Source: a virus. From it: a stretch of DNA of 64,000 nt. The position numbers were made by a program, and so were the translations under genes. The stretch lies in IMG/VR virus record IMGVR_UViG_3300043395_000996, positions 62,001 to 126,000 of that record; one strand, written 5' to 3'. Every line of letters begins with the position of its first letter. The stretch's first letter is position 1. Under the pieces are notes generated by a model. The model was not told where the DNA came from, did no database searches, and worked only from the letters and a program-made list of their open reading frames with translations. Below are positions 1 through 64,000 of this stretch, piece by piece.

Positions 1-2526
1 AGCAGATGCTTTTTCCCATTTCAATGCGTTATAAAAATCATTAACTTTGTTTTCCAACTCTGCTTTATAAATCATATCTCTATCCACATATTGCTCTACG
101 AAATCCATAATTTCTTGTGGGTCATTGTAATCTTTGAATGCGACGGTATCCAATCCTAACGGATTTGTTTTAAGATATACCCACTTCACTTTATCACCAT
201 CTCTAATTGGTTCGTGCTTATATGGACAATTGAAAAACTTTAATAATCTATTATAAGATATACCAGCTTTAACGTGCGCCGGTGTTCCTTTTTCAAAATC
301 AGCAATTGCTTGTCCTCCATCTTTTCTCCACGTTCCATTATCATATTTACTCAACTCCTTAATCGCTCCACCCTTTGCTATTTTATTTACTGGCAAAGTT
401 ACCATTTCTTTTTTGAAGTTAAGTAAAGATTCATCCATAAATGCATTATCTTTACCCATTAGAATATCTTTCAACATTTTAGCCATAAAGTCCTGAAATG
501 CTTTCGGAAACGATGAACGAACCACATCCAATCCTTTTACATCCAACTTATCACAAGGTACACCATTCTTTAAAATCATCCATTGTGCATATCGTTTCTT
601 TGCTACCCAAAATCCCGCTTTACTGATGTACTCTTTCTTAATTTCAAATCTATGTTTTTCCTTTGGAATAAAAAAGAATCTTTCAGCCAACATATCATAG
701 AATGAGTTTAAGAATGTTTGAGTTTCTTCGGCAATTGTGTTTACCTCTTCAGCCATTCTATTTTGGTCGAATGTTTTGTATTCGGGATAACGATGCTTCA
801 CCAATGGTTCTGCCATCATATAAATGGAATCAGTATCGATGTACACATTATAATCTTCTTTAGTTCCGAGTTCTTTCCAATATTTGATGTTTGCCATTTC
901 TGCTGTTTTCTTAATAACAGTTTGGCCCGTAATCGTAACTGCCTCTGCATTATCAATATCGTAAAACCGAAAGGCAGGAAGACCAAGCACACCATACATA
1001 GAGTTAAGAAGAATCTTCTGAACCAACTGCCTTTTCGCATAAAATTCATATTTTTCCGTATCACCCTCCGTACCATATTTCTTTTCTAATTTTCTAAATT
1101 CAACACGTTTTTGAAACCAATCATTTAAAATATCCGCAATAAGACCAGGTGAATCCTGTGAGTATAAAACTCCGTTAGCTGCTACTCCTAAATTACTATC
1201 TTTAATAACTTCTTTTAGTTCCTGTGTTGTATATTCATACTCATCACCATCCTTACCAATAACTTTATAGGTTGTATCCAATCCTTTAATATTAGCTTCC
1301 GCATCCCAATTTTGAATCTTACCAATTTTTGTTTCGGGACTGATGTTTAGAGTCATAATGATTGATGGATATAGAGATGTTAAGTCCAAATCATAAATCC
1401 AATCGTACTTACCAACAATAGGTTCTTTCACATAAGCTCCAATAAACTTCTCTTCGTTGTTATCACGGAGTGCCTGCATCCTTTCTTTTCTATCCTTTGG
1501 TTTATTAGTTGCTACTAATCCTTTCTTTTTCAGATATCCCAAACATGCCCCCTCTAACCATTTAGAGGAGAATATGTAATCTTCGTATGGAACAAATCCG
1601 GCATGGCAAACGGCTCTACATAATTCAATGAATTGTAATTTGTTATCCATTGCTACAACCAACTCCACGTCAACAATGTTATACTCAATAAACTTCTCTA
1701 AATCATTTACAAATAAATCATCTAAACTTCCTTCATACTCAACCTTACCTCTACCTAATTCTTTGGTAGCAATGTAATTCAATGTATAAGATGCTTCCAA
1801 TGTATATGTGTATGTTTTATATAGATTGATGTAATCTAACACACTCACTCCACCAAAACTGAACTTCTCTCTATATGGTGACCAGAATGCCTCACCAATG
1901 CGAGATAATCTTTTAGCATGTCCTTCCCCACATACGTTTTTAATACGATTGTAGAGATATGGAATATCAAAGAAATCGATGTTCCAACCTGTTAAGATTG
2001 TTGGGTCAATTTGCTGATAATAGTTTAAGAATGATAATAAAAGATTTCTTTCATTATCAAAAATGTGAACTTTTACCTCTCTACCATCTTTACTAAATTG
2101 CTTTGCATTATCTTTGACTTTACGTTCTTTATCTAATACAAACACTTCATATTCTTTTGTGATAGAATCGTGTGCAGCAATAGCTGTGATTTCGTTTTGT
2201 GCTTCCTTTGTATTTGGTAGACCAGATATCATTTCTACCTCAATATCAAATGTTAATACAGTATGACCTTTTGATGGTAAATCATTATCGTAAATGTCTA
2301 CCAATACTCTCGTTGTTTCTGGCACATCGGATTCAAATAAATCTTCAGCTTCATCTTTTTCCCACTTTGAAATACGGGTTAATTTATCACCATACATTGA
2401 ACGATGTTGTCCGTATGGGTCTTTTTTATAAGCGTATTTACGATATGGAAATGTTTGATAACCATTTGTATCATCCCATAAATGTATTAAATTCTTTGCT
2501 CTCTCGTAATAGATGTTTTGATACAT
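1..2526 (-). CDS. 43: Family B DNA polymerase, gp43-like (3' end cut by window)
   Basis: Replicative phage DNA polymerase with proofreading exonuclease. The frame is open from the ATG at 2526 to the left window edge, 842 codons, so only a short C-terminal piece is missing compared with T4 gp43 (about 900 residues). Visible motifs are exo I FDIEVE (residues 93-98), exo II TGWNIDFFDIPYL, exo III YNIVDVEL, polymerase motif A DLTSLYPSI (about 1355-1392) and motif C YIDTDSIY (about 818-845), with all catalytic aspartates present. The start overlaps the stop of the upstream glycosyltransferase as TAATG, so translation is probably coupled. No intein or split is seen in the visible part. Family assignment is very secure; the exact C-terminus is not in the window. 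Confidence 0.97.
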   Translation of the reverse strand, partial: MYQNIYYERAKNLIHLWDDTNGYQTFPYRKYAYKKDPYGQHRSMYGDKLTRISKWEKDEAEDLFESDVPETTRVLVDIYDNDLPSKGHTVLTFDIEVEMISGLPNTKEAQNEITAIAAHDSITKEYEVFVLDKERKVKDNAKQFSKDGREVKVHIFDNERNLLLSFLNYYQQIDPTILTGWNIDFFDIPYLYNRIKNVCGEGHAKRLSRIGEAFWSPYREKFSFGGVSVLDYINLYKTYTYTLEASYTLNYIATKELGRGKVEYEGSLDDLFVNDLEKFIEYNIVDVELVVAMDNKLQFIELCRAVCHAGFVPYEDYIFSSKWLEGACLGYLKKKGLVATNKPKDRKERMQALRDNNEEKFIGAYVKEPIVGKYDWIYDLDLTSLYPSIIMTLNISPETKIGKIQNWDAEANIKGLDTTYKVIGKDGDEYEYTTQELKEVIKDSNLGVAANGVLYSQDSPGLIADILNDWFQKRVEFRKLEKKYGTEGDTEKYEFYAKRQLVQKILLNSMYGVLGLPAFRFYDIDNAEAVTITGQTVIKKTAEMANIKYWKELGTKEDYNVYIDTDSIYMMAEPLVKHRYPEYKTFDQNRMAEEVNTIAEETQTFLNSFYDMLAERFFFIPKEKHRFEIKKEYISKAGFWVAKKRYAQWMILKNGVPCDKLDVKGLDVVRSSFPKAFQDFMAKMLKDILMGKDNAFMDESLLNFKKEMVTLPVNKIAKGGAIKELSKYDNGTWRKDGGQAIADFEKGTPAHVKAGISYNRLLKFFNCPYKHEPIRDGDKVKWVYLKTNPLGLDTVAFKDYNDPQEIMDFVEQYVDRDMIYKAELENKVNDFYNALKWEKASA

Positions 2527-3638
2527 TAATATCTTAATTTTTCGTTTAAAACTTTAATCATTTTACTATCATTTAATGATAGTTCCTTTGCTCTTTCAAT
2601 TGCTTTGTTTGATATATCTAAACGATGGGTTTCGTTATCTAATATTCTATCAAGCATATCAAACAAATCCTTTTTATATTTAAAGAATAATCCATTTGGG
2701 TCTATCTCTTTATAACAATCTGATTCCTGAAATATCATCGGTGTTCCATTCATCATACAATCCGTTGCTGCCACACTCCATCCATAATTGGTTTGCCTCA
2801 TCTGAACTCCAACCATACATTCTTGTAATCTTTTGTAATAGTCGTGTTTGGCAACTTTTGTATTATCAATCCAACTAAATTCTGGCTTACCATCCAATTG
2901 TGGCACCCATACTTTAAAATCTTGCCTACGTTCCCTATACTCTTCCATCAATTTAATAAATGATGGATATCCTTTATAAGCGGCTGCTCTATGATTGAAT
3001 ACAATAACTTTTTCCTTTGATTGAGGCGATTCGATTATTTTGGAATTATCTACTCCTAAATTCCATACTACTAATATACTATTTAATTTTTGAATAAACA
3101 AATCATTAAACCACAATTTTGCTTCTTCCAAAACTCTATCTTTTTGTTCTTGTGTATTTAAAAAGCAAGTTTCCATTTGAGATACACCTAAAAGTTCTAT
3201 CGGCATCCATCTCCATTTGTTTTTTCTATCTTCGGCATTACAAGTTTTCATTTCCCACCAATGACAATATCCTATAATTTTGGTATTAAAATCATTTTTA
3301 TATCTACCAACTTGTGGCCAATCCGGCAAATGTGAATATATTACATCATAATCAATAGTTTCCAATAACCTATTCATATCAGGCGGATATGTTCTCATTT
3401 TAATCATATCACCTGAAAATGGTAGTATATGTTGTTTTACATTAATAAGATTCAATTTCTTAACCGCTTGTGGTAAAATGATATTCCAATAAAAATCACC
3501 ATGCGATTCCAATGCTTTTATATGGTTGTAAATAACATCAACAAATGAATCTTTTTCAATATTAGAAGAATTGGTAATATTTGGTATTACCAATACTTTG
3601 CGAGAATTACTATAATCTATACTATCCCAAAAATTCAT
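2526..3638 (-). CDS. GT-B fold glycosyltransferase
   Basis: A 370-residue protein that looks like a GT-B (GT4-type) glycosyltransferase. The C-terminal half has the usual nucleotide-sugar-binding layout: a strand with FNHRAAAYKGY (about 225-235), a helix, a strand FKVWVPQLDG, then a second helix and the stretch GWSVAATDCMMNGTPMIF, equivalent to the acidic/glycine loop of this fold. The N-terminal half holds a Rossmann-like segment (YDVIYSHLPDW). Its stop overlaps the polymerase ATG (TAATG), and one base separates it from the DUF4338 gene upstream, so it belongs to the operon that ends with the DNA polymerase. A role in decorating modified phage DNA is attractive because of that position, but the acceptor cannot be read from sequence; lipopolysaccharide or protein targets are possible. 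Confidence 0.75.
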   Translation of the reverse strand: MNFWDSIDYSNSRKVLVIPNITNSSNIEKDSFVDVIYNHIKALESHGDFYWNIILPQAVKKLNLINVKQHILPFSGDMIKMRTYPPDMNRLLETIDYDVIYSHLPDWPQVGRYKNDFNTKIIGYCHWWEMKTCNAEDRKNKWRWMPIELLGVSQMETCFLNTQEQKDRVLEEAKLWFNDLFIQKLNSILVVWNLGVDNSKIIESPQSKEKVIVFNHRAAAYKGYPSFIKLMEEYRERRQDFKVWVPQLDGKPEFSWIDNTKVAKHDYYKRLQECMVGVQMRQTNYGWSVAATDCMMNGTPMIFQESDCYKEIDPNGLFFKYKKDLFDMLDRILDNETHRLDISNKAIERAKELSLNDSKMIKVLNEKLRY

Positions 3639-3639
3639 A

Positions 3640-4866
3640 TTATCTTCCTACTTCTTTTAAATAATGTTCTTTCATTTGTTCCCAAGTCATTCCAATTGCA
3701 TCTATATAAAATAGAACCTCTGGTTTGATTTTACCTTCATCAAACAATTTTTCATATCGTTTGATTGCTTTATTTTTCCACCATTTAATAGTGTATTCGT
3801 TTCCTTCTTTGAATTTATCTTTCAACACTAAATCCTTCTCTTCAATTTTTGAACAAAGGAATTCATTACCATTTTCATACATTTGTGCAAAATATACACC
3901 TCTTTGGAATCCGTGGTCATATTCATTTCCTTTAATTCCTAATTCTTTGAATATTGCCTGAATAATCTTTTGTTTGATTCCACTTACAGGTCCATTCTTT
4001 TCGTAACCCATATTAGCACCATTTCTTTCTCTCTCATCCATAATGTTTTTCTTATACCATTCTGAACGATTTTCTTTTAACCATTGATGCCACGGGTCAT
4101 AAACTTTATCATCGGGTTTTGTTGAAATCTTACCTTTGGATTCACCCAATGTTTTGAAATGTGGAATACCATTATATTGTGAATGGATACCATACAAAGA
4201 TGTTGTTCCCACTCCAACCAATGGATTGTTGTATTTCTTTTGCCAATAATCTCTAACTTCGGGTGAAGTTGCTAATGCTGCGATTAACTTACCACCTAAA
4301 AAATTATATCCAAATGGTTGTGTTGATACAATGGTAGTTGCAATTGTAGTGCAATTTAATTTACCCTTTTCAAACTTATCTTCTTTACTCCAACCAATAT
4401 ACTCATCTCTAACACCCAATGAAGTAATATCAGAACCCAAACAAATTTGCCCTAATATTTTTCCGCTTGTTCTATCCTTTACATAACATTTTACATTACG
4501 ACCTGGATTAGCCTGAAACTCCATTGTGTGAATCAATCTACGAATTTCAGTCCATCGAGTTGATTCTTTTGGGTCATCTTCTACAATTTCTACATAGGGA
4601 TTGATTGATTCGATTTCCTTAATAGTTAGCTCTTTATTTGTAATATCAGTCGGCTTCCATAACGAATCATAGTGTTGTTGAAGAACCGGCAATCGTTTCA
4701 TATTAGAAACCAAATCATCGTTCCACTCCATCCATTTTTTGTAGAGAGTTTGCTCTTCTACTGACATAGTTTTAAGATAGTCCATATTTTCAATGAACTT
4801 CTTTTTCATAACCTCATAATCAAATGTGGCCGTGTTTGTTTCTTCTCCGGTATCCCAAAATTTCAT
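3640..4866 (-). CDS. DUF4338 (DruA-like) protein
   Basis: A 408-residue protein whose middle part matches the DUF4338 family, best known from DruA of the Druantia anti-phage system. The hallmark strand-turn GKILGQICLGSD is followed by RDEYIGWS (residues 153-160), then a conserved helical stretch ending DYWQKKYNNPLVGVGTTS. Residues 1-100 are a helical N-terminal part, and the C-terminal 150 residues are specific to this protein. The biochemical activity of DUF4338 is not known to me. The order of strands (xxIG/LGxxxxG, then a domain resembling the ...NWxYxG end of Mom) is like the two Mom-type proteins immediately upstream, so all three may be related acyltransferase-like modification enzymes; that is inference. 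It has its own promoter at 4892-4922, which sits against the end of the first Mom gene. Confidence 0.75.
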   Translation of the reverse strand: MKFWDTGEETNTATFDYEVMKKKFIENMDYLKTMSVEEQTLYKKWMEWNDDLVSNMKRLPVLQQHYDSLWKPTDITNKELTIKEIESINPYVEIVEDDPKESTRWTEIRRLIHTMEFQANPGRNVKCYVKDRTSGKILGQICLGSDITSLGVRDEYIGWSKEDKFEKGKLNCTTIATTIVSTQPFGYNFLGGKLIAALATSPEVRDYWQKKYNNPLVGVGTTSLYGIHSQYNGIPHFKTLGESKGKISTKPDDKVYDPWHQWLKENRSEWYKKNIMDERERNGANMGYEKNGPVSGIKQKIIQAIFKELGIKGNEYDHGFQRGVYFAQMYENGNEFLCSKIEEKDLVLKDKFKEGNEYTIKWWKNKAIKRYEKLFDEGKIKPEVLFYIDAIGMTWEQMKEHYLKEVGR

Positions 4867-4891
4867 ATTCAGATTTTATTATTGTGTTTTA

Positions 4892-4922
4892 CAAATATAC
4901 GAAAAATAATTGATATTACCAA
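4892..4922 (-). promoter_or_regulatory. Bacteroidota-type promoter for the DUF4338 operon
   Basis: Sense strand reads TTG (4922-4920), 20 bases, then TATATTTG (4899-4892), an exact match to the Bacteroidota TTG/TAnnTTTG consensus. It lies 25 bases before the ATG at 4866. Its -33 part abuts the stop codon of the upstream Mom-like gene. Confidence 0.75.
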
Positions 4923-5719
4923 AATTTGGTATCTATTTCCGTTTCTGGTGCAATTGTTTCCCAATGCTGAATATCCTTATTATATGCACGAGCATCTTTA
5001 GGATAAGGTCTAATCTCATGTTTCAATGATTTAAGAATTGTTTTTCTTTCTTTCTTATCTTCAGCTATAATTTGTAAGTATCTATGCTTTGGTGGTTCTT
5101 CTCTTCTCCAAAATTCTTTGTAACCTTGCTTACCAATTTCTCTACGAAGATGCTCCAAATTACCACTACCCCATTTTGTAAACACAGTCCTACTATGAAT
5201 CCATTTGTATGGGTTATTTGATAATGAAATGCCATAGTTTGGCATTAGGGCGATATCGGTATTTAGCCCCTGATAAATCCAATTAGTTGCTTGGTAAATA
5301 CCACCCAAATGTTCTTGCCCATTATCGGCGTAAGAAATAAGTGCTTTAATTGCTTTATCATTTTCTCTGAACCATTTGAATGATTGTCCCATAGCAAAAG
5401 ATTCAATGTTAGAACCATAACCATCATCACAATAAAGACGTGTTAATTCCAATACATTATCTTTTGTAAGTAATTCCGAAATAGAAGTTGCTGCTCTAGC
5501 TCCAACGGGAAACCCGTAAACCAAACATCCAATCAATTTGGTATCTTCGCCCAACGCATTGGTTTCATCCATTTTATAGAATATTCCTAATGCGTATCTA
5601 CACGCAGTCCAAGCGTGAGTATAGTGTTTCTTTACGATAATATCTTTTGCTACATCTTTACCAATTGGTGCTATAAATACTTTTGATGTATCACAATATT
5701 GTTTGCCTTCTACTTTCAT
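4916..5719 (-). CDS. Mom-like DNA adenine modification protein (copy A)
   Basis: A 267-residue member of the family of phage Mu Mom, a GNAT-fold enzyme that converts adenine in DNA to a carbamoylmethyl derivative and so protects phage DNA from restriction. Visible family features are the N-terminal IIVKKHYTH block (His32-Tyr33), the strand KLIGCLVYGFPVG (61-73), VLELTRLYCDDGYGSNIES (89-107), and ALISYADNGQEHLGGIYQA (126-144) followed by TNWIYQG. The C-terminal PPKHRYL segment is also typical. It is four bases downstream of a paralogue (copy B). Mu Mom needs the host to supply the acyl donor; nothing here tells what group is added. The family call is strong, the exact base and modification are inference. 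Confidence 0.85.
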   Translation of the reverse strand: MKVEGKQYCDTSKVFIAPIGKDVAKDIIVKKHYTHAWTACRYALGIFYKMDETNALGEDTKLIGCLVYGFPVGARAATSISELLTKDNVLELTRLYCDDGYGSNIESFAMGQSFKWFRENDKAIKALISYADNGQEHLGGIYQATNWIYQGLNTDIALMPNYGISLSNNPYKWIHSRTVFTKWGSGNLEHLRREIGKQGYKEFWRREEPPKHRYLQIIAEDKKERKTILKSLKHEIRPYPKDARAYNKDIQHWETIAPETEIDTKFW

Positions 5720-5723
5720 AACC

Positions 5724-6479
5724 TTAATTTATTGGTTCTAATTTATGTATTTCTTCAATGAATTCCTCATTTGCTTTTGGATATGGCAAAGATGGATATT
5801 TTAGATTTTTTAATAATTGTTTTCTTTCTTTTCCATTAACCAAAATGTAAACGTAACGATGTTTTCTCGGTTCTTTTTTAATCCAAAATGGCGATGTAAC
5901 CATTGTCTGAATTATCTTCGGGTCATTCGTTCCGTATTTCACATATGAAGTTCTGCTATGATGCCACTCATCAATCTCACTCCACTTAAAACTCCAACTA
6001 TCATTTGGTCGGATTCGGTTACCCTGATAAATCCAATTGGTTGCTTGATATATAGTTCCTAAATGACCAGCCTTTGGGTCTGAATATGATACCAATGCTT
6101 TTATATGTGGTGCGTTTTCTCTTAACCATTGAAATGTTTTTCCAACAAACCAACTTTCAATATTACTACCATATCCATCAAACACAAATAAACGGGTTAG
6201 TTCTAACACTTCCGTTCTATCCAATGTTTCACATATAGATGCGCCGGAATGCCTACCAACCGGGTCACCATAACACGCTACACCAATAAGTTTTTCATTT
6301 ACTCCTCCAAAGAATTTGTGTTCATCGTTTGAAACATAAAATAAACCAATAGCATAGGATACTTTTGTCCATATACCACTATAATGGTTATTTACAATAA
6401 TATCCTTTGCTACGTTTTTATTTACCGACCTTACAACTAATTTTGATGTATCACAATATAACTTATTGAGTTCTTTCAT
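5724..6479 (-). CDS. Mom-like DNA modification protein (copy B)
   Basis: A 251-residue paralogue of the next gene downstream. Shared blocks are YCDTSK near the N-terminus, VAKDIIVNNHY (23-33), KLIGVACYGDPVG (63-75), VLELTRLFVFDGYGSNIES (91-109), ALVSYSDPKAGHLGTIYQA (128-146) and TNWIYQG, ending with the PRKHRYVYI block. The two copies differ over most other positions, so this is an old duplication and not a recent repeat. Tandem Mom paralogues suggest two specificities (site or base) or a heteromeric enzyme. The start overlaps the end of the small HTH gene by 17 bases, so expression probably comes from the promoter at 6668-6698. Confidence 0.85.
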   Translation of the reverse strand: MKELNKLYCDTSKLVVRSVNKNVAKDIIVNNHYSGIWTKVSYAIGLFYVSNDEHKFFGGVNEKLIGVACYGDPVGRHSGASICETLDRTEVLELTRLFVFDGYGSNIESWFVGKTFQWLRENAPHIKALVSYSDPKAGHLGTIYQATNWIYQGNRIRPNDSWSFKWSEIDEWHHSRTSYVKYGTNDPKIIQTMVTSPFWIKKEPRKHRYVYILVNGKERKQLLKNLKYPSLPYPKANEEFIEEIHKLEPIN

Positions 6480-6663
6480 AAGGCCACTTTATCATGTGTG
6501 TCCACGTTTGGTTTGTAACTATTTTTTTAATGTTAGCAGGAGATACCTTATAGTTTCTAGCAATAACATTGATATTTCTATGCCCTATACGATATAGTTC
6601 TCTAATTTCGGAAACCTGTTTTTCCGTTAATTTGTGCATTGGATGCGCTTCTCCTTTTAACAT
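6463..6663 (-). CDS. Small helix-turn-helix protein
   Basis: A 66-residue basic protein. Residues 10-50 (KLTEKQVSEIRELY ... IARNYKVSPANIKKIV ... TW) form a helix-turn-helix of the type that accompanies HNH homing endonucleases and small phage DNA-binding proteins, here standing alone with no nuclease. The frame is open further upstream through a GTG at 6696, but the promoter at 6668-6698 overlaps that extension, so the ATG at 6663 is preferred. It overlaps the start of Mom copy B, which suggests coupled expression; it could regulate or target the Mom proteins, but nothing proves it. Confidence 0.65.
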   Translation of the reverse strand: MLKGEAHPMHKLTEKQVSEIRELYRIGHRNINVIARNYKVSPANIKKIVTNQTWTHMIKWPYERTQ

Positions 6664-6667
6664 ACGT

Positions 6668-6698
6668 CTAATATAACACTTTTTTTTGAGAATCACAA
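6668..6698 (-). promoter_or_regulatory. Bacteroidota-type promoter for HTH-Mom genes
   Basis: Sense strand TTG (6698-6696), 20 bases, TATATTAG (6675-6668), one mismatch from TAnnTTTG. The ATG at 6663 begins only four bases after the -7 element, so the transcript would be leaderless or nearly so. Confidence 0.6.
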
Positions 6699-6703
6699 AT
6701 TTT

Positions 6704-6967
6704 TTACTTTAAATTTTCATTTATTGCGTTTACATATGCCAATTTAGATTGTAAACCGGTGAATCTTTCCACTTCTATACCATCTTTTTCCATAACTACT
6801 GTTGGAACTGAACGTATTCCGTATTTAGTGGCTTCTTCATAAGCTTCATCTACATCGTATTCTTCAAATCTTACATTTGAAAATTGGCCTTTAATTTCGT
6901 TCATCATTGGTGCCAATGCTCTACACGGTCCACACCATGCTGCGCTAAATTTTTTAACTGTTATCAT
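6704..6967 (-). CDS. Thioredoxin
   Basis: An 87-residue thioredoxin: strand MITVKKFSA, active-site WCGPC (Trp11 to Cys15), the VRFEEYDVDE strand, and the cis-proline loop SVPTVV. It is shorter than bacterial thioredoxins (about 105 residues), as is usual for phage versions. The likely job is reducing the C-terminal CxxC pair of the phage ribonucleotide reductase encoded a few kilobases upstream. It sits between the HTH gene and a glycosyltransferase-like gene in one co-directional run. Confidence 0.93.
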   Translation of the reverse strand: MITVKKFSAAWCGPCRALAPMMNEIKGQFSNVRFEEYDVDEAYEEATKYGIRSVPTVVMEKDGIEVERFTGLQSKLAYVNAINENLK

Positions 6968-6977
6968 AATTTTATTT

Positions 6978-8066
6978 TTAGTTGTTTTCTATTTTTGGGT
7001 ATTCTTGTGGATGATACAATGATTCCCATAATGGTATATTTGATATTCTTTGAATTGATTGAAAATAAATATCAAACATTATATCAAATTCTTTTGGAAA
7101 AATATCTTTAAAATTTGATTCATAATGTTTTGCTAAATTTAACAAAAGTTGTCTATTATGTCTATAAATATCTCTACACTTATCCCAAAGTTCATATAAT
7201 TCATCATTTGATTTAGCATTTAATTTTAATATCTCCTGATAAATCATTTTTTCTCTAACATTATCATCCGCATCATCATATGATTCATCTATTATATCGT
7301 TAAATGTTTTAAATCCCAAATTGTGTAAATTTCTTAAAACATGCTTTTGTCCTATAATAATAAATGGTCTAGATGATGCAAGAACTCTAAATGTTTTTTC
7401 AGAAATAAAAACAGAATCAATTGATAATACGTTTGATTCATATTGAGTTTCCGTTACAATATTACAAAACGCATCTCTATAAAATGGAACTAAATGTGAA
7501 TGATGGTGACAAAATGATGAATTTAAATCATCTTCTAAAAATGTATTTGAATTGTTATTATATCTAAATGAATAATATGAATTTTCTTTTATATTATTTT
7601 CTTCAAATAATTTTTCCAAATTACATCTATGCTCTTTTTTTGTTTTATTAAAGCTTATAAATTTTTTATTAAAATTTTTAGGTAATTCAAATTCTTCTAC
7701 AAAAAATTCATCAGGCGTAGCCCAATAAAAATTAAATGGATAATAATAAAATGTAAATTGTAAATATCCTAATAAATTTTCATACTCTTTAGTTTTATTT
7801 TCATAAAAAATGATAATCTTTTTAGTATTAATCTTTTTTTCTAAAAAAAATTCATGCAATTGAAATAATTGTAAAATGTGACCTGGAGTAATATATTCTC
7901 CTTTTTCCGAATATATTATTTTATAATCTCTATAATTTTCATAATAAAAATTAAGAAATTCATTTAAAACATACATTTCAGTTTGCATGAATAATGGTCT
8001 TTCAAAAAATATCGTTTTTGATTCAGGAGATATTATAATATATTTTTTAAAATCAATCCTTTCCAT
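6978..8066 (-). CDS. Putative glycosyltransferase-like protein
   Basis: A 362-residue protein of a type often seen in T4-like phages of marine and Bacteroidota hosts. The recognisable part is residues about 200-270: FCNIVTETQYES, then FISEKTFRVLASSRPFIIIG and GFKTFNDIIDESYDD. This VTE...EKTF...PFIIxG...GFxTF order resembles the donor-binding half of some GT-B and exostosin-like glycosyltransferases. The N-terminal half is rich in Tyr, Phe, Asn and Lys with no motif I recognise. A longer start at 8096 is possible but overlaps PhoH by 44 bases; the internal ATG at 8066 gives a 14-base overlap and is preferred. Enzyme class is tentative. Confidence 0.5.
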   Translation of the reverse strand: MERIDFKKYIIISPESKTIFFERPLFMQTEMYVLNEFLNFYYENYRDYKIIYSEKGEYITPGHILQLFQLHEFFLEKKINTKKIIIFYENKTKEYENLLGYLQFTFYYYPFNFYWATPDEFFVEEFELPKNFNKKFISFNKTKKEHRCNLEKLFEENNIKENSYYSFRYNNNSNTFLEDDLNSSFCHHHSHLVPFYRDAFCNIVTETQYESNVLSIDSVFISEKTFRVLASSRPFIIIGQKHVLRNLHNLGFKTFNDIIDESYDDADDNVREKMIYQEILKLNAKSNDELYELWDKCRDIYRHNRQLLLNLAKHYESNFKDIFPKEFDIMFDIYFQSIQRISNIPLWESLYHPQEYPKIENN

Positions 8067-8778
8067 TAGTCTTTTCTTTGAAATCGGTGTATGCATCTAA
8101 TAAGGCATCTACGACCGGATGTCTATGATTGGTTAATAAAGTTTGTGAATCCATATCTTTAATCTTCTTTGCAGCTGATAATAAGAATTTAAATCCACTA
8201 TCTCCTTTATATTTTAAATCTACTTGCTGTGTATCACCACAAACTACCATCTTACTTCTTAATCCCAAACGAGATGTAATCATTTCCATTTGGTCATTAG
8301 TGCAGTTTTGTGCCTCATCTACAATAATAAATGAATCCAAAAATGTTCTACCTCTCATAAATGCCAAAGGTACAATTTCAACTTGTCCACTTTCTAAAAT
8401 CTTATCAATCTTTTCTTTGTTGTACAATTGATAAAAGTTAGAATAGATGGGTTGCATCCACGGTTCCATTTTCTCTCTCAAATCGCCTGGTAAAAATCCG
8501 ATTTCCTCTTTACTTACAGTAGGACGAGTAATGATGATTTTAGTAACCGATTTCTTAAATAACATATCTAATGCAACCTGGCAAGCTAAAAGTGTTTTAC
8601 CACTTCCGGCTTTACCACTTAATATTGTAATCGCATTATTTAAAATTTTCTCTTTTGCTTCTTTTTGCTCTTCATTCAGTTGTAACTGAAATTTAATAGG
8701 TCCTTTTGGTTTATCAATTTTTTCCTCTCTAATTTTCTCCGTTAATTCTTTGTTCTTTAACGATTGATTCTCTCCCAT
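8053..8778 (-). CDS. phoH: PhoH-like ATPase
   Basis: A 241-residue P-loop protein with Walker A GKAGSGKT (residues 55-62) and Walker B FIIVDEAQN, followed by TSRLG and a GDTQQVDL sensor-like motif, the signature of the PhoH family. PhoH proteins are common in phages; the C-terminal domain is a superfamily 1 helicase-like ATPase and RNA unwinding has been proposed, but the role in phage infection is unsettled. It lies upstream of the glycosyltransferase-like gene with a small overlap and downstream of two small basic proteins. Confidence 0.92.
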   Translation of the reverse strand: MGENQSLKNKELTEKIREEKIDKPKGPIKFQLQLNEEQKEAKEKILNNAITILSGKAGSGKTLLACQVALDMLFKKSVTKIIITRPTVSKEEIGFLPGDLREKMEPWMQPIYSNFYQLYNKEKIDKILESGQVEIVPLAFMRGRTFLDSFIIVDEAQNCTNDQMEMITSRLGLRSKMVVCGDTQQVDLKYKGDSGFKFLLSAAKKIKDMDSQTLLTNHRHPVVDALLDAYTDFKEKTNGKD

Positions 8779-8800
8779 AAAATTAATTTAAAATAAAAAA

Positions 8801-8929
8801 CTATTTTCCTTTTCTGCCAGATTTTTTAGTCTGCATTTGTTTTGGTACATTTTTAATTGGAGTTTGTTTAACTCCTTTAGCAACCAAAGTCTTTTTTTCG
8901 TTTTTGTTTCCAAAGAATTTACTACTCAT
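8801..8929 (-). CDS. Small basic protein, 42 residues
   Basis: A short ORF of 42 codons that fills the gap between phoH and the next gene. It starts MSSKFFGNKNEKKT and ends KKSGRKGK; nearly a third of residues are Lys or Arg. Its start overlaps the stop of the upstream small gene by eight bases, which fits the tight packing of the region. No family is recognised; a nucleic-acid-binding role is plausible from charge only. Confidence 0.5.
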   Translation of the reverse strand: MSSKFFGNKNEKKTLVAKGVKQTPIKNVPKQMQTKKSGRKGK

Positions 8930-9101
8930 AATAATTTTTCATTTTAGGTGTACCTCTTAATTTTTGAACTAATTTGTGCTCCCTCACTTGTTTTATTTTT
9001 AAATCCAACCAACTTTCATTCTCCTCTACTCTATTTAACTTCTTTTGTAGTTTATGTAGCTTTTTTGCTACTCTACCTTTGTCAATCTTCTTCTCACTCA
9101 T
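8922..9101 (-). CDS. Small charged helical protein
   Basis: A 59-residue, Lys/Glu-rich protein predicted as mostly helix (MSEKKIDKGRVAKKLHKLQ at the N-terminus, then a coiled-coil-like stretch). An upstream in-frame ATG at 9131 would overlap the end of nrdA; the ATG at 9101 follows the nrdA stop by 19 bases and is preceded by A-rich sequence, so it is preferred. Function unknown. Confidence 0.55.
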   Translation of the reverse strand: MSEKKIDKGRVAKKLHKLQKKLNRVEENESWLDLKIKQVREHKLVQKLRGTPKMKNYYE

Positions 9102-9120
9102 AGTATTGATTTTTAAAAGT

Positions 9121-10902
9121 TTAACCATCACAACTTAAACACTCCGGGTCCATTGCTTTTGCTGCAATATCTCCTCGTAAAACTGATTCGGTTCTCATAT
9201 AATATAACGTTTTAACACCTTGCTTCCAAGCTTCCAAATGAACTTGATTAATCCACTTTGGTTCTGCCGTAGCGGGAAATGCTAAATTCAATGAAACTGC
9301 TTGGTCAATATATTGTTGTCTTACTCCAGCTTGTCTTACTAAATCCAATTGGTTAATTTCTTTGAATGTTTTGAATACATCTTTAACTGAATTACATCTA
9401 TGAGCTCTTTCATCTATTGATACTTCCTTACATTCAATTAATTTACCTTCAGAAAAACACCAATCATCCAAAAAGTCCAAACCTTGTACCGAGCCACCAT
9501 CTGCTAAAATTTGGTCCCATACTTCTTTTGTATTTTTACCAACTTTACGAAGTACTCTTTCTAATTCAGGATTCTTTCTGATAAATGTACCTTTAGATGT
9601 TTGTTCGGTAAATACGTTAGCTGCCCAAGGTTCAATACCACTACTTACATTTCCACTCAATTTGGAGTTGGATACAGTAGGTGCTACTGCTCTTAAATGA
9701 GTATTTCTCATACCACTCTCTTTACACCACAGTGGTTCACCATATTCTGATGCTAACCATCTACTTGCTCTTTCGGATTCAATTTTAATTTGAGAGAAAA
9801 TCTTACGAGTTTCAAATTGTGCTTGCAATCCTTCAAATGGTAATCCTTTTTGTTGCAAATGCGTATGCCATCCCAATACACCTAATCCCAATGCTCTACC
9901 TCTTTCTGCTGAACGAACCGAATTCTCAAATCCTTTCATATTTTTAGCTCTCTGAATAAACTCTTCTAATACACCATCTAAAAAGATTGTTGATGTATAA
10001 ACTAAATCAGTATCTTTCCATTCATCGTATTTAGCTAAATTCAAAGATGATAAGCAACAAACAAATGAATGCTGCTCATCGGTATGTAGAACGATTTCTG
10101 AACATATGTTAGTCATATGAACTTTCAATCCATTCTTTTTGTACATTTCAGGGTTTGCTTTGTTTACATTCCCTTTGTACATAATATATGGTTCACCTGT
10201 TGCTTTACGTTTCTGAAGTAACTTACCCCATTTACGTCTGGCTTCTGAATCGCCTTCTTCTAATTTCTTCATAAACTTATCACTAACAACTACACATTGA
10301 TGTAGGTTTAATGATTGTCTATTCACATCGCCTTTTGGTTCTCTAATTTCCAAAAAGTCATCAAAATCTTTATGTTCAATTTTAATGTTCACCGATGCTG
10401 CTCCTCTTCTAACTGCTCCTTGATTTGTAGCAAGAATAGTTGAATCATAGATTTTAGCAAATGGTACAATACCATCCGATGTTCCATTGCCAGTAATTTT
10501 AGAACCAGCCGGTCTAATCATATTAATACCAATACCAACACCACCTCCGTGCTTTGCTAATAGCATCAATTCTAAATTCTTTGAACCAATTTCAAAGATA
10601 CTATCGCCCACATCTATACCAAAGCATGAAATGGGTAATCCTCTATCGGTACCTGTGTTTGCTAATACGGGCGTTGCTAAACACAACCACCCTTTCCAAA
10701 TGTAATCAAAGAATTTTGTTGCCAATTGTGGTTTCTCCAATCGTTTGGCAACAGCCGTAGCAACTCTCCAATATGCATCTTTTGGCTTTTCTCCGGCCTG
10801 TAAATATGTTTTAGATATAGTCTTTACATATATCTCATTGTTTCCCCAAGAAGGAAAATCAACATCTACTTCCCATCCGTATTCTTCTCCGTAATTTTTC
10901 AT
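9121..10902 (-). CDS. nrdA: Ribonucleotide reductase class I, alpha subunit
   Basis: A 593-residue catalytic subunit that reduces ribonucleoside diphosphates to deoxy forms. Active-site features are Cys93 in ISCFGID, Asn265-Cys267-Glu269 in NICSEI, the CC pair at 282-283 in VCCLSSLNL, and the two radical-transfer tyrosines in LYYMRT. The C-terminal tail ends ECLSCDG, a CxxC pair that would be recharged by a thioredoxin. The N-terminal ATP-cone domain of cellular NrdA is absent: the protein starts directly at the ten-stranded barrel region, so it should lack dATP overall-activity inhibition, as expected for a phage that needs high dNTP levels. nrdB lies 10 bases upstream. Confidence 0.96.
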   Translation of the reverse strand: MKNYGEEYGWEVDVDFPSWGNNEIYVKTISKTYLQAGEKPKDAYWRVATAVAKRLEKPQLATKFFDYIWKGWLCLATPVLANTGTDRGLPISCFGIDVGDSIFEIGSKNLELMLLAKHGGGVGIGINMIRPAGSKITGNGTSDGIVPFAKIYDSTILATNQGAVRRGAASVNIKIEHKDFDDFLEIREPKGDVNRQSLNLHQCVVVSDKFMKKLEEGDSEARRKWGKLLQKRKATGEPYIMYKGNVNKANPEMYKKNGLKVHMTNICSEIVLHTDEQHSFVCCLSSLNLAKYDEWKDTDLVYTSTIFLDGVLEEFIQRAKNMKGFENSVRSAERGRALGLGVLGWHTHLQQKGLPFEGLQAQFETRKIFSQIKIESERASRWLASEYGEPLWCKESGMRNTHLRAVAPTVSNSKLSGNVSSGIEPWAANVFTEQTSKGTFIRKNPELERVLRKVGKNTKEVWDQILADGGSVQGLDFLDDWCFSEGKLIECKEVSIDERAHRCNSVKDVFKTFKEINQLDLVRQAGVRQQYIDQAVSLNLAFPATAEPKWINQVHLEAWKQGVKTLYYMRTESVLRGDIAAKAMDPECLSCDG

Positions 10903-10912
10903 AACTTATAAT

Positions 10913-11926
10913 TTAAAATATATCATCCCAATTTTCACCTTCTCCCGCCTTCGAATAATCCGTAGGTCTTAATGCAAAGAAGTCGGTATGTGTTACACCC
11001 CCTGTAAGATGATAGAACCAATCCAATTCGGATGCTTTCTTTTCATCAAATTCAAAAAAGTCATCTCCACCAGCCATTGGATTGTATCCCAATTCAGCTA
11101 ATTTTTCATTAACTCTCTTTGTAATAAATTCTTTCAAATCAGCTGCTTTAAGATTTTCTAAATCTCCCATTTCAAATATCTTATCAATGAATTTATGTTC
11201 TAAATCGATAATGATTTTAGCTGCTTTGTAGATATCTTCTTTAGCTTCCTCCAATAATTCGGGAAACTCTTCACACATATGTCTGAATAATTGGCAACCC
11301 ATTTTAGAATGTAGTGATTCATCTCTTACACTCCACTTCATTTGTTGTCCAATACCTTTTAATAGATTTCTCATTTGGAATGAGTAAAGAACTGCAAATG
11401 AAGAATAAAGTGCTACACCTTCTGCAAATGCCGAAAAGATAGCGAGTGAACGAGCAACCTCAATTCTAGCTTTTGGATTTGTATCCAAATCTTTTGGAGT
11501 CCAATCAGCCGTTGTGTTTGTTAATAATTCAAATCTCTCCTTCATTGCTTCATCGTGTAAGAATCCTTCAAAGTCATCTAAACCCAATGTTTCATTTAAG
11601 TAAGAGTATGCTATGGAATGAATTGTTTCCTGCGAACCAAACGCCATAGCCATTTGTCTAATCTCATGCTTTGGAAACCATTTAGTAACCATACCGGTCC
11701 AATAATCTGAAACGGCGCATTCGGTTTGAGCAAATCCTAATAAGATGTTACCTACTAAATGTTTTTCGGATTCAGAAAGGTTTTCATTCCAATCTTTCAC
11801 ATCCATCTGCATTGGAATTTCAGTATGTAACCAAAATGCTTGCATTTGCTTTAACCATCCTTCCGTATAGTATTCTGGGTATTCAAACGGCTTAAATGGT
11901 ATCCTTTCCGTAAATAATTTGCTCAT
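10913..11926 (-). CDS. nrdB: Ribonucleotide reductase class I, beta subunit
   Basis: A 337-residue radical-generating subunit. Metal ligands inferred from pattern are Glu69 (QTECAVSDYW), Glu100 and His103 (SQETIHS), Glu169 (FAEGVAL), and Glu203 and His206 (RDESLHS). Tyr107 sits three residues after the TIHS motif at the place of the stable tyrosyl radical of E. coli NrdB (Tyr122). The first ligand is Glu where E. coli has Asp, which recalls other subclasses, but the radical Tyr is kept, so a class Ia-like cofactor is most likely. It forms a pair with nrdA. Confidence 0.95.
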   Translation of the reverse strand: MSKLFTERIPFKPFEYPEYYTEGWLKQMQAFWLHTEIPMQMDVKDWNENLSESEKHLVGNILLGFAQTECAVSDYWTGMVTKWFPKHEIRQMAMAFGSQETIHSIAYSYLNETLGLDDFEGFLHDEAMKERFELLTNTTADWTPKDLDTNPKARIEVARSLAIFSAFAEGVALYSSFAVLYSFQMRNLLKGIGQQMKWSVRDESLHSKMGCQLFRHMCEEFPELLEEAKEDIYKAAKIIIDLEHKFIDKIFEMGDLENLKAADLKEFITKRVNEKLAELGYNPMAGGDDFFEFDEKKASELDWFYHLTGGVTHTDFFALRPTDYSKAGEGENWDDIF

Positions 11927-12024
11927 CTTATGTTTTTGTTTTGTTAGAGTTGTAGGTATAACTATATTCTCAAAATTAAAATTTTCCCTTTTCTTTAGAA
12001 AATTTTATATGAAAATTTGTCAGT

Positions 12025-13383
12025 TTATCCCATGTTCTCAACATACTTTTTATGTAATAATTTTTTCTCTAAACTTTCTCCATTTTTAGATTCTTTTTGT
12101 GCAATTATACCATCTGCCGATGTTGCTGCGAACACATCCATTATGCCGTGGAAAGTATCAATCTTTGCCGGAAAAGTCATTCCATCAGGTCCAAATCGAT
12201 TCTTAACGATGTGAATACGACCTGTGTTTGATAACTTATCTTTTGTTTTTCTACTAACACTCATAATGAAGTCAGCGGTTTGCACTTTCTTATATGAATC
12301 TCCTACCGAATCCGCTTGGATAACTTCGTGGTCGATTGCTGAACGATTGGTTTGAGTTGCTGTCCAAATTGGAATACCCGTTTCACCACTCAATCCTCTC
12401 AATTCCTCATAGATACCACCTAATTCGGCGTATAATCCATCTCTATTACTATTACCACTTTTTAACAAATCGGCATAATCTATGATAATTAAATCGGGAC
12501 TATATCCCATTGTTTTTAATTTCTCAATATGAGCCGAAAGTGTTTTCGCAGATGCGAATTGTGGTGGATAGTACTTAATACGAACTCTACCTGGAGTGTT
12601 TTTGATTTTACGAATAATCTCTTCCTTCTTCTCTTTATGTTCTGAAGTTTGGATTCCCGTAAGAATTGTGGTATATCTCTGTCCTACATAACTTTCAGAT
12701 AATTCCAAAGTATAATGTAAAACATTCATACCTTTTTGAACTGCCGAACAAGCAATCTTTGATAAGAACCAACTCTTACCAATACCCGATGGCGCCATTA
12801 CAACACCCAATTCACCTGGTCCCAATCCACCATCCATTAATTCATCGATAACCTCCCATCCCGTTGAAACTGAATTACGTTTTACCTCCTCCATAATGGA
12901 TTCAAATTCGGTAATATAATCCAATCCCAAATCATTTTCAACACCAACTTTAGATGCAGCGGTCATTGTATCTATGATTTTATCATATTGACCTGCTTTC
13001 AGTAATTCTACTGATTTTAAAAGTGCATCTTTTACTTTTTGGTTTTTGGCAAATGTGAGATATTCTTTCTTAACGTATTGTAAATCTTCTGAACCAACTT
13101 GTAAATATACATTCTTTAATTGCTCAACAGCGGTTTGTTTGAGAATTTTATCCTCAATATCTCCAACTTTAATTTTAAACACTTCCATTGTAGGAACTGT
13201 TCTATATTCGTTGAAGTAGGACAATACTTCTCCAACAATCCATTTGTTAGCTTCGGATTCAAAGAATGTTGGTTTTGTAATTTCGTTTACCTGTTCTAAA
13301 AACTTAACATCTGTGATAAGGGAAGCAACTACTTTGGATTGATACGATTGACCATATTTGGTTAGTGTATCTACTGCTTCCAT
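12025..13383 (-). CDS. 41: Replicative DNA helicase, gp41/DnaB-like
   Basis: A 452-residue RecA-fold hexameric helicase. After an N-terminal DnaB-like helical domain (1-150), the ATPase shows Walker A APSGIGKSW, a Walker B strand PDLIIIDYADLL, and a later ATQTNRSA motif equivalent to the sensor of DnaB-type helicases, followed by the SRKTKDKL and GRIHIVKNRFG segments near the end. It would unwind DNA ahead of the gp43-like polymerase. Its ATG overlaps the preceding gene's stop as TAATG. A gp61-like primase is not found in this window. Confidence 0.94.
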   Translation of the reverse strand: MEAVDTLTKYGQSYQSKVVASLITDVKFLEQVNEITKPTFFESEANKWIVGEVLSYFNEYRTVPTMEVFKIKVGDIEDKILKQTAVEQLKNVYLQVGSEDLQYVKKEYLTFAKNQKVKDALLKSVELLKAGQYDKIIDTMTAASKVGVENDLGLDYITEFESIMEEVKRNSVSTGWEVIDELMDGGLGPGELGVVMAPSGIGKSWFLSKIACSAVQKGMNVLHYTLELSESYVGQRYTTILTGIQTSEHKEKKEEIIRKIKNTPGRVRIKYYPPQFASAKTLSAHIEKLKTMGYSPDLIIIDYADLLKSGNSNRDGLYAELGGIYEELRGLSGETGIPIWTATQTNRSAIDHEVIQADSVGDSYKKVQTADFIMSVSRKTKDKLSNTGRIHIVKNRFGPDGMTFPAKIDTFHGIMDVFAATSADGIIAQKESKNGESLEKKLLHKKYVENMG

Positions 13384-13619
13384 TATGCTTTAGCTTTTTT
13401 CTTTTTTGATTTTTTTTCTATTTGGTCGGTAGCTTGGTCGGCTACTTGGTCGGTAACTTGTACGGTCTTTGGTTTGCGAGTTGCAAGTTTCCATTCTGAT
13501 TTTGGAATAAATTTCCAATAACCACCTTTTACTCTTTCTTCTGCATCGATATCCGATACTCTACGGATTTCATCTAATTCGTAACCCTTTGCTACTTTAA
13601 TACATTTAATACACTTCAT
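13383..13619 (-). CDS. Small Lys-rich protein with TDQ repeats
   Basis: A 78-residue protein starting MKCIKCIKVAKGYELDEIRR and ending in a lysine-rich tail. The C-terminal part has a short repeat VTDQVADQATDQ that corresponds to three 12-base direct repeats at about 13422-13460. The body (YELDEIRRVS...A..RVKGGYWKFIPKSEWK) resembles small phage proteins encoded beside helicases, but I cannot name a family. It is translationally coupled to the helicase by TAATG, so a helicase or primase accessory role is possible. Confidence 0.6.
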   Translation of the reverse strand: MKCIKCIKVAKGYELDEIRRVSDIDAEERVKGGYWKFIPKSEWKLATRKPKTVQVTDQVADQATDQIEKKSKKKKAKA

Positions 13620-13646
13620 ACTTTTTGTCCATGTTTAATTTAAAAA

Positions 13647-13955
13647 TTATTTTACTATCATTAAGATTTCTGATTCTCTTAATAGGATATATTTGTTACC
13701 ACCAATTTTGATTTCTATACCCTGATGGTATGGTGGTAAAATTACTTCATCTCCAACTTCTACATTCATTGGAATTAAAGTTCCACTTTGTGTGTAGATA
13801 CCAGGTCCTACCGATTCTACTTTTGCTCGTTTTACATCTTCAGATTTTGCTGAATCGGGAATGATGATTCCACCAGCGGTTGTTGATTCTTTTTCTGAAT
13901 CTAATTCTGTTAGAAGAACTCTATCTCCTAATGGTTTTGCTAATCTTTCTGCCAT
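13647..13955 (-). CDS. GroES-like co-chaperonin
   Basis: A 102-residue GroES family protein: KPLGDRVLLTEL at the N-terminus, the mobile loop region KESTTAGGIIIPDSAK with the GIII hydrophobic tripeptide that docks on GroEL, VGPGIY, and the closing GNKYILLRESEILMIV. T4 uses its GroES analogue gp31 to fold the capsid protein with host GroEL; this one is a true GroES-like sequence rather than a gp31-like one. It is the first gene after a strong early-type promoter, so it probably acts before head assembly starts. Confidence 0.93.
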   Translation of the reverse strand: MAERLAKPLGDRVLLTELDSEKESTTAGGIIIPDSAKSEDVKRAKVESVGPGIYTQSGTLIPMNVEVGDEVILPPYHQGIEIKIGGNKYILLRESEILMIVK

Positions 13956-13979
13956 AACTTATTTATTATTTTAATTTTA

Positions 13980-14010
13980 CAAATATACTATTTTTTTTAT
14001 TATTTAACAA
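13980..14010 (-). promoter_or_regulatory. Bacteroidota-type promoter for groES-helicase operon
   Basis: Sense strand TTG (14010-14008), exactly 20 bases, TATATTTG (13987-13980), a perfect fit. The groES-like ATG is 24 bases downstream. Confidence 0.75.
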
Positions 14011-14011
14011 A

Positions 14012-14833
14012 TTAATTAAAATATTTTGAATTATTTTTTACAATATATTCATATATTTTTTTATCTGCATTTTTACTCCAATGAAAATCTCCTTCAATCC
14101 CGTCCTCTCCATTCGATTTAAGAAACAATGCGTGCAATGTCTCCAATTCGCCCATATTTTTTTCTAATTCACTTCTACCTATTATATTACTATCATTTCC
14201 CAATGTATCAAAATCATAAGACCAACTTAAAAATAGTGTCTTAAATTTAAATGCTTTTGAAAAAGAATAAAATTGCTTATTGTAATTATCCAAAATGGGT
14301 TTAGAAGTATTTATAATTGTAGATAATTGATTATAGCTAAATTTAGATGAATTATTTAAAAAATAGTTAAGTTCAAATTCATTATAATACGTTTCTCTAT
14401 CAAATTCATTTTCATATAAATCTTCTATTAGGGTATCAGGTATAACGTTCAATGGATGTATTAAATCTTTTTTAATATTTGAATGATAATTTGAATTTGC
14501 ATGATATGCTATAAAAGAATCTTCAACGGATTCATTTAATTTATCCATTTTGAGATTTTCTCCGAAATCTAAACAAATTTTAGGATTTGTAATTGGATAT
14601 CTTACTCTAGCTGTTGTTGGTAGCATCAATATAACCAAATCATCATCAGCAATTATATGTAAGCATTTTAAATAAATTTCAATTATTGTTTGAATATCTC
14701 TACCACCTCTAGTACTAATGATTAAATCTTTACCAACAAATCGTTCTTTTAATAGATATTGCCAAGAAAGCTTACCATTTCTCATAGCAGCAAAACTATC
14801 GCCAATTATCCATAATTTTTGATTTGTTTTCAT
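14012..14833 (-). CDS. SGNH-type hydrolase-like protein
   Basis: A 273-residue protein with the block pattern of SGNH/GDSL hydrolases: WIIGDSFAA at residues 8-16 (block I, catalytic Ser in GDSF), STRGGRD (block II glycine), and a C-terminal DFHWSKNADKKIYEYI containing the DxxH-like Asp-His pair of block V. It also holds a long insert rich in Asn, Tyr and Asp. Such proteins can act as esterases or acyltransferases on polysaccharides; the phage substrate is unknown. It begins directly downstream of the exonuclease gene (stop and start adjacent). Confidence 0.7.
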   Translation of the reverse strand: MKTNQKLWIIGDSFAAMRNGKLSWQYLLKERFVGKDLIISTRGGRDIQTIIEIYLKCLHIIADDDLVILMLPTTARVRYPITNPKICLDFGENLKMDKLNESVEDSFIAYHANSNYHSNIKKDLIHPLNVIPDTLIEDLYENEFDRETYYNEFELNYFLNNSSKFSYNQLSTIINTSKPILDNYNKQFYSFSKAFKFKTLFLSWSYDFDTLGNDSNIIGRSELEKNMGELETLHALFLKSNGEDGIEGDFHWSKNADKKIYEYIVKNNSKYFN

Positions 14834-15886
14834 TTAAAATTTTGATAAATGTGAAAATGTTGATTGTAACCAATCTAATACATTGGGAAAAGAATCCAAA
14901 ACACGATGCTTTAATCCTAATTTAAGAAATTCTTGCTTTTCAAATTTAGTGATTGGTTCATCGTATCTATCCATAATTTTCATTTTAAGATTCCCGCTGA
15001 ATTGTGGTTCTGATAATTGCATTAATTTACGATTTCTTTCACATATTTCCAAATTATTTAAAAACAATTCATGTGCTTTTACTTTTTTATCCAAAGTATT
15101 TATATAATCAACCATAGTTTCGGTTGTTTGTATAGTTTCTTCAGTAAGAAGTGGAAATGCTTTTATAATTGTCTTAGCTCCTAATCCGATAATACCTTCG
15201 ATGTTATCCGATTTATCACCATCAATCATTCTGAAATTAATAAAATTGTGTGGATGAAATCCATACTCTTCTTTAACTTCATCAATGTTATAAACTTTCT
15301 TTTTTGTTGGCGAATAAACTGATACATCTTTGTTTACCAATTGTAAGAAATCTTTATCGGAACTCATAATAATAACTTTCTCATCTTCTTTTCGAAGTTG
15401 AGTTGCTACATATCCAATAACATCATCAGCCTCAATACCATCGTAAACCATTAGGGTTACAGGTAGGGCTGTTAATAGTTCGGCTAATCCAACCATCTGC
15501 CTTCTCATAGAGATTTGCTCATCTTCGGGATTCATATCCACAGTGATGGCACGATTTAGGCGGATTTTGTTTTTAGCTCTATCGGCTTTATAACCTCCGT
15601 AAATTTTCTTTCTGCTATCTGAACCACCCTTACCATCGAATACAATGATACAACGGGTTGGATTTAAGGTACGGATGGCGTAGCCGATACTCTTTAGAGT
15701 ACCGACTATTCCTCCAATATGGTCACCATTATCGTTTAAATTTGGTGCAGTTGACCAAGAACGTATGAAGGTATTAAGACCATCAATAATTAAGGTTTTC
15801 GAATTTTTTTGTAAATCACCGAATCCTTTATGTTCTTCATCTATTTGTTTTAGTATATCTAAATACTTCTTATTAATCTGACTCAT
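14834..15886 (-). CDS. rnh: 5'-3' exonuclease, RNase H/FEN family
   Basis: A 350-residue FEN-superfamily nuclease like T4 RNase H, which removes RNA primers and flaps during lagging-strand synthesis. The acidic metal-binding residues are visible in order: LIIDGLNTFIR (Asp35), IVFDGKGGSDSR, DGIEADDVIGY, SSDKDFLQLV and IDGDKSDNIEGI, followed by the GLGAKTI helix-hairpin-helix. It overlaps uvsX by 14 bases and belongs to the uvsX-ssb replication/recombination operon. Confidence 0.93.
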   Translation of the reverse strand: MSQINKKYLDILKQIDEEHKGFGDLQKNSKTLIIDGLNTFIRSWSTAPNLNDNGDHIGGIVGTLKSIGYAIRTLNPTRCIIVFDGKGGSDSRKKIYGGYKADRAKNKIRLNRAITVDMNPEDEQISMRRQMVGLAELLTALPVTLMVYDGIEADDVIGYVATQLRKEDEKVIIMSSDKDFLQLVNKDVSVYSPTKKKVYNIDEVKEEYGFHPHNFINFRMIDGDKSDNIEGIIGLGAKTIIKAFPLLTEETIQTTETMVDYINTLDKKVKAHELFLNNLEICERNRKLMQLSEPQFSGNLKMKIMDRYDEPITKFEKQEFLKLGLKHRVLDSFPNVLDWLQSTFSHLSKF

Positions 15887-16982
15887 TGGCTACATCCGTT
15901 GTTTCATCAACTTCCTCTGCTGCGGAACTTTTATATTGTAAAATACAAACCTCACATATCTTACGATAAATTTGGTCTTTTAACTCTTCGTTTTTATCAA
16001 GGATATCTGGGAAATCCTTTGATTGGAATTTGATAATTTCACCGGTATCGGTATCGGTATATTCATACCAAGCACCACCTTGCTTTACCAATTTGTTATC
16101 TTTCATTACTCCCAACCAACTTCCGTAATTATCGATACCTCTATCAAAGAAGATATTGAAATCCGCGTGTCTTAATGGTGGTCCTAAACGATTTTTGATA
16201 ACCTGTGCTCTTACTTTGATACCAACAATCTTATCACCTACTTTAAGTTGTCCCATAGATTTTAAACGGAATCTAACAGAAGCATGGAATGCCAATGCTT
16301 TACCGCCTGATGTTGTCCAAGGGTCACTAAATGCCATTGCGTTCATTTTCTGACGAAGTTGGTTAGTAAACACTAAACAAATGTTTTGTCTACCAATCAT
16401 ATTCGTAATCTTTCTCATTGCTTTGGAGATGATGATTGCTTTATCAGTTGCGTAACCATCTTTATCGTAATCAGCTTCTAATTCCTTCTTTGTAGATGCA
16501 GCTGCTACTGAATCCACTACGATGGTTACCAATCGATTTTTATCACCTGTTCGAACTTTCTCAATGATTGTTTCACACGCTTCAAAAATACCTTCAACCG
16601 TATCTACTGATACATAAAGTAATTTCGAAATATCAACACCAATTGCTTCCAAAAACTCCCTATTAACGGCGGTTTCGGTATCAATTAGAACTGCTACTCC
16701 ATTTTTCTTTTGTGTTTCAGCTAACAGATGGGCAGAGAGCAGAGATTTTCCACTCTGCTCTAAACCCGTAATCTCTGCTATACGGCCAACTGGCAAACCA
16801 CCATAAGGTCTATTAGAAACTGCTACATCCAAAAGAGCGTTACCCGTAGATACCCAATCTTTTACGTTAGTGGGAGCATCGCCTCCACCATCCGTAAGGA
16901 AGTATGCAATCCTACCATCCTTATTTTGTTTGTTTAACGATTCGGCGAGAACACTCGCTAAATCTTCTTGTACTTTGGCCAT
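15873..16982 (-). CDS. uvsX: UvsX/RecA recombinase
   Basis: A 369-residue RecA-family recombinase that pairs homologous strands in recombination-dependent replication. Walker A reads GLEQSGKS (residues 73-80), followed by the glutamate-containing segment after the VLIDTETAVN strand, Walker B RLVTIVVDSVAA, and the LVFTNQLRQK motif typical of RecA/UvsX. The GGKALAFHASVRFRL segment matches the region after loop L2. The C-terminus is acidic. It lies 12 bases downstream of the SSB gene. Confidence 0.95.
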   Translation of the reverse strand: MAKVQEDLASVLAESLNKQNKDGRIAYFLTDGGGDAPTNVKDWVSTGNALLDVAVSNRPYGGLPVGRIAEITGLEQSGKSLLSAHLLAETQKKNGVAVLIDTETAVNREFLEAIGVDISKLLYVSVDTVEGIFEACETIIEKVRTGDKNRLVTIVVDSVAAASTKKELEADYDKDGYATDKAIIISKAMRKITNMIGRQNICLVFTNQLRQKMNAMAFSDPWTTSGGKALAFHASVRFRLKSMGQLKVGDKIVGIKVRAQVIKNRLGPPLRHADFNIFFDRGIDNYGSWLGVMKDNKLVKQGGAWYEYTDTDTGEIIKFQSKDFPDILDKNEELKDQIYRKICEVCILQYKSSAAEEVDETTDVANESD

Positions 16983-16994
16983 AATTGTAACCTA

Positions 16995-17849
16995 TTAATT
17001 GTTAAATAAATCATCAAATGCTGATGCTACATCATCCTTTTGTGCGGGTGCTTTTGGTGCCGCAGGTTCTGCTGGCGTTTCCCAAGGTAAATCACCGATT
17101 TCCGATGTTCCACCTAAATCAGCTGAAACGGATGATTGTTTAGCTGCTGGTTTCGGTGCTTCTAATTCTTCAACAACTTCATCAGCGCCCGTAGTTGATG
17201 AACCTGGATTCAACCAATTTTCTAATACACCCTTTAATTCTGAATAAGATAATTCTGAATATAATTCGGTAATGTTCTTTTGGTTTTCCAATAAAGTTTC
17301 AATTTGAGTAGCATCTTCAGCCAATTTAGATTGAGATGGCTTTACTCTAATAGTAGTTGTTGGATAAGCTGCGTTTGAATCTTCAGCTGAAGTGATTTCT
17401 ACAACGATATCTCTACCACTCATTGGGTCGGTAATATCTCCGTAATCCGGGTCAGCAATGTATCCCAAAATGTCTTGGTAAACAGTCTTACCAAATCCCC
17501 AAAATTTAACACCTTCATTCTCTTTACCTCTTACGATAACTGGTACGAAAGTTCTCAACTTTGGCTCCATCTTCTTACCTGCTTTCCAATCATCAGTATC
17601 GCCTGTACGTTTTAATTTTTCAGCGAATTCAACAATTGGGTCAGGTCTGCCAAATGAAGCAGGACTCAAATAAGTTTTGTTGTTAATGTTGTAGTGAAAG
17701 AATAATTCAATGAAAGGAATATCTTTATTGAATTTGTAGGGAACTAATCTGATTTGATGTTTTCCCGGTGTTGGCTTCCAAAGTGAATCTGATTTTTTGG
17801 AAGTGTTTTGTAACGAGTTGAATCTCGATAGGGCAAGTTTAATGTCCAT
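16995..17849 (-). CDS. 32: Single-stranded DNA-binding protein, gp32-like
   Basis: A 284-residue homologue of T4 gp32, which coats single-stranded DNA and organises replication and recombination proteins. The OB-fold core is recognisable by SLWKPTPGKHQIRLVPYK near the N-terminus and PVIVRGKENEGVKFWGFGK in the middle, matching the gp32 core. The C-terminal tail is low-complexity (Ala, Pro, Glu) and ends in the acidic DDVASAFDDLFNN, the type of tail used to contact partner proteins. The protein has no cysteine at all, so the zinc site of T4 gp32 is absent. It is the first gene of the ssb-uvsX-rnh run. Confidence 0.92.
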   Translation of the reverse strand: MDIKLALSRFNSLQNTSKKSDSLWKPTPGKHQIRLVPYKFNKDIPFIELFFHYNINNKTYLSPASFGRPDPIVEFAEKLKRTGDTDDWKAGKKMEPKLRTFVPVIVRGKENEGVKFWGFGKTVYQDILGYIADPDYGDITDPMSGRDIVVEITSAEDSNAAYPTTTIRVKPSQSKLAEDATQIETLLENQKNITELYSELSYSELKGVLENWLNPGSSTTGADEVVEELEAPKPAAKQSSVSADLGGTSEIGDLPWETPAEPAAPKAPAQKDDVASAFDDLFNN

Positions 17850-17946
17850 TTTTTTACGTTTTAAAGTTAATAATTAAGTTTAATGTTTAAGGTTTTATCG
17901 CGATATCCTATATATCTAAATATAACCTTTTTGCATTTTTGTTTCA
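17850..17946 (-). promoter_or_regulatory. Long leader of the gp32-like mRNA
   Basis: A 97-base untranslated leader, much longer than the 4-37 bases seen at other early promoters here. It contains inverted AAGGTT / AACCTT arms able to form a hairpin, an AU-rich unstructured tract next to the start, and a six-residue upstream reading frame (MQKGYI, 17936-17916). T4 gp32 represses its own translation through a structured, AU-rich leader, so autoregulation is a reasonable inference. Confidence 0.4.
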
Positions 17947-17977
17947 CAAATATAACACTTTTTTTCTGATTTTCCAA
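17947..17977 (-). promoter_or_regulatory. Bacteroidota-type promoter for ssb-uvsX operon
   Basis: Sense strand TTG (17977-17975), 20 bases, TATATTTG (17954-17947). Exact match to the consensus with the same 20-base spacing as the other early sites. Confidence 0.75.
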
Positions 17978-17978
17978 A

Positions 17979-18422
17979 TTATTTTTCAAAGTATTTTACT
18001 TCAATTCCAGCCTCTTCAAACATCTTAATAGAACGTTCTGCTGAGTCTTTCCAAATTTGATTCCAGGGTTTGTTACTTTTAGAAAATACTACCTTTTTGA
18101 TACCGGCATTTATGATACCTCTAGCACAATCTGCACAACTGATATCACACGTCATATACATTGTAGTTCCTAATGTTGATACTCCGATTCGTGCGGCATT
18201 ATAGATAGCATTTCTTTCAGCGTGTTCAAACCAATAATATTTTTCGGGTCTTTCTTGTCTTTGTTGGATATCATCGTTGATACCTCTCGGAAATGAATTA
18301 TAGCCTGTGGATACTATCTCATTGTTTTCGCCAACTATCACAACACCAATTTGAGTTTTTTGGTCTTTTGATTTTAGTTTAACTTGCTGAGCTATGTTAA
18401 TAAAATATTCTTCCCAATTCAT
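17979..18422 (-). CDS. dCMP deaminase
   Basis: A 147-residue zinc-dependent deoxycytidylate deaminase that feeds dUMP to thymidylate synthesis. The catalytic HAE motif is in WFEHAERNAIYNAA and the second zinc half is SCADC in TCDISCADCARGII (PCxxC in most relatives). The substrate-binding GYNSFPRGI is also clear. It overlaps the upstream DUF1599 gene at the stop/start and is transcribed from the promoter at 18803-18833. Confidence 0.95.
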   Translation of the reverse strand: MNWEEYFINIAQQVKLKSKDQKTQIGVVIVGENNEIVSTGYNSFPRGINDDIQQRQERPEKYYWFEHAERNAIYNAARIGVSTLGTTMYMTCDISCADCARGIINAGIKKVVFSKSNKPWNQIWKDSAERSIKMFEEAGIEVKYFEK

Positions 18423-18775
18423 TACTTAGCCCATTTACCTCTTTGAACGATTTGTGCAATTACACCATATACTGATAAATCTTCGTAAGTATCTTGTATA
18501 GATTCGCCAACCTCATCAGGTTGTCCTAATACAACCAATTGTTTTAATCGTTGTACTTTATCATTGATTCTAAACCAAAGTCCTGTCAATGATAATTTAA
18601 CATCATCTTTTGTTTCTAACGAAGTTCCTACGGAAATGTTACCAGGTCCATAGTTCCTTTGCTTTTTACAAAAGGTAACATACATTTCATCTAAAATGTT
18701 TTTGAATTCTTGAGTCGTTTCTGGATAAACTCTTTCGCAATACGCAATCGCACTTTCTTCTTTAATTTCTGTCAT
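18422..18775 (-). CDS. DUF1599-like (nucleotide modification associated) protein
   Basis: A 117-residue protein resembling the DUF1599 family, described as nucleotide-modification associated domain in phages. The core is TFCKKQRNYGPGNIS, then GLWFRINDKVQRLKQLV, and ESIQDTYEDLSVYGVIAQ: an all-alpha layout with conserved K/D/E residues like MazG-type nucleotide pyrophosphohydrolases. Its direct coupling to dCMP deaminase suggests a role in nucleotide pools or in making a modified nucleotide. The precise reaction is unknown. Confidence 0.75.
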   Translation of the reverse strand: MTEIKEESAIAYCERVYPETTQEFKNILDEMYVTFCKKQRNYGPGNISVGTSLETKDDVKLSLTGLWFRINDKVQRLKQLVVLGQPDEVGESIQDTYEDLSVYGVIAQIVQRGKWAK

Positions 18776-18802
18776 AATTTATTTTTGATATAATTGTTTA
18801 CA

Positions 18803-18833
18803 CAAATATAAGAAAAATAAATTAAAAATCCAA
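18803..18833 (-). promoter_or_regulatory. Bacteroidota-type promoter for DUF1599-dCMP deaminase
   Basis: Sense strand TTG (18833-18831), 20 bases, TATATTTG (18810-18803); ATG 27 bases downstream. Exact consensus match. Confidence 0.75.
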
Positions 18834-18834
18834 A

Positions 18835-19251
18835 TTAAAACGTATCAATATTTAATTCGGATAAATTAAAACTTTTAAAAACTTTTGTAGGGATTTTTTT
18901 GTATCCGTAATTGGATGTAGTCAATATACAATTTCTGAATTCTTCCCAATCAATCATAAAAGAATTATCTAGCATTCCGCCAGTCTTTGATTTAACAACT
19001 TCATTTAAAGCGTTAATTGTGTATATCGTATTTGATTGCTTCTTTCTATGAACCAATATAGTTTTCCATTGAGAATCTATTGGGGCAGAACCCTTTTCGA
19101 CATTAAAAGTTATAAACAAATCGGTTTCGTTTGCTTTACTTTCTAACACAAATATGTTAGGATTTATCAATGTGTATTTTTTTACAATAAAATCTAAAGA
19201 TATCTCTAATTCGTTTTTATATGTAAATAAACATAAAAGTTGTGTGTTCAT
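18835..19251 (-). CDS. Hypothetical protein
   Basis: A 138-residue protein I do not recognise. It alternates hydrophobic strands and polar loops (LLCLFTYKNELEISLDFIVK; DLFITFNVEKG; WKTILVHRKK), suggesting a mixed alpha/beta soluble domain without signal peptide or membrane segment. It follows the 745-residue protein by only three bases, so the two are probably translated from the same message. It is the last gene before the dCMP deaminase promoter. Confidence 0.65.
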   Translation of the reverse strand: MNTQLLCLFTYKNELEISLDFIVKKYTLINPNIFVLESKANETDLFITFNVEKGSAPIDSQWKTILVHRKKQSNTIYTINALNEVVKSKTGGMLDNSFMIDWEEFRNCILTTSNYGYKKIPTKVFKSFNLSELNIDTF

Positions 19252-19254
19252 TTC

Positions 19255-21492
19255 TTATACTCTCTTTTTTTCATTATGGAATCTTCCGGCTCCTGGGTTT
19301 CTACTTCTTCCTTCTAAATCAAATCCAATATTAAATTCTGGTTTAGGATATGCTAATATATCAATACCATCAGAACTATCTATAAGAATTCTATGTTCTT
19401 TTACTAATTTAGAACCACCTCTATCTTCTTTTTGCGATAATACAGAATCGTTTGAAAAATCTTGCACATCAACATTTGTATTATATGCTTCGTGTGCTAA
19501 TTCTGTGTACATATATCTGGATTCCAATCTCAATCGTAATGTTGCTATTGTATCATTACTAACATCCAATCCCGCTTTTTCTCTTTCTAATACAACTTTT
19601 GCAAGAGCGCTTGTAACTTTACTAGCACCATTTCCACCCTTTTTTAATTCATTTTCAATACGAGCAATAAATTGAGGGCTTACATTTAATTTTGCAGCCT
19701 TTTGTTTTAACTCTTCTTGATATTGTTTATTCAATTGTTTATGTTGTGCTAATGGAGCATCTAATTTTAATTCAAATGGTTTACCATGTGCTTCAGCTAA
19801 TTCAGTAACACCTTTTTTAATTAATCCTTTTGGGTCGTTTTTATAAGTTGATTTTTTACATTTAGAAGCCAATCCACTTGCTCCTCCGATTCCTTTTTTA
19901 ACACTTCTACCATCCAATGTTACAATTCTATTCTCACCCTTTCCATTGGAAACAGTAATAACATCAACTGTTTCTAATGTTGTAGATTGCGGTAATAATG
20001 CACATTTACCATTTTGAGTTCCTCTACCATTATCGTGCATCTCTCTAATTGCTACAAATATTTCAGCGTAATTTGCCCATCCTTCTTTTAAAGATGGCTC
20101 TCCTTCGTGATTTGCTATATTAGATAGTATTGTTTCAAATTCTTTTGACCATGCGGCTGGGTCTTTATTTGGGTCTTTTTTTGAAAAATTACCAAGAGTA
20201 TCTATTAAACCTAATGTTTCTTTATCCGTTATTAGAGCTTTATCAGCCAATCCTTTGAATCTTAATGCCATACCTGAAATAGATTCTTTGATTACCTTTA
20301 CTCTATTTTCTGGAGAATCAGGTATAGTCCCACTATCCATATCAATAAAATCCAAATCGCCTGCTTTTATTTTTTCAGCGTATTCATCTAATGTTCTATT
20401 ATTTTTTTCTATTGCCTTTCTCTCTTTATCAGTTTTAGCCGTTTTTGGGTCTATTCTAACAATATTCATTGCTCCAATTTGAACATTGGTTACAACACCA
20501 TTACTTTCTTTAACTTTTGATGCGTTTTTTAATAATCGTGTTTTACCATTATTATCAACATATGTCTGATTTGCTGTTGAAAGTTTACCACCAAAAGTAG
20601 ATGGAGATAATTCAGCCATACCATATTTTCTAACATATTGACCAAATGCTCCGTGAACGGGATTAGATGAATCTTTTGCACCAACATATACTCTTACTCT
20701 GGCAGTAGGTCCTTGGTTTTTCCAATTACCCGGTTGTTTTGCAATATAAAACTTTGTAGCGTTTGGATTATTTTCCGTTGGTTCTGCAACTCTAATATAT
20801 TGTGCGGCTAATTTTTGTTCGGCAGGAGATATTTTTTCTCCATTGAATATTTTTTTAGCAATTTCTGCAACTTGTTTGTGTTCAGCTGCATATGGATTTC
20901 CTTTTGATTTTGAAAACTTATCTAAAGTATCTAATATAGATGTTTGTGCCTGAATTGTATTTTGTAAGTTTTTCTCCTTATTTCTAACATTTCCCAATCC
21001 ATCTACTACATCTGAAAATTTATTAGAAGTAGTTGTAGTGGTTTGTGGTTCAAATACATTTGCTCCACCACCTTTCACTCCAAAAGCGTTTACAGGTTGT
21101 TCTTCATCTCCTGGTGCAGTATCAACCATACTAATATCACTCATCTTATGGCCGGCTTGTGTAAACATAGCTTTTGCCATTTTATATGCTTGTGATGTTT
21201 TATCATATCCCAATGCAGATGATACTTTAACCATCTTTTTTGTTTCAGGATTTTCAAAAGTAGTATCCAATGTTTTTTGTAAATCTTGCTTTGGAGATTT
21301 AACTAGATTTTTTACTTTTGGAGTTTTTTTAACTTTTTCTCTTAAACGGGAAATAGCATTAAAATTAGATATACCATTTTCTCTCAAAATAGATTCTAAT
21401 TCTACAATATGTTCTTCGTTTGTTAAATCAACAATTCCGCTAGGAACTCTGTAACTTAATTCCAATAATATTTCTTCAAAATTTGGAGTCAT
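19255..21492 (-). CDS. Large unknown phage protein with N-terminal packaging-type module
   Basis: A 745-residue protein with no enzyme motif that I can identify. Its first 45 residues (ILLELSYRVPSGIVDLTN, then EEHIVELESILRENGI) form a short helical module found at the start of several large T4-like phage proteins. The middle is lysine- and threonine-rich with long helical stretches; the C-terminal third includes an RLRLESRYMYTELAHEAYN segment. Cysteines are few (two near CALLPQ and KCKK). Size, composition and the neighbouring 158-residue protein with another shared leader suggest a virion-packaged or internal head protein, but this is inference from context. Confidence 0.7.
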   Translation of the reverse strand: MTPNFEEILLELSYRVPSGIVDLTNEEHIVELESILRENGISNFNAISRLREKVKKTPKVKNLVKSPKQDLQKTLDTTFENPETKKMVKVSSALGYDKTSQAYKMAKAMFTQAGHKMSDISMVDTAPGDEEQPVNAFGVKGGGANVFEPQTTTTTSNKFSDVVDGLGNVRNKEKNLQNTIQAQTSILDTLDKFSKSKGNPYAAEHKQVAEIAKKIFNGEKISPAEQKLAAQYIRVAEPTENNPNATKFYIAKQPGNWKNQGPTARVRVYVGAKDSSNPVHGAFGQYVRKYGMAELSPSTFGGKLSTANQTYVDNNGKTRLLKNASKVKESNGVVTNVQIGAMNIVRIDPKTAKTDKERKAIEKNNRTLDEYAEKIKAGDLDFIDMDSGTIPDSPENRVKVIKESISGMALRFKGLADKALITDKETLGLIDTLGNFSKKDPNKDPAAWSKEFETILSNIANHEGEPSLKEGWANYAEIFVAIREMHDNGRGTQNGKCALLPQSTTLETVDVITVSNGKGENRIVTLDGRSVKKGIGGASGLASKCKKSTYKNDPKGLIKKGVTELAEAHGKPFELKLDAPLAQHKQLNKQYQEELKQKAAKLNVSPQFIARIENELKKGGNGASKVTSALAKVVLEREKAGLDVSNDTIATLRLRLESRYMYTELAHEAYNTNVDVQDFSNDSVLSQKEDRGGSKLVKEHRILIDSSDGIDILAYPKPEFNIGFDLEGRSRNPGAGRFHNEKKRV

Positions 21493-21497
21493 TTATT

Positions 21498-21974
21498 TTA
21501 TCGTTTTGATGCGTAAATTTTTGTAGAGTTTGTTTTCTTTGCATCGTGTGGTCTAAAAACTTCCCAACGTGAACCATCTTTAAAAACTATGTTTCCACCA
21601 TGTGGGCTGGTTCGAGTATATACACCACTATCTCCGTTTTCTAATCTTTTTTTAAGTTCAACGGCATCTTTATCGACATATGTAGTACCTCTATCTGAAG
21701 TATGTAAATTTGGTACAATAGATTTAGCTACCATTGATAAATCTACTTGCTTATCTACCTTTATATCGGTTATGGATTTATCTTTTACTCCACCAAATAC
21801 CGATGTTCCTTTTACGGGATTAGAATTTTTAGCAGCTTGACCTGCGGTTGTGGCTTTACCTGCAATTGTAACTTTTGTATCAGGTCTTAATTGATGTTGT
21901 TTTTGATATGCATCAAATGCGTCTTGATTTCTAAAATCAATTTCCTTTAAGGGAATCAGGTTTACTAATTTCAT
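21498..21974 (-). CDS. Hypothetical protein with MKLVNLIP leader
   Basis: A 158-residue basic protein starting MKLVNLIPLKE, a leader nearly identical to that of the head-cluster protein at 61233-61496 (MKLVNLMP). The following block DAFDAYQKQHQLRPDTKV and the C-terminal GGNIVFKDGSRWEVFRPHD suggest a small beta-rich domain. No known family. Because the leader recurs next to the gp21 protease gene, it could be a capsid-targeting sequence. A late-type box lies 42 bases upstream, unlike the early genes around it. Confidence 0.65.
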   Translation of the reverse strand: MKLVNLIPLKEIDFRNQDAFDAYQKQHQLRPDTKVTIAGKATTAGQAAKNSNPVKGTSVFGGVKDKSITDIKVDKQVDLSMVAKSIVPNLHTSDRGTTYVDKDAVELKKRLENGDSGVYTRTSPHGGNIVFKDGSRWEVFRPHDAKKTNSTKIYASKR

Positions 21975-22015
21975 TTTTATATTATTTACAAATGTATTCC
22001 TATATAATTATATGA

Positions 22016-22024
22016 TATAAATAT
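22016..22024 (-). promoter_or_regulatory. Candidate late promoter box
   Basis: Sense strand ATATTTATA, 42 bases before the ATG at 21974. It is the same box found before structural genes. Confidence 0.4.
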
Positions 22025-22030
22025 AAATTT

Positions 22031-23299
22031 TTAATCTAATTCAACTAAATTATTGTAATTAGTTCCTTCTTCTACTTTGACAGGAAATCCACCTCTCTCC
22101 ATTGCGGATTTTACCGAGCTGATAATCTCATCTCTTTCAATGGGATGTACATCTATAATGAACGCATCGTATGTGTACAAAATTGGTTTACTCATCTTTC
22201 CTTCAAAACAATTGAATATGGATTCCATCTTCATATAATTCACTTCAGTTTCCAACGCTTGGAGTAGATAGTTAAATACCTTTTGTTCATTTGCTCCTTC
22301 TATTCTACTAAAATGAATTTCCCTCTTATAGAGAGGAGTCGTTAAACGGCCAGAAATTACGAACTTTTGGTAAACCCCTTTAATGTATCCATCTACCATT
22401 TGAAAGAATGGAATCTTACGGGCATCATCATCTAACCCACCATAAAGATAACGGAATGTAATTCCCTTCGCCGTTTCATAATCCGTTCCATATATGTTTG
22501 CAAAGTATTGGTGAGCCGAAATATCGGTTGGTAGTTTGTATCCAATTAAGCCCGCAATCAATCGTAAGTGATAGGATTCATAATCGAATTGAAGAAGAGT
22601 TCCGTTTGGATTTCTACTAATGAAACACTCCCTACTACCATCGGATTTGTTAAGAGCCGAATAGTTCACACTTAAATGCCTATTGGATGGTCTACCCGTA
22701 ATGGTATATGGATTGTATTGTGTGTACACCAACCCCCTTTTGAGGAAAGACGCATCAAAGTTAAAACTATCAATAAATTTTTCTTCTTCGACTTTCACCC
22801 CAGCCCCTTCCAGCCTTCCCAACTTTCTGATTGCTGATGAATAATTGTAATCCCAATCATTTACATTCTGGCAATTTGGTAACAATTGTAATTGTTCGTA
22901 CCACTTCATTAAGGGTATGCAATCATTCAATTCTTTAAAATCTCTTTTATACCCCCTATAAACCGATTCTACTTGCTCTTCGAAGATAAATGGTTTACCA
23001 TACTGCTCAAAGTAAACCCACTCATAATCGAGTCCTTTATTGCTTATATAACGACTTCCTAAAACTTTAGTATGTTCTGATATGAGAATGTTTAAATCAA
23101 ACTTTTCGATTTTCTTTGCATCTATATGATTGATGTTGATAATTCCACTATTACCATTATCCTCTCTATAATATATAAATGAAATTCTACTCGTTAAAGG
23201 ATGTGCTCTATGAGAACTCCAAACGGGAATTAGTAAATCAATCGTTGGATTTGATTTGACAAAAAAATGTAGGGCAGATTTAGTTTCTATTAAATTCAT
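22031..23299 (-). CDS. Family A (Pol I-like) DNA polymerase, reduced
   Basis: A 422-residue protein whose C-terminal 230 residues are a family A polymerase palm and fingers. Order of features: NPYTITGRPS (TGR at 201-203), motif A LLQFDYESYHLRLIAGL with Asp239, an O-helix-like motif B AKGITFRYLYGG with Lys278 and Tyr286-Gly287, an NYLLQALETE segment, and motif C ILYTYDAFIIDV with Asp378. Both catalytic aspartates remain, but the usual motif C His-Asp-Glu is Tyr-Asp-Ala, the motif A Glu steric gate is His, and the first Arg of motif B is lost. Residues 1-170 do not resemble a normal 3'-5' exonuclease. It may be a specialised repair or primer-filling polymerase beside gp43. Confidence 0.85.
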   Translation of the reverse strand: MNLIETKSALHFFVKSNPTIDLLIPVWSSHRAHPLTSRISFIYYREDNGNSGIININHIDAKKIEKFDLNILISEHTKVLGSRYISNKGLDYEWVYFEQYGKPFIFEEQVESVYRGYKRDFKELNDCIPLMKWYEQLQLLPNCQNVNDWDYNYSSAIRKLGRLEGAGVKVEEEKFIDSFNFDASFLKRGLVYTQYNPYTITGRPSNRHLSVNYSALNKSDGSRECFISRNPNGTLLQFDYESYHLRLIAGLIGYKLPTDISAHQYFANIYGTDYETAKGITFRYLYGGLDDDARKIPFFQMVDGYIKGVYQKFVISGRLTTPLYKREIHFSRIEGANEQKVFNYLLQALETEVNYMKMESIFNCFEGKMSKPILYTYDAFIIDVHPIERDEIISSVKSAMERGGFPVKVEEGTNYNNLVELD

Positions 23300-23305
23300 A
23301 CCCTA

Positions 23306-23336
23306 CAAATATATAAAAAATAATTTAAAATTCCAA
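23306..23336 (-). promoter_or_regulatory. Bacteroidota-type promoter, nearly leaderless
   Basis: Sense strand TTG (23336-23334), 20 bases, TATATTTG (23313-23306). The ATG at 23299 begins six bases after the -7 element, so the message for the Pol I-like gene should be leaderless or carry only a couple of bases. Confidence 0.7.
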
Positions 23337-23337
23337 A

Positions 23338-24120
23338 TTATTCTCCCCAATGTTTTTGACGAAGTTCGTACATATCAATTGGTTCTCTTTTCATATGACC
23401 ACCTTGATTAAAGTATGCACCTTTTTTCAAATATCCACCTAAAAAGTTTCTTCTAAATCTATTTGAATTATTTGCTTCAGAACCATGTACACAATGTGAA
23501 TGCAATAACACTACTTGTCCTTTTTGTAAATAACCTTCTACTTTACGAAAATCATGTCCTTCTGGCATCACACAAGGTTTACCTCTTTCATTTCTCCAAA
23601 ATTTAGGATTTGTTTTTGTTCTTTCCTCATCAACTTCAATTGGTAAAACCGGCAATCTATGTGAACCTTCATAGTTCCATACTGCTCCGTTTTCTTTATC
23701 GTGATTATCCAATGCTAATGCGGTGTTGATAATTTCATTGTGACCACATCCCGTATAAAATGCGTTTTGATGCATATCTCTACCTAATTGCCCAGGTGGT
23801 TTGAAATATGACCAAGTTTGTAAACCAACCACTTCACCTTCCATAAGGAATTCACATGCCTCTAATACTTTAGGATGCGCAAATAATTTTTCCAATTTTG
23901 GTGAAATCTTATGTGGATATGCAAACGGGTCCCATTCGCCCCATTCTTCACCAGTTTCTTTTGTAGTTTTAGAACGTTCTACTCTCAACTTTTCCAATTC
24001 TTCGTTGATTTCATCACATTCTTCTTCAGTAAGTAATTGTAATACTGTCCAACCTCTGTAACGCCAATCAAACGTCATTTGTTGAATCTCTTCTCGAGTA
24101 AGATGTTTAAATTCTGCCAT
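23338..24120 (-). CDS. PhyH-type Fe(II)/2-oxoglutarate dioxygenase-like protein
   Basis: A 260-residue phytanoyl-CoA dioxygenase family protein. The double-stranded beta-helix core shows the first metal motif as MHQNAFY (His117, Asn119), then INTALALDNHDKENGAVW and EGSHRLP, and the distal LLHSHCVHGS (His212) followed by RFRR, which would bind 2-oxoglutarate. The usual first motif is HxD; here Asp is replaced by Asn (codon AAC), which should weaken or change iron binding. Enzymes of this family hydroxylate small molecules, and a few relatives halogenate. Substrate unknown; a base- or sugar-modifying role in the phage is possible. No signal peptide. Confidence 0.8.
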   Translation of the reverse strand: MAEFKHLTREEIQQMTFDWRYRGWTVLQLLTEEECDEINEELEKLRVERSKTTKETGEEWGEWDPFAYPHKISPKLEKLFAHPKVLEACEFLMEGEVVGLQTWSYFKPPGQLGRDMHQNAFYTGCGHNEIINTALALDNHDKENGAVWNYEGSHRLPVLPIEVDEERTKTNPKFWRNERGKPCVMPEGHDFRKVEGYLQKGQVVLLHSHCVHGSEANNSNRFRRNFLGGYLKKGAYFNQGGHMKREPIDMYELRQKHWGE

Positions 24121-24194
24121 AACTTAATTTTAGTTTATATATCTATATATATGAATTTTTTCACTAAAAAGTAAAAAAATCTAAATGATTTTTA

Positions 24195-24569
24195 TCATTT
24201 GTGGAACTGAATCAAATTAGGTAAATACAATCCTATATTTTTTATTTTTACAGATGTTATTGCAATAGATGCACTATTTGATGCCTTAACTCCCATATCA
24301 GTCAGCTTTCCATTTGGTCCATACACTACATCTATTGGGCCTGAAATTCTCCATCGCATTGTTGCTACCGTCCAATATGGATTTTCTAACAAATCATTGT
24401 ATTCATTTTCATCTACTTCATAAACAAATCCATTTGAATCATTTGCTCTTTGAGTAAAGTATCTATCAATACTACCATAATCATAATCGTTTTCCGATGG
24501 TGATGGAACGATTGTGTTTGGAGTTTGTAATGAATATAATTCTTTATTTTTAATTAAATCGTTATACAT
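24195..24569 (-). CDS. Hypothetical structural protein
   Basis: A 124-residue protein with no enzyme motif. The C-terminal half (VYGPNGKLTDMGVK, then SASIAITSVKIKNIGLYLP) is beta-rich. It sits six bases downstream of the probable baseplate hub gene and ends the tail gene run, so a small baseplate component is likely from position. About 75 bases separate it from the PhyH gene; that gap holds only A/T-rich sequence. Confidence 0.65.
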   Translation of the reverse strand: MYNDLIKNKELYSLQTPNTIVPSPSENDYDYGSIDRYFTQRANDSNGFVYEVDENEYNDLLENPYWTVATMRWRISGPIDVVYGPNGKLTDMGVKASNSASIAITSVKIKNIGLYLPNLIQFHK

Positions 24570-24575
24570 ATTTTA

Positions 24576-26825
24576 TTATTTTTTTGGATATGCTTTTTCA
24601 ACATCTATTCGATAACCGGCTTCTATTGTAGTTTTCCAACCATTTTCATCAATACCCTGTTTAACGTTTGTTATTTGAAAATATCCATTTTTATTATAAA
24701 TTTCAGGTATCCCATCTATTTGAAAATATTCACCACAACTAAATCCAGATGTTCCATCTATTGCCAATGTAACATCCAAATAAGTCAATGCAGACCCACT
24801 TTGTTCTTTTTTAATATGTTCTTGTATAATACCTTTATCTAAAAAAATATAAGTTTTGATATTTGTTTTATTGTTAATTACCGATTTAAATTTAACAGAT
24901 TTAGCTCTTATAAGTTCTGCTAATTCTGTTGGTTTTTTATCAGTATCTTCAGTCTTTGGTGGATTAGGAGTCATACCCGTTTCTGTTTTCTTTTTAGCTG
25001 TATCTTCAGCTGCTGCTAATACGATACGTTTTTCAACTTCATTTACAGAAAACCAACCATCTGAATTTTTTGCATACGATAAATCAAACAATTTATAATT
25101 GTCGGTAGTTTGTGCATTGTTTGTGGTATCAAATCCGTTATTTTCAATTATACTATTTAAATTCAATTGAGATTGATACATAGCTTGTGATTGTGCTAAT
25201 GTACTCAATTCCATACTAAAATTAAATTCTTTTAAAATTGAATTAGGTCCTATTTTAAATCTATATGAATCTGTTGATTGTTGTGATTTTGGCCAATCTT
25301 TAATCATCAACTTATAATCCATAATAGATAATGTTTTCAATGAATGAGTTATATCATCGGTTTGAGACATTAATTCTAAACTACATAATCCAAATGTATT
25401 TTGATTAACGATGGCTAATACATTATTTATAAAATCCGCTTGTGTGTATGATGAATTATATGCATTCAATACGGCATCATAACTTAAAAATACATTTAAT
25501 AAATTACCATATTTAGCTTTCGTATCTAATTCATATTTTTTACCATTGCTATCATAAATTTCTTTTGAATCAATATTAAATGTTTTTTCATTTACTTTAC
25601 ATTCTTGCAATGAACCGCTTACATATAATACTAATTCATTTTCTTTACCCTTTTCAGGATTTCTTATAAACGCAGGTATTGCATTTGGAATTATCAAATC
25701 TTCCGATGTAGAACACATAAATTTATGCGAATTCATTGGAATTATTGGTTTGGTTTTAGCCACATCTTCATAATAAAAAAGTAATTTTTCTTTTTTATAA
25801 CTAAATACTTGCGATAAACGCATTAATTCTAAAACAAATTTAAATGAAATATATTGTTTAAATGATACTGTTTTATCTTTATCTTGCGAATTTAACATTC
25901 CCCAATTAAAAAATTCTTTTTTCCAAGTATCTTCTAAAGATTTTTGTTTTGCTTTATCGGCTGATTTTAATTCTGTTAATATATTTGGCATATTAAAATC
26001 CGCATATATTTTATTTATCCAAGTTTGAAATGGAGTAGCTCCTTTTAATTGATTGCCAGTTGCTGTTGTTGAGTTATCTTGCTTCATTGGCATCCACAAT
26101 TGTAATTCGTTTCCAGCGGATATTTCTAAATCAATATCATAAGTACCATCTTCAGCAGGAGAATATGTAAAATCGGTAATTTTACCAACCATATAATCAA
26201 AATTATATTTGGTATTTTTTAATGTTAATAAGTAATCAACTTTTGATTGTTTGAAATCTGAAAAATGTGCAGCAACTTCATCAACATATTCTCCATATGA
26301 TTTTTTGGATAATAAATGCGTATCTATGTTGGTTTTGGAAATCAAATCAGTATTCCAACCATATTCCAATACAACTGGCATTGATGGTCTTAAAAAGAAA
26401 AGGTCAAAAAATTCCAATTGTTTTAAACTAAAAACTTTTACTTTTACTCTTGCCGATTTTAATGTATTATTACCACCATCTGTATCTATTTCTACCGATT
26501 GAACAATTGGTGTTGATATTTTTCTACCTTCTTCTCCATCAATAGTAATCATTTTTCCATCTAAATCATATCCCAATATAGTCTTTGATGTTTGATACAT
26601 CATATTCAAAGCAGAGTGATTTGTTATGATGCATCCTTTATATGCATTTGTATATTCACCACGTTGAATAGCATTTAAAATTCCATCGGATTGATTTGTA
26701 GCAACTGCACCAGATGATAAAATTACAAAAGGAGAAAGTTTGTGATTATCAAATCCACCTAATTCCTTTTTTTCTAATTTTTCTTTAAGTTCTTTCTTAA
26801 TTGGAGCTACGAATGGAAACGGCAT
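24576..26825 (-). CDS. Putative baseplate hub protein
   Basis: A 749-residue protein. The segment SARVKVKVFSLKQLEFFDLF followed by MPVVLEYGWN, and the closing ITNVKQGIDENGWKTTIEAGY, are typical of contractile-tail hub proteins (gpD/gp27-like), where the C-terminal GWxTxIEAxxR strand closes a barrel. Its position fits: downstream of the gp53/LysM-like protein, the gp48/54-like protein and the tape measure. The middle contains a Lys/Thr/Pro linker (about residues 585-605). I see no lysozyme motif, so cell-wall cutting is not encoded here. Confidence 0.65.
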   Translation of the reverse strand: MPFPFVAPIKKELKEKLEKKELGGFDNHKLSPFVILSSGAVATNQSDGILNAIQRGEYTNAYKGCIITNHSALNMMYQTSKTILGYDLDGKMITIDGEEGRKISTPIVQSVEIDTDGGNNTLKSARVKVKVFSLKQLEFFDLFFLRPSMPVVLEYGWNTDLISKTNIDTHLLSKKSYGEYVDEVAAHFSDFKQSKVDYLLTLKNTKYNFDYMVGKITDFTYSPAEDGTYDIDLEISAGNELQLWMPMKQDNSTTATGNQLKGATPFQTWINKIYADFNMPNILTELKSADKAKQKSLEDTWKKEFFNWGMLNSQDKDKTVSFKQYISFKFVLELMRLSQVFSYKKEKLLFYYEDVAKTKPIIPMNSHKFMCSTSEDLIIPNAIPAFIRNPEKGKENELVLYVSGSLQECKVNEKTFNIDSKEIYDSNGKKYELDTKAKYGNLLNVFLSYDAVLNAYNSSYTQADFINNVLAIVNQNTFGLCSLELMSQTDDITHSLKTLSIMDYKLMIKDWPKSQQSTDSYRFKIGPNSILKEFNFSMELSTLAQSQAMYQSQLNLNSIIENNGFDTTNNAQTTDNYKLFDLSYAKNSDGWFSVNEVEKRIVLAAAEDTAKKKTETGMTPNPPKTEDTDKKPTELAELIRAKSVKFKSVINNKTNIKTYIFLDKGIIQEHIKKEQSGSALTYLDVTLAIDGTSGFSCGEYFQIDGIPEIYNKNGYFQITNVKQGIDENGWKTTIEAGYRIDVEKAYPKK

Positions 26826-26828
26826 CTT

Positions 26829-27131
26829 TTATTTATTTATCTTTTCTAAATCATTTAAAATTAGAGATAAATTTGATGGGATTCTTAATTGTACGCCTTC
26901 ACCAATATATAATGATGCATCATTTAAATTGTTTGCAACTGCAATAACCCACCACAAACTTTTATCTCCATAATATTTGTTAGCTAACAAATCTAATCTA
27001 TCTGTTACTTCTGATATTATATAAAAATCATTATCTGTTGGTTTAATTTTTGGATATATTAAACTTCCCAAATATTTCTTTTTGGTTTCTTTTTGAGTTT
27101 GTATTTTTGAATATGTATATCTATTTGCCAT
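26829..27131 (-). CDS. LysM-like baseplate protein (gp53 / tail protein X type)
   Basis: A 100-residue protein with one LysM-like fold: SEVTDRLDLLANKYYGDKSL, then WWVIAVANN and GEGVQLRIPS. T4 gp53 (baseplate wedge) and P2-type tail protein X carry this domain at baseplate interfaces. Neighbours are the hub gene (3 bases downstream) and a gp48/54-like gene, which support a baseplate role. Confidence 0.8.
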   Translation of the reverse strand: MANRYTYSKIQTQKETKKKYLGSLIYPKIKPTDNDFYIISEVTDRLDLLANKYYGDKSLWWVIAVANNLNDASLYIGEGVQLRIPSNLSLILNDLEKINK

Positions 27132-28444
27132 TATTTCTTAATAGTATATTTTTTTCCATCATCATTTAAACCATCAAAATCATATTTAAAGGTTTTTGTA
27201 GTTGAACCTTCTATTTTATGATTTTCAATTATTTTAAGACCCAATGATACATCTATTACGGATGGATACATAAAATTATCATCTTTATTATCAGATTCAT
27301 AATTACTTAAAAATGCTTTGTTTCCCTTTCTACTCATATCTCCTAATAAATAATTTGAATCTTTTCCCATTTTTGGCCAAGTTGTAGAATCATCTATTGT
27401 GAATGATAAACTTTCTAAATATCCAGGTACATTTTTATATAAAGAACCTATACCAAATTTTATAATATTAGGTGCAATTGCATATTGAGATGTTTCTCCA
27501 AATTTAGAAGTTACAATATTTGTATCAGGAAATGCCAATGATTTTAAATAATTAATTTTTTTAATCATTACCTCCTTTTCACTATTTGTTAAGTAATATA
27601 ATTTAAGATTAAATTTAATACTACGTTCTACTCCACCATATCTATATATGTTAAATGGAGAGCCCAAATATTTAGATGGATTCCAAGTAGGAGTTACATC
27701 TTCCGATAATCCAGTAATAGAACCTATAAATGGTACATTAAATTCAACATTTCCAATATCATCTATTATTTTACCAAATGTAACAACAACGTGTCCATTT
27801 TTTTCAGCATCTTTTAATTCAGTATCCGTTATTGTTGTTTTTAATCGTAACTTATGCCATTCGTTATTCCAACTACCACCTTCTGTTGGTGTTCTTTTTG
27901 TAAGTACACCTGTTTTATCTTTATAGTATTCTGAAAATTTTTTATTTTCTTTTATAAGCTTCTTACCATCTTTTCCAAGCTTAACACCATAATTTTCATC
28001 CTTATCAGCTTTTTTTAATTGCTTTTTTAAATCCTTTAATCCACCCTTTGCAAGTAAATTATTTGCAGTATTGAATAATGTACCACCGATACTTGATGCA
28101 CTTTGTGGAGCAAATAATGCCGATGGTGATGGATTTGTTTTTATGAAATATGGGGTATCCGCTTCAACTGCATCTCTTAATTGTTGTTGTGTTTTAAATA
28201 AAGATATTGGTTTTGAAAAAACAGTGTCGTTTTTAAATATAGTATCGGTTGGTCTATTTGCAGAACCTCCCAATAAACCACCAATTTGATTACCCACTAA
28301 ATCTGCAATTGCGTTTGGGGATGATGTAAGTAAAGCAGCACCTCTTGGCGGATTGATAAATCCTCTACTTTCGATTATAGCCATTCCGCTTAATCCGTAA
28401 AGTTCTTTCTTTTGTGATTTAAAAAGGTCTAAAAGTGTTGCCAT
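27131..28444 (-). CDS. Baseplate/tube-initiator protein, gp48/gp54-like
   Basis: A 437-residue protein. The central PFIGSITGLSEDVTPTWNPS, then GSPFNIYRYGGVERSIKFNL and INYLKSLAFP, plus the later YPSVIDVSLGLKIIENH, are the pattern of T4-like proteins that sit on top of the baseplate and start the tail tube (gp48/gp54 group). The N-terminal 150 residues are Gly/Ala/Pro-rich. The next gene upstream is the tape measure, as in T4 gene order 29-48-54. Which of the two T4 proteins it corresponds to is not decided. Confidence 0.7.
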   Translation of the reverse strand: MATLLDLFKSQKKELYGLSGMAIIESRGFINPPRGAALLTSSPNAIADLVGNQIGGLLGGSANRPTDTIFKNDTVFSKPISLFKTQQQLRDAVEADTPYFIKTNPSPSALFAPQSASSIGGTLFNTANNLLAKGGLKDLKKQLKKADKDENYGVKLGKDGKKLIKENKKFSEYYKDKTGVLTKRTPTEGGSWNNEWHKLRLKTTITDTELKDAEKNGHVVVTFGKIIDDIGNVEFNVPFIGSITGLSEDVTPTWNPSKYLGSPFNIYRYGGVERSIKFNLKLYYLTNSEKEVMIKKINYLKSLAFPDTNIVTSKFGETSQYAIAPNIIKFGIGSLYKNVPGYLESLSFTIDDSTTWPKMGKDSNYLLGDMSRKGNKAFLSNYESDNKDDNFMYPSVIDVSLGLKIIENHKIEGSTTKTFKYDFDGLNDDGKKYTIKK

Positions 28445-28462
28445 TTATAGTTTAGTATTTAC

Positions 28463-28471
28463 TATAAATAT
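28463..28471 (-). promoter_or_regulatory. Candidate late promoter box
   Basis: Sense strand GATATTTATAG, 19 bases before the ATG at 28444, in the gap behind the tape measure gene. Confidence 0.45.
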
Positions 28472-28483
28472 CTTTATTATAAA

Positions 28484-31303
28484 TTATTGGAATCTGGAAA
28501 CTCCGTAATTTCTACGAGCTTGATTCAGTAAAGAAGTTTGTAGGACTTTACCATTTATATTGATATCGGATTCGGTTGCCGTATTTGTACTAATTTGTTG
28601 TAAAAATTGAGCATTTACTCCTAACATAGCAACAATCTCTTGTTGTAATTTAGTATTATATTGAGCTTCTGTTAATGCTATTTTTGCTTTTTCAACTGCC
28701 GCTTGCTGTGCAGCTGCCTGTTTTTGTCCATTTGCATTAATAGCATCTACTGTTGGTTTAGTTCCTTTTTCAACAGGTTTAGCTGCTGCTGCCGCTGATG
28801 CAGGAGTTGCTCCTCCAAATGCACCCATATCTCTAGCAGCAATTCCAGCATCGATTGCCATTGATGATGCAGTTCCAACCCCCGGTGCAACTAAATCCAA
28901 TAAACCTGCTCCAGCTGATAAAGTTTCTAATCCGGCTCCAGCCCAATCACCACTCATCGCTCTATCTATTGCAAATCCCATACCAAGAACAGAACCCAAT
29001 ATAGGAATTCTTTTTGCTAAACTCTTACCAAATGTTTTAGTAGCTACTTTAGCTACACTTTTTTCTGCAATCTTTGCAGTTGTTTTTTCAACAGCTTTGG
29101 CAGTTGTTTTTTCTGCAACTTTAGTAGTTGTTTTTGTAGCAGTTTTTGCTGCGGCTTTTTCAGTTGTTTTTGCTACGGCTTTTTCAGTTGTCTTTGTTGC
29201 TACTTTTTCAGTTACTTTTGGAGCTACTTTTTCTCCACTTTTAAATACATTTTTTAATAAACTACCACCTTTATTCATTAAGAATGTGGTAACAACTGCG
29301 GCAATGGTTGATATTAATGCGGTTGTCAACATTGTTTCTGCATTTTTTAAGAAACTTTGTTGGTCTCTTTCATTCATTTTATCAGCCAATTTACCTACAT
29401 TGTTGATAATGGCATCTTGTCTTTGCATTTCTGCTGCCGCATTTAATCCTATACGTTTTAATTCAGTAGCTGCTTGAATTTGTGCATTTGCTGCTGCTAA
29501 TCCTGCTTCAGCCGATTGTTTAGCTGCTAAGTATGTCTTATTACCACTTTCAACACTTTTTCCAGTCAATTCACCTCCAGTAGTTCCATTTCTTTGAGTT
29601 ATTTTTTGAATATCATTTAAATCCATTCCACCCAACGCAGATGATAATTGTTGCTGTTGGAACATATTCATTTTAGCAGGGTCTAAACCTTGTGCTTGTA
29701 ATGCTTTCATTGCTCCTTCGCTATCACCACTCATAAATTTGGTTCTAACTTCGGAAAGATTTACACTTTTACCAAGCATCGCTGATAAACTCATTTCGGC
29801 TTTGATACTATCTTTATAGTTCAAAACCATATTTTGCCCAGCTTTAGCTACTGCATTAAAACTTACACCCAATGATTTAGCGTAAATTACTTGCTTTGCT
29901 AATTGGCTAGTACTTTTTATTTGATAACTTATTGCATCTTTAGATGCTTCGGCAATTTCAGTCATTGCTCCTGCTAAATTTACACCTGCTTTAGAAGCCA
30001 TACTTCTAACACCTTCTTGTAAATTTAATGCAGTTGATTCGGATACCTTATCTAATCTTTGAAAAACATCATTTATAGATGCAATACTTTCAGTAGATTG
30101 CCCTGTTCTATCAGCAATTATTGCCATATCAGCCGCAACCTTACCACTTGGCATTTTACCAGTTGCATCAGCGGCATCTTGCATCGCTTGTGCTATCTTA
30201 TCTGCGCTAATTCCTGCCAATTGCAATTGAGCCGCACCATATCCAACACTACCTAATTTATTACCAAATAATGCCGTTTTAGATGCCGCCTCAAACGAAG
30301 CTCCCATTTGTTGTACAGAAGCACTGAAATCAAGCATTGCTTCTTCCATAACAAAATTACGACCTCCAAACATACCCATATCAACTTGTTTGTTGATAGT
30401 ATCTATTTCACCCGTTAATTTTGCTATTTTTTTATCATATCCAGCAATAGTTCCTAACTTATTTCCTATCAATCCATAGTTGTAAGCCATTCCAGCTAAT
30501 ACACCGGCTAGTGCACCCAATGCTAATGACAATCCCTTACCACCATTAGTTGCGGTTTTCATTACATCTCCCAATTCTCTCATACCCTCAACACCGCTAC
30601 CAGCTATCCCATCAATTGAACGTTGAAGTCCTCCAAATGCTTCAGCTGAAGCTTTTCCAAAAGATTTAACTTCGGCATCCATATTTTTCAATTGTTGCCC
30701 AAATGCTTCTTCTGCTTCGGTTGATAATTCTATTTCTGAACGTATTTCGGCGTAAGTATCTCTTGCTTTTTTAATTTCAGCATGATACTCTTCAGTTGTA
30801 ATGTTTCCTCTTACTCTTAATCGATTTGCTTCAATAATTGAAGCTTGATTTTGTTTATAAGCTTTTTGTATTCTTTGAATAGATTTGTAATCCGAATCAT
30901 TTATTTTTCCATTTTTCGTAATTACTTTCGAAATACTATCTAATACAATTTTTGTTTTTTCTAATCTTTCAGATTGAAGTTTATAAGCTTTTGTATTTTT
31001 ACCAATTGTATTGCCAATACTAATTAAATTAGTATCCATTTCTTGGTAATCGCTTAATTCGGCTTTATTCGATTTTTCTCTTTCTTTTTGAACTTTTAAA
31101 AGAGTATCATAATTTTTTTTACTCTTTGCTAACGCTTTGTTTTCAGCTTCCAATGCCTCAATTCTATCAAATTGAGCTTGAGTTATTTTTTCTTCTAATT
31201 TATAAAGTTTTTCGGCTTCTTTTTGATTACGCACATATGCTTGAGCTTCAGATTCTAAAGCAATTATTCTAGCGTTTATATTATCTGCACTTGATTTAGC
31301 CAT
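28484..31303 (-). CDS. Tail tape measure protein
   Basis: A 939-residue protein, the longest in the central tail region and of typical tape-measure build: a long N-terminal coiled coil (about 1-210, Lys/Glu/Ala-rich), a glycine/alanine-rich hydrophobic region (LALGALAGVLAGMAYNYGL near 260 and LISTIAAVVTTFLMNKG near 670), a low-complexity Lys/Thr/Ala tract near residues 690-755, and a further hydrophobic stretch. It would set tail length and be ejected with DNA. It is preceded by candidate tail-assembly chaperone genes, as expected. Confidence 0.88.
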   Translation of the reverse strand: MAKSSADNINARIIALESEAQAYVRNQKEAEKLYKLEEKITQAQFDRIEALEAENKALAKSKKNYDTLLKVQKEREKSNKAELSDYQEMDTNLISIGNTIGKNTKAYKLQSERLEKTKIVLDSISKVITKNGKINDSDYKSIQRIQKAYKQNQASIIEANRLRVRGNITTEEYHAEIKKARDTYAEIRSEIELSTEAEEAFGQQLKNMDAEVKSFGKASAEAFGGLQRSIDGIAGSGVEGMRELGDVMKTATNGGKGLSLALGALAGVLAGMAYNYGLIGNKLGTIAGYDKKIAKLTGEIDTINKQVDMGMFGGRNFVMEEAMLDFSASVQQMGASFEAASKTALFGNKLGSVGYGAAQLQLAGISADKIAQAMQDAADATGKMPSGKVAADMAIIADRTGQSTESIASINDVFQRLDKVSESTALNLQEGVRSMASKAGVNLAGAMTEIAEASKDAISYQIKSTSQLAKQVIYAKSLGVSFNAVAKAGQNMVLNYKDSIKAEMSLSAMLGKSVNLSEVRTKFMSGDSEGAMKALQAQGLDPAKMNMFQQQQLSSALGGMDLNDIQKITQRNGTTGGELTGKSVESGNKTYLAAKQSAEAGLAAANAQIQAATELKRIGLNAAAEMQRQDAIINNVGKLADKMNERDQQSFLKNAETMLTTALISTIAAVVTTFLMNKGGSLLKNVFKSGEKVAPKVTEKVATKTTEKAVAKTTEKAAAKTATKTTTKVAEKTTAKAVEKTTAKIAEKSVAKVATKTFGKSLAKRIPILGSVLGMGFAIDRAMSGDWAGAGLETLSAGAGLLDLVAPGVGTASSMAIDAGIAARDMGAFGGATPASAAAAAKPVEKGTKPTVDAINANGQKQAAAQQAAVEKAKIALTEAQYNTKLQQEIVAMLGVNAQFLQQISTNTATESDININGKVLQTSLLNQARRNYGVSRFQ
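29040..29235 (-). repeat. Lys-Thr-Ala low-complexity repeat in tape measure
   Basis: Degenerate tandem repeats encoding units such as KTTEKAVAKTTEKAAAK. The units are imperfect at the DNA level. This segment is prone to slippage and may vary between isolates. Confidence 0.7.
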
Positions 31304-31317
31304 TCAGACTGAAAGAA

Positions 31318-31575
31318 TTAATAATTATGATATTTCTTCAATAACGAATCTATTTCCGATGTACTCATATTAGATTTTTTTAATAAATCCCTAGTACTTA
31401 ATAATAGTTTTTCACTATCTGATTGCCAAGCTTTATATGCTTTATCAAATGCAGGATTATTAGTTGCATCTAATGCACTTTCTAAATCAGCATCTTGTCC
31501 CTTTGCTTTTTTATCATAAAACAAAGATAACAATTTTGCTAAAACATTTACTTCAACTAATAATTTTTTTGCCAT
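31318..31575 (-). CDS. Small helical protein upstream of tape measure
   Basis: An 85-residue helical protein (MAKKLLVEVNVLAKLLSLFY ... STRDLLKKSNMSTSEIDSLL). It lies 14 bases upstream of the tape measure gene, the place where tail-assembly chaperones or tape-measure partners are encoded. No family recognised. A late-type box lies 28 bases before its ATG. Confidence 0.65.
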   Translation of the reverse strand: MAKKLLVEVNVLAKLLSLFYDKKAKGQDADLESALDATNNPAFDKAYKAWQSDSEKLLLSTRDLLKKSNMSTSEIDSLLKKYHNY

Positions 31576-31602
31576 TATTTATAGATTGTTGTTATATTTT
31601 AT

Positions 31603-31611
31603 TATAAATAT
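31603..31611 (-). promoter_or_regulatory. Candidate late promoter box
   Basis: Sense strand AATATTTATAA, 28 bases before the ATG at 31575; it begins in the stop codon of the preceding small ORF. Confidence 0.45.
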
Positions 31612-31781
31612 TACTTTCTTTTAGTTTTGGATGAATTGTTAGATTTTGATGTTACTTTTTCCATTTCAGATTTTTCTTCTTCTTTAGCTTTAAGTAATTC
31701 TCTCCAATAGAATTCTCTTAATTTTATAGGCATAAAGTATAAATCATGCCAATTAAATCCACCATTGGCATAATATATCAT
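31611..31781 (-). CDS. Small tail-assembly chaperone-like ORF, gp51-type position
   Basis: A 56-codon ORF between the gp26-like gene and the next small gene. It begins MIYYANGGFNWHDLYFMP and continues with a basic helix (KLREFYWRELLK) and a lysine-rich tail. The compact aromatic block YANGGFNWHDLYFMP looks conserved in style. The frame stays open upstream of this ATG, into the end of the gp26-like gene, as far as a run of seven T (31836-31830), so it may alternatively be made as a frameshifted extension of that protein. In T4 genes 26 and 51 encode hub-assembly factors; the position here matches. Confidence 0.6.
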   Translation of the reverse strand: MIYYANGGFNWHDLYFMPIKLREFYWRELLKAKEEEKSEMEKVTSKSNNSSKTKRK

Positions 31782-31815
31782 TTGAAAAATCTTTTGATGT
31801 AAAACTACAGAGTGA

Positions 31816-32634
31816 TTACTCGCCAGGGTAAAAAAAGTCTACCCCAAATGGGATACGAAGAGCCTCCTTCTCTCCGGTGAATGGCGATTCGTAATCAAAT
31901 TTTAAATCCAAATCAGGTGTAACTTCGGCTATTGCTTTTCTTAATCCTTTAGAATCCCCTGCTAATAATCTATTAGATACAAAATTACTGATAAATCCTA
32001 AATCTCTATTTCCATCAACTTCAACAATAATTCTTCTATATCTTGTTGTTATTTCATTTGATTGTTTTAGAGTTTTTTCATAAGCTTCTATATCTTTATT
32101 AATAGCTAATTCATCTCCGTGTGTAAGTAATTTAAATTTGATTGGAGTTTTAGAAATCGGTAATATGAATTCATATTCATTTTTTCTATTTAATTTAGAA
32201 TAATCGATTTCTTTTATTTTTATTTGAGCTAAATCAATCGTAACAGGCACAGGTTCATTTTCAACCGGGTCATTTACAGTTACCTCATATTCAGGTCCAA
32301 ATGCTAGAACTCTTGATGATACCAAAACAGCGTTTTTATCTCCAATCAATAAATCTTCTGGTTTTACTCCCTTTTCAATAATGATTGATTCCAATAATTT
32401 ATCAATATGAATTCCTTTACGAATTAAGTTTGTAGAAGTAAGAATATCTTCTTCTTTTGCTGTCATCAATTTAATTGTAATTTCTCCTTTTGCTAAAGGA
32501 TGTCCTTCTGGATAACATAATCCTTTCGATGGTAATGATATAACCTCTGTTGGAAATGGATATGATGTTTCTTGTTGAAATTGTGGTTGTGTACCCAATC
32601 CTCTTGTAACGTTTTGCTCTAAATTTTGTTCCAT
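31816..32634 (-). CDS. 26: Baseplate/tail assembly chaperone, gp26-like
   Basis: A 272-residue protein resembling the T4 baseplate protein family of gp26: VISLPSKGLCYPEGHPLAKG, then ITIKLMTAKEEDILTSTNL and KPEDLLIGDKNAVLVSSRV, a middle beta-rich domain, and a C-terminus with PFTGEKEALRIPFGVDFFYP. It lies upstream of the tape measure with two small genes between, the normal location for the tail-assembly chaperone pair in many phages. Its last codons contain TTTTTTTACC, and the +1 frame there leads into the next small ORF. Confidence 0.7.
   Translation of the reverse strand: MEQNLEQNVTRGLGTQPQFQQETSYPFPTEVISLPSKGLCYPEGHPLAKGEITIKLMTAKEEDILTSTNLIRKGIHIDKLLESIIIEKGVKPEDLLIGDKNAVLVSSRVLAFGPEYEVTVNDPVENEPVPVTIDLAQIKIKEIDYSKLNRKNEYEFILPISKTPIKFKLLTHGDELAINKDIEAYEKTLKQSNEITTRYRRIIVEVDGNRDLGFISNFVSNRLLAGDSKGLRKAIAEVTPDLDLKFDYESPFTGEKEALRIPFGVDFFYPGE
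31830..31836 (-). other. Possible +1/-2 frameshift site (T7 run)
   Basis: Seven T on the sense strand at the end of the gp26-like gene (GAC TTT TTT TAC in the zero frame). The +1 frame is open from just before this run through the 31611-31781 ORF, while the -1 frame stops after eight codons. The arrangement recalls programmed frameshifts in phage tail chaperone genes, but it is unproved. Confidence 0.35.
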
Positions 32635-32670
32635 AATTATAACTTAATGTTTATATATAAGTATATATAA

Positions 32671-32705
32671 AATAAAAAAGTGGTAAGGATTTCCCTCACC
32701 ACTTT
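32671..32705 (-). terminator. Rho-independent terminator of the small-gene cassette
   Basis: Sense strand hairpin AAGTGGTGAGG / CCTTACCACTT followed by TTTTTTATTTT. It closes the four-gene cassette at 32733-33925. Confidence 0.8.
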
Positions 32706-32732
32706 ATATATCAATTAACAAAATGAAAAATT

Positions 32733-33059
32733 TTAATACCAATCTTTTGATTCGTAATAGTCTACATTCGCATATACTTTAATGATTTTATCACCATTTT
32801 TATGTGCACTATTTAAATATTCAAAATATTCCTCCTCACTATGTGCAGGGAAATCAATATGCCACCCCTCATTAGTAACCACTTCAATACGGACATTTTT
32901 ATATGCCTCAATATAGCCACTCACTTTCGCTGAACGATATTCATCCGTTTTTTTAAATGTAAACTCAAACGAAGATAATTCATTCATTTCTCCAATAACT
33001 TCTGCTTCCATTTCCAAACGGTCAGCAAGAACTTCAACATCATAAGAATCGTATAACAT
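32733..33059 (-). CDS. Hypothetical acidic protein
   Basis: A 108-residue acidic protein (MLYDSYDVEVLADRLEMEAE at the start), likely alpha/beta, with HIDFPAHSEEEYFEYLNSAH in the middle. It is the last gene of a small cassette that ends in a clear terminator. No family recognised. Confidence 0.65.
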   Translation of the reverse strand: MLYDSYDVEVLADRLEMEAEVIGEMNELSSFEFTFKKTDEYRSAKVSGYIEAYKNVRIEVVTNEGWHIDFPAHSEEEYFEYLNSAHKNGDKIIKVYANVDYYESKDWY

Positions 33060-33077
33060 AATTTTAGATTTTAAGGA

Positions 33078-33344
33078 TTAATATTCAATTAACGAAACCG
33101 GTACGTTGTAAGAAGCGAACCCGCCAACCACACGCAGATTAGCTTTGGTTCGATTAATTTTAGTAACCTCCAACTCTCTACCTCGTAGTTTAGGATGATT
33201 GACCTTTACTTTCATACCTATACTTAAACCTACTTTCTTTTGAAGTGATTCAATGGTACGTTTTTGTTTAATTAAATCAACTACCAATGAGTTGATATTG
33301 CGTAATTCTTCAACCGATAACTTTGATAATTCTGAATAGTTCAT
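33078..33344 (-). CDS. Small KOW-like protein
   Basis: An 88-residue protein: an N-terminal helix (residues 1-40) followed by GMKVKVNHPKLRGRELEVTK and INRTKANLRV, which looks like a KOW/SH3-type beta-barrel as in NusG and some ribosomal proteins. It could bind RNA or a transcription complex. Second to last in the terminator-bounded cassette. Confidence 0.6.
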   Translation of the reverse strand: MNYSELSKLSVEELRNINSLVVDLIKQKRTIESLQKKVGLSIGMKVKVNHPKLRGRELEVTKINRTKANLRVVGGFASYNVPVSLIEY

Positions 33345-33370
33345 GTCTTTTATATTTTAAGTTTTAAATT

Positions 33371-33568
33371 TTAATAATCATACTCCATATCTAACTGGCG
33401 TTGAAACAACTCAGCCTTTGCCAGGTCGTATTTCACCATACTAATCAAATCCTTCTCCCACATCTGAATATTCAACTCCCACGCACTAATTCCCAAATGG
33501 AGAGCTCTACTCTCTATGAAGTTACAATACTCATTAACACTCATACCACGCACATCAATTAGTTCCAT
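33371..33568 (-). CDS. Hypothetical small protein
   Basis: A 65-residue protein beginning MELIDVRGMSVNEYCNF. A longer start at 33598 is in frame, but its 5' region (AGAGTTAAAACAAATAAAAAT) closely resembles the untranslated leader of the neighbouring 33925 gene, so the ATG at 33568 is chosen. It has its own promoter. Function unknown. Confidence 0.6.
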   Translation of the reverse strand: MELIDVRGMSVNEYCNFIESRALHLGISAWELNIQMWEKDLISMVKYDLAKAELFQRQLDMEYDY

Positions 33569-33605
33569 ATTTTTATTTGTTTTAACTCTCACTCTCAATT
33601 ACCTT

Positions 33606-33636
33606 ACAATATACAAAAAATATCAATTCAAGTCAA
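33606..33636 (-). promoter_or_regulatory. Cassette promoter (second)
   Basis: Sense strand TTG (33636-33634) within CTTGACTT, 20 bases, TATATTGT (33613-33606). It is followed 37 bases later by the ATG at 33568, the same geometry as the first cassette promoter. Confidence 0.55.
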
Positions 33637-33655
33637 GCTTTTTTTGAATTATTTT

Positions 33656-33925
33656 TTAATTTTCTTTGGCGGCTTCAGCCCATTCCTCATTAACCATTCC
33701 CCAATAGTTTTTGTTTAAGTAGATAATATCGTATCCACTATCGTTTCTTTCTACGGTCACAATTCCTTTCTTAACCAAAGAACCCAATGCACCTCTGATA
33801 GATTTTGTTGGGATGCCAGTACATTCACTCAAATCATTTACATCCACATCAGAAAAGCCCGGTTCAGCGTATAAACAACTAATGAAAGTACTCAATGTTT
33901 TTTCTTCTAACCATGTGATATTCAT
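33656..33925 (-). CDS. Winged-helix DNA-binding protein
   Basis: An 89-residue protein with a winged helix-turn-helix: VDVNDLSECTGIPTKSIRGA (recognition helix) then LGSLVKKGIVTVERNDSG and YDIIYL (wing). It is the first gene of a four-gene cassette with early-type promoters placed inside the late tail region. A regulator of the cassette or of the early/late switch is plausible. Confidence 0.7.
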   Translation of the reverse strand: MNITWLEEKTLSTFISCLYAEPGFSDVDVNDLSECTGIPTKSIRGALGSLVKKGIVTVERNDSGYDIIYLNKNYWGMVNEEWAEAAKEN

Positions 33926-33962
33926 AACTCTATTTGTTTTATGTTTAACTCTTATTACATAG

Positions 33963-33993
33963 TAAAGGTAAGTAATTTTGCTATAAAAGTCAA
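33963..33993 (-). promoter_or_regulatory. Cassette promoter (first)
   Basis: Sense strand TTG (33993-33991) in CTTGACTT, 20 bases, TACCTTTA (33970-33963), close to TAnnTTTG. ATG 37 bases downstream at 33925. Confidence 0.6.
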
Positions 33994-34042
33994 GTCTTTT
34001 TTAAAATATTTTTAAAATTTAGAATGATTCTAAATAAGACAT

Positions 34043-34070
34043 AAAAAAAGAGGGTAGAAAATCTACCCCC
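34043..34070 (-). terminator. Rho-independent terminator after the tail tube gene
   Basis: Sense strand GGGGGTAGATTTTCTACCCTC followed by TTTTTTTAT: stem GGGTAGA/TCTACCC with a TTT loop. It separates gp19 from the small-gene cassette. Confidence 0.85.
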
Positions 34071-34116
34071 CTTTAATTATTCACCACTTACTTTATTAAA
34101 ATTTACTATTCAAATT

Positions 34117-34605
34117 TTAGTATTCTAAAATTGCGTAGTCATAGCTTAAAGTTAATTCTATTGATAATGGGTCATTTGAACTCCAATCTAATTCACCAAA
34201 GTTTGCTGACGTAATAAATGCACCTTTCAAAGTCCATTGTTCTACTTTATCACCAACCGGTCCTAATAAGTAGAAAGTGATATCTTTCTTATAGAAAGCT
34301 GCGTATCCATCTCTACCTGTTAGGGATTCATGTGATTGTCTAATCCATTCCATAACTTGCTGTGCACCTGATGGTACAATTGGGTCATAAAGAGTGATAT
34401 TAATATCATCCCAAGTTGATTTACCTTTAATTTTTCTTTGTACGTTTATATGGTCTAATACTACCGGCTCTGATGTGTAAGTCGGTCTACTAGCCGTTTT
34501 AATCATATATGATTCTATACCGTTGATTTCCATAATGAATCTATTCCCTAACTTTGGTTCAAAGTTCTGGTAGAACATTTTATCAAATTCTAATACTTCT
34601 GGCAT
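34117..34605 (-). CDS. 19: Tail tube protein gp19-like
   Basis: A 162-residue tail tube subunit, the same size as T4 gp19 (163). Features are the N-terminal FDKMFYQNFEPKLGNRFIME, DDINITLYDPIVPSGAQQVM in the middle and LDWSSNDPLSIELTLSYDYA at the end, as in T4-type tubes. It forms the inner tube polymerised on the baseplate. A strong terminator follows, and a late box lies 26 bases before the ATG. Confidence 0.93.
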   Translation of the reverse strand: MPEVLEFDKMFYQNFEPKLGNRFIMEINGIESYMIKTASRPTYTSEPVVLDHINVQRKIKGKSTWDDINITLYDPIVPSGAQQVMEWIRQSHESLTGRDGYAAFYKKDITFYLLGPVGDKVEQWTLKGAFITSANFGELDWSSNDPLSIELTLSYDYAILEY

Positions 34606-34630
34606 CTTATTTTATATTTAAGTTGTTTTA

Positions 34631-34639
34631 TATAAATAT
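34631..34639 (-). promoter_or_regulatory. Candidate late promoter box
   Basis: Sense strand GATATTTATAT, 26 bases before the tail tube ATG. Confidence 0.5.
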
Positions 34640-34651
34640 CTATTTTTCAAA

Positions 34652-36817
34652 TTATCCGTTAAATGCCGCACCAGTTGGTAAGATGTTGAAATCAATTTGT
34701 AAGAATTCAGCTGTCTTTGTTGGTTGTAAGTAGATAGCTCCTTTCATAATGTTTCTATCGATTACATCTGGTGTGTTATTTGTTTCATCCATTACTACTC
34801 TGAAAGCGTATAAACCTTGTCTTTGTTGGATTGCCTCTAAATAAGGGTTTACAATGTTTAAGAATCTATTTCTAGTAGTAGATGTATTTTGTTCAAATAC
34901 CAAATACTTTGAAGTTGAAGCGATATACTTTCTAACAGTCAATAATAATCTTCTTACGTTGATTCTATCTAATGCTGAAGGTTTATCTTGTAAAGTTTTT
35001 TGTCCCCATACCACAATACCTTGTCCAGGGAATTGGCAAATTGGGTTTACTTTACCTTCGTATAAATCATCTCTTTCAGATTGAGTTAATCTATTCAATA
35101 CTGAAACTGCTCCGATTAATCCACCTCTATTTAAACCGGCTGGTGCGAACCATTCTGCTGCTACTCTATCATTTGCTGCGAATACGCCAGGCAATAATAC
35201 TGATGGTGGTACAGTGATTAATTTATTTGTGTTTACATCGATTGTTTTAACCCAAGGATAGTAAACTGCTGCGTAGTTAGTATCTACTGATTCTGCTTGT
35301 GTTATAGTTGCTGATAATGATGTATTTGAATTTCCAGCATCAGCGATAAAGAATGCGTCTGCTCTTTGTTCTACCATATCAACAATTGAACTCCAAACTG
35401 AACTATGGTCAGCTTTATTAACACCCGGTGCTACTACCATATTGATATCCCACTCGTCTGCGTTTGATAAAGCGTTAATGTGTTTCATATATGCTACCGA
35501 ACCACTTGCACTTACAGTTGATAAATCAAAACCTTGTGTGTTTCCTGGTGCAATATCAGCTCCTTTGTAAATTGGAGTTAATGGAGATAAACCATCAAAA
35601 CCTTCTTGGAATGCTACAACGAATTGTGCAGATGTTGAACCTACTGATAAAGAACCTCCGTTTGATGCATCTAATCCAAATGCTACATTAGCGCCTGAAG
35701 TTGCTCCGTTAGGAATTGCTTTTAAGTAGTTTTTGTTATCAGTATTACCATCTAAATCAATACCACCATATACAGTTGCTGATGCGCTTACGAATGTTAC
35801 TGCTGGAATCAATGCTGAATTAGCAATTGATGCAGATACTGGCAATTTGTAAGCTCCGTGTCCGAATGGAACTGCTTGTACCGGTGCTACTTCGTTTAAA
35901 TTAGCGATTCTAATATATTTTGAGTTATTCACCCAATCACCGCTTTCAGTAATTTTACCCAAAGAATCGATTGATAATTTTCTATCACCGATTACTCTAC
36001 TAATAAAGTTAGGAGAATTAGGGTCTAAATTAACATTAGCGAATGTTTCTAATACGTTTTTCTTTTTATTTGTATCACCAAATGCTCTAACAACTAAAGT
36101 AAATGTACCATAATCAGTACCACTTACAGAACCAGCTGCTTTAATATTTGTAATACCAACTTTGATTTTTGTGTTTGCTACGTTACCTGCTCCAATTGTT
36201 TCAATTTGGAATAAGTCGTATCTTTCACCACTAATCAATTGAGATTGAATCATTGGTGTTAATGCTTCTTGTGCATCAAATCCAAAATCTTGTGCTCCCA
36301 ATACAACTACACTTTGTGTAACTGCTGTAACACCAGCGTTCTTAAAGTATCCATATGAATATGCATCTTTAGCGCCAAAAGGAGATGAACCATAAGTAGC
36401 TTCAACATCATCAAAACTTACTACGCTTGATGATAAATTGATATATGCATCTGAACCACTTAAACTATCTTCAGTAGTTGAGAATAAAACTCCAACAGAT
36501 GCTGATACTGAACCTGAATGAGCTACTAATAATAAAGGTGCTCCTGCTGTATATCCACCAACACCAGCTACTCTACAAATAGTTGCAGTTCCTGCTTCTC
36601 TTAAATAATTTTGAGCCGCTAATGGAGTATAATATGTTCCATCAGCTTTTCCGAATAATGTTTCTAATTCTGCTTGAGAATTAACAATTGTTGGCGTTAA
36701 TGGTCCTTCTAAAAAAGGTCCGATAAAAGCTGCACCAATCTCTGCAACACCTTGTTGTAAGAATGAAAGGTCATTTTCTTTTGTAAATACGCCTGGTGAT
36801 ACTATTTTCTCTGCCAT
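34652..36817 (-). CDS. 18: Contractile tail sheath protein gp18-like
   Basis: A 721-residue sheath protein (T4 gp18 is 659). The N-terminus VSPGVFTKENDLSF and the C-terminal block (VNPYLEAIQQRQGLYAFRVV, DETNNTPDVIDRNIMKGAIY, then LQPTKTAEFLQIDFNI) are the conserved sheath core. The middle domain is enlarged and Ser/Gly/Ala-rich with SGSVSASVG-like stretches. It surrounds the gp19 tube and contracts on infection. Confidence 0.95.
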   Translation of the reverse strand: MAEKIVSPGVFTKENDLSFLQQGVAEIGAAFIGPFLEGPLTPTIVNSQAELETLFGKADGTYYTPLAAQNYLREAGTATICRVAGVGGYTAGAPLLLVAHSGSVSASVGVLFSTTEDSLSGSDAYINLSSSVVSFDDVEATYGSSPFGAKDAYSYGYFKNAGVTAVTQSVVVLGAQDFGFDAQEALTPMIQSQLISGERYDLFQIETIGAGNVANTKIKVGITNIKAAGSVSGTDYGTFTLVVRAFGDTNKKKNVLETFANVNLDPNSPNFISRVIGDRKLSIDSLGKITESGDWVNNSKYIRIANLNEVAPVQAVPFGHGAYKLPVSASIANSALIPAVTFVSASATVYGGIDLDGNTDNKNYLKAIPNGATSGANVAFGLDASNGGSLSVGSTSAQFVVAFQEGFDGLSPLTPIYKGADIAPGNTQGFDLSTVSASGSVAYMKHINALSNADEWDINMVVAPGVNKADHSSVWSSIVDMVEQRADAFFIADAGNSNTSLSATITQAESVDTNYAAVYYPWVKTIDVNTNKLITVPPSVLLPGVFAANDRVAAEWFAPAGLNRGGLIGAVSVLNRLTQSERDDLYEGKVNPICQFPGQGIVVWGQKTLQDKPSALDRINVRRLLLTVRKYIASTSKYLVFEQNTSTTRNRFLNIVNPYLEAIQQRQGLYAFRVVMDETNNTPDVIDRNIMKGAIYLQPTKTAEFLQIDFNILPTGAAFNG

Positions 36818-36854
36818 TGTGTAATTTTAATTATTTTATCTATTAAATTCTTCC

Positions 36855-36863
36855 TATAAATAT
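36855..36863 (-). promoter_or_regulatory. Candidate late promoter box
   Basis: Sense strand TATATTTATAG, 38 bases before the sheath ATG. Confidence 0.5.
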
Positions 36864-36888
36864 AAATTTTTATTTCAAAACAACATTA

Positions 36889-38619
36889 TTATTTGTATGT
36901 TGGTGAGAAATGATTGTATATTTGTGTTATTTCTGAACCAGCTAATTGTCTATTATAGAATAATACTGGTCCTATTTGACCCGTAAAGTAATAATTGTTC
37001 TCAGCGTAGTTACCACCAACCTGAATCATTGCTGATGTTGTGTAATCCTTTGCACCATTTGAAATAGTACCTACTGAAGAACCATCCAAATATCCAACGT
37101 TAGTTCCATTTAATTTAGCGGTGTATGCTACCATATACCAAACGTTTGTTGATAATGAGAATGTATTGCTACTATATTGAACAGTCGAACCTTCGTGTAA
37201 GAAGTATGTTCCACTACCATTTGAATTCAAATACAATGAGAATATTCTTGTACCACTTACATCTTGCTTATTAAAGAAGTTGTAATATCCATTTGCAGGA
37301 TGTGATGCGAATCTAACCCAACTCACAACAGTGAATTCCGATGTATTAAATTGAGTGTATCCACCATTGATATTTGTTGTACCATCTTTATACCAAAAGG
37401 CGTTTGAAGCACCTTGCCACCATTTTTCTTTTCTAGTTGCTCCCGCATTATATGCCGGATTTGATTTACCACTAACACCTGCTGCGTTTGAAACACCTGC
37501 TGGTCTTAAACCCGTATTATATCCACTTAAATCCAACCAATCGGCAGTTGCCGTACCACTCGTAGATGATGCTTTTGATGGGTCTAAATACATTCTTAAA
37601 CCAGATGATGGAATAAATGGTTGTGTAGTTGTACCTTTATTATGAGATACTAATCCGTTTGCTATATAAACGTCAGCTTGCTCTACGTTTACAGTTACAA
37701 TTTCAACATCCTCTTTTATAAATTCAATATTAGTGATTTCAACTTCAGTTTCATCTTGCATAATCAACTTATCACCAAAAAGAATATCACCTATGTTTTT
37801 AAATTTATATTTACCGATTTCATTATCCCAAACATATAATGGGTGAGTTTCGGTTGCTTTGATTAATCCATTATTCAATGAAACATATCCTTCTGCGAAA
37901 TTAAATGTTACATCGCTTACAATTACATTTTGAGTAGAACCTTCCAAAGAGTCTGAAAAATAGAATCTCCAATCAACTTGGTCTGATTCTGGGTCTTGAG
38001 TTTCATCCGGCAATCCTGCTGGCACCCAAGCCGTTAATTCATCACCAACATTTAAATCTTCAACATTTACAGATGTTCCATTTGCTAATTGAATTTGTGT
38101 TCCAAATAATAAACAAAAATCGGGTTGGTTAATTGTGTTATATACATCAACTGCGTATAATGTTTTAGTAGTTTCTACTCCATAGTTTGTTGCATTAATA
38201 TTGAATCCATCTTGATATTTCATTGTCAATACTGAAGATGCTTCCGAATAATTTGCTGCGTTGATTGCTGCTGGAGTTAATGCGAATTTAGCAGGGCCTG
38301 TACCATGTGATGGTGAACCTACTGAAAAGTTTGCATTACTAAAAGAACAAGTATAGTTGTTAGTTTGTTGTTGTACTTTGTTGTAGAAATAAGAACCTGT
38401 TGATGAGAATGTAAAATTAGCATCTTCCGATGTACTTTCTACAATATATGTATAAGTTGGTACGTTTACTGAAATTGCATCCGTTGCAAAACTTAACACA
38501 TTTACGTTACTACCAGCAGTTCCACCCGATAATTGTCCCATCGAAACCGCTTGAGTAGTTCTAGCTGAACCACTAACTGCTCTATGTAAATTTCCTAATG
38601 ATAGATTAGTTCTTGCCAT
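36889..38619 (-). CDS. Structural protein with Hint (intein-like) and LamG domains
   Basis: A 576-residue three-part protein. Residues 1-168 are a Ser/Thr/Asn-rich virion-type domain. Residues 169-327 are a Hint domain: Cys169 in DFCLLFGTQIQLANG, DLNVGDEL, block B ATETHPLYVW (His259), and the end VYIANGLVSHN (His326-Asn327). Residues 328-576 (SSGLRMYLDPSKA; QFNTSEFTVVSWVRFASH; GQIGPVLFYNRQLAGSEI) are a LamG/concanavalin-like sugar-binding domain. The Hint lacks an endonuclease, and the residue after Asn is Lys rather than Cys/Ser/Thr, as in bacterial intein-like (BIL) domains. Self-cleavage could release or attach the LamG part. It sits between sheath and fibre genes. Confidence 0.85.
   Translation of the reverse strand: MARTNLSLGNLHRAVSGSARTTQAVSMGQLSGGTAGSNVNVLSFATDAISVNVPTYTYIVESTSEDANFTFSSTGSYFYNKVQQQTNNYTCSFSNANFSVGSPSHGTGPAKFALTPAAINAANYSEASSVLTMKYQDGFNINATNYGVETTKTLYAVDVYNTINQPDFCLLFGTQIQLANGTSVNVEDLNVGDELTAWVPAGLPDETQDPESDQVDWRFYFSDSLEGSTQNVIVSDVTFNFAEGYVSLNNGLIKATETHPLYVWDNEIGKYKFKNIGDILFGDKLIMQDETEVEITNIEFIKEDVEIVTVNVEQADVYIANGLVSHNKGTTTQPFIPSSGLRMYLDPSKASSTSGTATADWLDLSGYNTGLRPAGVSNAAGVSGKSNPAYNAGATRKEKWWQGASNAFWYKDGTTNINGGYTQFNTSEFTVVSWVRFASHPANGYYNFFNKQDVSGTRIFSLYLNSNGSGTYFLHEGSTVQYSSNTFSLSTNVWYMVAYTAKLNGTNVGYLDGSSVGTISNGAKDYTTSAMIQVGGNYAENNYYFTGQIGPVLFYNRQLAGSEITQIYNHFSPTYK
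37639..38115 (-). other. Hint / BIL-type self-processing domain
   Basis: Protein residues 169-327 of the LamG protein, from nucleophile Cys to the terminal His-Asn. Both splice-junction chemistries look intact (Cys1, TxxH, HN), but the +1 residue is Lys, which favours cleavage or non-canonical ligation over splicing. Confidence 0.75.
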
Positions 38620-38636
38620 TATATTTGATTATGTTT

Positions 38637-39632
38637 TTATATATTATAAATATCTAAAAGTTTTTGTTTCCATACATCTTTATTAGAAAAGTGCTGAATC
38701 ATCCAACTTTTAAGTTTTTCGAATTCCTTTTTACGGGTTTCGTAATCATCTTCACAAATCGTTTGGTAGGTCTGCTTAAATGTTGCCTCATCAATCGCTT
38801 TGTATTTATAGTCCAATGGTACACACCAATTTTCGTGTAATATTGGTAATTTCCCCCAATCCACAGCCTCAAAAATTCCATATCCGAAGGGTTCGTTGTT
38901 AAAGCACGAATGAGATATTCCCCAATCAAGCCCATAGAACCTTTCTTTATATTTGTAATCAAATTTGTAAACTTTGGATTTTTCGAACTTATATCCATAT
39001 TTTTGTTTATAATATTTTGTAAATGTTTCCGTATTTGTGGAAATAAATCCTTCAATACCATCCATATATTCTACATTCTTTCTACCTTCCACTCTAGCTG
39101 CATATCCCATTTTTAATGAATGAGATAATTCTTTATTTTGAACAAATTGATATGAATTTGGAATTTGATATAAATTTTCGGTTTTATATGGAAAATTATA
39201 TAATCCTACCCAAATTTTGTTTTTGATTTTATCAATCATTTCTGATTCATATTCCCAATTACCATACCAATGCAAATATTCTTCTTTTTGCATTTGCCCA
39301 ATAAGAGATACCTTTGTTAAATTGTGGAAAACAATTGAATTAATCTTTTCCAAATTTTGGTGAATAGCTCTGGTTGGAGTATAATGACCGTGCAATATAT
39401 GTATCCTTCTAGCACCATCTAATATTTTTATTATTTCATCTTCCGATGTTTCCCATATATGGTCTATATCAATCGGAAATTGTTCGTAATTATCAGGTTT
39501 TCTTCTATGGAACAAAAGAAGTGGTTTAACCTCCAAATGTGGTGCCACTTCTTTTATCCATTCAGTTACCCATATATCAGCACCGCTGTTGAACCAAGGT
39601 CCTCCAGCGGTGGTGTAGTAAACATCATACAT
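38637..39632 (-). CDS. GT-B glycosyltransferase in the tail region
   Basis: A 331-residue GT-B glycosyltransferase. The donor domain shows SLKMGYAARVEGRKNVEYMD (the start of a GT1/GT4 motif), and NNEPFGYGIFEAVDWGKLPIL, the EPFGxxxxEA signature binding the nucleotide sugar. The N-terminal half has HILHGHYTPTRAI. It lies between the LamG-Hint protein and the first fibre gene, so fibre or sheath glycosylation is a reasonable guess. The sequence differs from the polymerase-coupled enzyme. Confidence 0.8.
   Translation of the reverse strand: MYDVYYTTAGGPWFNSGADIWVTEWIKEVAPHLEVKPLLLFHRRKPDNYEQFPIDIDHIWETSEDEIIKILDGARRIHILHGHYTPTRAIHQNLEKINSIVFHNLTKVSLIGQMQKEEYLHWYGNWEYESEMIDKIKNKIWVGLYNFPYKTENLYQIPNSYQFVQNKELSHSLKMGYAARVEGRKNVEYMDGIEGFISTNTETFTKYYKQKYGYKFEKSKVYKFDYKYKERFYGLDWGISHSCFNNEPFGYGIFEAVDWGKLPILHENWCVPLDYKYKAIDEATFKQTYQTICEDDYETRKKEFEKLKSWMIQHFSNKDVWKQKLLDIYNI
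38645..38653 (-). promoter_or_regulatory. Candidate late promoter box
   Basis: Sense strand GATATTTATAA, 26 bases before the LamG-Hint ATG and inside the end of the glycosyltransferase gene. Confidence 0.5.
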
Positions 39633-39636
39633 TAAA

Positions 39637-42063
39637 TTATAAACCTAATTTTGATTTTAATTCGTCAATTTGTTTTTGTTGTTCTTTGATTGCTTCAACT
39701 AATAAACCAACCATTTTAGAATAATCCAAACCTAAATGCCCATCTTCTCTTTCCATTACTACTTCAGGTAATACTTCCTGAACTTCTTGTGCGATAAGAC
39801 CTGTATTAGGAGTTGTTTTGGTTACTTCGTTTACATCATCATTCCAAGTCCAAGTCACACCATTCAATTTAGATACTTTATCTAAAGCGTTTGGAATTAA
39901 TTTGATGTTAGATTTGAATCTTCTATCTGAAGAAAAATATGCAGTAATATCACCCGTTGCTGTAATTGCTCCGTTGATTGTTAAACCTGCGAAAGTTGGA
40001 GTTGCTGAAGTTGCTACCGATTGTCCGATAGAAATTGTTACTGCGCCAGTTGCTCCACTTACACTAACACCCGTTCCAGCTACTGCTGAAGTTACACCGG
40101 CGTTAGTTAATGTTACCGAACTACCCAATGCAACTGCTCCACCACCACTTAAACCACTTCCTGCGGTTACAGTTACTGAAGAGTTTGCTAATTGAGCGTT
40201 TGAAACAGTTCCAGTCACACCACTAAATGCGATTTGAGATGAACCTGAAACTACACCATCTCCATTTGTATTTAAATATCTACTATCAAATGTTGTAGTT
40301 AATTGTGCTGATGATGAAATTACACCTTCTGCATCTAATTTAGTTTTAACTCTAGCATCAGTATAGTATAAATTTGTTCCTTCTGGTAAGCTTGTAGTTG
40401 AACCTGCTCCTAAAATAGTTGCTGCTGAAATACTTCCACCTAATGAAGTTGAAGAACCAGCGATTGTGATTGAGCTATTTGTTAAAGAAGAGTTTCCAAT
40501 ATTTGTTAAAGTATTAGATGCTCCACTTATAGTTTTATTTGTTAAAGTTGCAGTCGCTGTTGCGAATGAACCTGTATATCCTTCTAATGAACTCAATCTT
40601 GCGTTTTGTGCAGATTGGTCAGTTGCGATAGAACCCGTTTGAGTTTCTAATGCTGATAATCTCGCATTTTGTGCAGTATTTGTAGTGTCATTTGAACCTG
40701 TATAAGTAGCTAATGTAGAGAATTTAGAATCAACACTCGCAGTATATGTTGCTAATGTAGAATCTTTACCTAATTGAGAACCACTAAATGCTTCTAATGA
40801 AGTTAATCTTGCATTTTGTGCAGATTGTTCGGTTGCAATTGAACCCGTTTCGGTTTCTAATGCTGATAATCTAGCATTTTGTGCTGCATCCGTTGCATTT
40901 GAAGATGTATAGAATGATGCAAAAGCGTTATCGTTTGTAGTATCAACCGAATTGATTAACGTTACGATTTCAGCAAAAGTATCATAATTTGCATCTGCTG
41001 AAGCAAGGATTGCATCAACTCTACCTTTTTCAGTAGAAATTCTACTATCCAAAGAAGAACTGAAAGCAGTGTATCCTGTTGTAGAAGAAATAGTTATTTG
41101 TGCTGAACTACTAACTACTGCATCTGCATCTAATTTACTCTTAATCGTTGTATTGATTGAAGATGTAAATGAGTTTAATGCGGATATCGCTGTATTTTGA
41201 GTTGAGTTTGTAGTATCGTTAGAGCCAGTATATGTGTTTAAAGAACTCAATATACCAACTACTTGTGCCGAGCTACTAACTACTGCTTCTGCGTTTAATT
41301 TAGTTTTAACTCTTGCATCGGTATAGTAAAGGTTAGAACCTTCAGCTACATTTGATGTAGATAAATTATCAATTGTTGAATCAAATGCCGCAGATACTGC
41401 TGATAATTCAGCATCAGTTGCGTAAGTTGAACCTAAATTTGAAATCGTAGTTGAAATTGCGCCAGATACAGAATTTAATTCAGCATCAGTTGCGTAAGTT
41501 GAACCTAAATTTGAAATCGTAGTTGCTACTGCTGCAGATACTGCTGATAATTCGGCATCAGTTGCAAATCCATTTCCTAAAGAAGATGAAAATGCTTCCA
41601 ATGAATCAATTCTATCTTCGTGATTAGAAGCAGTTGAAATTAATGCTGATACAGATGTATTTAAATTGGAAACATCTACTCCATCTACTGTACCACCTAC
41701 AACAATATTTCCTGCTATATACGCATCTTTGTATTTATAAGTAGAACTACCTAAATCAAATGCGTTATTATTTGATGGTATCAATGAAGAACTCAATGAT
41801 GCTACAACATTGATTGAATCGGAACTAGCATCACCAATTGTAATTGCTCCACCTAATGTAAGGTTTCCACCAATTGATGCATTGCCAGATACATTTAATT
41901 CACCGAATGTTCCAGTACTTCCTGTACCAGCTGCTGATAATACGATGTCGCCATTTGCTCCACCTATTAACAACGTTCCTAATGTTGTGTTTACATATGG
42001 TTCTCCGAATGCTAACGAACCTGATTGTTGTGCGGTTGTCCCACGTCTAAATTTAAGTGCCAT
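39637..42063 (-). CDS. Tail fibre with C-terminal S74 chaperone domain (808 aa)
   Basis: An 808-residue fibre protein. It starts with the MALKFRRGTTAQQSGSLAFG tail-attachment module, has a long repetitive shaft (YATDAELSAVSAA-type and ARLSALETETGSIA-type units), and ends with an intramolecular chaperone of the peptidase S74 family from about residue 711: SSDRRFKSNI (Ser712-Asp713, Lys717), TGLIAQEVQEVLPEVV, and a final helix. The chaperone trims itself off after trimerisation. The adhesive part would lie just before it. A 48-base perfect direct repeat is present in the shaft. Confidence 0.92.
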   Translation of the reverse strand: MALKFRRGTTAQQSGSLAFGEPYVNTTLGTLLIGGANGDIVLSAAGTGSTGTFGELNVSGNASIGGNLTLGGAITIGDASSDSINVVASLSSSLIPSNNNAFDLGSSTYKYKDAYIAGNIVVGGTVDGVDVSNLNTSVSALISTASNHEDRIDSLEAFSSSLGNGFATDAELSAVSAAVATTISNLGSTYATDAELNSVSGAISTTISNLGSTYATDAELSAVSAAFDSTIDNLSTSNVAEGSNLYYTDARVKTKLNAEAVVSSSAQVVGILSSLNTYTGSNDTTNSTQNTAISALNSFTSSINTTIKSKLDADAVVSSSAQITISSTTGYTAFSSSLDSRISTEKGRVDAILASADANYDTFAEIVTLINSVDTTNDNAFASFYTSSNATDAAQNARLSALETETGSIATEQSAQNARLTSLEAFSGSQLGKDSTLATYTASVDSKFSTLATYTGSNDTTNTAQNARLSALETQTGSIATDQSAQNARLSSLEGYTGSFATATATLTNKTISGASNTLTNIGNSSLTNSSITIAGSSTSLGGSISAATILGAGSTTSLPEGTNLYYTDARVKTKLDAEGVISSSAQLTTTFDSRYLNTNGDGVVSGSSQIAFSGVTGTVSNAQLANSSVTVTAGSGLSGGGAVALGSSVTLTNAGVTSAVAGTGVSVSGATGAVTISIGQSVATSATPTFAGLTINGAITATGDITAYFSSDRRFKSNIKLIPNALDKVSKLNGVTWTWNDDVNEVTKTTPNTGLIAQEVQEVLPEVVMEREDGHLGLDYSKMVGLLVEAIKEQQKQIDELKSKLGL
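41406..41525 (-). repeat. 48-bp perfect direct repeat, 72-bp period, in fibre gene
   Basis: Bases 41406-41453 recur identically at 41478-41525. The 72-base period encodes a 24-residue unit (STYATDAELxxVSxA ...). A third, diverged unit follows. Confidence 0.85.
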
Positions 42064-42123
42064 TTAGTTTACCTTTTTTTTAGTACGATTATTTTAATAT
42101 TTTTATGTTATTATGTAACTTCT

Positions 42124-42132
42124 TATAAATAT
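42124..42132 (-). promoter_or_regulatory. Candidate late promoter box
   Basis: Sense strand GATATTTATAA, 61 bases before the ATG at 42063. Confidence 0.45.
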
Positions 42133-45100
42133 CTATTTATTTTCCAATCTATCAATTTTTGCTGATAATTCTTTAATTGCTTCAATTAAAAGTGGAACAA
42201 TTTTTTCATAGTTCACTGCTTTGTATCCAGCCGCTCTATCTATAACGGCTTGTGGTATTACTTTTTCAATTTCTTGTGCAATTACTCCGATATCATTTCC
42301 TGCATGTGAGTGAATTAATTCAAATCCCTCTTTCCAATCGTAAGTGTTACCACTAATTTGATTTACTTTTTCTAAAGCGTTTGGAATTGGAGTAATGTTT
42401 TCTTTTAATCTTTCATCGGATGTTGAAAATGCTACGATATCTCCCGTTGCTATAATTTCTCCAGCTATTCCACTTGCAGCAGTTCCAACTCCAATAGATG
42501 CAAATTGAACATTTGATGAAGTTGCTACTGCTTGTCCAATTGCTATTGTTGGGGTTGCATTCTCACCACTATTATTTGTAATAGTAATACCTGTTCCTGC
42601 AACTAATGATGCTACATAATCTCCCGTTGTTTGAGTTGCTAATGTAATATTACCAGCTGCTGAACCTAAATTGATTTGAGATGAACTCGAAACAATACCT
42701 TCACCCAATGTATTCAAATATCTGGCATCAAATTCAGTTGTAAGTTGAGATGAACCCGAAACTACACCTGTTGGTAATAATGGAATTATTTGAGAACTAC
42801 CACTTACAATACCATTTGGAATATTGGATAATCCAATATATGATATTTGAGATGAGCCAGAAACAATTCCTGTTCCTCCTAATATTTGTACTGAACTACT
42901 TACTAATGTATGAGTAGCTGATGCCTTTTCTTCAAAAATTGAATTAATTTGTGCCGATGAAGAAATTACTCCATTTGTTGCGGCAATAGAACCAACGATT
43001 GTATCACCCGTTATAGTTGCTGCTCTAAAATCTGCTAAAGTAAATGAAGCGTGAGATGTATCAATAGTACCCGATGGTTCTAATGTATATCCTTTGAATA
43101 CTTTCCAAGTACCATTATCAGATGCATCTCTGAAAATACCCGTATGTCCATATGTACCATCGTTGTAATTACCAACAACTCCCAAATCTGGGTTTGTTAT
43201 TGTTGAACCTTCATTTAAATAAATAAGGTTATCATTAATTGCTAAATTTTCAGAATTGATAATCGATTGAGTACCATATACAACTATGTCACCTAAAAAC
43301 GAAACAGTCGAACCTGTTAATTCAATTGCATTATCTAATGAATTTGTATATGAATTTAATGAACTTAATATATCTACTATTTGCGAACTACCACTCACCA
43401 ATGTGTGAGTTGCTGATGCTTTTTCTTCATATATAGAGCTCAATGATTGCGTATATGCATGTAATGCACTTAAATCAGCATTAACCGATGCGGTATAAAT
43501 TGCTAAATTATCATGCTTAATATTTTGAGATGCTGTATATGCCTGTAATGCAGCAAAGGATATTTGTGCACCACTTCCTAAATTGATAGATGTTGTATAT
43601 TCCAATTCATCTAAACGAGAATCAACCGAAGAACTAAATGGATTATAAACAGAACCAGTCCATGTATTAAATGATGCGGTAGCATTCATTAATGATGCGG
43701 TTGTTGTTTGTAATACACTAAATTTAGAATCAATAGATGCAGTATAAGTTTCTAAAGTATTTTGCTTTGATTCTAAAACATCTATTCTATCTTCGTGATT
43801 TGATGCAGTCCAATATAAACTAGCCGTAGTACTCATCAATGATGATGTTACGATTAATATTGTATCTTGCTTTGCTTCTAATATATCAATTCTACTTTCG
43901 TGGTCGGATGCCGTATCAAATAATTGATTACGATAGAAAGTATTTGATGCGGTATACGAATTCAACGATGATGTAGCTGCTTCTACTTCATCAAACTTAG
44001 CATCGATTGAAGATGTATATGTTTCTAATACGGAATCTTTTCCTTCTTGTGATGCTGAAAATTGTTCTATATTATTTAATCTACCTTCAGCGGATGCGGT
44101 AAAAGTATTCAATGAAGCCGTTACTATTGATAAAGTAGTTGCTCTACTTTCTAAACTTCCCGTTTCGGTTTCTAATGATAATAATCTAGCATCGTGTGAT
44201 TGAGATACATCTTGTAAATGTTTCAATCTATCATCAACAGACCAAGAATAAGCATTTACACTTGCACCATTTAATCCAACTATTGTAGATGAACTAATTG
44301 AACCTTCGATACCTAAATTTTTATTTAATTCAATTCTTTGATTTGTATCACTCCATACCAATGTTACGTTTGCACCATCAATTGTAACACCGGCGCCATC
44401 CGAAGTTGCAGATGATGTAGAGCCACTTGCAATTCTAATATTTTTATCAGCAACATTTAAAGTTGAAGATTGAACCGCAGTTGTTGTCCCAACTACCGTT
44501 AAATTTCCTTTAATAGTCGTATTACCATCGGTTACATCAATTGCGGTTTTAAGAGATGAAGTATATTCTTCAATTGAATCGATTCTACCTTCGTGATTAG
44601 ATGCAGTCCAAAATAATTCAGCTACATTTAAATTATTAGATGCAGTATAAGCATTTAATGATGATGTAGAAGATTGAACTGCTACAAATTTATCGTTTAT
44701 AGATGATGTATAAGATGCTAATGTGCTATTTTTAGATTCTTCCGATGCTGAAAATACGTTAATTGATGAAATATGAATATCAACAGAAGATGTATATGAA
44801 CCTAAAGTAGTAAATTTACTATCAATTGAAGATGTATAATTTCCTAATGTAGTTTGCTTATCCTCCAATACATCAATTCTATTTTCGTGATTTGATGCGG
44901 TTGAATACAATTCAGTTAAATTTGCATTAACTGATGAAGTGTAAGATGCTAAAGTTGTATTTTTAGATTCTTCGGAATTTTGAAAAGTTTCTAAACTATC
45001 TAATCTACCATCAACCGATGCAGAGAATTGTGTAACATTTCCAAATCCAATTATAGAACCACTAAAAGAACCTATTATAGATGAAGCAGATATATTTGTT

Positions 45101-45429
45101 GTGTAAATATTTGTCCAAGGTGAAGATGTAGTACCTATATCAATTGTTCCATTAGGTACTAAATTTGTTGTAAATTGTCCTAATGCTTGAATATTATCAG
45201 CAGTTGCGTTACCTAAATAAATGTTACCACCTATTCTCACATCACCCGATGCCGATATATTACCCTGTAAATTGATATCACCATATGCGGGTGCATTTAT
45301 TGGTAATAGACTATATACTTCCGAACCACTACCAAATTGAATTGCTCCTGAACTATAATTTAAATATAATTCGGCTTCTTGTAGTGATACTTCCGTTGAA
45401 CCTCGTCTTAATTGAACTATTGCTGCCAT
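42133..45429 (-). CDS. Long tail fibre with C-terminal S74 chaperone domain (1098 aa)
   Basis: The longest protein in the window, 1098 residues. It shares the N-terminal basic attachment module (MAAIVQLRRGSTEVS), then a very long shaft of YTASxD / ASNHExRIDxLE units, then several SGSSQI motifs, and ends with an S74 chaperone: STSDERLKENITPIPNALEK (Ser1004-Asp1005) and IGVIAQEIEKVIPQAV. It is a diverged paralogue of the fibre downstream. It probably forms a trimeric fibre for host recognition. Confidence 0.92.
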   Translation of the reverse strand: MAAIVQLRRGSTEVSLQEAELYLNYSSGAIQFGSGSEVYSLLPINAPAYGDINLQGNISASGDVRIGGNIYLGNATADNIQALGQFTTNLVPNGTIDIGTTSSPWTNIYTTNISASSIIGSFSGSIIGFGNVTQFSASVDGRLDSLETFQNSEESKNTTLASYTSSVNANLTELYSTASNHENRIDVLEDKQTTLGNYTSSIDSKFTTLGSYTSSVDIHISSINVFSASEESKNSTLASYTSSINDKFVAVQSSTSSLNAYTASNNLNVAELFWTASNHEGRIDSIEEYTSSLKTAIDVTDGNTTIKGNLTVVGTTTAVQSSTLNVADKNIRIASGSTSSATSDGAGVTIDGANVTLVWSDTNQRIELNKNLGIEGSISSSTIVGLNGASVNAYSWSVDDRLKHLQDVSQSHDARLLSLETETGSLESRATTLSIVTASLNTFTASAEGRLNNIEQFSASQEGKDSVLETYTSSIDAKFDEVEAATSSLNSYTASNTFYRNQLFDTASDHESRIDILEAKQDTILIVTSSLMSTTASLYWTASNHEDRIDVLESKQNTLETYTASIDSKFSVLQTTTASLMNATASFNTWTGSVYNPFSSSVDSRLDELEYTTSINLGSGAQISFAALQAYTASQNIKHDNLAIYTASVNADLSALHAYTQSLSSIYEEKASATHTLVSGSSQIVDILSSLNSYTNSLDNAIELTGSTVSFLGDIVVYGTQSIINSENLAINDNLIYLNEGSTITNPDLGVVGNYNDGTYGHTGIFRDASDNGTWKVFKGYTLEPSGTIDTSHASFTLADFRAATITGDTIVGSIAATNGVISSSAQINSIFEEKASATHTLVSSSVQILGGTGIVSGSSQISYIGLSNIPNGIVSGSSQIIPLLPTGVVSGSSQLTTEFDARYLNTLGEGIVSSSSQINLGSAAGNITLATQTTGDYVASLVAGTGITITNNSGENATPTIAIGQAVATSSNVQFASIGVGTAASGIAGEIIATGDIVAFSTSDERLKENITPIPNALEKVNQISGNTYDWKEGFELIHSHAGNDIGVIAQEIEKVIPQAVIDRAAGYKAVNYEKIVPLLIEAIKELSAKIDRLENK

Positions 45430-45448
45430 CTAATACTTTTATGTTTCT

Positions 45449-45457
45449 TATAAATAT
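45449..45457 (-). promoter_or_regulatory. Candidate late promoter box
   Basis: Sense strand CATATTTATAA, 20 bases before the ATG at 45429. Confidence 0.45.
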
Positions 45458-45459
45458 GA

Positions 45460-46299
45460 TTAAATATTAAAATCTAAATCTCCACTATTAGAGATATATT
45501 TTGCTAAATGCATATAATTTGCCGTTATACTACCCGTTACTACGTTCATAACGTTTTCACCAATAGATAGATATGTATTTCCACCAACTTTTACATCAAA
45601 TGAAGATGTGGTTGCTATGGCTTGAGTATTGCCCGTTGAATCTTCTATGAAGTTTACAGTCCCTGCTGCTTCCGGGTCTAAATTAAAATCAAATGTATTT
45701 GGTCCGGGTGCAATTCCAACTTCATTTCCATTTACTACTAATGAACCCGTTATATCTACCGAACCTGTAAATTGATGTATATCATCTAATGTGTTACCAA
45801 TTTTAGAACTTCCACTTTCGTAAAATATAGATGAAGAAATTACCGATATATTAAATTGTCTGGCATTAACTTCTCCTAAAATGGTTACGTTACCATCCAC
45901 CGAAAGTGAACCCGTTATTTCCGCACTTGCCGATAAAGCAAAGTGATTATGAATTATATTGAGTGTATCATTTATTTGTAAACCACTACCACTAATATCA
46001 CCACCGGCATCTATATCGCCTATTGTAATGATATCTCTACCAACGAAAACATCTCTTTGTATGTTTGCATCTTGTGCTGCTGCTATTTCACCAAATGAAC
46101 CCGTTTGGGTTAGATAAATAGAACCAGTTGTAGTGGAATCGGTTGTTACGATTGATTGAACAGACTCAATTGAACCTGAGCGTTTAAAAAATATTTTACC
46201 GTCATAAGTGTTTACGGCAATTTCTCCTAAATTAATAGAGCTTGTATCCGGCACCTTACCTGGCTGCGCCGAACGCTTCAGTACAATTGTTTGAGACAT
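45460..46299 (-). CDS. Fibre-family protein (279 aa)
   Basis: A 279-residue short fibre-like protein: MSQTIVLKRSAQPGKVPDTS, then NLGEIAVNTYDGKIFFKRSG, a common start for phage fibres, followed by beta-strand repeats (ITGSLSVDGNVTI). It has no S74 domain and ends NSGDLDFNI. It is a paralogue of the 46427-47044 protein over the first 120 residues. It stands behind a strong terminator, so it is a separate transcript. Confidence 0.75.
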   Translation of the reverse strand: MSQTIVLKRSAQPGKVPDTSSINLGEIAVNTYDGKIFFKRSGSIESVQSIVTTDSTTTGSIYLTQTGSFGEIAAAQDANIQRDVFVGRDIITIGDIDAGGDISGSGLQINDTLNIIHNHFALSASAEITGSLSVDGNVTILGEVNARQFNISVISSSIFYESGSSKIGNTLDDIHQFTGSVDITGSLVVNGNEVGIAPGPNTFDFNLDPEAAGTVNFIEDSTGNTQAIATTSSFDVKVGGNTYLSIGENVMNVVTGSITANYMHLAKYISNSGDLDFNI

Positions 46300-46340
46300 A
46301 TCTAGTCTATTCTATTTAAATCGTTATAACAAAAAGAAAA

Positions 46341-46354
46341 GTAGTATATACTAC
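46341..46354. promoter_or_regulatory. Perfect 14-bp palindrome
   Basis: GTAGTATATACTAC lies about 45 bases before the ATG at 46299 and just downstream of a degenerate late box (ATATTTATTA at about 46358-46367). It could be an operator or a hairpin at the 5' end of the message. Confidence 0.4.
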
Positions 46355-46378
46355 CCTAATAAATATATATTTTTTAAA

Positions 46379-46408
46379 TAAAAAAACCCCACCGAAGTGG
46401 GGTTTAGT
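46379..46408 (-). terminator. Strong terminator with UUCG loop
   Basis: Sense strand AACCCCAC-TTCG-GTGGGGTT followed by TTTTTATTT. The C(UUCG)G tetraloop makes it very stable; the other strand also has a T-rich tail, so it may act both ways. It follows the 46427-47044 gene. Confidence 0.92.
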
Positions 46409-46426
46409 TTTTTTACTTTTTAACGA

Positions 46427-47044
46427 TTAGAATGAACCGGCGTCTATCATTGCAAATTGTGCTGCTACTGAAGCACTAAATGCCATAATATCACCTATTC
46501 CATATAATTGAGTGCTTCCCGTTGTAAACGTTGCGAAAGCGGTATCATTATATCTAAATTCTACTGCGTCTTGAGTAGTTGCTACTTTGTATAAAGAGCC
46601 CGATGCTTGGATGTATCCAATTGTTCCTGCGAATGGTTCTGAATTAAAATCAAAATCATCCGGTCTCATTGATGCGGTAACGCCAGAAATATATCTACCA
46701 TCACCTACTAAAAACGATGCTGAAACAATTGATGCGGATACTGCTCCTTGTATATCTAAATCACCATTACCAACTATATCTCCCGATATATACGCATCAC
46801 CTCCAACGTTGATATCATTTGTGATGTTTAATTCACCAAATGAACCCGTTCCGGTCAATGTTATTGAACCGGTGGTGATGGAATTAGTTGATACTAATGT
46901 TTCAATCGATTCAGAGGAACCCGACTTATGTAGATATACCTTACCATCATAAACGTTTATACCAAGCTCTCCTACAAGCAATGAGCCAGTATCAGGAACT
47001 TTTCCTGCTATTAGCGACCTTCTATGTAATAAATTTTGAGCCAT
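46427..47044 (-). CDS. Fibre-family protein (205 aa)
   Basis: A 205-residue protein beginning MAQNLLHRRSLIAGKVPDTG, then VGELGINVYDGKVYLHKSGS, a close paralogue of the next fibre protein. The C-terminus SVAAQFAMIDAGSF shares the DxGxF ending with the 47109-49631 and 49801-50430 proteins, which may mark a common assembly contact. Beta-rich, no enzyme motif. Confidence 0.75.
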   Translation of the reverse strand: MAQNLLHRRSLIAGKVPDTGSLLVGELGINVYDGKVYLHKSGSSESIETLVSTNSITTGSITLTGTGSFGELNITNDINVGGDAYISGDIVGNGDLDIQGAVSASIVSASFLVGDGRYISGVTASMRPDDFDFNSEPFAGTIGYIQASGSLYKVATTQDAVEFRYNDTAFATFTTGSTQLYGIGDIMAFSASVAAQFAMIDAGSF

Positions 47045-47108
47045 TGATTTTATTGTTTTTGATGTTCATTAATAATTTTTAAAATTACCTTTTGGTAAAT
47101 CTCATACG

Positions 47109-49631
47109 TTAGAATGAACCTCCGTCAATTGTGTTACTCATTACAAAATCAGAACCATCCCATTGTAACAAATCTCCTGCAGTTGTTGGTGCTGCTACGA
47201 AATCAATGTTACCTGCTGCGTTTCTGAATGCTGCTCTCTTCGAAGTTCCGAAACCTGGTACATTTAATGAACCTGTTACGTCTGCTACGATATCAACTGA
47301 AGAACTGAATTGGTTGTTAGTACCATCATACTTAAATGATGCAGATGTACCAGCTACTTCGAATCCAGCACCATCCGCTGTTGCGTTTGAAGTAGAACCT
47401 GATGCTAATGTGATAAGTTTATCTTCAACAACTAATTGAGCAGTGTTCAATGTAGTAGTGTTACCTTGTACTATCAAGTCACCACCTACGATTACATCAC
47501 CAGAAGTTGTTACTTTAGCGAATGTTACTTCGTCAGATGTACCAACACCTTGTATATTTCCTGTTCCTTCTAATGTAGTTAATCTACTATCAGCCGAAGC
47601 AGTGAATGAATTTAATGATGATGTAGAAGCTTGAACTGCTGCAAATTTATCATTTACAGAACCTGTGTAAGTTGCTAAAGCTGAGTTTTTAGATTCTTGT
47701 GATGCAGTAAATGCGTTCAACGATGAAGTTGATGATTGAACTGCTGCAAATTTATCATTTACTGAACCTGTGTAAGATGCTAAAGTTGAGAATTTAGAAT
47801 CAACAGATGAAGTATAAGATGCTAAAGTTGAATTTTTAGATTCTTGTGAACCAGAGAATGATTCTAAAGATGATAATCTTGTATCAATGTTTGAACCATT
47901 ACCAATTGCTGCTTCAACACTATCTAATCTACTATCAACTGAAGTAGAATAAGAAGTAAATCCTGTTACAGATGATAAAGTTACTTGAGATGAACCACTA
48001 ATTACACCATCCGCATCTAATTTAGATTTGATTGTAGTGTTAATTGAAGAAGTAAATCCTTCGATTGAACTCAATCTACCATCTTGTGCTGATTGTGCAG
48101 AAGCGATTGAACCTGTTTCAGTTTCTAATGCCGATAATCTAGCATCTTGTGCTGATTGTGCAGAAGCGATTGAACCAGTCTCACTTTCTAATGCTGATAA
48201 TCTATTATCTTGTGCCGCTTGTGCAGTATCGTTTGAAGAAGAGTATGCTTCTAATGCAGAAACTCTACTTCCAATACCAGCTGCTCCACCAACAGAAGCT
48301 TCGATTGTATCGATTCTACTTTCGTGGTCAGATGCTGATGCAAATAATTCTGCATCTTTAGCTGCTAATGAAGAACTAAATGCAGTATATCCTGTTGTAG
48401 AAGAAATTGTAATTTGAGATGAACCTGAAACTACGTTATCTCCACCTGCTACTAATACTTTAGATTCTGCACCTTTAACACCAGCTTTCCAGTAGTCATT
48501 TGTTGAATCCCAAACGATTGAACCTGTTGCTGTGTTAGGAGCGGTAGCATCTTTAACCCATAATCCACCATTTGCTGCTCCACTTCCGTTCAATTCGATG
48601 ATGTTATCACCAATTTGAATAGTTGTTGAATCAACGATAGTTTGAGTACCAGATACAGTGAAGTTACCATTAACAGTTACGTTAGAACCACTAACAGTGA
48701 TTGCAGTTTCGATGTCTGATTGGAATGTTTCCAATGTATCGATTCTACCTTCGTGGTTAGAAGCAGTTGCATATAATTCAGTTAAATCTGCATCAACTGA
48801 AGCAGTGTAAGTACCTAATGTAGAGAACTTACTATTTACTGAACCTGTATAAGTTGCTAATGCTGAATCCTTTCCTTCTTGCGATGCAGAGAAAGTATTG
48901 ATTGCTGCGATGTGTGCATCAACCGAAGCGGTGTAAGTAGCTAAAGTTGAATCTTTACCTAATTGAGATGCAGAGAATGCGTTTACAGCGGATACATGTG
49001 CATCAATTGAAGCAGTGTATGTTGCTAAAGTTGAATCTTTAGATATTTGTGATGCAGAGAAAGTATTGATTGCCGAAATATGTGCATCAACACTTGCAGT
49101 ATAAGTTGCTAATGTAGCATCTTTACCCAATTGTGAACCAGAGAATGCTTCTAAAGAAGATAATCTAGCATCTTGTGCATCATTAGTAGTATCATTGGAT
49201 GCAGTATAAGAATTTAATAAGCTTACAGAGTTACCAATAGTTCCACTACCAATAGATGAACTCAATGCGTTGATTGAAGATGCAACTGAAGCGGAGAATG
49301 GTTGAATGTTACCTACTAAATTAATAGCTTCGTTACCATCTGTTCCTAATAAATATAAGGTTGAACTACCACTTGCGTAGTAAGGAACACCTTTAACCAT
49401 GCCATTATAAGTAGAGCCAGCAAACGTATTAGGTGCATTATCACCCATCAAGAAGCGGTTTACCGCTTGTACCTGACCATTTTCGTTTGCAGCAAATACT
49501 ATTGACGAGCCATTCGTTGTTGTAAGATTGGAAGAACCTGAAGCGATTACAATTTCACCTTTTTGTAAGGATGATGTTACCGCCGATAGGGCTTCCAAAC
49601 TACCACGTCTGTGTTTAATAATTTGTGCCAT
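47109..49631 (-). CDS. Long repetitive tail fibre (840 aa)
   Basis: An 840-residue fibre. It starts MAQIIKHRRGSLEALSAV, then a long shaft of near-identical units such as GKDSTLATYTASVDAHISAI and SAQDARLSALETETGSIA. The C-terminal 120 residues form a different domain (VEDKLITLASGSTSNATADG, GDLLQWDGSDFVMSN) ending IDGGSF. No S74 chaperone. It is the third big fibre paralogue in the run. Confidence 0.85.
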   Translation of the reverse strand: MAQIIKHRRGSLEALSAVTSSLQKGEIVIASGSSNLTTTNGSSIVFAANENGQVQAVNRFLMGDNAPNTFAGSTYNGMVKGVPYYASGSSTLYLLGTDGNEAINLVGNIQPFSASVASSINALSSSIGSGTIGNSVSLLNSYTASNDTTNDAQDARLSSLEAFSGSQLGKDATLATYTASVDAHISAINTFSASQISKDSTLATYTASIDAHVSAVNAFSASQLGKDSTLATYTASVDAHIAAINTFSASQEGKDSALATYTGSVNSKFSTLGTYTASVDADLTELYATASNHEGRIDTLETFQSDIETAITVSGSNVTVNGNFTVSGTQTIVDSTTIQIGDNIIELNGSGAANGGLWVKDATAPNTATGSIVWDSTNDYWKAGVKGAESKVLVAGGDNVVSGSSQITISSTTGYTAFSSSLAAKDAELFASASDHESRIDTIEASVGGAAGIGSRVSALEAYSSSNDTAQAAQDNRLSALESETGSIASAQSAQDARLSALETETGSIASAQSAQDGRLSSIEGFTSSINTTIKSKLDADGVISGSSQVTLSSVTGFTSYSTSVDSRLDSVEAAIGNGSNIDTRLSSLESFSGSQESKNSTLASYTSSVDSKFSTLASYTGSVNDKFAAVQSSTSSLNAFTASQESKNSALATYTGSVNDKFAAVQASTSSLNSFTASADSRLTTLEGTGNIQGVGTSDEVTFAKVTTSGDVIVGGDLIVQGNTTTLNTAQLVVEDKLITLASGSTSNATADGAGFEVAGTSASFKYDGTNNQFSSSVDIVADVTGSLNVPGFGTSKRAAFRNAAGNIDFVAAPTTAGDLLQWDGSDFVMSNTIDGGSF

Positions 49632-49800
49632 ATTAATTGAATTAATTAATTGTTTTCGTTAAATAAAAATAATTTTTGATTTTCATTAAGTGAAATTCAG
49701 TAAAGTATAATTGATAGAAACCAATACTAACCTTCAACTAAATGTTTGATACTGATAAATATTAAAAAATGATAAGAATCATAACTTTCATTAAGAAAAA

Positions 49801-50430
49801 TTAAAATTCTCCCATATCAATATTAATATTCGATTGAGAAACATATACTTCGTTATCGGTTGCATATGTTAAATCAAGAGATGCAGTAAACATATTCAAT
49901 GATTCCGAATGTTGGTTCAATGGAATCAATATGTCTGCTATTTGTTCAGAGCCAGATACAATCGATGGTTTATCGGAAATACCATCAAACGAAATTTGGA
50001 TTGAGCTGGATACTAAAGTAGGTTTACCCACAACCCCATCGAATGAAATTTGTTGTGAGCCGGATACCAATGCAGGTTTGTTAGAAACTCCATCAAATGA
50101 AATTTGTTGTGAAGCTGAAACCAATGTCGGTAATCCTATAATATTTTCATAATTTACAGAAGTTGCGGCAATATCTCCAATTACTCTTGAGCCCGATATT
50201 TGACCCGATGTATCTGCCAGTACTATTTGAGCCGAAGATGATACAACTCCATCTGGCAAAACAGCCGCAACATTATTTGTAATAATTTGAACAATAGATG
50301 CGGAAAATGTAGTTTGTATCGATTGAGATACAATATCATTTACAGATGAACTAAAATCAGCACCTACATTTGCGGCTGTATTTAATTCCGAACCACTTTC
50401 TATTTGTTTTAATCTAATCAAATTTGCCAT
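49801..50430 (-). CDS. Fibre-family protein with 18-residue repeats (209 aa)
   Basis: A 209-residue protein: MANLIRLKQIESGSELNTAA, then three copies of an 18-residue unit (QISFDGVSNKPALVSGSQ and variants), ending NINIDMGEF. The SGSxQI repeat is shared with the larger fibres. The 170-base gap downstream, before the next fibre gene, holds no ORF and only a weak late-type box (GATAAATAT on the plus strand, 49754-49762). Confidence 0.7.
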   Translation of the reverse strand: MANLIRLKQIESGSELNTAANVGADFSSSVNDIVSQSIQTTFSASIVQIITNNVAAVLPDGVVSSSAQIVLADTSGQISGSRVIGDIAATSVNYENIIGLPTLVSASQQISFDGVSNKPALVSGSQQISFDGVVGKPTLVSSSIQISFDGISDKPSIVSGSEQIADILIPLNQHSESLNMFTASLDLTYATDNEVYVSQSNINIDMGEF

Positions 50431-50434
50431 TATC

Positions 50435-50443
50435 TATAAATAT
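50435..50443 (-). promoter_or_regulatory. Candidate late promoter box
   Basis: Sense strand AATATTTATAG only four bases before the ATG at 50430, so a transcript starting there would be leaderless. Confidence 0.45.
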
Positions 50444-50445
50444 TA

Positions 50446-53385
50446 TTAATGTAATCTTTCTATCGTAATAAAGTTATTATTATATCCCGGTCCCACCATC
50501 AATGTCATTCTCCAAAATCTTAAATTGGTTGTATCTCTTATATAATATACTGCCAAATCACCATCACCAGTGAATCCCCAAGATTGGCCACCTGGATATC
50601 CAAATGTCGTACTCATCGTAAATGATTTATCGGAATAATATGTGTAAGAACCATTATTATATGTTGTATGTGCCGAAGCCATTGCTGTAAAATTGGCTCC
50701 CGTTGTTCTTACTTCTAAACTTCTACCACCACTTGTTGTAAATCTAGCTTGTATATCATCCAATGTAATTGATACTCCTGCATTTACAAACCCACTTGCT
50801 TTCCACGCCAATTCACCACCTACTCCCGTTGGTGCTTTACTTAAATCTATGTAAACGCCTTTGGTATTACCATCAAAAATTCTTAATCTATCTCTATAAA
50901 CATCGGCAACTACACGAGTTGATAATGTTGTATTTGTTTGTGGAACACCGAATTCTATCTCACCACCTTCATCACCTCCAACTGTACCAAATCTAGTTAC
51001 CCCATTGAATGTATTTGTTCCTGTAAATGTATTGTTTAAAGAAGGAAGATTTGTATTTGTTTTTAATTCTACCGCTGTTAAAACTGGACCCGCTGCTTCT
51101 CCGTATTGAAAATTACCACCACTATTGGTTACCATTCTCATTGAATAGGTATAAGTTCCGGCAGCCGGTGTATCTATAACATTTAAACAATATGGTATGT
51201 TTTCGTTTTGTGCCGATGATTCAACTTGAATAATTTGACCAATTGCACTACTATCTCTATATATTTGTATTTGACACCATTGACCTGTTGATGATACTGG
51301 GTTTGCATCACCTGTAATCATAATTTGAACAGGATTTCCAGATGTTGTTATGCTTCCACTTATTATATTAGTATTAGTTGTACTCAATGTTTTTGATGCA
51401 CCTAATACTTGCACATAATTTACATTACCTTCTATGTTTAAAGAATTGAATGTTTCAGTTACTACTATTGTACAATAATCACTTATATCAGAACTGGCAT
51501 TGTGTCCTACACTATATGTATGCATTCCGATTTCAGTTGAACCCACATAATACAATGTTGGCATTACAAGATGTTGATTTGCAGCATTGAAGTAAAAACT
51601 ACCACTATCTACAATAATACCATCTCTATAAAGATATAATGTTTTAGTTGAATTGTTTGTTGATGAATATAATGTGAAATTAGCTTCTACTTTTACAGTC
51701 CCACCATTTCCGGTATATGAACCACTCCACGCAGTTGCAGATGTATAAGAAGCATTATCTAATATTTTTGTTGCACTATTTGCTAATACACTCAATGATG
51801 AACTGAATGCTTCTATATTATCTAATCTACTATCAACCGATTGTGAGAATGAAGTTAAAACACTACCGCTCAATGCATATCTGCTATCATATGATGCAGT
51901 TAATTGTGATGAACCACTAACAATACTTCTACCAGTTTTTTCAAATGATGAAGAAGCAATTGTAGTCGCTTGGTTATTTGTATTACCTACCCACAAATAT
52001 CCCGTTTGTAAATTAGGTAGAGTTGCAGGACCTGGATTTAATACCAAACCTTTACCACCATTTCCTTCTTTTACAATAACACCTAAAAATTGTTTTATTG
52101 AATTTGAACCCGATGGTGGATTTATACTCCAACCACCACCTTCTGCTACATATACTTGTTGGCCAGGTTGGTATCCGGTTAAATTAATTCCGCTAATATC
52201 TCCTAATAAAATTCCAACTCCCGTATTATTTGAATTTATGTTTGCACCAGCTATATAAGTAACTGGCATTTTGTTTGAGTCGGAGGCATCCGCAACATAA
52301 ACTTTTGGATTAGCTCCTTGTGAACCACTTACATATAAAGGTGTTCCTTTTTGAATTGTAAATGTTTCACCATTATATATAATATCATTTATTAGAGAAA
52401 CGGAACCAGATGATACGGCATTAATTCTAGTGTCAAAAGATGAACTATCGGTATTATATGATTGTGTAAATGAATTAAATGATGAAGTTGTTACTAAATA
52501 TGATAAACTTTGTTCGTTAGTTGCTGCAACTATTTCGGTATGAATCGATGCTGAAAATTCATTAAATGAGGATGTTTGCAATCTTCCGTTCATTCCGTTT
52601 GTAAATGCAACATTTAAAGCTGATTGCGATGAAGTAAATGAATTTAATTGAGTTAAATCTGTTGATTCTGAAACTATACCCGTTGGTATATTTGTTAAAT
52701 CATCGTAGGAAATGCTACCACTTAAAATTCCTCTACCAGTCGTTTCATAACTTCCACTAACAAATCCCAAATCGGTAATTTGAGTAGAAGAACTTATTGT
52801 GTTTGGTGAAACAACAACACTACCACTCAAAGTATATCTTTCATCATAAGAAGAAGTTAATTGCTCCGAACCACTTATTAATCCATTAAATGATTGCTCA
52901 TTCGTTGCTGCAATAATTCTTGCATCAAATGATGCAGAATCCGTATTATATGTTGTAGTTTGTAATCTTGCACTAATAGCATTTGTAAATGCCGTATTTA
53001 ATGTATTTTGAGAAGATGTAAATGAATTTAAATGCGATAAATCCGTAGATTGCGAAATCAATCCATTTGGTTTACCACTTATATTATCCCAAGTAGTTTG
53101 GGTTAATGAACCACTAATTACATATCTTTCGTCATAAGAAGAAGTTAATTGAGAGCTACCACTAATAGCCCCATTCAAAGATGTTAAATAAGAACCGGTT
53201 GCAGCTTCTAATGCGTTTAGACGTTGAATATCCAATGTGTTAATAGTATTTCTAACACCATCCGCAAGAACATCCAAAGTTATTCTTACAGTTTGCCCAT
53301 TATCAACACCGGCTACATATGTATTTAATGATGCGGATGTGATTGCATCTAATTCTGATATTTTTTTATAATGTCTTATTGCCAT
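50446..53385 (-). CDS. Large tail fibre / adhesin-like protein (979 aa)
   Basis: A 979-residue protein. The N-terminal module MAIRHYKKISELDAITSASL followed by NTYVAGVDNGQTVRITLDVL is distinct from the HRRGS-type fibres. The shaft has QLNSFTSSQSALN and SGSSQLTSSYDERY repeats, then GYQPGQQVYVAEGGGWSINP (a carbohydrate-type domain), and a beta-rich C-terminus (YNNGSYTYYSDKSFTMSTTF, FGYPGGQSWGFTGDG) ending FITIERLH. It may be the receptor-binding fibre; no S74 chaperone is present. Confidence 0.8.
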   Translation of the reverse strand: MAIRHYKKISELDAITSASLNTYVAGVDNGQTVRITLDVLADGVRNTINTLDIQRLNALEAATGSYLTSLNGAISGSSQLTSSYDERYVISGSLTQTTWDNISGKPNGLISQSTDLSHLNSFTSSQNTLNTAFTNAISARLQTTTYNTDSASFDARIIAATNEQSFNGLISGSEQLTSSYDERYTLSGSVVVSPNTISSSTQITDLGFVSGSYETTGRGILSGSISYDDLTNIPTGIVSESTDLTQLNSFTSSQSALNVAFTNGMNGRLQTSSFNEFSASIHTEIVAATNEQSLSYLVTTSSFNSFTQSYNTDSSSFDTRINAVSSGSVSLINDIIYNGETFTIQKGTPLYVSGSQGANPKVYVADASDSNKMPVTYIAGANINSNNTGVGILLGDISGINLTGYQPGQQVYVAEGGGWSINPPSGSNSIKQFLGVIVKEGNGGKGLVLNPGPATLPNLQTGYLWVGNTNNQATTIASSSFEKTGRSIVSGSSQLTASYDSRYALSGSVLTSFSQSVDSRLDNIEAFSSSLSVLANSATKILDNASYTSATAWSGSYTGNGGTVKVEANFTLYSSTNNSTKTLYLYRDGIIVDSGSFYFNAANQHLVMPTLYYVGSTEIGMHTYSVGHNASSDISDYCTIVVTETFNSLNIEGNVNYVQVLGASKTLSTTNTNIISGSITTSGNPVQIMITGDANPVSSTGQWCQIQIYRDSSAIGQIIQVESSAQNENIPYCLNVIDTPAAGTYTYSMRMVTNSGGNFQYGEAAGPVLTAVELKTNTNLPSLNNTFTGTNTFNGVTRFGTVGGDEGGEIEFGVPQTNTTLSTRVVADVYRDRLRIFDGNTKGVYIDLSKAPTGVGGELAWKASGFVNAGVSITLDDIQARFTTSGGRSLEVRTTGANFTAMASAHTTYNNGSYTYYSDKSFTMSTTFGYPGGQSWGFTGDGDLAVYYIRDTTNLRFWRMTLMVGPGYNNNFITIERLH

Positions 53386-53386
53386 C

Positions 53387-53938
53387 TTATACTATTATTT
53401 CTTCTCCGTTTTCGGTTATTATATCTAATACGTTTTCCGTATCTAAATTTAAATATCTTAATTTACCTATAACATAAATATCATCTATTGTAACATTATC
53501 GTAATCTATGTACTCATCAAATAAAGTTACAATCACATTATTTCCAATATCTTCAACTTTATAGTTTCCAGGTATATGTAATCCAAATACTAAAACTTCG
53601 AAATTATTTGGAGATGCTCCTTCCGTACCATAATCAGTATTTAAATTGTATATTGTTAATGTATTTGCTTCGTTATCAAATTCATCAACTTTTACTTTAA
53701 TATACATTGCACTATGTTCCAATATTTCCTGATGAAATGCTGATATTGTGTTTTTGTTATTTACAGTCTTTATTGGATATGGATTTGATTTTGTTGCAGA
53801 ATTAAATTTAGTATTTGTTGGAATTTCTATATTACTTAAACTACCCGTTAAATCCAAATTGACAAGATTTTCTGGATTCACTTTAGCAGGAATCACTCTA
53901 TTTAATTTTCTTGCATTTGAATTAAATTGTTTAAGCAT
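53387..53938 (-). CDS. Hypothetical structural protein
   Basis: A 183-residue beta-rich protein (YIKVKVDEFDNEANTLTIYN; FEVLVFGLHIPGNYKVEDI) with an acidic C-terminus. It overlaps the next upstream gene by eight bases and follows gp15-gp14-gp13 homologues, so it is probably a neck or fibre-attachment component. Family not recognised. Confidence 0.65.
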   Translation of the reverse strand: MLKQFNSNARKLNRVIPAKVNPENLVNLDLTGSLSNIEIPTNTKFNSATKSNPYPIKTVNNKNTISAFHQEILEHSAMYIKVKVDEFDNEANTLTIYNLNTDYGTEGASPNNFEVLVFGLHIPGNYKVEDIGNNVIVTLFDEYIDYDNVTIDDIYVIGKLRYLNLDTENVLDIITENGEEIIV

Positions 53939-54260
53939 ATTTTTCTATATCTCCAACCATTTCAATATAATCGAATTCATCCAATTCGAATTCAAAATGT
54001 GATTTTATAAATTTAACAATCAATCCGTTAGAACCCATTTCTATAATATAATCTTTTGCACTTATTGATTGAGTGTTTATTAATATTTTAACTCTATCTT
54101 GTATTTCTCTATATTCAATTTCTCTCAAAATATCATTGAATTTCCATCCTTTAGCTTCCCAAATTGAATGATTGGAATCATTTAAATTTTTGGAAACTAA
54201 TTGTACTTTTTTTGGACTTCTACTTATTTTTTGAGTGATATCTAATAAGGTTCTTTTCAT
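53931..54260 (-). CDS. Hypothetical protein
   Basis: A 109-residue protein of mixed charge (MKRTLLDITQKISRSPKKVQ; EIEYREIQDRVKILINTQSI). It overlaps the gp15-like gene at the start by one base. No family recognised; likely a neck or tail-attachment accessory from context. Confidence 0.65.
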   Translation of the reverse strand: MKRTLLDITQKISRSPKKVQLVSKNLNDSNHSIWEAKGWKFNDILREIEYREIQDRVKILINTQSISAKDYIIEMGSNGLIVKFIKSHFEFELDEFDYIEMVGDIEKYA

Positions 54261-55363
54261 TATAAATCTATAAATTTACCAGTTATCGAAATTTCATCAG
54301 TTGGAGTTACATTAAATCCTAAATTAGCGGTAATAAAATTTATACCCAAAGAATTTGATGCCATTGTTACATTAAAATGCGTTGTATGATAATAACGTAC
54401 ACCATTTATGTAAACTCTAATATCATATGTTGTATCGGAAAGTACAATTCCACCCGTTACAATTGACATTAATGATGTTGGTGTTTTTATAGGTTTAATA
54501 TTTGAAAATGTTATTGTGTTATTAATTGTAGGATTTTGTATCTTACTATTATTCAAAGATAAGAAATCTATCAAATCTTTATTATCGTAATATGGAGAAG
54601 TTGTTGTTAAAAATCCTTCCAATCTACCATTTGCTGTCATATCGGTTTCGGTGGTAACTACAACTTTTCTAGTGCTTATAGATTTTTTTGTAGTAGATTC
54701 TCCATCGAATTTTTCTGGCAATAAATAAGCATTTACATTTAATGAAAATTCCACTCTATTAATTCTATTAGTTCCTTCTCCTACTTCGTTTACTACATTG
54801 TAATCCGTTACTAAAGTTCTAAACTTAAATTTATCTTTTGAACCCCAATATTGCGATGTGAAATTTAATGCTTCAATTACTGCATTTAATTGTTCTGTAT
54901 AATCTGTCCAAACCATACATTCATATGATATTTGAACATATTCCGGCATCATAATATTATATAATTCCAATTTTGGTTTTGTAGCTCCACCAAATGCTGT
55001 AAATCTATCATATCTATTATCTTTTGAATACTTTGTTACTGTTGGATACGAAACATGTCTATTCAACATAGGCATAGTATCATCCTTTGCAATAGATGTT
55101 CTACGAATCATCATTAAAGGTAATTGAATTTTACCTTTTGCATCTCTAAAAACGCCATCTCTTCTGGCTCCTTTCCATCTTTCGGAATTACCATATATAA
55201 CCGGAATACTAACGGATTTACCATTATAATCTAATTTTGGTAAAACAGTTTCTTCCAAATATGTCATCATAGCATAATCTACATCAAAAAGAGATACACT
55301 CTTTTTAACATCCCCATCATTTGACTTTATTTGGGTGGCTCTATTTATTTTATTTGATGCCAT
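54260..55363 (-). CDS. 15: Tail terminator/sheath stabiliser, gp15-like
   Basis: A 367-residue protein resembling T4 gp15, which caps the tail tube and sheath and joins the neck. Matching segments are SVSIPVIYGNSERW, GKIQLPLMMIRRTSIAKDD, IMMPEYVQISYECMVWTDYT with EQLNAVIEALN, and RVEFSLNVNAYLLPE. It is longer than T4 gp15 (272) by a C-terminal beta-rich extension. The gene order gp13-gp14-gp15 follows T4. Confidence 0.8.
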   Translation of the reverse strand: MASNKINRATQIKSNDGDVKKSVSLFDVDYAMMTYLEETVLPKLDYNGKSVSIPVIYGNSERWKGARRDGVFRDAKGKIQLPLMMIRRTSIAKDDTMPMLNRHVSYPTVTKYSKDNRYDRFTAFGGATKPKLELYNIMMPEYVQISYECMVWTDYTEQLNAVIEALNFTSQYWGSKDKFKFRTLVTDYNVVNEVGEGTNRINRVEFSLNVNAYLLPEKFDGESTTKKSISTRKVVVTTETDMTANGRLEGFLTTTSPYYDNKDLIDFLSLNNSKIQNPTINNTITFSNIKPIKTPTSLMSIVTGGIVLSDTTYDIRVYINGVRYYHTTHFNVTMASNSLGINFITANLGFNVTPTDEISITGKFIDL

Positions 55364-55365
55364 AA

Positions 55366-55833
55366 TTAATCTATTCTTTCTTCAATATTTAATTGTGATT
55401 TTGGGACCATAAATGTAGAACATACGATACTCCAAGTTTTTTCAGAATTAGCGCCCGGCATACCACCTACAAATTGAACTTCATTTGTATTATCAATTTC
55501 ATAGTATGATTCATCAAAGTGTATTACATCACCAATTTCGGGATAAATACCTCTTTCTCTACACAATTCTCTATCAAATTTAAATTCTATGTTTTGATTA
55601 GTATCTGCACCAAATCCTTCGTAGTTTACACTTTCAGGCTCTTTATCAATTAATACATACAATTCAACACCGGGATACCAAGTTTTATTTAAAGATTCTC
55701 CATATATGTTTACTTTTGTTTCATTTACATTTATTTTAAACAAAACGCAAGTATTTTGGATGACTGTATCAACCAATTCTCTGGCAAAACTTCTAAATAA
55801 ATCTATATCTCTACCTACTAAAAACTTTGGCAT
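55366..55833 (-). CDS. 14: Neck protein, gp14-like
   Basis: A 155-residue head-completion (neck) protein. KFDRELCRERGIYPEIGDVI followed by HFDESYYEIDNTNEVQFVGG resembles the core of T4 gp14. It is shorter than T4 gp14 (256). Two bases separate it from the gp15-like gene and one base from gp13. Confidence 0.7.
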   Translation of the reverse strand: MPKFLVGRDIDLFRSFARELVDTVIQNTCVLFKINVNETKVNIYGESLNKTWYPGVELYVLIDKEPESVNYEGFGADTNQNIEFKFDRELCRERGIYPEIGDVIHFDESYYEIDNTNEVQFVGGMPGANSEKTWSIVCSTFMVPKSQLNIEERID

Positions 55834-55834
55834 A

Positions 55835-57025
55835 TTATCCTACATATATTTTTAAAGGAACTTTTCTTAACATTTCTTGGTGGTGAGTTGATTCGTGTGC
55901 TTGCTTTTCAAACACATTTTTTCTACTCATTTCTTCCAAATTTTCTCTCAATTGAGTTACCAACGCATCTTTTTCAACCTGTGCTTCTGCTCTCAATGCT
56001 GCACCATCCAATGATACTTCGCCATCTGGAATTGGAACTGAATTATATTTTTCTCTAATTGCTCCCAATAATTCTTTTGAAAGAGCCAATGTATATTTTC
56101 TAATCCATTGTTTTCCAACTTCATTTATGTTAGAATATTGGATAAAATTATATGGAATATCGGAATAGTCTGAAAGAGAATCAGGTTGAATAGTTTGAGA
56201 ATCATGCTCAAACTCATCTCTACTCATATATTCAAAATATATTTTTTGAGCAGTTCTAGCGGTTGGTATTGGGAATATTTCTAATTTGTTATTTACAATA
56301 CCAAAACTATATTGAGATTTACGGATGTTATCATTGAATTCAATTTCTTGCATTCTTAATACATCTTCGTAAATTGGCATTAATAAAAATTGTGCAGCCG
56401 GAGAATATGAACCAAATCCCATTTCATCTAGTAAATTCAATGTACCCTGTCCACCAACGGAATACGGGTCAAAGAAACGTTGAATTGCAGGAGTTGCTTC
56501 ATAAAATACCTTTGTTACATCAATTCGAGAACCGCTTGTAAATATATCTGTAAATGATGCAGATGTTTCTACATCAATTGCTTCAGTTAATAAATCATAT
56601 CTTTGTCTACCTATTTCAACATCTATGTATGCTTTCTTTATATCAACATTACCACCAACACCCGCTTGTGTTCCATATTGTTGAGCCATACGAATAGCCG
56701 TAGGTAAGAACGAACCATCTACCAATGTTTGTGAAAAGTTTTGATTTGCACCTTTACGTTGGCCTCTTAAAACATCAACGTTGTTACGAAGATTGAATTG
56801 ATTTACCTGTGCAGAATATTCAGATGTTGCTTCTTCGAAACAAGCCCAAATTTGTTCATTATCCAATTCTACGTTTACAATAGGGTATCCCAATCTTTTT
56901 GCTACCCAAACTGATGTTTTTGGTGCATCGGCTGTAAATTGAGAATCCGCATCATAAATACCAAATGGCGTAGATGAACCCGAAACGAAAGTACCTGAAC
57001 CTGACCAATATGTGTTTACGGACAT
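55835..57025 (-). CDS. 13: Neck protein, gp13-like
   Basis: A 396-residue neck/head-completion protein. VAKRLGYPIVNVELDNEQIW near the N-terminus and GKQWIRKYTLALSKELLGAI, then REKYNSVPIPDGEVSLDGAAL, match the connector core of gp13-type proteins. The C-terminal 60 residues are helical and charged. It leads the gp13-14-15 operon and has a late box 27 bases before its ATG. Confidence 0.8.
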   Translation of the reverse strand: MSVNTYWSGSGTFVSGSSTPFGIYDADSQFTADAPKTSVWVAKRLGYPIVNVELDNEQIWACFEEATSEYSAQVNQFNLRNNVDVLRGQRKGANQNFSQTLVDGSFLPTAIRMAQQYGTQAGVGGNVDIKKAYIDVEIGRQRYDLLTEAIDVETSASFTDIFTSGSRIDVTKVFYEATPAIQRFFDPYSVGGQGTLNLLDEMGFGSYSPAAQFLLMPIYEDVLRMQEIEFNDNIRKSQYSFGIVNNKLEIFPIPTARTAQKIYFEYMSRDEFEHDSQTIQPDSLSDYSDIPYNFIQYSNINEVGKQWIRKYTLALSKELLGAIREKYNSVPIPDGEVSLDGAALRAEAQVEKDALVTQLRENLEEMSRKNVFEKQAHESTHHQEMLRKVPLKIYVG

Positions 57026-57051
57026 AATACGATTTTTATAAGTTTATTTAC

Positions 57052-57060
57052 TATAAATAT
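57052..57060 (-). promoter_or_regulatory. Candidate late promoter box
   Basis: Sense strand TATATTTATAG, 27 bases before the gp13-like ATG and directly after the capsid terminator. Confidence 0.5.
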
Positions 57061-57066
57061 AAAAAT

Positions 57067-57096
57067 AAAAAAAGAGTGGATATTTCTACCCACTCT
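57067..57096 (-). terminator. Terminator after major capsid gene
   Basis: Sense strand AGAGTGG...CCACTCT stem (57096-57090 with 57079-57073) followed by TTTTTTTATTTT. It ends the head transcript just after gp23. Confidence 0.85.
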
Positions 57097-57138
57097 TTTA
57101 TTTTATAAAGTTTATTAACCTTATCTTTTACTCAAAGA

Positions 57139-58752
57139 TTAAAGAGTTTCTAAACCATCAACGATAATCTTACCGTAGAACTCTGGTCTTACGATTTTCT
57201 TAGCGTATCTAGTCATCACACCTCTTCTTGGAGTGAAGTTGATTGGGTCATAAACTAAAGGAGTCATAATCAACGGAACATATGGAGCGTAAACAGCACC
57301 TGTTTCGAAGAAGTTAGAACCTTTGAAACCTAATAAGATTACGTTTTCAGTCATATAAGGATTCTTATAAACATCGTATCTATTAGAGATTGAACCGATG
57401 TTAGTTACACCTGCTGCGAATTGCATTGCATCCTTACCAGGATTTGCAGAGAAACCATTCATTGATTCTAAAATAGTTGCTACGTTTGGAGATACAACGA
57501 TGAAGTTTGCACCACCTCTCATAGTTAATTGGTGAATCTTGTTAGATATCTTTTGTAATTTGATACCTAAAGTTTGATACCAAGTGTTCTTTGTGTAAGC
57601 ACCTGCTGCTACTGCAGTTGAATCAGCTGCGAAACCAGCACCTGTCCAATCGTATCCAACTCTTGCAGACCAGTATTCAGTAGAGAATGCGTTTTGCTGT
57701 AACATCTCTAAAATTTCTAAATCAATCTCTAAAGAGATGTATTCAGATAACATTTGAGTTAATTCAGCTTCTGCATCTACAGAGTGGTATGCGTTTAAGT
57801 CTTGCGCTAATTCAGGAGTCCAAATTGCTTTCAACTTACGAGTCTTAGCCACGATAGGCTCAGATTTCAATTCTAATTCAACTTCTGGGATAGGTAAGTC
57901 AGCACCTCTATCTTCGAAATCACCACGAGAAATATCAGTTGGTTGTTTGTGGTATGCTAAAGTAGCACCTACAGTACCAAAAATTGTGTTAGCTGCTGCT
58001 ACTTTCGCAACGAAAGTTACGTTTGTACCTTCAACAGATGTAAATTCAGGATATAAAGTGAAACCTGAACCAGATTGTGCTAAATCAAATGCTCTAGCAC
58101 CATTGAAATCAGCATCATCAGGTAATGCTACAGTCAAAGTCTTAACTTTGTCAGCTGCAAATGCTGCAGAGAACGCTGAATCAACCAAGTTGTAGTTAAT
58201 ATCTGATAAAGATGCAGATGCAACAGTTGCGTTTTTAGCTACTGCTGAATCGTTGATTGTGTATCCGAAACGTCCTGCTCCGTATAATCCACCTTCAGCT
58301 GCTTGAGTAGAACCCAATTTGTTACCAGCTGGAGATAAAGAATCTTTACCGAAAGTACCGCCGTTACCGAACATTGATGAATTTTGAGCTGGTCTACCTG
58401 TATCAGTGTCAGTACCATACTTGAAATCCATATAGAAAATAAGACCTGAAGGTAAGTTCATTGGTTGAACTGAAACGAATTCTTTCGCTGCAATTGAACC
58501 GAAGATTCTTCTTACCAATGGTAAAGCTACACCAGCCCACTCTTCAGAACCTGCTGAAGTACCTGTTCTTGTAGCCTCATCTAATAATTGCTTAGCTTGG
58601 TTTTCTAACATTACTGCCATACCATGCTTGTTTGTTTCAGACTTAACGCCTTCTAACAAACCTGTTTTTTCCCACTTTGCTTTCAAACCTCTAGTTTGCT
58701 CAAGCATTAATGACTGTGGGTTTTTTCCTGTCATAATTGATTTTAAATTCAT
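57139..58752 (-). CDS. 23: Major capsid protein gp23-like
   Basis: A 537-residue major head protein, close in length to T4 gp23 (521). GVALPLVRRIFGSIAAKEFV followed by SVQPMNLPSGLIFYMDFKYG is the conserved gp23 core, and the C-terminal FTPRRGVMTRYAKKIVRPEF is also typical. The N-terminal 65 residues form the helical piece removed by the gp21 protease in T4; the segment VMLENQAKQLLDEATR could hold the cut. It is followed by a terminator and preceded by the scaffold. Confidence 0.97.
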   Translation of the reverse strand: MNLKSIMTGKNPQSLMLEQTRGLKAKWEKTGLLEGVKSETNKHGMAVMLENQAKQLLDEATRTGTSAGSEEWAGVALPLVRRIFGSIAAKEFVSVQPMNLPSGLIFYMDFKYGTDTDTGRPAQNSSMFGNGGTFGKDSLSPAGNKLGSTQAAEGGLYGAGRFGYTINDSAVAKNATVASASLSDINYNLVDSAFSAAFAADKVKTLTVALPDDADFNGARAFDLAQSGSGFTLYPEFTSVEGTNVTFVAKVAAANTIFGTVGATLAYHKQPTDISRGDFEDRGADLPIPEVELELKSEPIVAKTRKLKAIWTPELAQDLNAYHSVDAEAELTQMLSEYISLEIDLEILEMLQQNAFSTEYWSARVGYDWTGAGFAADSTAVAAGAYTKNTWYQTLGIKLQKISNKIHQLTMRGGANFIVVSPNVATILESMNGFSANPGKDAMQFAAGVTNIGSISNRYDVYKNPYMTENVILLGFKGSNFFETGAVYAPYVPLIMTPLVYDPINFTPRRGVMTRYAKKIVRPEFYGKIIVDGLETL

Positions 58753-58783
58753 TTTTATTTTTTTTTAAATTTTTTTACAAAAA

Positions 58784-60022
58784 TTACTTAATGATACCTG
58801 CTAATTTTCTAAATCTTTCAGAGAAATCTGCTGATTCTGCAATTACTTGCTTAGCTGCTTTTGGTGCAGTTGATTTAACTGCTTTAGAAGCGATTCCTTC
58901 AGAGATAGCTTTTTTAGCTGGTTTGTTATTTGAAGTATATTTGAAGTTCTCTGCTAATGTAGAGAATACCAATTTAACCTCTCTAACTGATTTAGTTCTA
59001 TCCAAAGTTTCAATCACTTTAACTTTTTGTTCGTTAGTCATGTTGTGTGCTCTGAATAATTTGTTTGCGAATAACAACTTAGCGTTCAATAAGTTCACTT
59101 CGTTGATAGTCTTTTGTAATGATTTGATAGTTTTGTAAGCTTCTTCTAATTCAGCTTCTTTTTCTGATTCTTCAGCTTCGTCTACTTTCTCACCATCTTT
59201 CATATCAGCTTCCATTTCTCTTAAAATTTCTTCCAAGTCAACTTCATCTGATTCTTCTTCTTCGTTAGTTACAACAACTTTAGGTGTTTCACCTTTATCA
59301 GTTCCAGCTTCAGAACCATCTGCTAAGTCTTCAGCGATTGCTGGTTGCTCTTCTGCAGGCATTTCTTCTTCTGAACCTTCTTCATCACCTAATTGTGCTT
59401 CTAACTCTCTGATGATAGCTTCTAAATCCATGTCATCTTCAGTTGATTCTTCTTCATCACCTGTTGGCATGTAATCTTCGCCTTCACCTTCTGATGCGAA
59501 TGGGTCAGCTTCTGCTCCCATATCATCACCACCTTCTGCTGCATCTGCTGCGAAAGGATTTTCTTCTTCTGAACCTTCACCTTCTAATTCTGCCAATCTC
59601 GCTCTTAATTCTGCGATTTCTGCATCTTTAGAATCTGCTTCAGGTTCTGCTTCCATACCGAACTCATCTTCTTCGTTGATATCTGCTACTTTAGTGTAGT
59701 CAGTACCAGCTTGTTCTGGCTTACCACTATCTTTAGTTACACCTACTGATAAATCAGTATCCGCATCTAATGTTGGTGTTGCACCAGGAGTTTCGGCATA
59801 TCCAGCTTCTACTTTAGAACCGATTCCTGTTGAATCCAATTCTTCATCAACTTGCTCCTCATCACCTTCCATTTCAGCTTCAGCTCTCAACTTTTGAGTC
59901 AACATAGACTGAAGTCTTGGTGTAAAGGCTTCTTCAAGAGCAAGCTTTGCGTTAGCCAATGCAGTTTCTTTAACCGCTTTAGCATCTGCGATTGCTTCTT
60001 TTAACAATTTTGAATTTGCCAT
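58784..60022 (-). CDS. 22: Prohead scaffold core protein gp22-like
   Basis: A 412-residue very acidic protein. An N-terminal helix (AIADAKAVKETALANAKLAL) and a C-terminal basic helical part (KTINEVNLLNAKLLFANKLF, ERFRKLAGI) flank a long Glu/Asp-rich, low-complexity middle. Gene position between gp21 and gp23, together with the acidic composition and the conserved LNAKLLFANKLF stretch, identifies the gp22-type scaffold, although the protein is longer than T4 gp22 (269). It would be degraded by gp21 during maturation. Confidence 0.85.
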   Translation of the reverse strand: MANSKLLKEAIADAKAVKETALANAKLALEEAFTPRLQSMLTQKLRAEAEMEGDEEQVDEELDSTGIGSKVEAGYAETPGATPTLDADTDLSVGVTKDSGKPEQAGTDYTKVADINEEDEFGMEAEPEADSKDAEIAELRARLAELEGEGSEEENPFAADAAEGGDDMGAEADPFASEGEGEDYMPTGDEEESTEDDMDLEAIIRELEAQLGDEEGSEEEMPAEEQPAIAEDLADGSEAGTDKGETPKVVVTNEEEESDEVDLEEILREMEADMKDGEKVDEAEESEKEAELEEAYKTIKSLQKTINEVNLLNAKLLFANKLFRAHNMTNEQKVKVIETLDRTKSVREVKLVFSTLAENFKYTSNNKPAKKAISEGIASKAVKSTAPKAAKQVIAESADFSERFRKLAGIIK

Positions 60023-60140
60023 TTTTTTTTGATTTTTGTTCCTGTGAAGTTATTGTAATTGTGGAACTTCAATGATATTATATTGGTTGTTCGGTCACAC
60101 CTTATAGAGAAGGGTATTCATTAACCAACTATGTTTTAAT

Positions 60141-60167
60141 CAAAAAATCCCAAATTAGTTGGGATAT
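60141..60167 (-). terminator. Terminator after bS21 gene
   Basis: Sense strand ATCCCAA-CTAAT-TTGGGAT followed by TTTTTTG. It lies 40 bases after the bS21 stop, so the scaffold-capsid message probably starts separately in the 60022-60140 gap, where a degenerate late box is the only signal (around 60171-60185, just upstream of the hairpin). Confidence 0.75.
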
Positions 60168-60207
60168 TTGAAAATAAATATATAAATTTTTTAGAAAACT
60201 AAAGAAA

Positions 60208-60405
60208 TTAATTGTTTTTATCAAAAATTTTCTTAAATTTCTCTACTCTAGCTACTTTTAGCTTTTGTTTTCGTTTGGTAACTGATGGTTTTTCGAATTC
60301 TTTTCTATCTCTTAATGATTCGATTTGCTTAACACTTTTTACTTTACTTTTGTAAACTTTAAGTGCTCTATCTACATTTCCATCTTTTACATCAATGATT
60401 AACAT
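60208..60405 (-). CDS. rpsU: Ribosomal protein bS21 homologue
   Basis: A 65-residue bS21: MLIIDVKDGNVDRALKVYKS at the N-terminus, LRDRKEFEKPSVTKRKQK in the middle and a basic helical tail. This matches cellular S21 (ALxxxK, LRxRxxFEKPS) along the whole length. Phages of several groups carry bS21, which can replace the host copy in ribosomes. In Bacteroidota bS21 helps hide the anti-Shine-Dalgarno end of 16S rRNA. No Shine-Dalgarno sequence precedes this ATG (sense upstream CCACCAATAATACGTT). It is encoded in the head gene run, so it is probably made late. Confidence 0.9.
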   Translation of the reverse strand: MLIIDVKDGNVDRALKVYKSKVKSVKQIESLRDRKEFEKPSVTKRKQKLKVARVEKFKKIFDKNN

Positions 60406-60411
60406 AACGTA

Positions 60412-60783
60412 TTATTGGTGGTTTACTAATTTATATTTTGTAGAATATAATAATTCTTCAATATTATCAATTTGATTTTGTAAATAAGATGCTTGTAATT
60501 TTTCATCTTTTCTTAACTTATCTAATGCTACACATAATTTTTCAAAATAAGAAATTATGTTTTTAATATCGTTATTTGTATCCAATCCACTTACAGGTTG
60601 TAATTTAATCAAACCATATTTACCCTGATAAGATTCTACTAAACCATCTATGATACCACCAATTGAATCATAGTATTCACCTAATGCTTCATGTGCTGAA
60701 TGCGCTCCAATTCCTTTAACTCCTAAATGAAAAGCGTGCGCTTGAGTTCTACTATGTAAAAATAATGATGCTAATTGTTCCAT
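60412..60783 (-). CDS. Dps/ferritin-like helical protein
   Basis: A 123-residue helical protein. LASLFLHSRTQAHAFHLGVK followed by GIGAHSAHEALGEYYDSIGG has the histidine/glutamate pattern of the Dps and ferritin-like helix bundle (AHxFHLxxKGxGAHxxxxxxxExYD). Such proteins occur in many T4-like phages (DUF5856 type). Whether it binds iron is not known. The ATG at 60783 is chosen because the longer ORF overlaps the preceding gene; the gap is then five bases. Confidence 0.6.
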   Translation of the reverse strand: MEQLASLFLHSRTQAHAFHLGVKGIGAHSAHEALGEYYDSIGGIIDGLVESYQGKYGLIKLQPVSGLDTNNDIKNIISYFEKLCVALDKLRKDEKLQASYLQNQIDNIEELLYSTKYKLVNHQ

Positions 60784-60788
60784 TTTAA

Positions 60789-61226
60789 TTATTTTAATTT
60801 TTCGCAAGTTTTACATTCTTGTAATCCTAATCTTTGTTTCATTACATCTTCAGTTACTTCAGCTATTTCAAAGTATCTATTTAATACATGCCCCATATCT
60901 TCATAAAGAGCTTCTAATCTTTGTTCTTGTGCTTTAGCTTCTAAAGATTCTTTTTGGAATTTTTCATGCAATGCTTTCAATTCTTTCATATTACGTTTAA
61001 TAGTTACTCTATCAAACCAATCACCACCTTCTCTTAAAGTATATTCTTGTGCAGCATCTGCAATACCACCCAATGTTTCGGCAATATTTCTGATATCGGA
61101 TTTTCTATTCATTTGCTCTCTAAATTGACCAAATGTAGAAATTATTTCCAAAAAATGTTTCTTAATATCAGTAGGTAATTGCTGATATGCTTCCTCTTCT
61201 TTAAGTAAATCTTTTAAACGTATCAT
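60789..61226 (-). CDS. Hypothetical helical protein
   Basis: A 145-residue helical protein starting MIRLKDLLKEEEAYQQLPTD. The start resembles the leader region of the EF-hand protein at 62505-63026 (both have an xYQQL block after a short charged helix). It contains a CKTC pair at the C-terminus. Head-region position; function unknown. Confidence 0.65.
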   Translation of the reverse strand: MIRLKDLLKEEEAYQQLPTDIKKHFLEIISTFGQFREQMNRKSDIRNIAETLGGIADAAQEYTLREGGDWFDRVTIKRNMKELKALHEKFQKESLEAKAQEQRLEALYEDMGHVLNRYFEIAEVTEDVMKQRLGLQECKTCEKLK

Positions 61227-61232
61227 ATTATA

Positions 61233-61496
61233 TTATTTATGAGCGATTTTATATTTTTTCAATCTTTGAACCGCTTGTTGTAAATCTTGCGGAGTCATAC
61301 CCAATGCATCTACTAATTTAGCCATTACCAATTGTTCTTTTCTTTTTGGTAAATTATATCCCTTAATTACTTCCAATGCTCTATCCAAAAATTTTTCAAC
61401 TTTTGCAGGAATTGTTACATCCATATCCTCCAAATCTTCGTTGATTTTAGCTACTGGCTCATAAGTGTTTACTGGCATTAAGTTTACTAATTTCAT
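61233..61496 (-). CDS. Small head-region protein with MKLVNLMP leader
   Basis: An 87-residue helical protein starting MKLVNLMPVNTYEPVA, a leader shared with 21498-21974. The body (KVEKFLDRALEVIKGYNLPK and MAKLVDALGMTPQDLQQAVQ) is a small helical bundle. It is encoded seven bases downstream of the gp21 protease, so the leader could be a capsid-targeting tag cut by gp21; that is inference. Confidence 0.65.
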   Translation of the reverse strand: MKLVNLMPVNTYEPVAKINEDLEDMDVTIPAKVEKFLDRALEVIKGYNLPKRKEQLVMAKLVDALGMTPQDLQQAVQRLKKYKIAHK

Positions 61497-61503
61497 ATTT
61501 TTA

Positions 61504-62094
61504 TTAGTTTAATTCAATTATAATTTCTCTCATCAAGTCTTGTGCTTTGCAGAATTTTCCACATTCTTCTGCAACTTTAGCCCATTGTTTTGATTCGTTC
61601 ATTGGTGCCATAAATGCTCCATGTGTAGATGGATTGGAAACAAAATCCCATCCAACTAATTCAAAATCTTCCTGAACCATTACAGTACCATCGGAAAGTT
61701 CTTTTACTGAACCCAATCCTCTCGATGAAATCCCTAAACGAATGTTGTTTTTTAATAATTCTTTTAAGATGTTACCAGATGGAGTTGAAAGAATTTCCAC
61801 TACACCAACTACGTCATCCCCATCCCATCCAATTTCTCTGATGTTATGTGATACGTTTTTTAAGTTGATTACGGGAGAATCTGGATGGTCTAATTCACCC
61901 AATGCTCTTCTTTCTTTAATAAGTTGCTCATACTTCTTACACTCTCTTTCCAAAATTTCTTTTGGATATCTTCTGTGGTTTTGATTTGGAGCACCAGCTC
62001 TTTGAAGAATACCCTTAACTAAATAAGTTCCGTTTTCTTCTTGCTGAAGTTTTGCTTCAAACAAATGAGTTTCTATTAATAATCCCTTATTCAT
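61504..62094 (-). CDS. 21: Prohead protease gp21-like
   Basis: A 196-residue prohead core protease, near T4 gp21 in size (212). Visible are the GELDHPDSPV motif (catalytic His70) and LGISSRGLGSV (catalytic Ser123 or 124), the serine-type active site of the family, and VGWDFVSNPSTHGAFM near the C-terminus. It cleaves capsid and scaffold proteins during prohead maturation. Confidence 0.95.
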   Translation of the reverse strand: MNKGLLIETHLFEAKLQQEENGTYLVKGILQRAGAPNQNHRRYPKEILERECKKYEQLIKERRALGELDHPDSPVINLKNVSHNIREIGWDGDDVVGVVEILSTPSGNILKELLKNNIRLGISSRGLGSVKELSDGTVMVQEDFELVGWDFVSNPSTHGAFMAPMNESKQWAKVAEECGKFCKAQDLMREIIIELN

Positions 62095-62424
62095 CTATTT
62101 CAAATCTTTTTTTACTTTTTCTATCACTTTACCACTATGCTGTGACCAAGTTTTTAAGAAAATGGTTTTTAATTCATTTTCTAATTCCGTTTCAGTTACC
62201 TCACCATTTGTACTATCAGAACCTTTGGTTATTTGAGTTTGTACATATGGTAATTTAACCATTTTAGATGCTATTGAATCATCGATACCTTTTTTGTTAT
62301 CTAATAATTTAACAACATCATCTATAAATTTTTTATTAGATTCCAATGAACCCAATATTTTTTCTAAAACTTTCTTTGTTTCTTTTTTATTACCCATTAA
62401 ATAGTTTATTCCGTTTCCAGCCAA
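62095..62424 (-). CDS. Hypothetical head-region protein, start uncertain
   Basis: A protein of at least 109 residues with a charged helical body (KKETKKVLEKILGSLESNKK). The first usable start is TTG at 62424 or an ATG at residue 10. The frame stays open further upstream to a run of 11 A and encodes a hydrophobic segment (AFDIVATVGTILIAKVIFYY) that looks like a membrane helix, but with no ATG, GTG or TTG. It therefore may be produced as a -1 frameshift extension of the upstream EF-hand protein. It abuts the gp21 gene. Confidence 0.5.
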   Translation of the reverse strand: MAGNGINYLMGNKKETKKVLEKILGSLESNKKFIDDVVKLLDNKKGIDDSIASKMVKLPYVQTQITKGSDSTNGEVTETELENELKTIFLKTWSQHSGKVIEKVKKDLK

Positions 62425-62504
62425 TTCTATTAAGTAATAAAAAATAACTTTAGCAATTAAAATAGTACCAACAGTTGCTACTATATCAAATGCTAAATCC
62501 TCAT

Positions 62505-63026
62505 TTATTTTTTTTTTTGAGATATTCTATTGAATACCTCTTTTAATCTCAATTTATCCGATATATCACTTATTTCGTTATAATCGGTTTCTTTAATTCC
62601 TCTTTCAATTTCTCTTCTACTGGCATTTGGGTCTGCACATACAGCTACTCCAATTTTTTTTCTACCATAATCACCGGCCATATCATACATAGCCATAATT
62701 GCTTTGAAATGCCAATCGTTTGTTCCTACTTCGTTTGTAGCTCTTAATGCTTTTAAATCAGAACCCTCAATCTCTCCATCCTTATCTACATCTAATTTCT
62801 TTTGCCCTGCTGTTAATTCAGCTTCATTGTATCCTCTTAATTTACCTTCGGATTTTGCTTTGTAAGCAGTATCTACCGCATTAAAGAATTTTTTCTTATC
62901 ATCATCTGACATAGAAGTTATAGATTTACCACTTTTATCCAACATATGTTTAAATAATTGCTGATAATCTTGTTCTTCCCTAACAGTTTGCTTTACAAAC
63001 TCTTTTAAATTTTTGGATACTTTCAT
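62505..63026 (-). CDS. EF-hand-containing head-region protein
   Basis: A 173-residue protein: helical N-terminus (KNLKEFVKQTVREEQDYQQL), then a clear EF-hand/dockerin-type calcium loop KLDVDKDGEIEGSDLKALRA, and a helical C-terminus ending in a run of lysines. Its function in the phage is unknown. The last codons are an A11 run followed by TAA, with a long open -1 frame beyond. Confidence 0.75.
   Translation of the reverse strand: MKVSKNLKEFVKQTVREEQDYQQLFKHMLDKSGKSITSMSDDDKKKFFNAVDTAYKAKSEGKLRGYNEAELTAGQKKLDVDKDGEIEGSDLKALRATNEVGTNDWHFKAIMAMYDMAGDYGRKKIGVAVCADPNASRREIERGIKETDYNEISDISDKLRLKEVFNRISQKKK
62508..62518 (-). other. A11 homopolymer, possible -1 frameshift site
   Basis: Sense strand CAA AAA AAA AAA TAA: a perfect A AAA AAA slippery run at the end of the EF-hand gene. 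A -1 shift joins it to the frame that holds a membrane-like segment and the 62095-62424 ORF. A homopolymer sequencing error would look the same. Confidence 0.4.
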
Positions 63027-63793
63027 TATTCTGAAATTTGTCTTATTTTTTGGTCCAATTTTAACAATCTCTCTTTTATTGTATAAATATGGTTATTTGT
63101 TCTTTTCCAAAAACTTTTGTTGTTTATTCCACTTTCATTCTTAATTTTACCATACCAATTAAGAAATCTTTCCATTTCTGAAAGTTGTTTGCTGATATTA
63201 GAGATACCTTTTCCAATTTTTGAAACTGCCGATGAATCTTCTTTTTTTAATTCTAACCAACGATTTTCTTTCACAACACTATATCCCGTCAAATCGGCTT
63301 GTCTTTTACCTTTAGTTTTTTCATCTTCGGGCTTTCCAAACGCAAATGGAGTATTGTACTCACCTGCTGCTCCCGATGTATTCATTTCATCTACTTTCAA
63401 TTCAGCATCTTTATATAAGCCAGAAACCGAATCATCTAATTCTTTTTCCAATTGCTTTTTAGCAGTACCCAATTTTTTTAATTGTTCTACATACTTCTTT
63501 TCATTTGGAGTTCCTTTTGCTTTTTTATATAAATCTAAATATTGTTGAATTCCATCGATTACTTTTGCCAAATCTTTTGATATAGTACGAACTGAACGAA
63601 GCTCTGCTAACACTTGCTCTTTAACATGGTCCGGTAATCCTTTATGAGAAGTCGATGCGAAATCTTTTGCATCTTTATCACTCATTGAATCTGCTGCTTT
63701 TTCAACTTCTTTTGATGGGTTTTCTAAATCACCCTTTTGTGCAGCGTGAACCATACCCATAAATCTTTGTTGTGCTTTACTTTGTGCTGGCAT
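63026..63793 (-). CDS. DUF3008-containing protein
   Basis: A 255-residue protein whose first 55 residues (SKAQQRFMGMVHAAQKGDLE; MSDKDAKDFASTSHKGLP) are the small DUF3008 domain, which in bacteria is a stand-alone protein. The middle carries the phage block AGEYNTPFAFGKP, and the rest is helical. Role unknown; it lies two genes upstream of gp21 in the head cluster. Confidence 0.75.
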   Translation of the reverse strand: MPAQSKAQQRFMGMVHAAQKGDLENPSKEVEKAADSMSDKDAKDFASTSHKGLPDHVKEQVLAELRSVRTISKDLAKVIDGIQQYLDLYKKAKGTPNEKKYVEQLKKLGTAKKQLEKELDDSVSGLYKDAELKVDEMNTSGAAGEYNTPFAFGKPEDEKTKGKRQADLTGYSVVKENRWLELKKEDSSAVSKIGKGISNISKQLSEMERFLNWYGKIKNESGINNKSFWKRTNNHIYTIKERLLKLDQKIRQISE

Positions 63794-64000
63794 TTTTCAA
63801 TTCTTTTAAAAGTTCATAAGTCATCATCATTGCTGATAAATGCTCTTCTTTAATTTTTTTAGCCGTTTTGATTTTCTTAATATTAGAAATGGTTTCTGCT
63901 AATTTAATTTTTGTAACTTTATCTGAAATTTTAGAGCCAACTTCTTTCAATGAATTAACTAATGTTGTTACTTCGTTTGAAACATATTCACTCAATTTGC
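63777..64000 (-). CDS. Hypothetical helical protein (partial, 5' end cut)
   Basis: A lysine-rich helical protein (VSNEVTTLVNSLKEVGSKIS, KKIKEEHLSAMMMTYELLKE). The frame stays open to the window edge; a TTG at 63995 is the first possible start inside the window, but the real start may lie outside. It overlaps the next gene by 17 bases. Confidence 0.5.
   Translation of the reverse strand, partial: KLSEYVSNEVTTLVNSLKEVGSKISDKVTKIKLAETISNIKKIKTAKKIKEEHLSAMMMTYELLKELKNASTK

What the first reader, a model, noticed from the sequence alone, without database searches (positions are those of the whole stretch)
3640..6663. Two Mom-like enzymes, a DUF4338 protein and a small HTH protein in one cluster: candidate DNA hypermodification system
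Seen: two diverged Mom-family paralogues in tandem, a DUF4338 (DruA-like) gene directly downstream and a 66-residue HTH gene overlapping the second Mom. The DUF4338 protein and the Mom proteins have the same kind of strand (K-I/L-xG-xxxx-G) before the conserved core. Known: Mom modifies adenine in DNA against restriction; DruA belongs to an anti-phage system of unknown chemistry. Inference: the phage modifies its DNA with two specificities, and DUF4338 is another enzyme of the same or a parallel pathway, perhaps followed by the glycosyltransferase coupled to the polymerase.
Basis: partly seen in the sequence, partly recalled or inferred. Interest (0 to 1): 0.75.

Follow-up and report, generated by a model that had tools for sequence, protein, structure and literature searches.

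The report
Phage cassette of DNA-modifying enzymes
A T4-like environmental phage carries, next to its DNA polymerase gene, a swappable set of enzymes that probably attach small chemical groups to its DNA to evade bacterial defence, and relatives of one of them show that a bacterial defence protein of unknown chemistry (DruA) descends from the same enzyme family.

Summary
In detail: HTH (66 aa), two Mom proteins and a DUF4338/DruA protein sit in tandem upstream of a glycosyltransferase-like gene and gp43. Both Moms score far above Pfam's cut-off, keep the serine whose loss inactivates Mu Mom (S124), and are separate clades under purifying selection; the MomA model matches the Mu Mom crystal structure. 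DUF4338 is modelled as a GNAT. It does not match Mom directly in sequence or fold search, but short phage DruA proteins bridge the two: they match Mom profiles (hhalign 96.7%, E 4e-10) with every active-site-like residue in register, and match the window's DUF4338 (99.4%). In other phages short DruA takes the Mom slot behind the same HTH, or lies in tandem with Moms. In a polymerase-seeded survey, HTH, Mom and DUF4338 are present together or absent together (14 against 8, none mixed). Phages lacking them carry a DNA-methylase/amidotransferase module at the same place. Best reading: a replication-linked DNA-modification cassette. The window's DUF4338 lacks the Mom-type residues, so its chemistry is open. 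Glycosylation is unsupported. No chemistry has been measured.

The parts
6463..6663 (-). small HTH gene (66 aa); first gene of the cassette, overlaps the next gene by 17 nt
   Evidence: Of 79 distinct homologues with a readable next gene, 78 precede a GNAT gene: Mom 63, a small (52-66 aa) ORF then Mom 12, short DruA 2, DUF4338 1
5724..6479 (-). MomA, Mom-family DNA-modification GNAT (251 aa)
   Evidence: PF25680 151.6 bits; AlphaFold2 pLDDT 93.5; Foldseek best hit 8bv8 Mu Mom E 1.6e-12; S109 aligns with Mu S124
4916..5719 (-). MomB, second Mom-family GNAT (267 aa)
   Evidence: PF25680 144.6 bits; catalytic residues kept, S107 = Mu S124; separate clade from MomA; dN/dS about 0.11-0.15
3640..4866 (-). 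DUF4338/DruA-family protein, long type (408 aa), predicted GNAT
   Evidence: PF14236 77.7 bits; PADLOC DruA1 E 1.2e-21; AlphaFold2 pLDDT 91.1; top PDB matches are almost all GNAT-fold acyltransferases; dN/dS 0.07-0.13
2526..3638 (-). glycosyltransferase-like protein (370 aa), neighbour; role in DNA modification not supported
   Evidence: PF13524 21.2 bits, under cut-off 25; no PDB relative by sequence
1..2526 (-). DNA polymerase gp43 (part; runs off the window), overlaps the previous gene by 1 nt; downstream boundary of the cassette
   Evidence: record coordinates 61965-64526; Pfam DNA_pol_B on its homologue L277:6818-9331
6704..6967 (-). thioredoxin gene; upstream boundary of the cassette, shared with phages that carry the alternative module
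   Evidence: PF00085 67 bits; synteny

Best explanation
HTH-MomA-MomB-DUF4338 is an exchangeable phage DNA-modification cassette placed in the replication operon. MomA and MomB transfer a small acyl- or carbamoyl-type group to bases (by analogy with Mu Mom, adenine) in newly made phage DNA, probably with different targets, so that host restriction enzymes do not cut it. The small HTH protein either regulates the operon or guides the enzyme translated from the overlapping reading frame. DUF4338 is a third GNAT of the same deep family; it most likely modifies DNA (or a modified base) with an acyl donor, using a different active site. Shown by computation: gene identities, folds, homology of DruA and Mom, co-inheritance, slot exchange. 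Inferred: that DNA is the substrate, the group transferred, and the anti-restriction purpose.
For: Both Moms are unambiguous members with the Mu S124 residue kept. Short DruA proteins match Mom profiles at hhalign Prob 96.7, E 3.9e-10, with column-shuffled, reversed and unrelated-family controls scoring about 22 or less against 66; their only PDB hit is Mom (E 0.35) and 9 of 30 also hit Pfam Mom, best E 3.5e-6. They match the window's DUF4338 type at Prob 99.4. H, Y, R, N, S/T, G, Y, A, N, W, G and K pair in register between Mom and short DruA. Short DruA occupies the Mom slot behind the same HTH, with near-identical nucleotides up to the ATG. Tandem arrays: HTH-DruA-Mom-Mom-DUF4338 (L445, L446), DruA-DruA-Mom-Mom-Mom (L474), Mom-DruA (L467, L302). 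Polymerase-seeded survey: 14 with HTH+Mom+DUF4338, 8 with none, 0 mixed. The 8 'none' loci carry two DNA-methylase-like proteins plus an AsnB-type amidotransferase at the same place; 0 of 18 cassette loci do. DUF4338 lies between gp44 and gp62 in 9 of 10 cyanophages and between the sliding clamp and gp44 in several lineages.
Against: The window's long DUF4338 lacks the Mom-type residues (I112 for His, T178 for Arg, G192 for Ser/Thr), does not match Mom directly, and Mom is not among its 50 best fold matches, all of which have E above 1e-3. 11 of 12 cultured cyanophages and Pelagibacter phages with DUF4338 have no Mom, so DUF4338 does not need Mom. Survey loci are related: the gp43 tree needs only 2-3 changes of state. 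No chemistry was measured.
Confidence: 0.7

Rival explanations
1. MomA and MomB modify DNA, but DUF4338 acetylates a protein (a replisome component, host RNA polymerase or another host target) and is linked to replication genes for that reason.
For: Kaur et al. 2024 (PMC10853773) read a DUF4338 GNAT domain fused to DndF as an effector aimed at proteins. Structural neighbours of the window's DUF4338 include protein acetyltransferases such as p300/CBP and PCAF. DUF4338 occurs without Mom in cyanophages. The Mom-type residues are absent.
Against: Homology to Mom through short DruA. Exchange of short DruA and Mom in one slot. All-or-none inheritance with Mom in this lineage. The structural neighbours also include TmcA, an RNA cytidine acetyltransferase.
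Confidence: 0.22
2. The cassette is one half of a phage-versus-phage restriction-modification module: the GNATs protect phage DNA while the variable 460-680 aa gene that often lies next to them in relatives cuts unmodified or competing DNA.
For: In relatives a variable large gene lies next to the Moms or DUF4338; L141 carries a GmrSD_N-like domain (E 2e-7, just under cut-off) and matches PADLOC NsnA and REase_II, L018 matches NsnA, L107 a homing endonuclease. Jumbo-phage Mom domains are reported fused to nuclease domains (PMC7824862).
Against: The window has no such gene: MomB, DUF4338, the glycosyltransferase-like gene and gp43 are contiguous. Several of the variable genes match nothing.
Confidence: 0.12
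3. The genes are unrelated neighbours that gathered in a gene-rich replication region; no shared function.
For: DUF4338 and Mom also occur apart.
Against: All-or-none presence, tandem arrays in several lineages, exchange behind a fixed HTH, strong purifying selection.
Confidence: 0.05
4. One reading: the cassette feeds a glycosylated hypermodified base made with the adjacent glycosyltransferase.
For: The glycosyltransferase-like gene is adjacent to DUF4338 and overlaps gp43 by 1 nt, and related genes precede gp43 in several lineages.
Against: Weak family match, no PDB relative by sequence, ordinary thymidylate synthase motifs. The gene is replaced by only about 30% identical versions in close relatives.
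Confidence: 0.06

Closest known systems
Mom of phage Mu (PF25680; PDB 8BV8)
   Same: Fold (Foldseek E 1.6e-12 for MomA), residues including S124, profile scores far above cut-off
   Different: Two or more paralogues side by side, placed in a T4-like replication operon, led by an HTH gene instead of the zinc-finger gene com; no conserved RNA stem at the HTH-GNAT junction
DruA of Druantia type I (PF14236, formerly DUF4338)
   Same: Family of the DUF4338 protein (77.7 bits Pfam; PADLOC DruA1 E 1.2e-21)
   Different: No other Druantia gene was seen in the neighbourhood; partners are Mom, HTH and the replisome; it is a phage gene
DruA-like proteins of Synechococcus phages (Phold paper, PMC12774648)
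   Same: Same family; that paper reports TM-score 0.73 to DruA
   Different: There the gene sits between gp44 and gp62, usually with no Mom in the genome; the paper draws no link to Mom (the word Mom does not occur in its main text)
DUF4338 GNAT domain fused to DndF (PMC10853773)
   Same: Same Pfam family, already called GNAT
   Different: There proposed to target proteins; no mention of Mom
Mom fused to nuclease domains in jumbo phages (PMC7824862)
   Same: Mom-type GNATs in large phages
   Different: Here free-standing tandem Moms with DruA-family GNATs

Membership tests
Mom family (PF25680) | Profile score over the curated cut-off | tested here: met
   151.6 and 144.6 bits against 27.1
Mom family (PF25680) | GNAT fold as in Mu Mom 8BV8 | tested here: met
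   MomA model: best PDB match 8bv8, E 1.6e-12, then other GNATs. MomB was not modelled, but the joint profile hits 8bv8 at E 2.7e-28
Mom family (PF25680) | Residue equivalent to Mu S124, needed for activity (8BV8 is titled 'inactive mutant S124A') | tested here: met
   Invariant Ser: P0003 S109, P0002 S107; 78 of 78 sequences
Mom family (PF25680) | Transfers a methylcarbamoyl group to adenine in DNA | not testable with these tools
   Needs nucleoside mass spectrometry
DruA / DUF4338 family (PF14236) | Profile score over the curated cut-off | tested here: met
   77.7 bits against 27
Druantia defence system | Companion Druantia genes (such as the DruE helicase) in the same operon | tested here: not met
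   Neighbours are Mom, HTH, thioredoxin, glycosyltransferase-like gene and gp43; DruE was not sought elsewhere in the record
GNAT superfamily (for DUF4338) | GNAT fold | tested here: met
   Confident model (pLDDT 91.1). Top PDB matches are almost all GNAT-fold acyltransferases, probability up to 0.99, but E 0.004 or more; published as GNAT
GNAT superfamily (for DUF4338) | Acyl-CoA loop Q/R-x-x-G-x-G/A after strand 4 | tested here: inconclusive
   Q183-P-x-G186-x-N188...G191-G192-K193 is nearly invariant and rightly placed after strand 173-181, but the last position is Asn
Mom-type active site (for the window's DUF4338) | His, Arg, Asn, Ser/Thr and Tyr set shared by Mom and short DruA | tested here: not met
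   I112, T178, F189 and G192 stand at these positions; the Tyr position aligns with H236

The most novel reading that the evidence does not exclude
DruA/DUF4338 proteins are Mom-type DNA-base-modifying enzymes. Phages use them as interchangeable parts of replication-linked modification cassettes, and the same chemistry underlies the marking or sensing step of Druantia type I defence, whose DruA has no known activity.
Probability: 0.4. Interest if true: 0.85.

Novelty: new variant of a known kind. Interest (0 to 1): 0.7.

Why it matters
DruA is part of a widespread anti-phage system and its activity is unknown to my knowledge. Placing it in one family with Mom, with the putative active site conserved in the short phage form, gives a concrete and cheap test: look for a modified nucleoside. 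In the held literature only two general reviews mention Druantia and Mom together, no paper holds DruA, Druantia and GNAT together, and the one paper that calls DUF4338 a GNAT assigns it protein targets. Cultured phages with DUF4338 exist (Pelagibacter phages HTVC008M and Mosig, Synechococcus phages S-SM2, S-PRM1 and S-SSM7), so virion DNA can be obtained. The finding also shows a locus between thioredoxin and DNA polymerase that holds either this cassette or a methylase/amidotransferase module, which may be a second unexplored modification.

Tried and rejected
Direct profile comparison of Mom with the window-type DUF4338: no significant match; only the bridge through short DruA gives it. A capsid (gp23)-matched baseline for co-occurrence gave 0 of 12 with Mom or DUF4338, but four of the five such records tested have no gp43 match, so they are fragments that miss the replication region. 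I rejected that control, and the Fisher value, and replaced it by the polymerase-seeded survey. The count of 17 of 22 DUF4338-bearing records with Mom is conditioned on DUF4338. A Com-like RNA switch at the HTH-Mom junction: no conserved stem. Hydroxymethyl-pyrimidine route for glycosylation: thymidylate synthase has the ordinary LPFN motif; no N6_N4_Mtase gene in this record. DUF4338 fold matched specifically to Mom: not in the top 50. HTH as a family member: only weak matches. Cluster counts of short DruA next to Mom: 7 of 51, 3 of 19 and 4 of 10 clusters at three thresholds, so adjacency is recurrent but not the rule.
Full report
Setting. The window is bases 62001-126000 of a 179,990-base IMG/VR virus record. 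Its genes are those of a T4-like myovirus: gp23-type capsid, DNA polymerase gp43, sliding clamp, clamp loader gp44/gp62, ribonucleotide reductase and PhoH. On the minus strand the order is helicase gp41 - nrdB - nrdA - PhoH - unknown 372 aa - thioredoxin - HTH - MomA - MomB - DUF4338 - glycosyltransferase-like - gp43.

Check of the observation. Mom: PF25680 at 151.6 and 144.6 bits, cut-off 27.1. DUF4338: PF14236 (now 'DruA') at 77.7 bits, cut-off 27; PADLOC DruA1 E 1.2e-21. A profile of the Moms finds one clear solved structure, Mu Mom 8BV8, E 2.7e-28. That entry is titled 'inactive mutant S124A'; the mutated position aligns with a Ser that is invariant in 78 Moms (S109 of MomA, S107 of MomB). 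The AlphaFold2 model of MomA (pLDDT 93.5) has 8BV8 as best match, E 1.6e-12, followed by other GNATs. MomA and MomB fall in separate, well-supported clades, each with counterparts in many phages, and MomA, MomB and DUF4338 are under purifying selection (dN/dS about 0.05-0.15 where dS is not saturated). They are not chance ORFs or decaying duplicates.

What DUF4338 is. The model (pLDDT 91.1) has a GNAT-like order of strands and helices. Its PDB matches are almost all GNAT-fold acyltransferases, among them p300/CBP, PCAF, the RNA cytidine acetyltransferase TmcA and malonyl-CoA decarboxylase, but all with E above 1e-3, and Mom is not in the top 50. Kaur et al. 2024 already call DUF4338 a GNAT (PMC10853773), and a depositor annotated a cyanophage DUF4338 as 'methylcarbamoylase mom'. 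Sequence profiles of Mom and of this long DUF4338 do not match each other.

The bridge. In L107 the gene between HTH and MomB is neither MomA nor an unknown: it is a short DruA (251 aa, PF14236 E 6.9e-23). A set of 30 such short DruA proteins matches the Mom profile at hhalign probability 96.7, E 3.9e-10. Sixty column-shuffled Mom profiles, a reversed one and six unrelated families score at most about 22 against 66 for the real pair. The only PDB sequence the short DruA profile retrieves at E up to 10 is Mom (E 0.35). All 30 members hit Pfam DruA, and 9 also hit Pfam Mom, best E 3.5e-6. The same profile matches the window-type DUF4338 at 99.4, E 3.7e-21. The conserved residues pair in register: H41-H32, Y43-Y33, G68-G66, R105-R96, N116-N106, T119-S109 (Mu S124), G161-G141, Y164-Y144, A166-A146, N168-N148, W169-W149, G173-G153, K225-K206 (short DruA - MomA). 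The motif GxxYxAxN[WF]xxxG is in 356 of 379 Moms, 74 of 88 short DruAs and 0 of 4,166 other ORFs over 100 aa, but in 0 of 291 long DUF4338 proteins. So DruA and Mom are one family at depth; short DruA looks like a Mom-type enzyme, while the long type in the window has kept the fold and lost that residue set. It has its own nearly invariant loop, QPxGxNxLGGKL, right after the fourth core strand, which resembles the acyl-CoA loop of GNATs. That is a resemblance, not a test.

Association. In 79 distinct HTH homologues with a readable next gene, that gene is Mom in 63, a small (52-66 aa) ORF followed by Mom in 12, short DruA in 2, DUF4338 in 1 (L067, whose 100-kb record has no Mom) and the polymerase in 1 (loci had been chosen for Mom or DUF4338). 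Nucleotides up to the start codon are nearly the same whether MomA, MomB or short DruA follows. Other phages have HTH-DruA-MomA-MomB-DUF4338 (L445, L446), DruA-DruA-Mom-Mom-Mom (L474), Mom-DruA (L467, L302) and DruA-Mom (L450). A third Mom lies between gp43 and the sliding clamp, close before DUF4338, in L071, L074 and L277. To avoid bias I seeded a survey with gp43: among 22 loci with at least 8 kb of upstream sequence, 14 have HTH, Mom and DUF4338, 8 have none, 0 are mixed. With at least 3.5 kb the counts are 30 both, 9 neither, 2 DUF4338 only, 0 Mom only. The Fisher values (3e-6, 1.6e-7) overstate the case because the phages are related; the gp43 tree needs only 2-3 changes of state.

Same site, other module. 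The 8 loci without the cassette all carry, at the same place, two DNA-methylase-like proteins (PF01555; the 523-aa one over its cut-off, the 409-aa one under it) on either side of the sliding clamp and an AsnB-type glutamine amidotransferase; 6 add an ordinary GNAT and 2 a PLP-enzyme-like protein. None of these occurs in 18 cassette-bearing loci. The site therefore looks like an exchangeable DNA-modification locus. In cyanophages DUF4338 sits between gp44 and gp62 in 9 of 10 genomes read, in Pelagibacter phages next to gp46/gp47, and in other lineages between clamp and gp44. This recurrent place among replication genes favours DNA, or the replisome, as target. But 11 of 12 of those cultured phages have no Mom, so DUF4338 can act without it.

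Mechanism proposed. Shown by computation: identities, folds, homology, co-inheritance, exchange. Inferred: MomA and MomB modify bases (adenine, by analogy with Mu) in fresh phage DNA; the HTH protein regulates or guides; DUF4338 adds an acyl-type modification by a related but altered active site. Less likely: DUF4338 acetylates a protein. The glycosyltransferase step is not supported.

Limits. No isolate of this lineage, no chemistry, few fold searches, MomB and short DruA not modelled, DUF4338 fold matches weak by E-value. Literature search covered only the held open-access library; Iyer et al. 2013 was not held, so prior notice of the Mom-DruA link cannot be excluded.

Noticed in passing
L567:822-9988, L586:4450-9992 and six more loci: Sister phages without the cassette carry two DNA-methylase-like proteins, an AsnB-type amidotransferase and, in places, a GNAT, a 2-hydroxyacid dehydrogenase or a PLP-enzyme-like protein at the same site: possibly a second, different DNA-modification module.
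   Followed up: partly
L213: A locus with DUF4338 together with the methylase-like module and no Mom found: the two modules are not strictly exclusive outside the polymerase-seeded set.
   Followed up: no
L141:8971-10443, L018:5365-6873, L137:8920-10779, L071:965-2758, L050:9337-11376: Variable 490-680 aa genes beside the Moms or DUF4338, unlike each other; one has a GmrSD_N-like domain, two match PADLOC NsnA. Perhaps nucleases aimed at other phages.
   Followed up: partly
L011:4771-4929, L014:6246-6404, L039:6246-6404 and others: A conserved 52-aa ORF of unknown function (66 aa with an upstream start in L018) between HTH and MomA in 12 distinct loci.
   Followed up: no
L003, L426-L429, L431-L434: In cyanophages DUF4338 is embedded between clamp-loader genes gp44 and gp62 upstream of regA.
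   Followed up: yes
BFVD hits A0A3G4ZXG3, A0A5K0UAJ3, A0A3G4ZRA1: Giant-virus proteins (Faunusvirus, Yasminevirus, Dasosvirus) share the DUF4338 fold with 15-25% identity.
   Followed up: no
window 6978-8096: A 372-aa protein without any clear family match, only 41-48% identical in some relatives whose neighbouring genes are 80-95% identical: fast-evolving or exchanged gene.
   Followed up: no
L218:5947-8203: Two DUF4338 genes in tandem.
   Followed up: no
NZ_CP020371.1 261858-262259: A short-DruA-like sequence lies in a gene annotated as ISAs1 family transposase, so the domain is also linked to transposons.
   Followed up: no
record 29618-30730 (L165:9618-10730): Thymidylate synthase of 370 aa with internal extensions but ordinary catalytic motifs.
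   Followed up: partly
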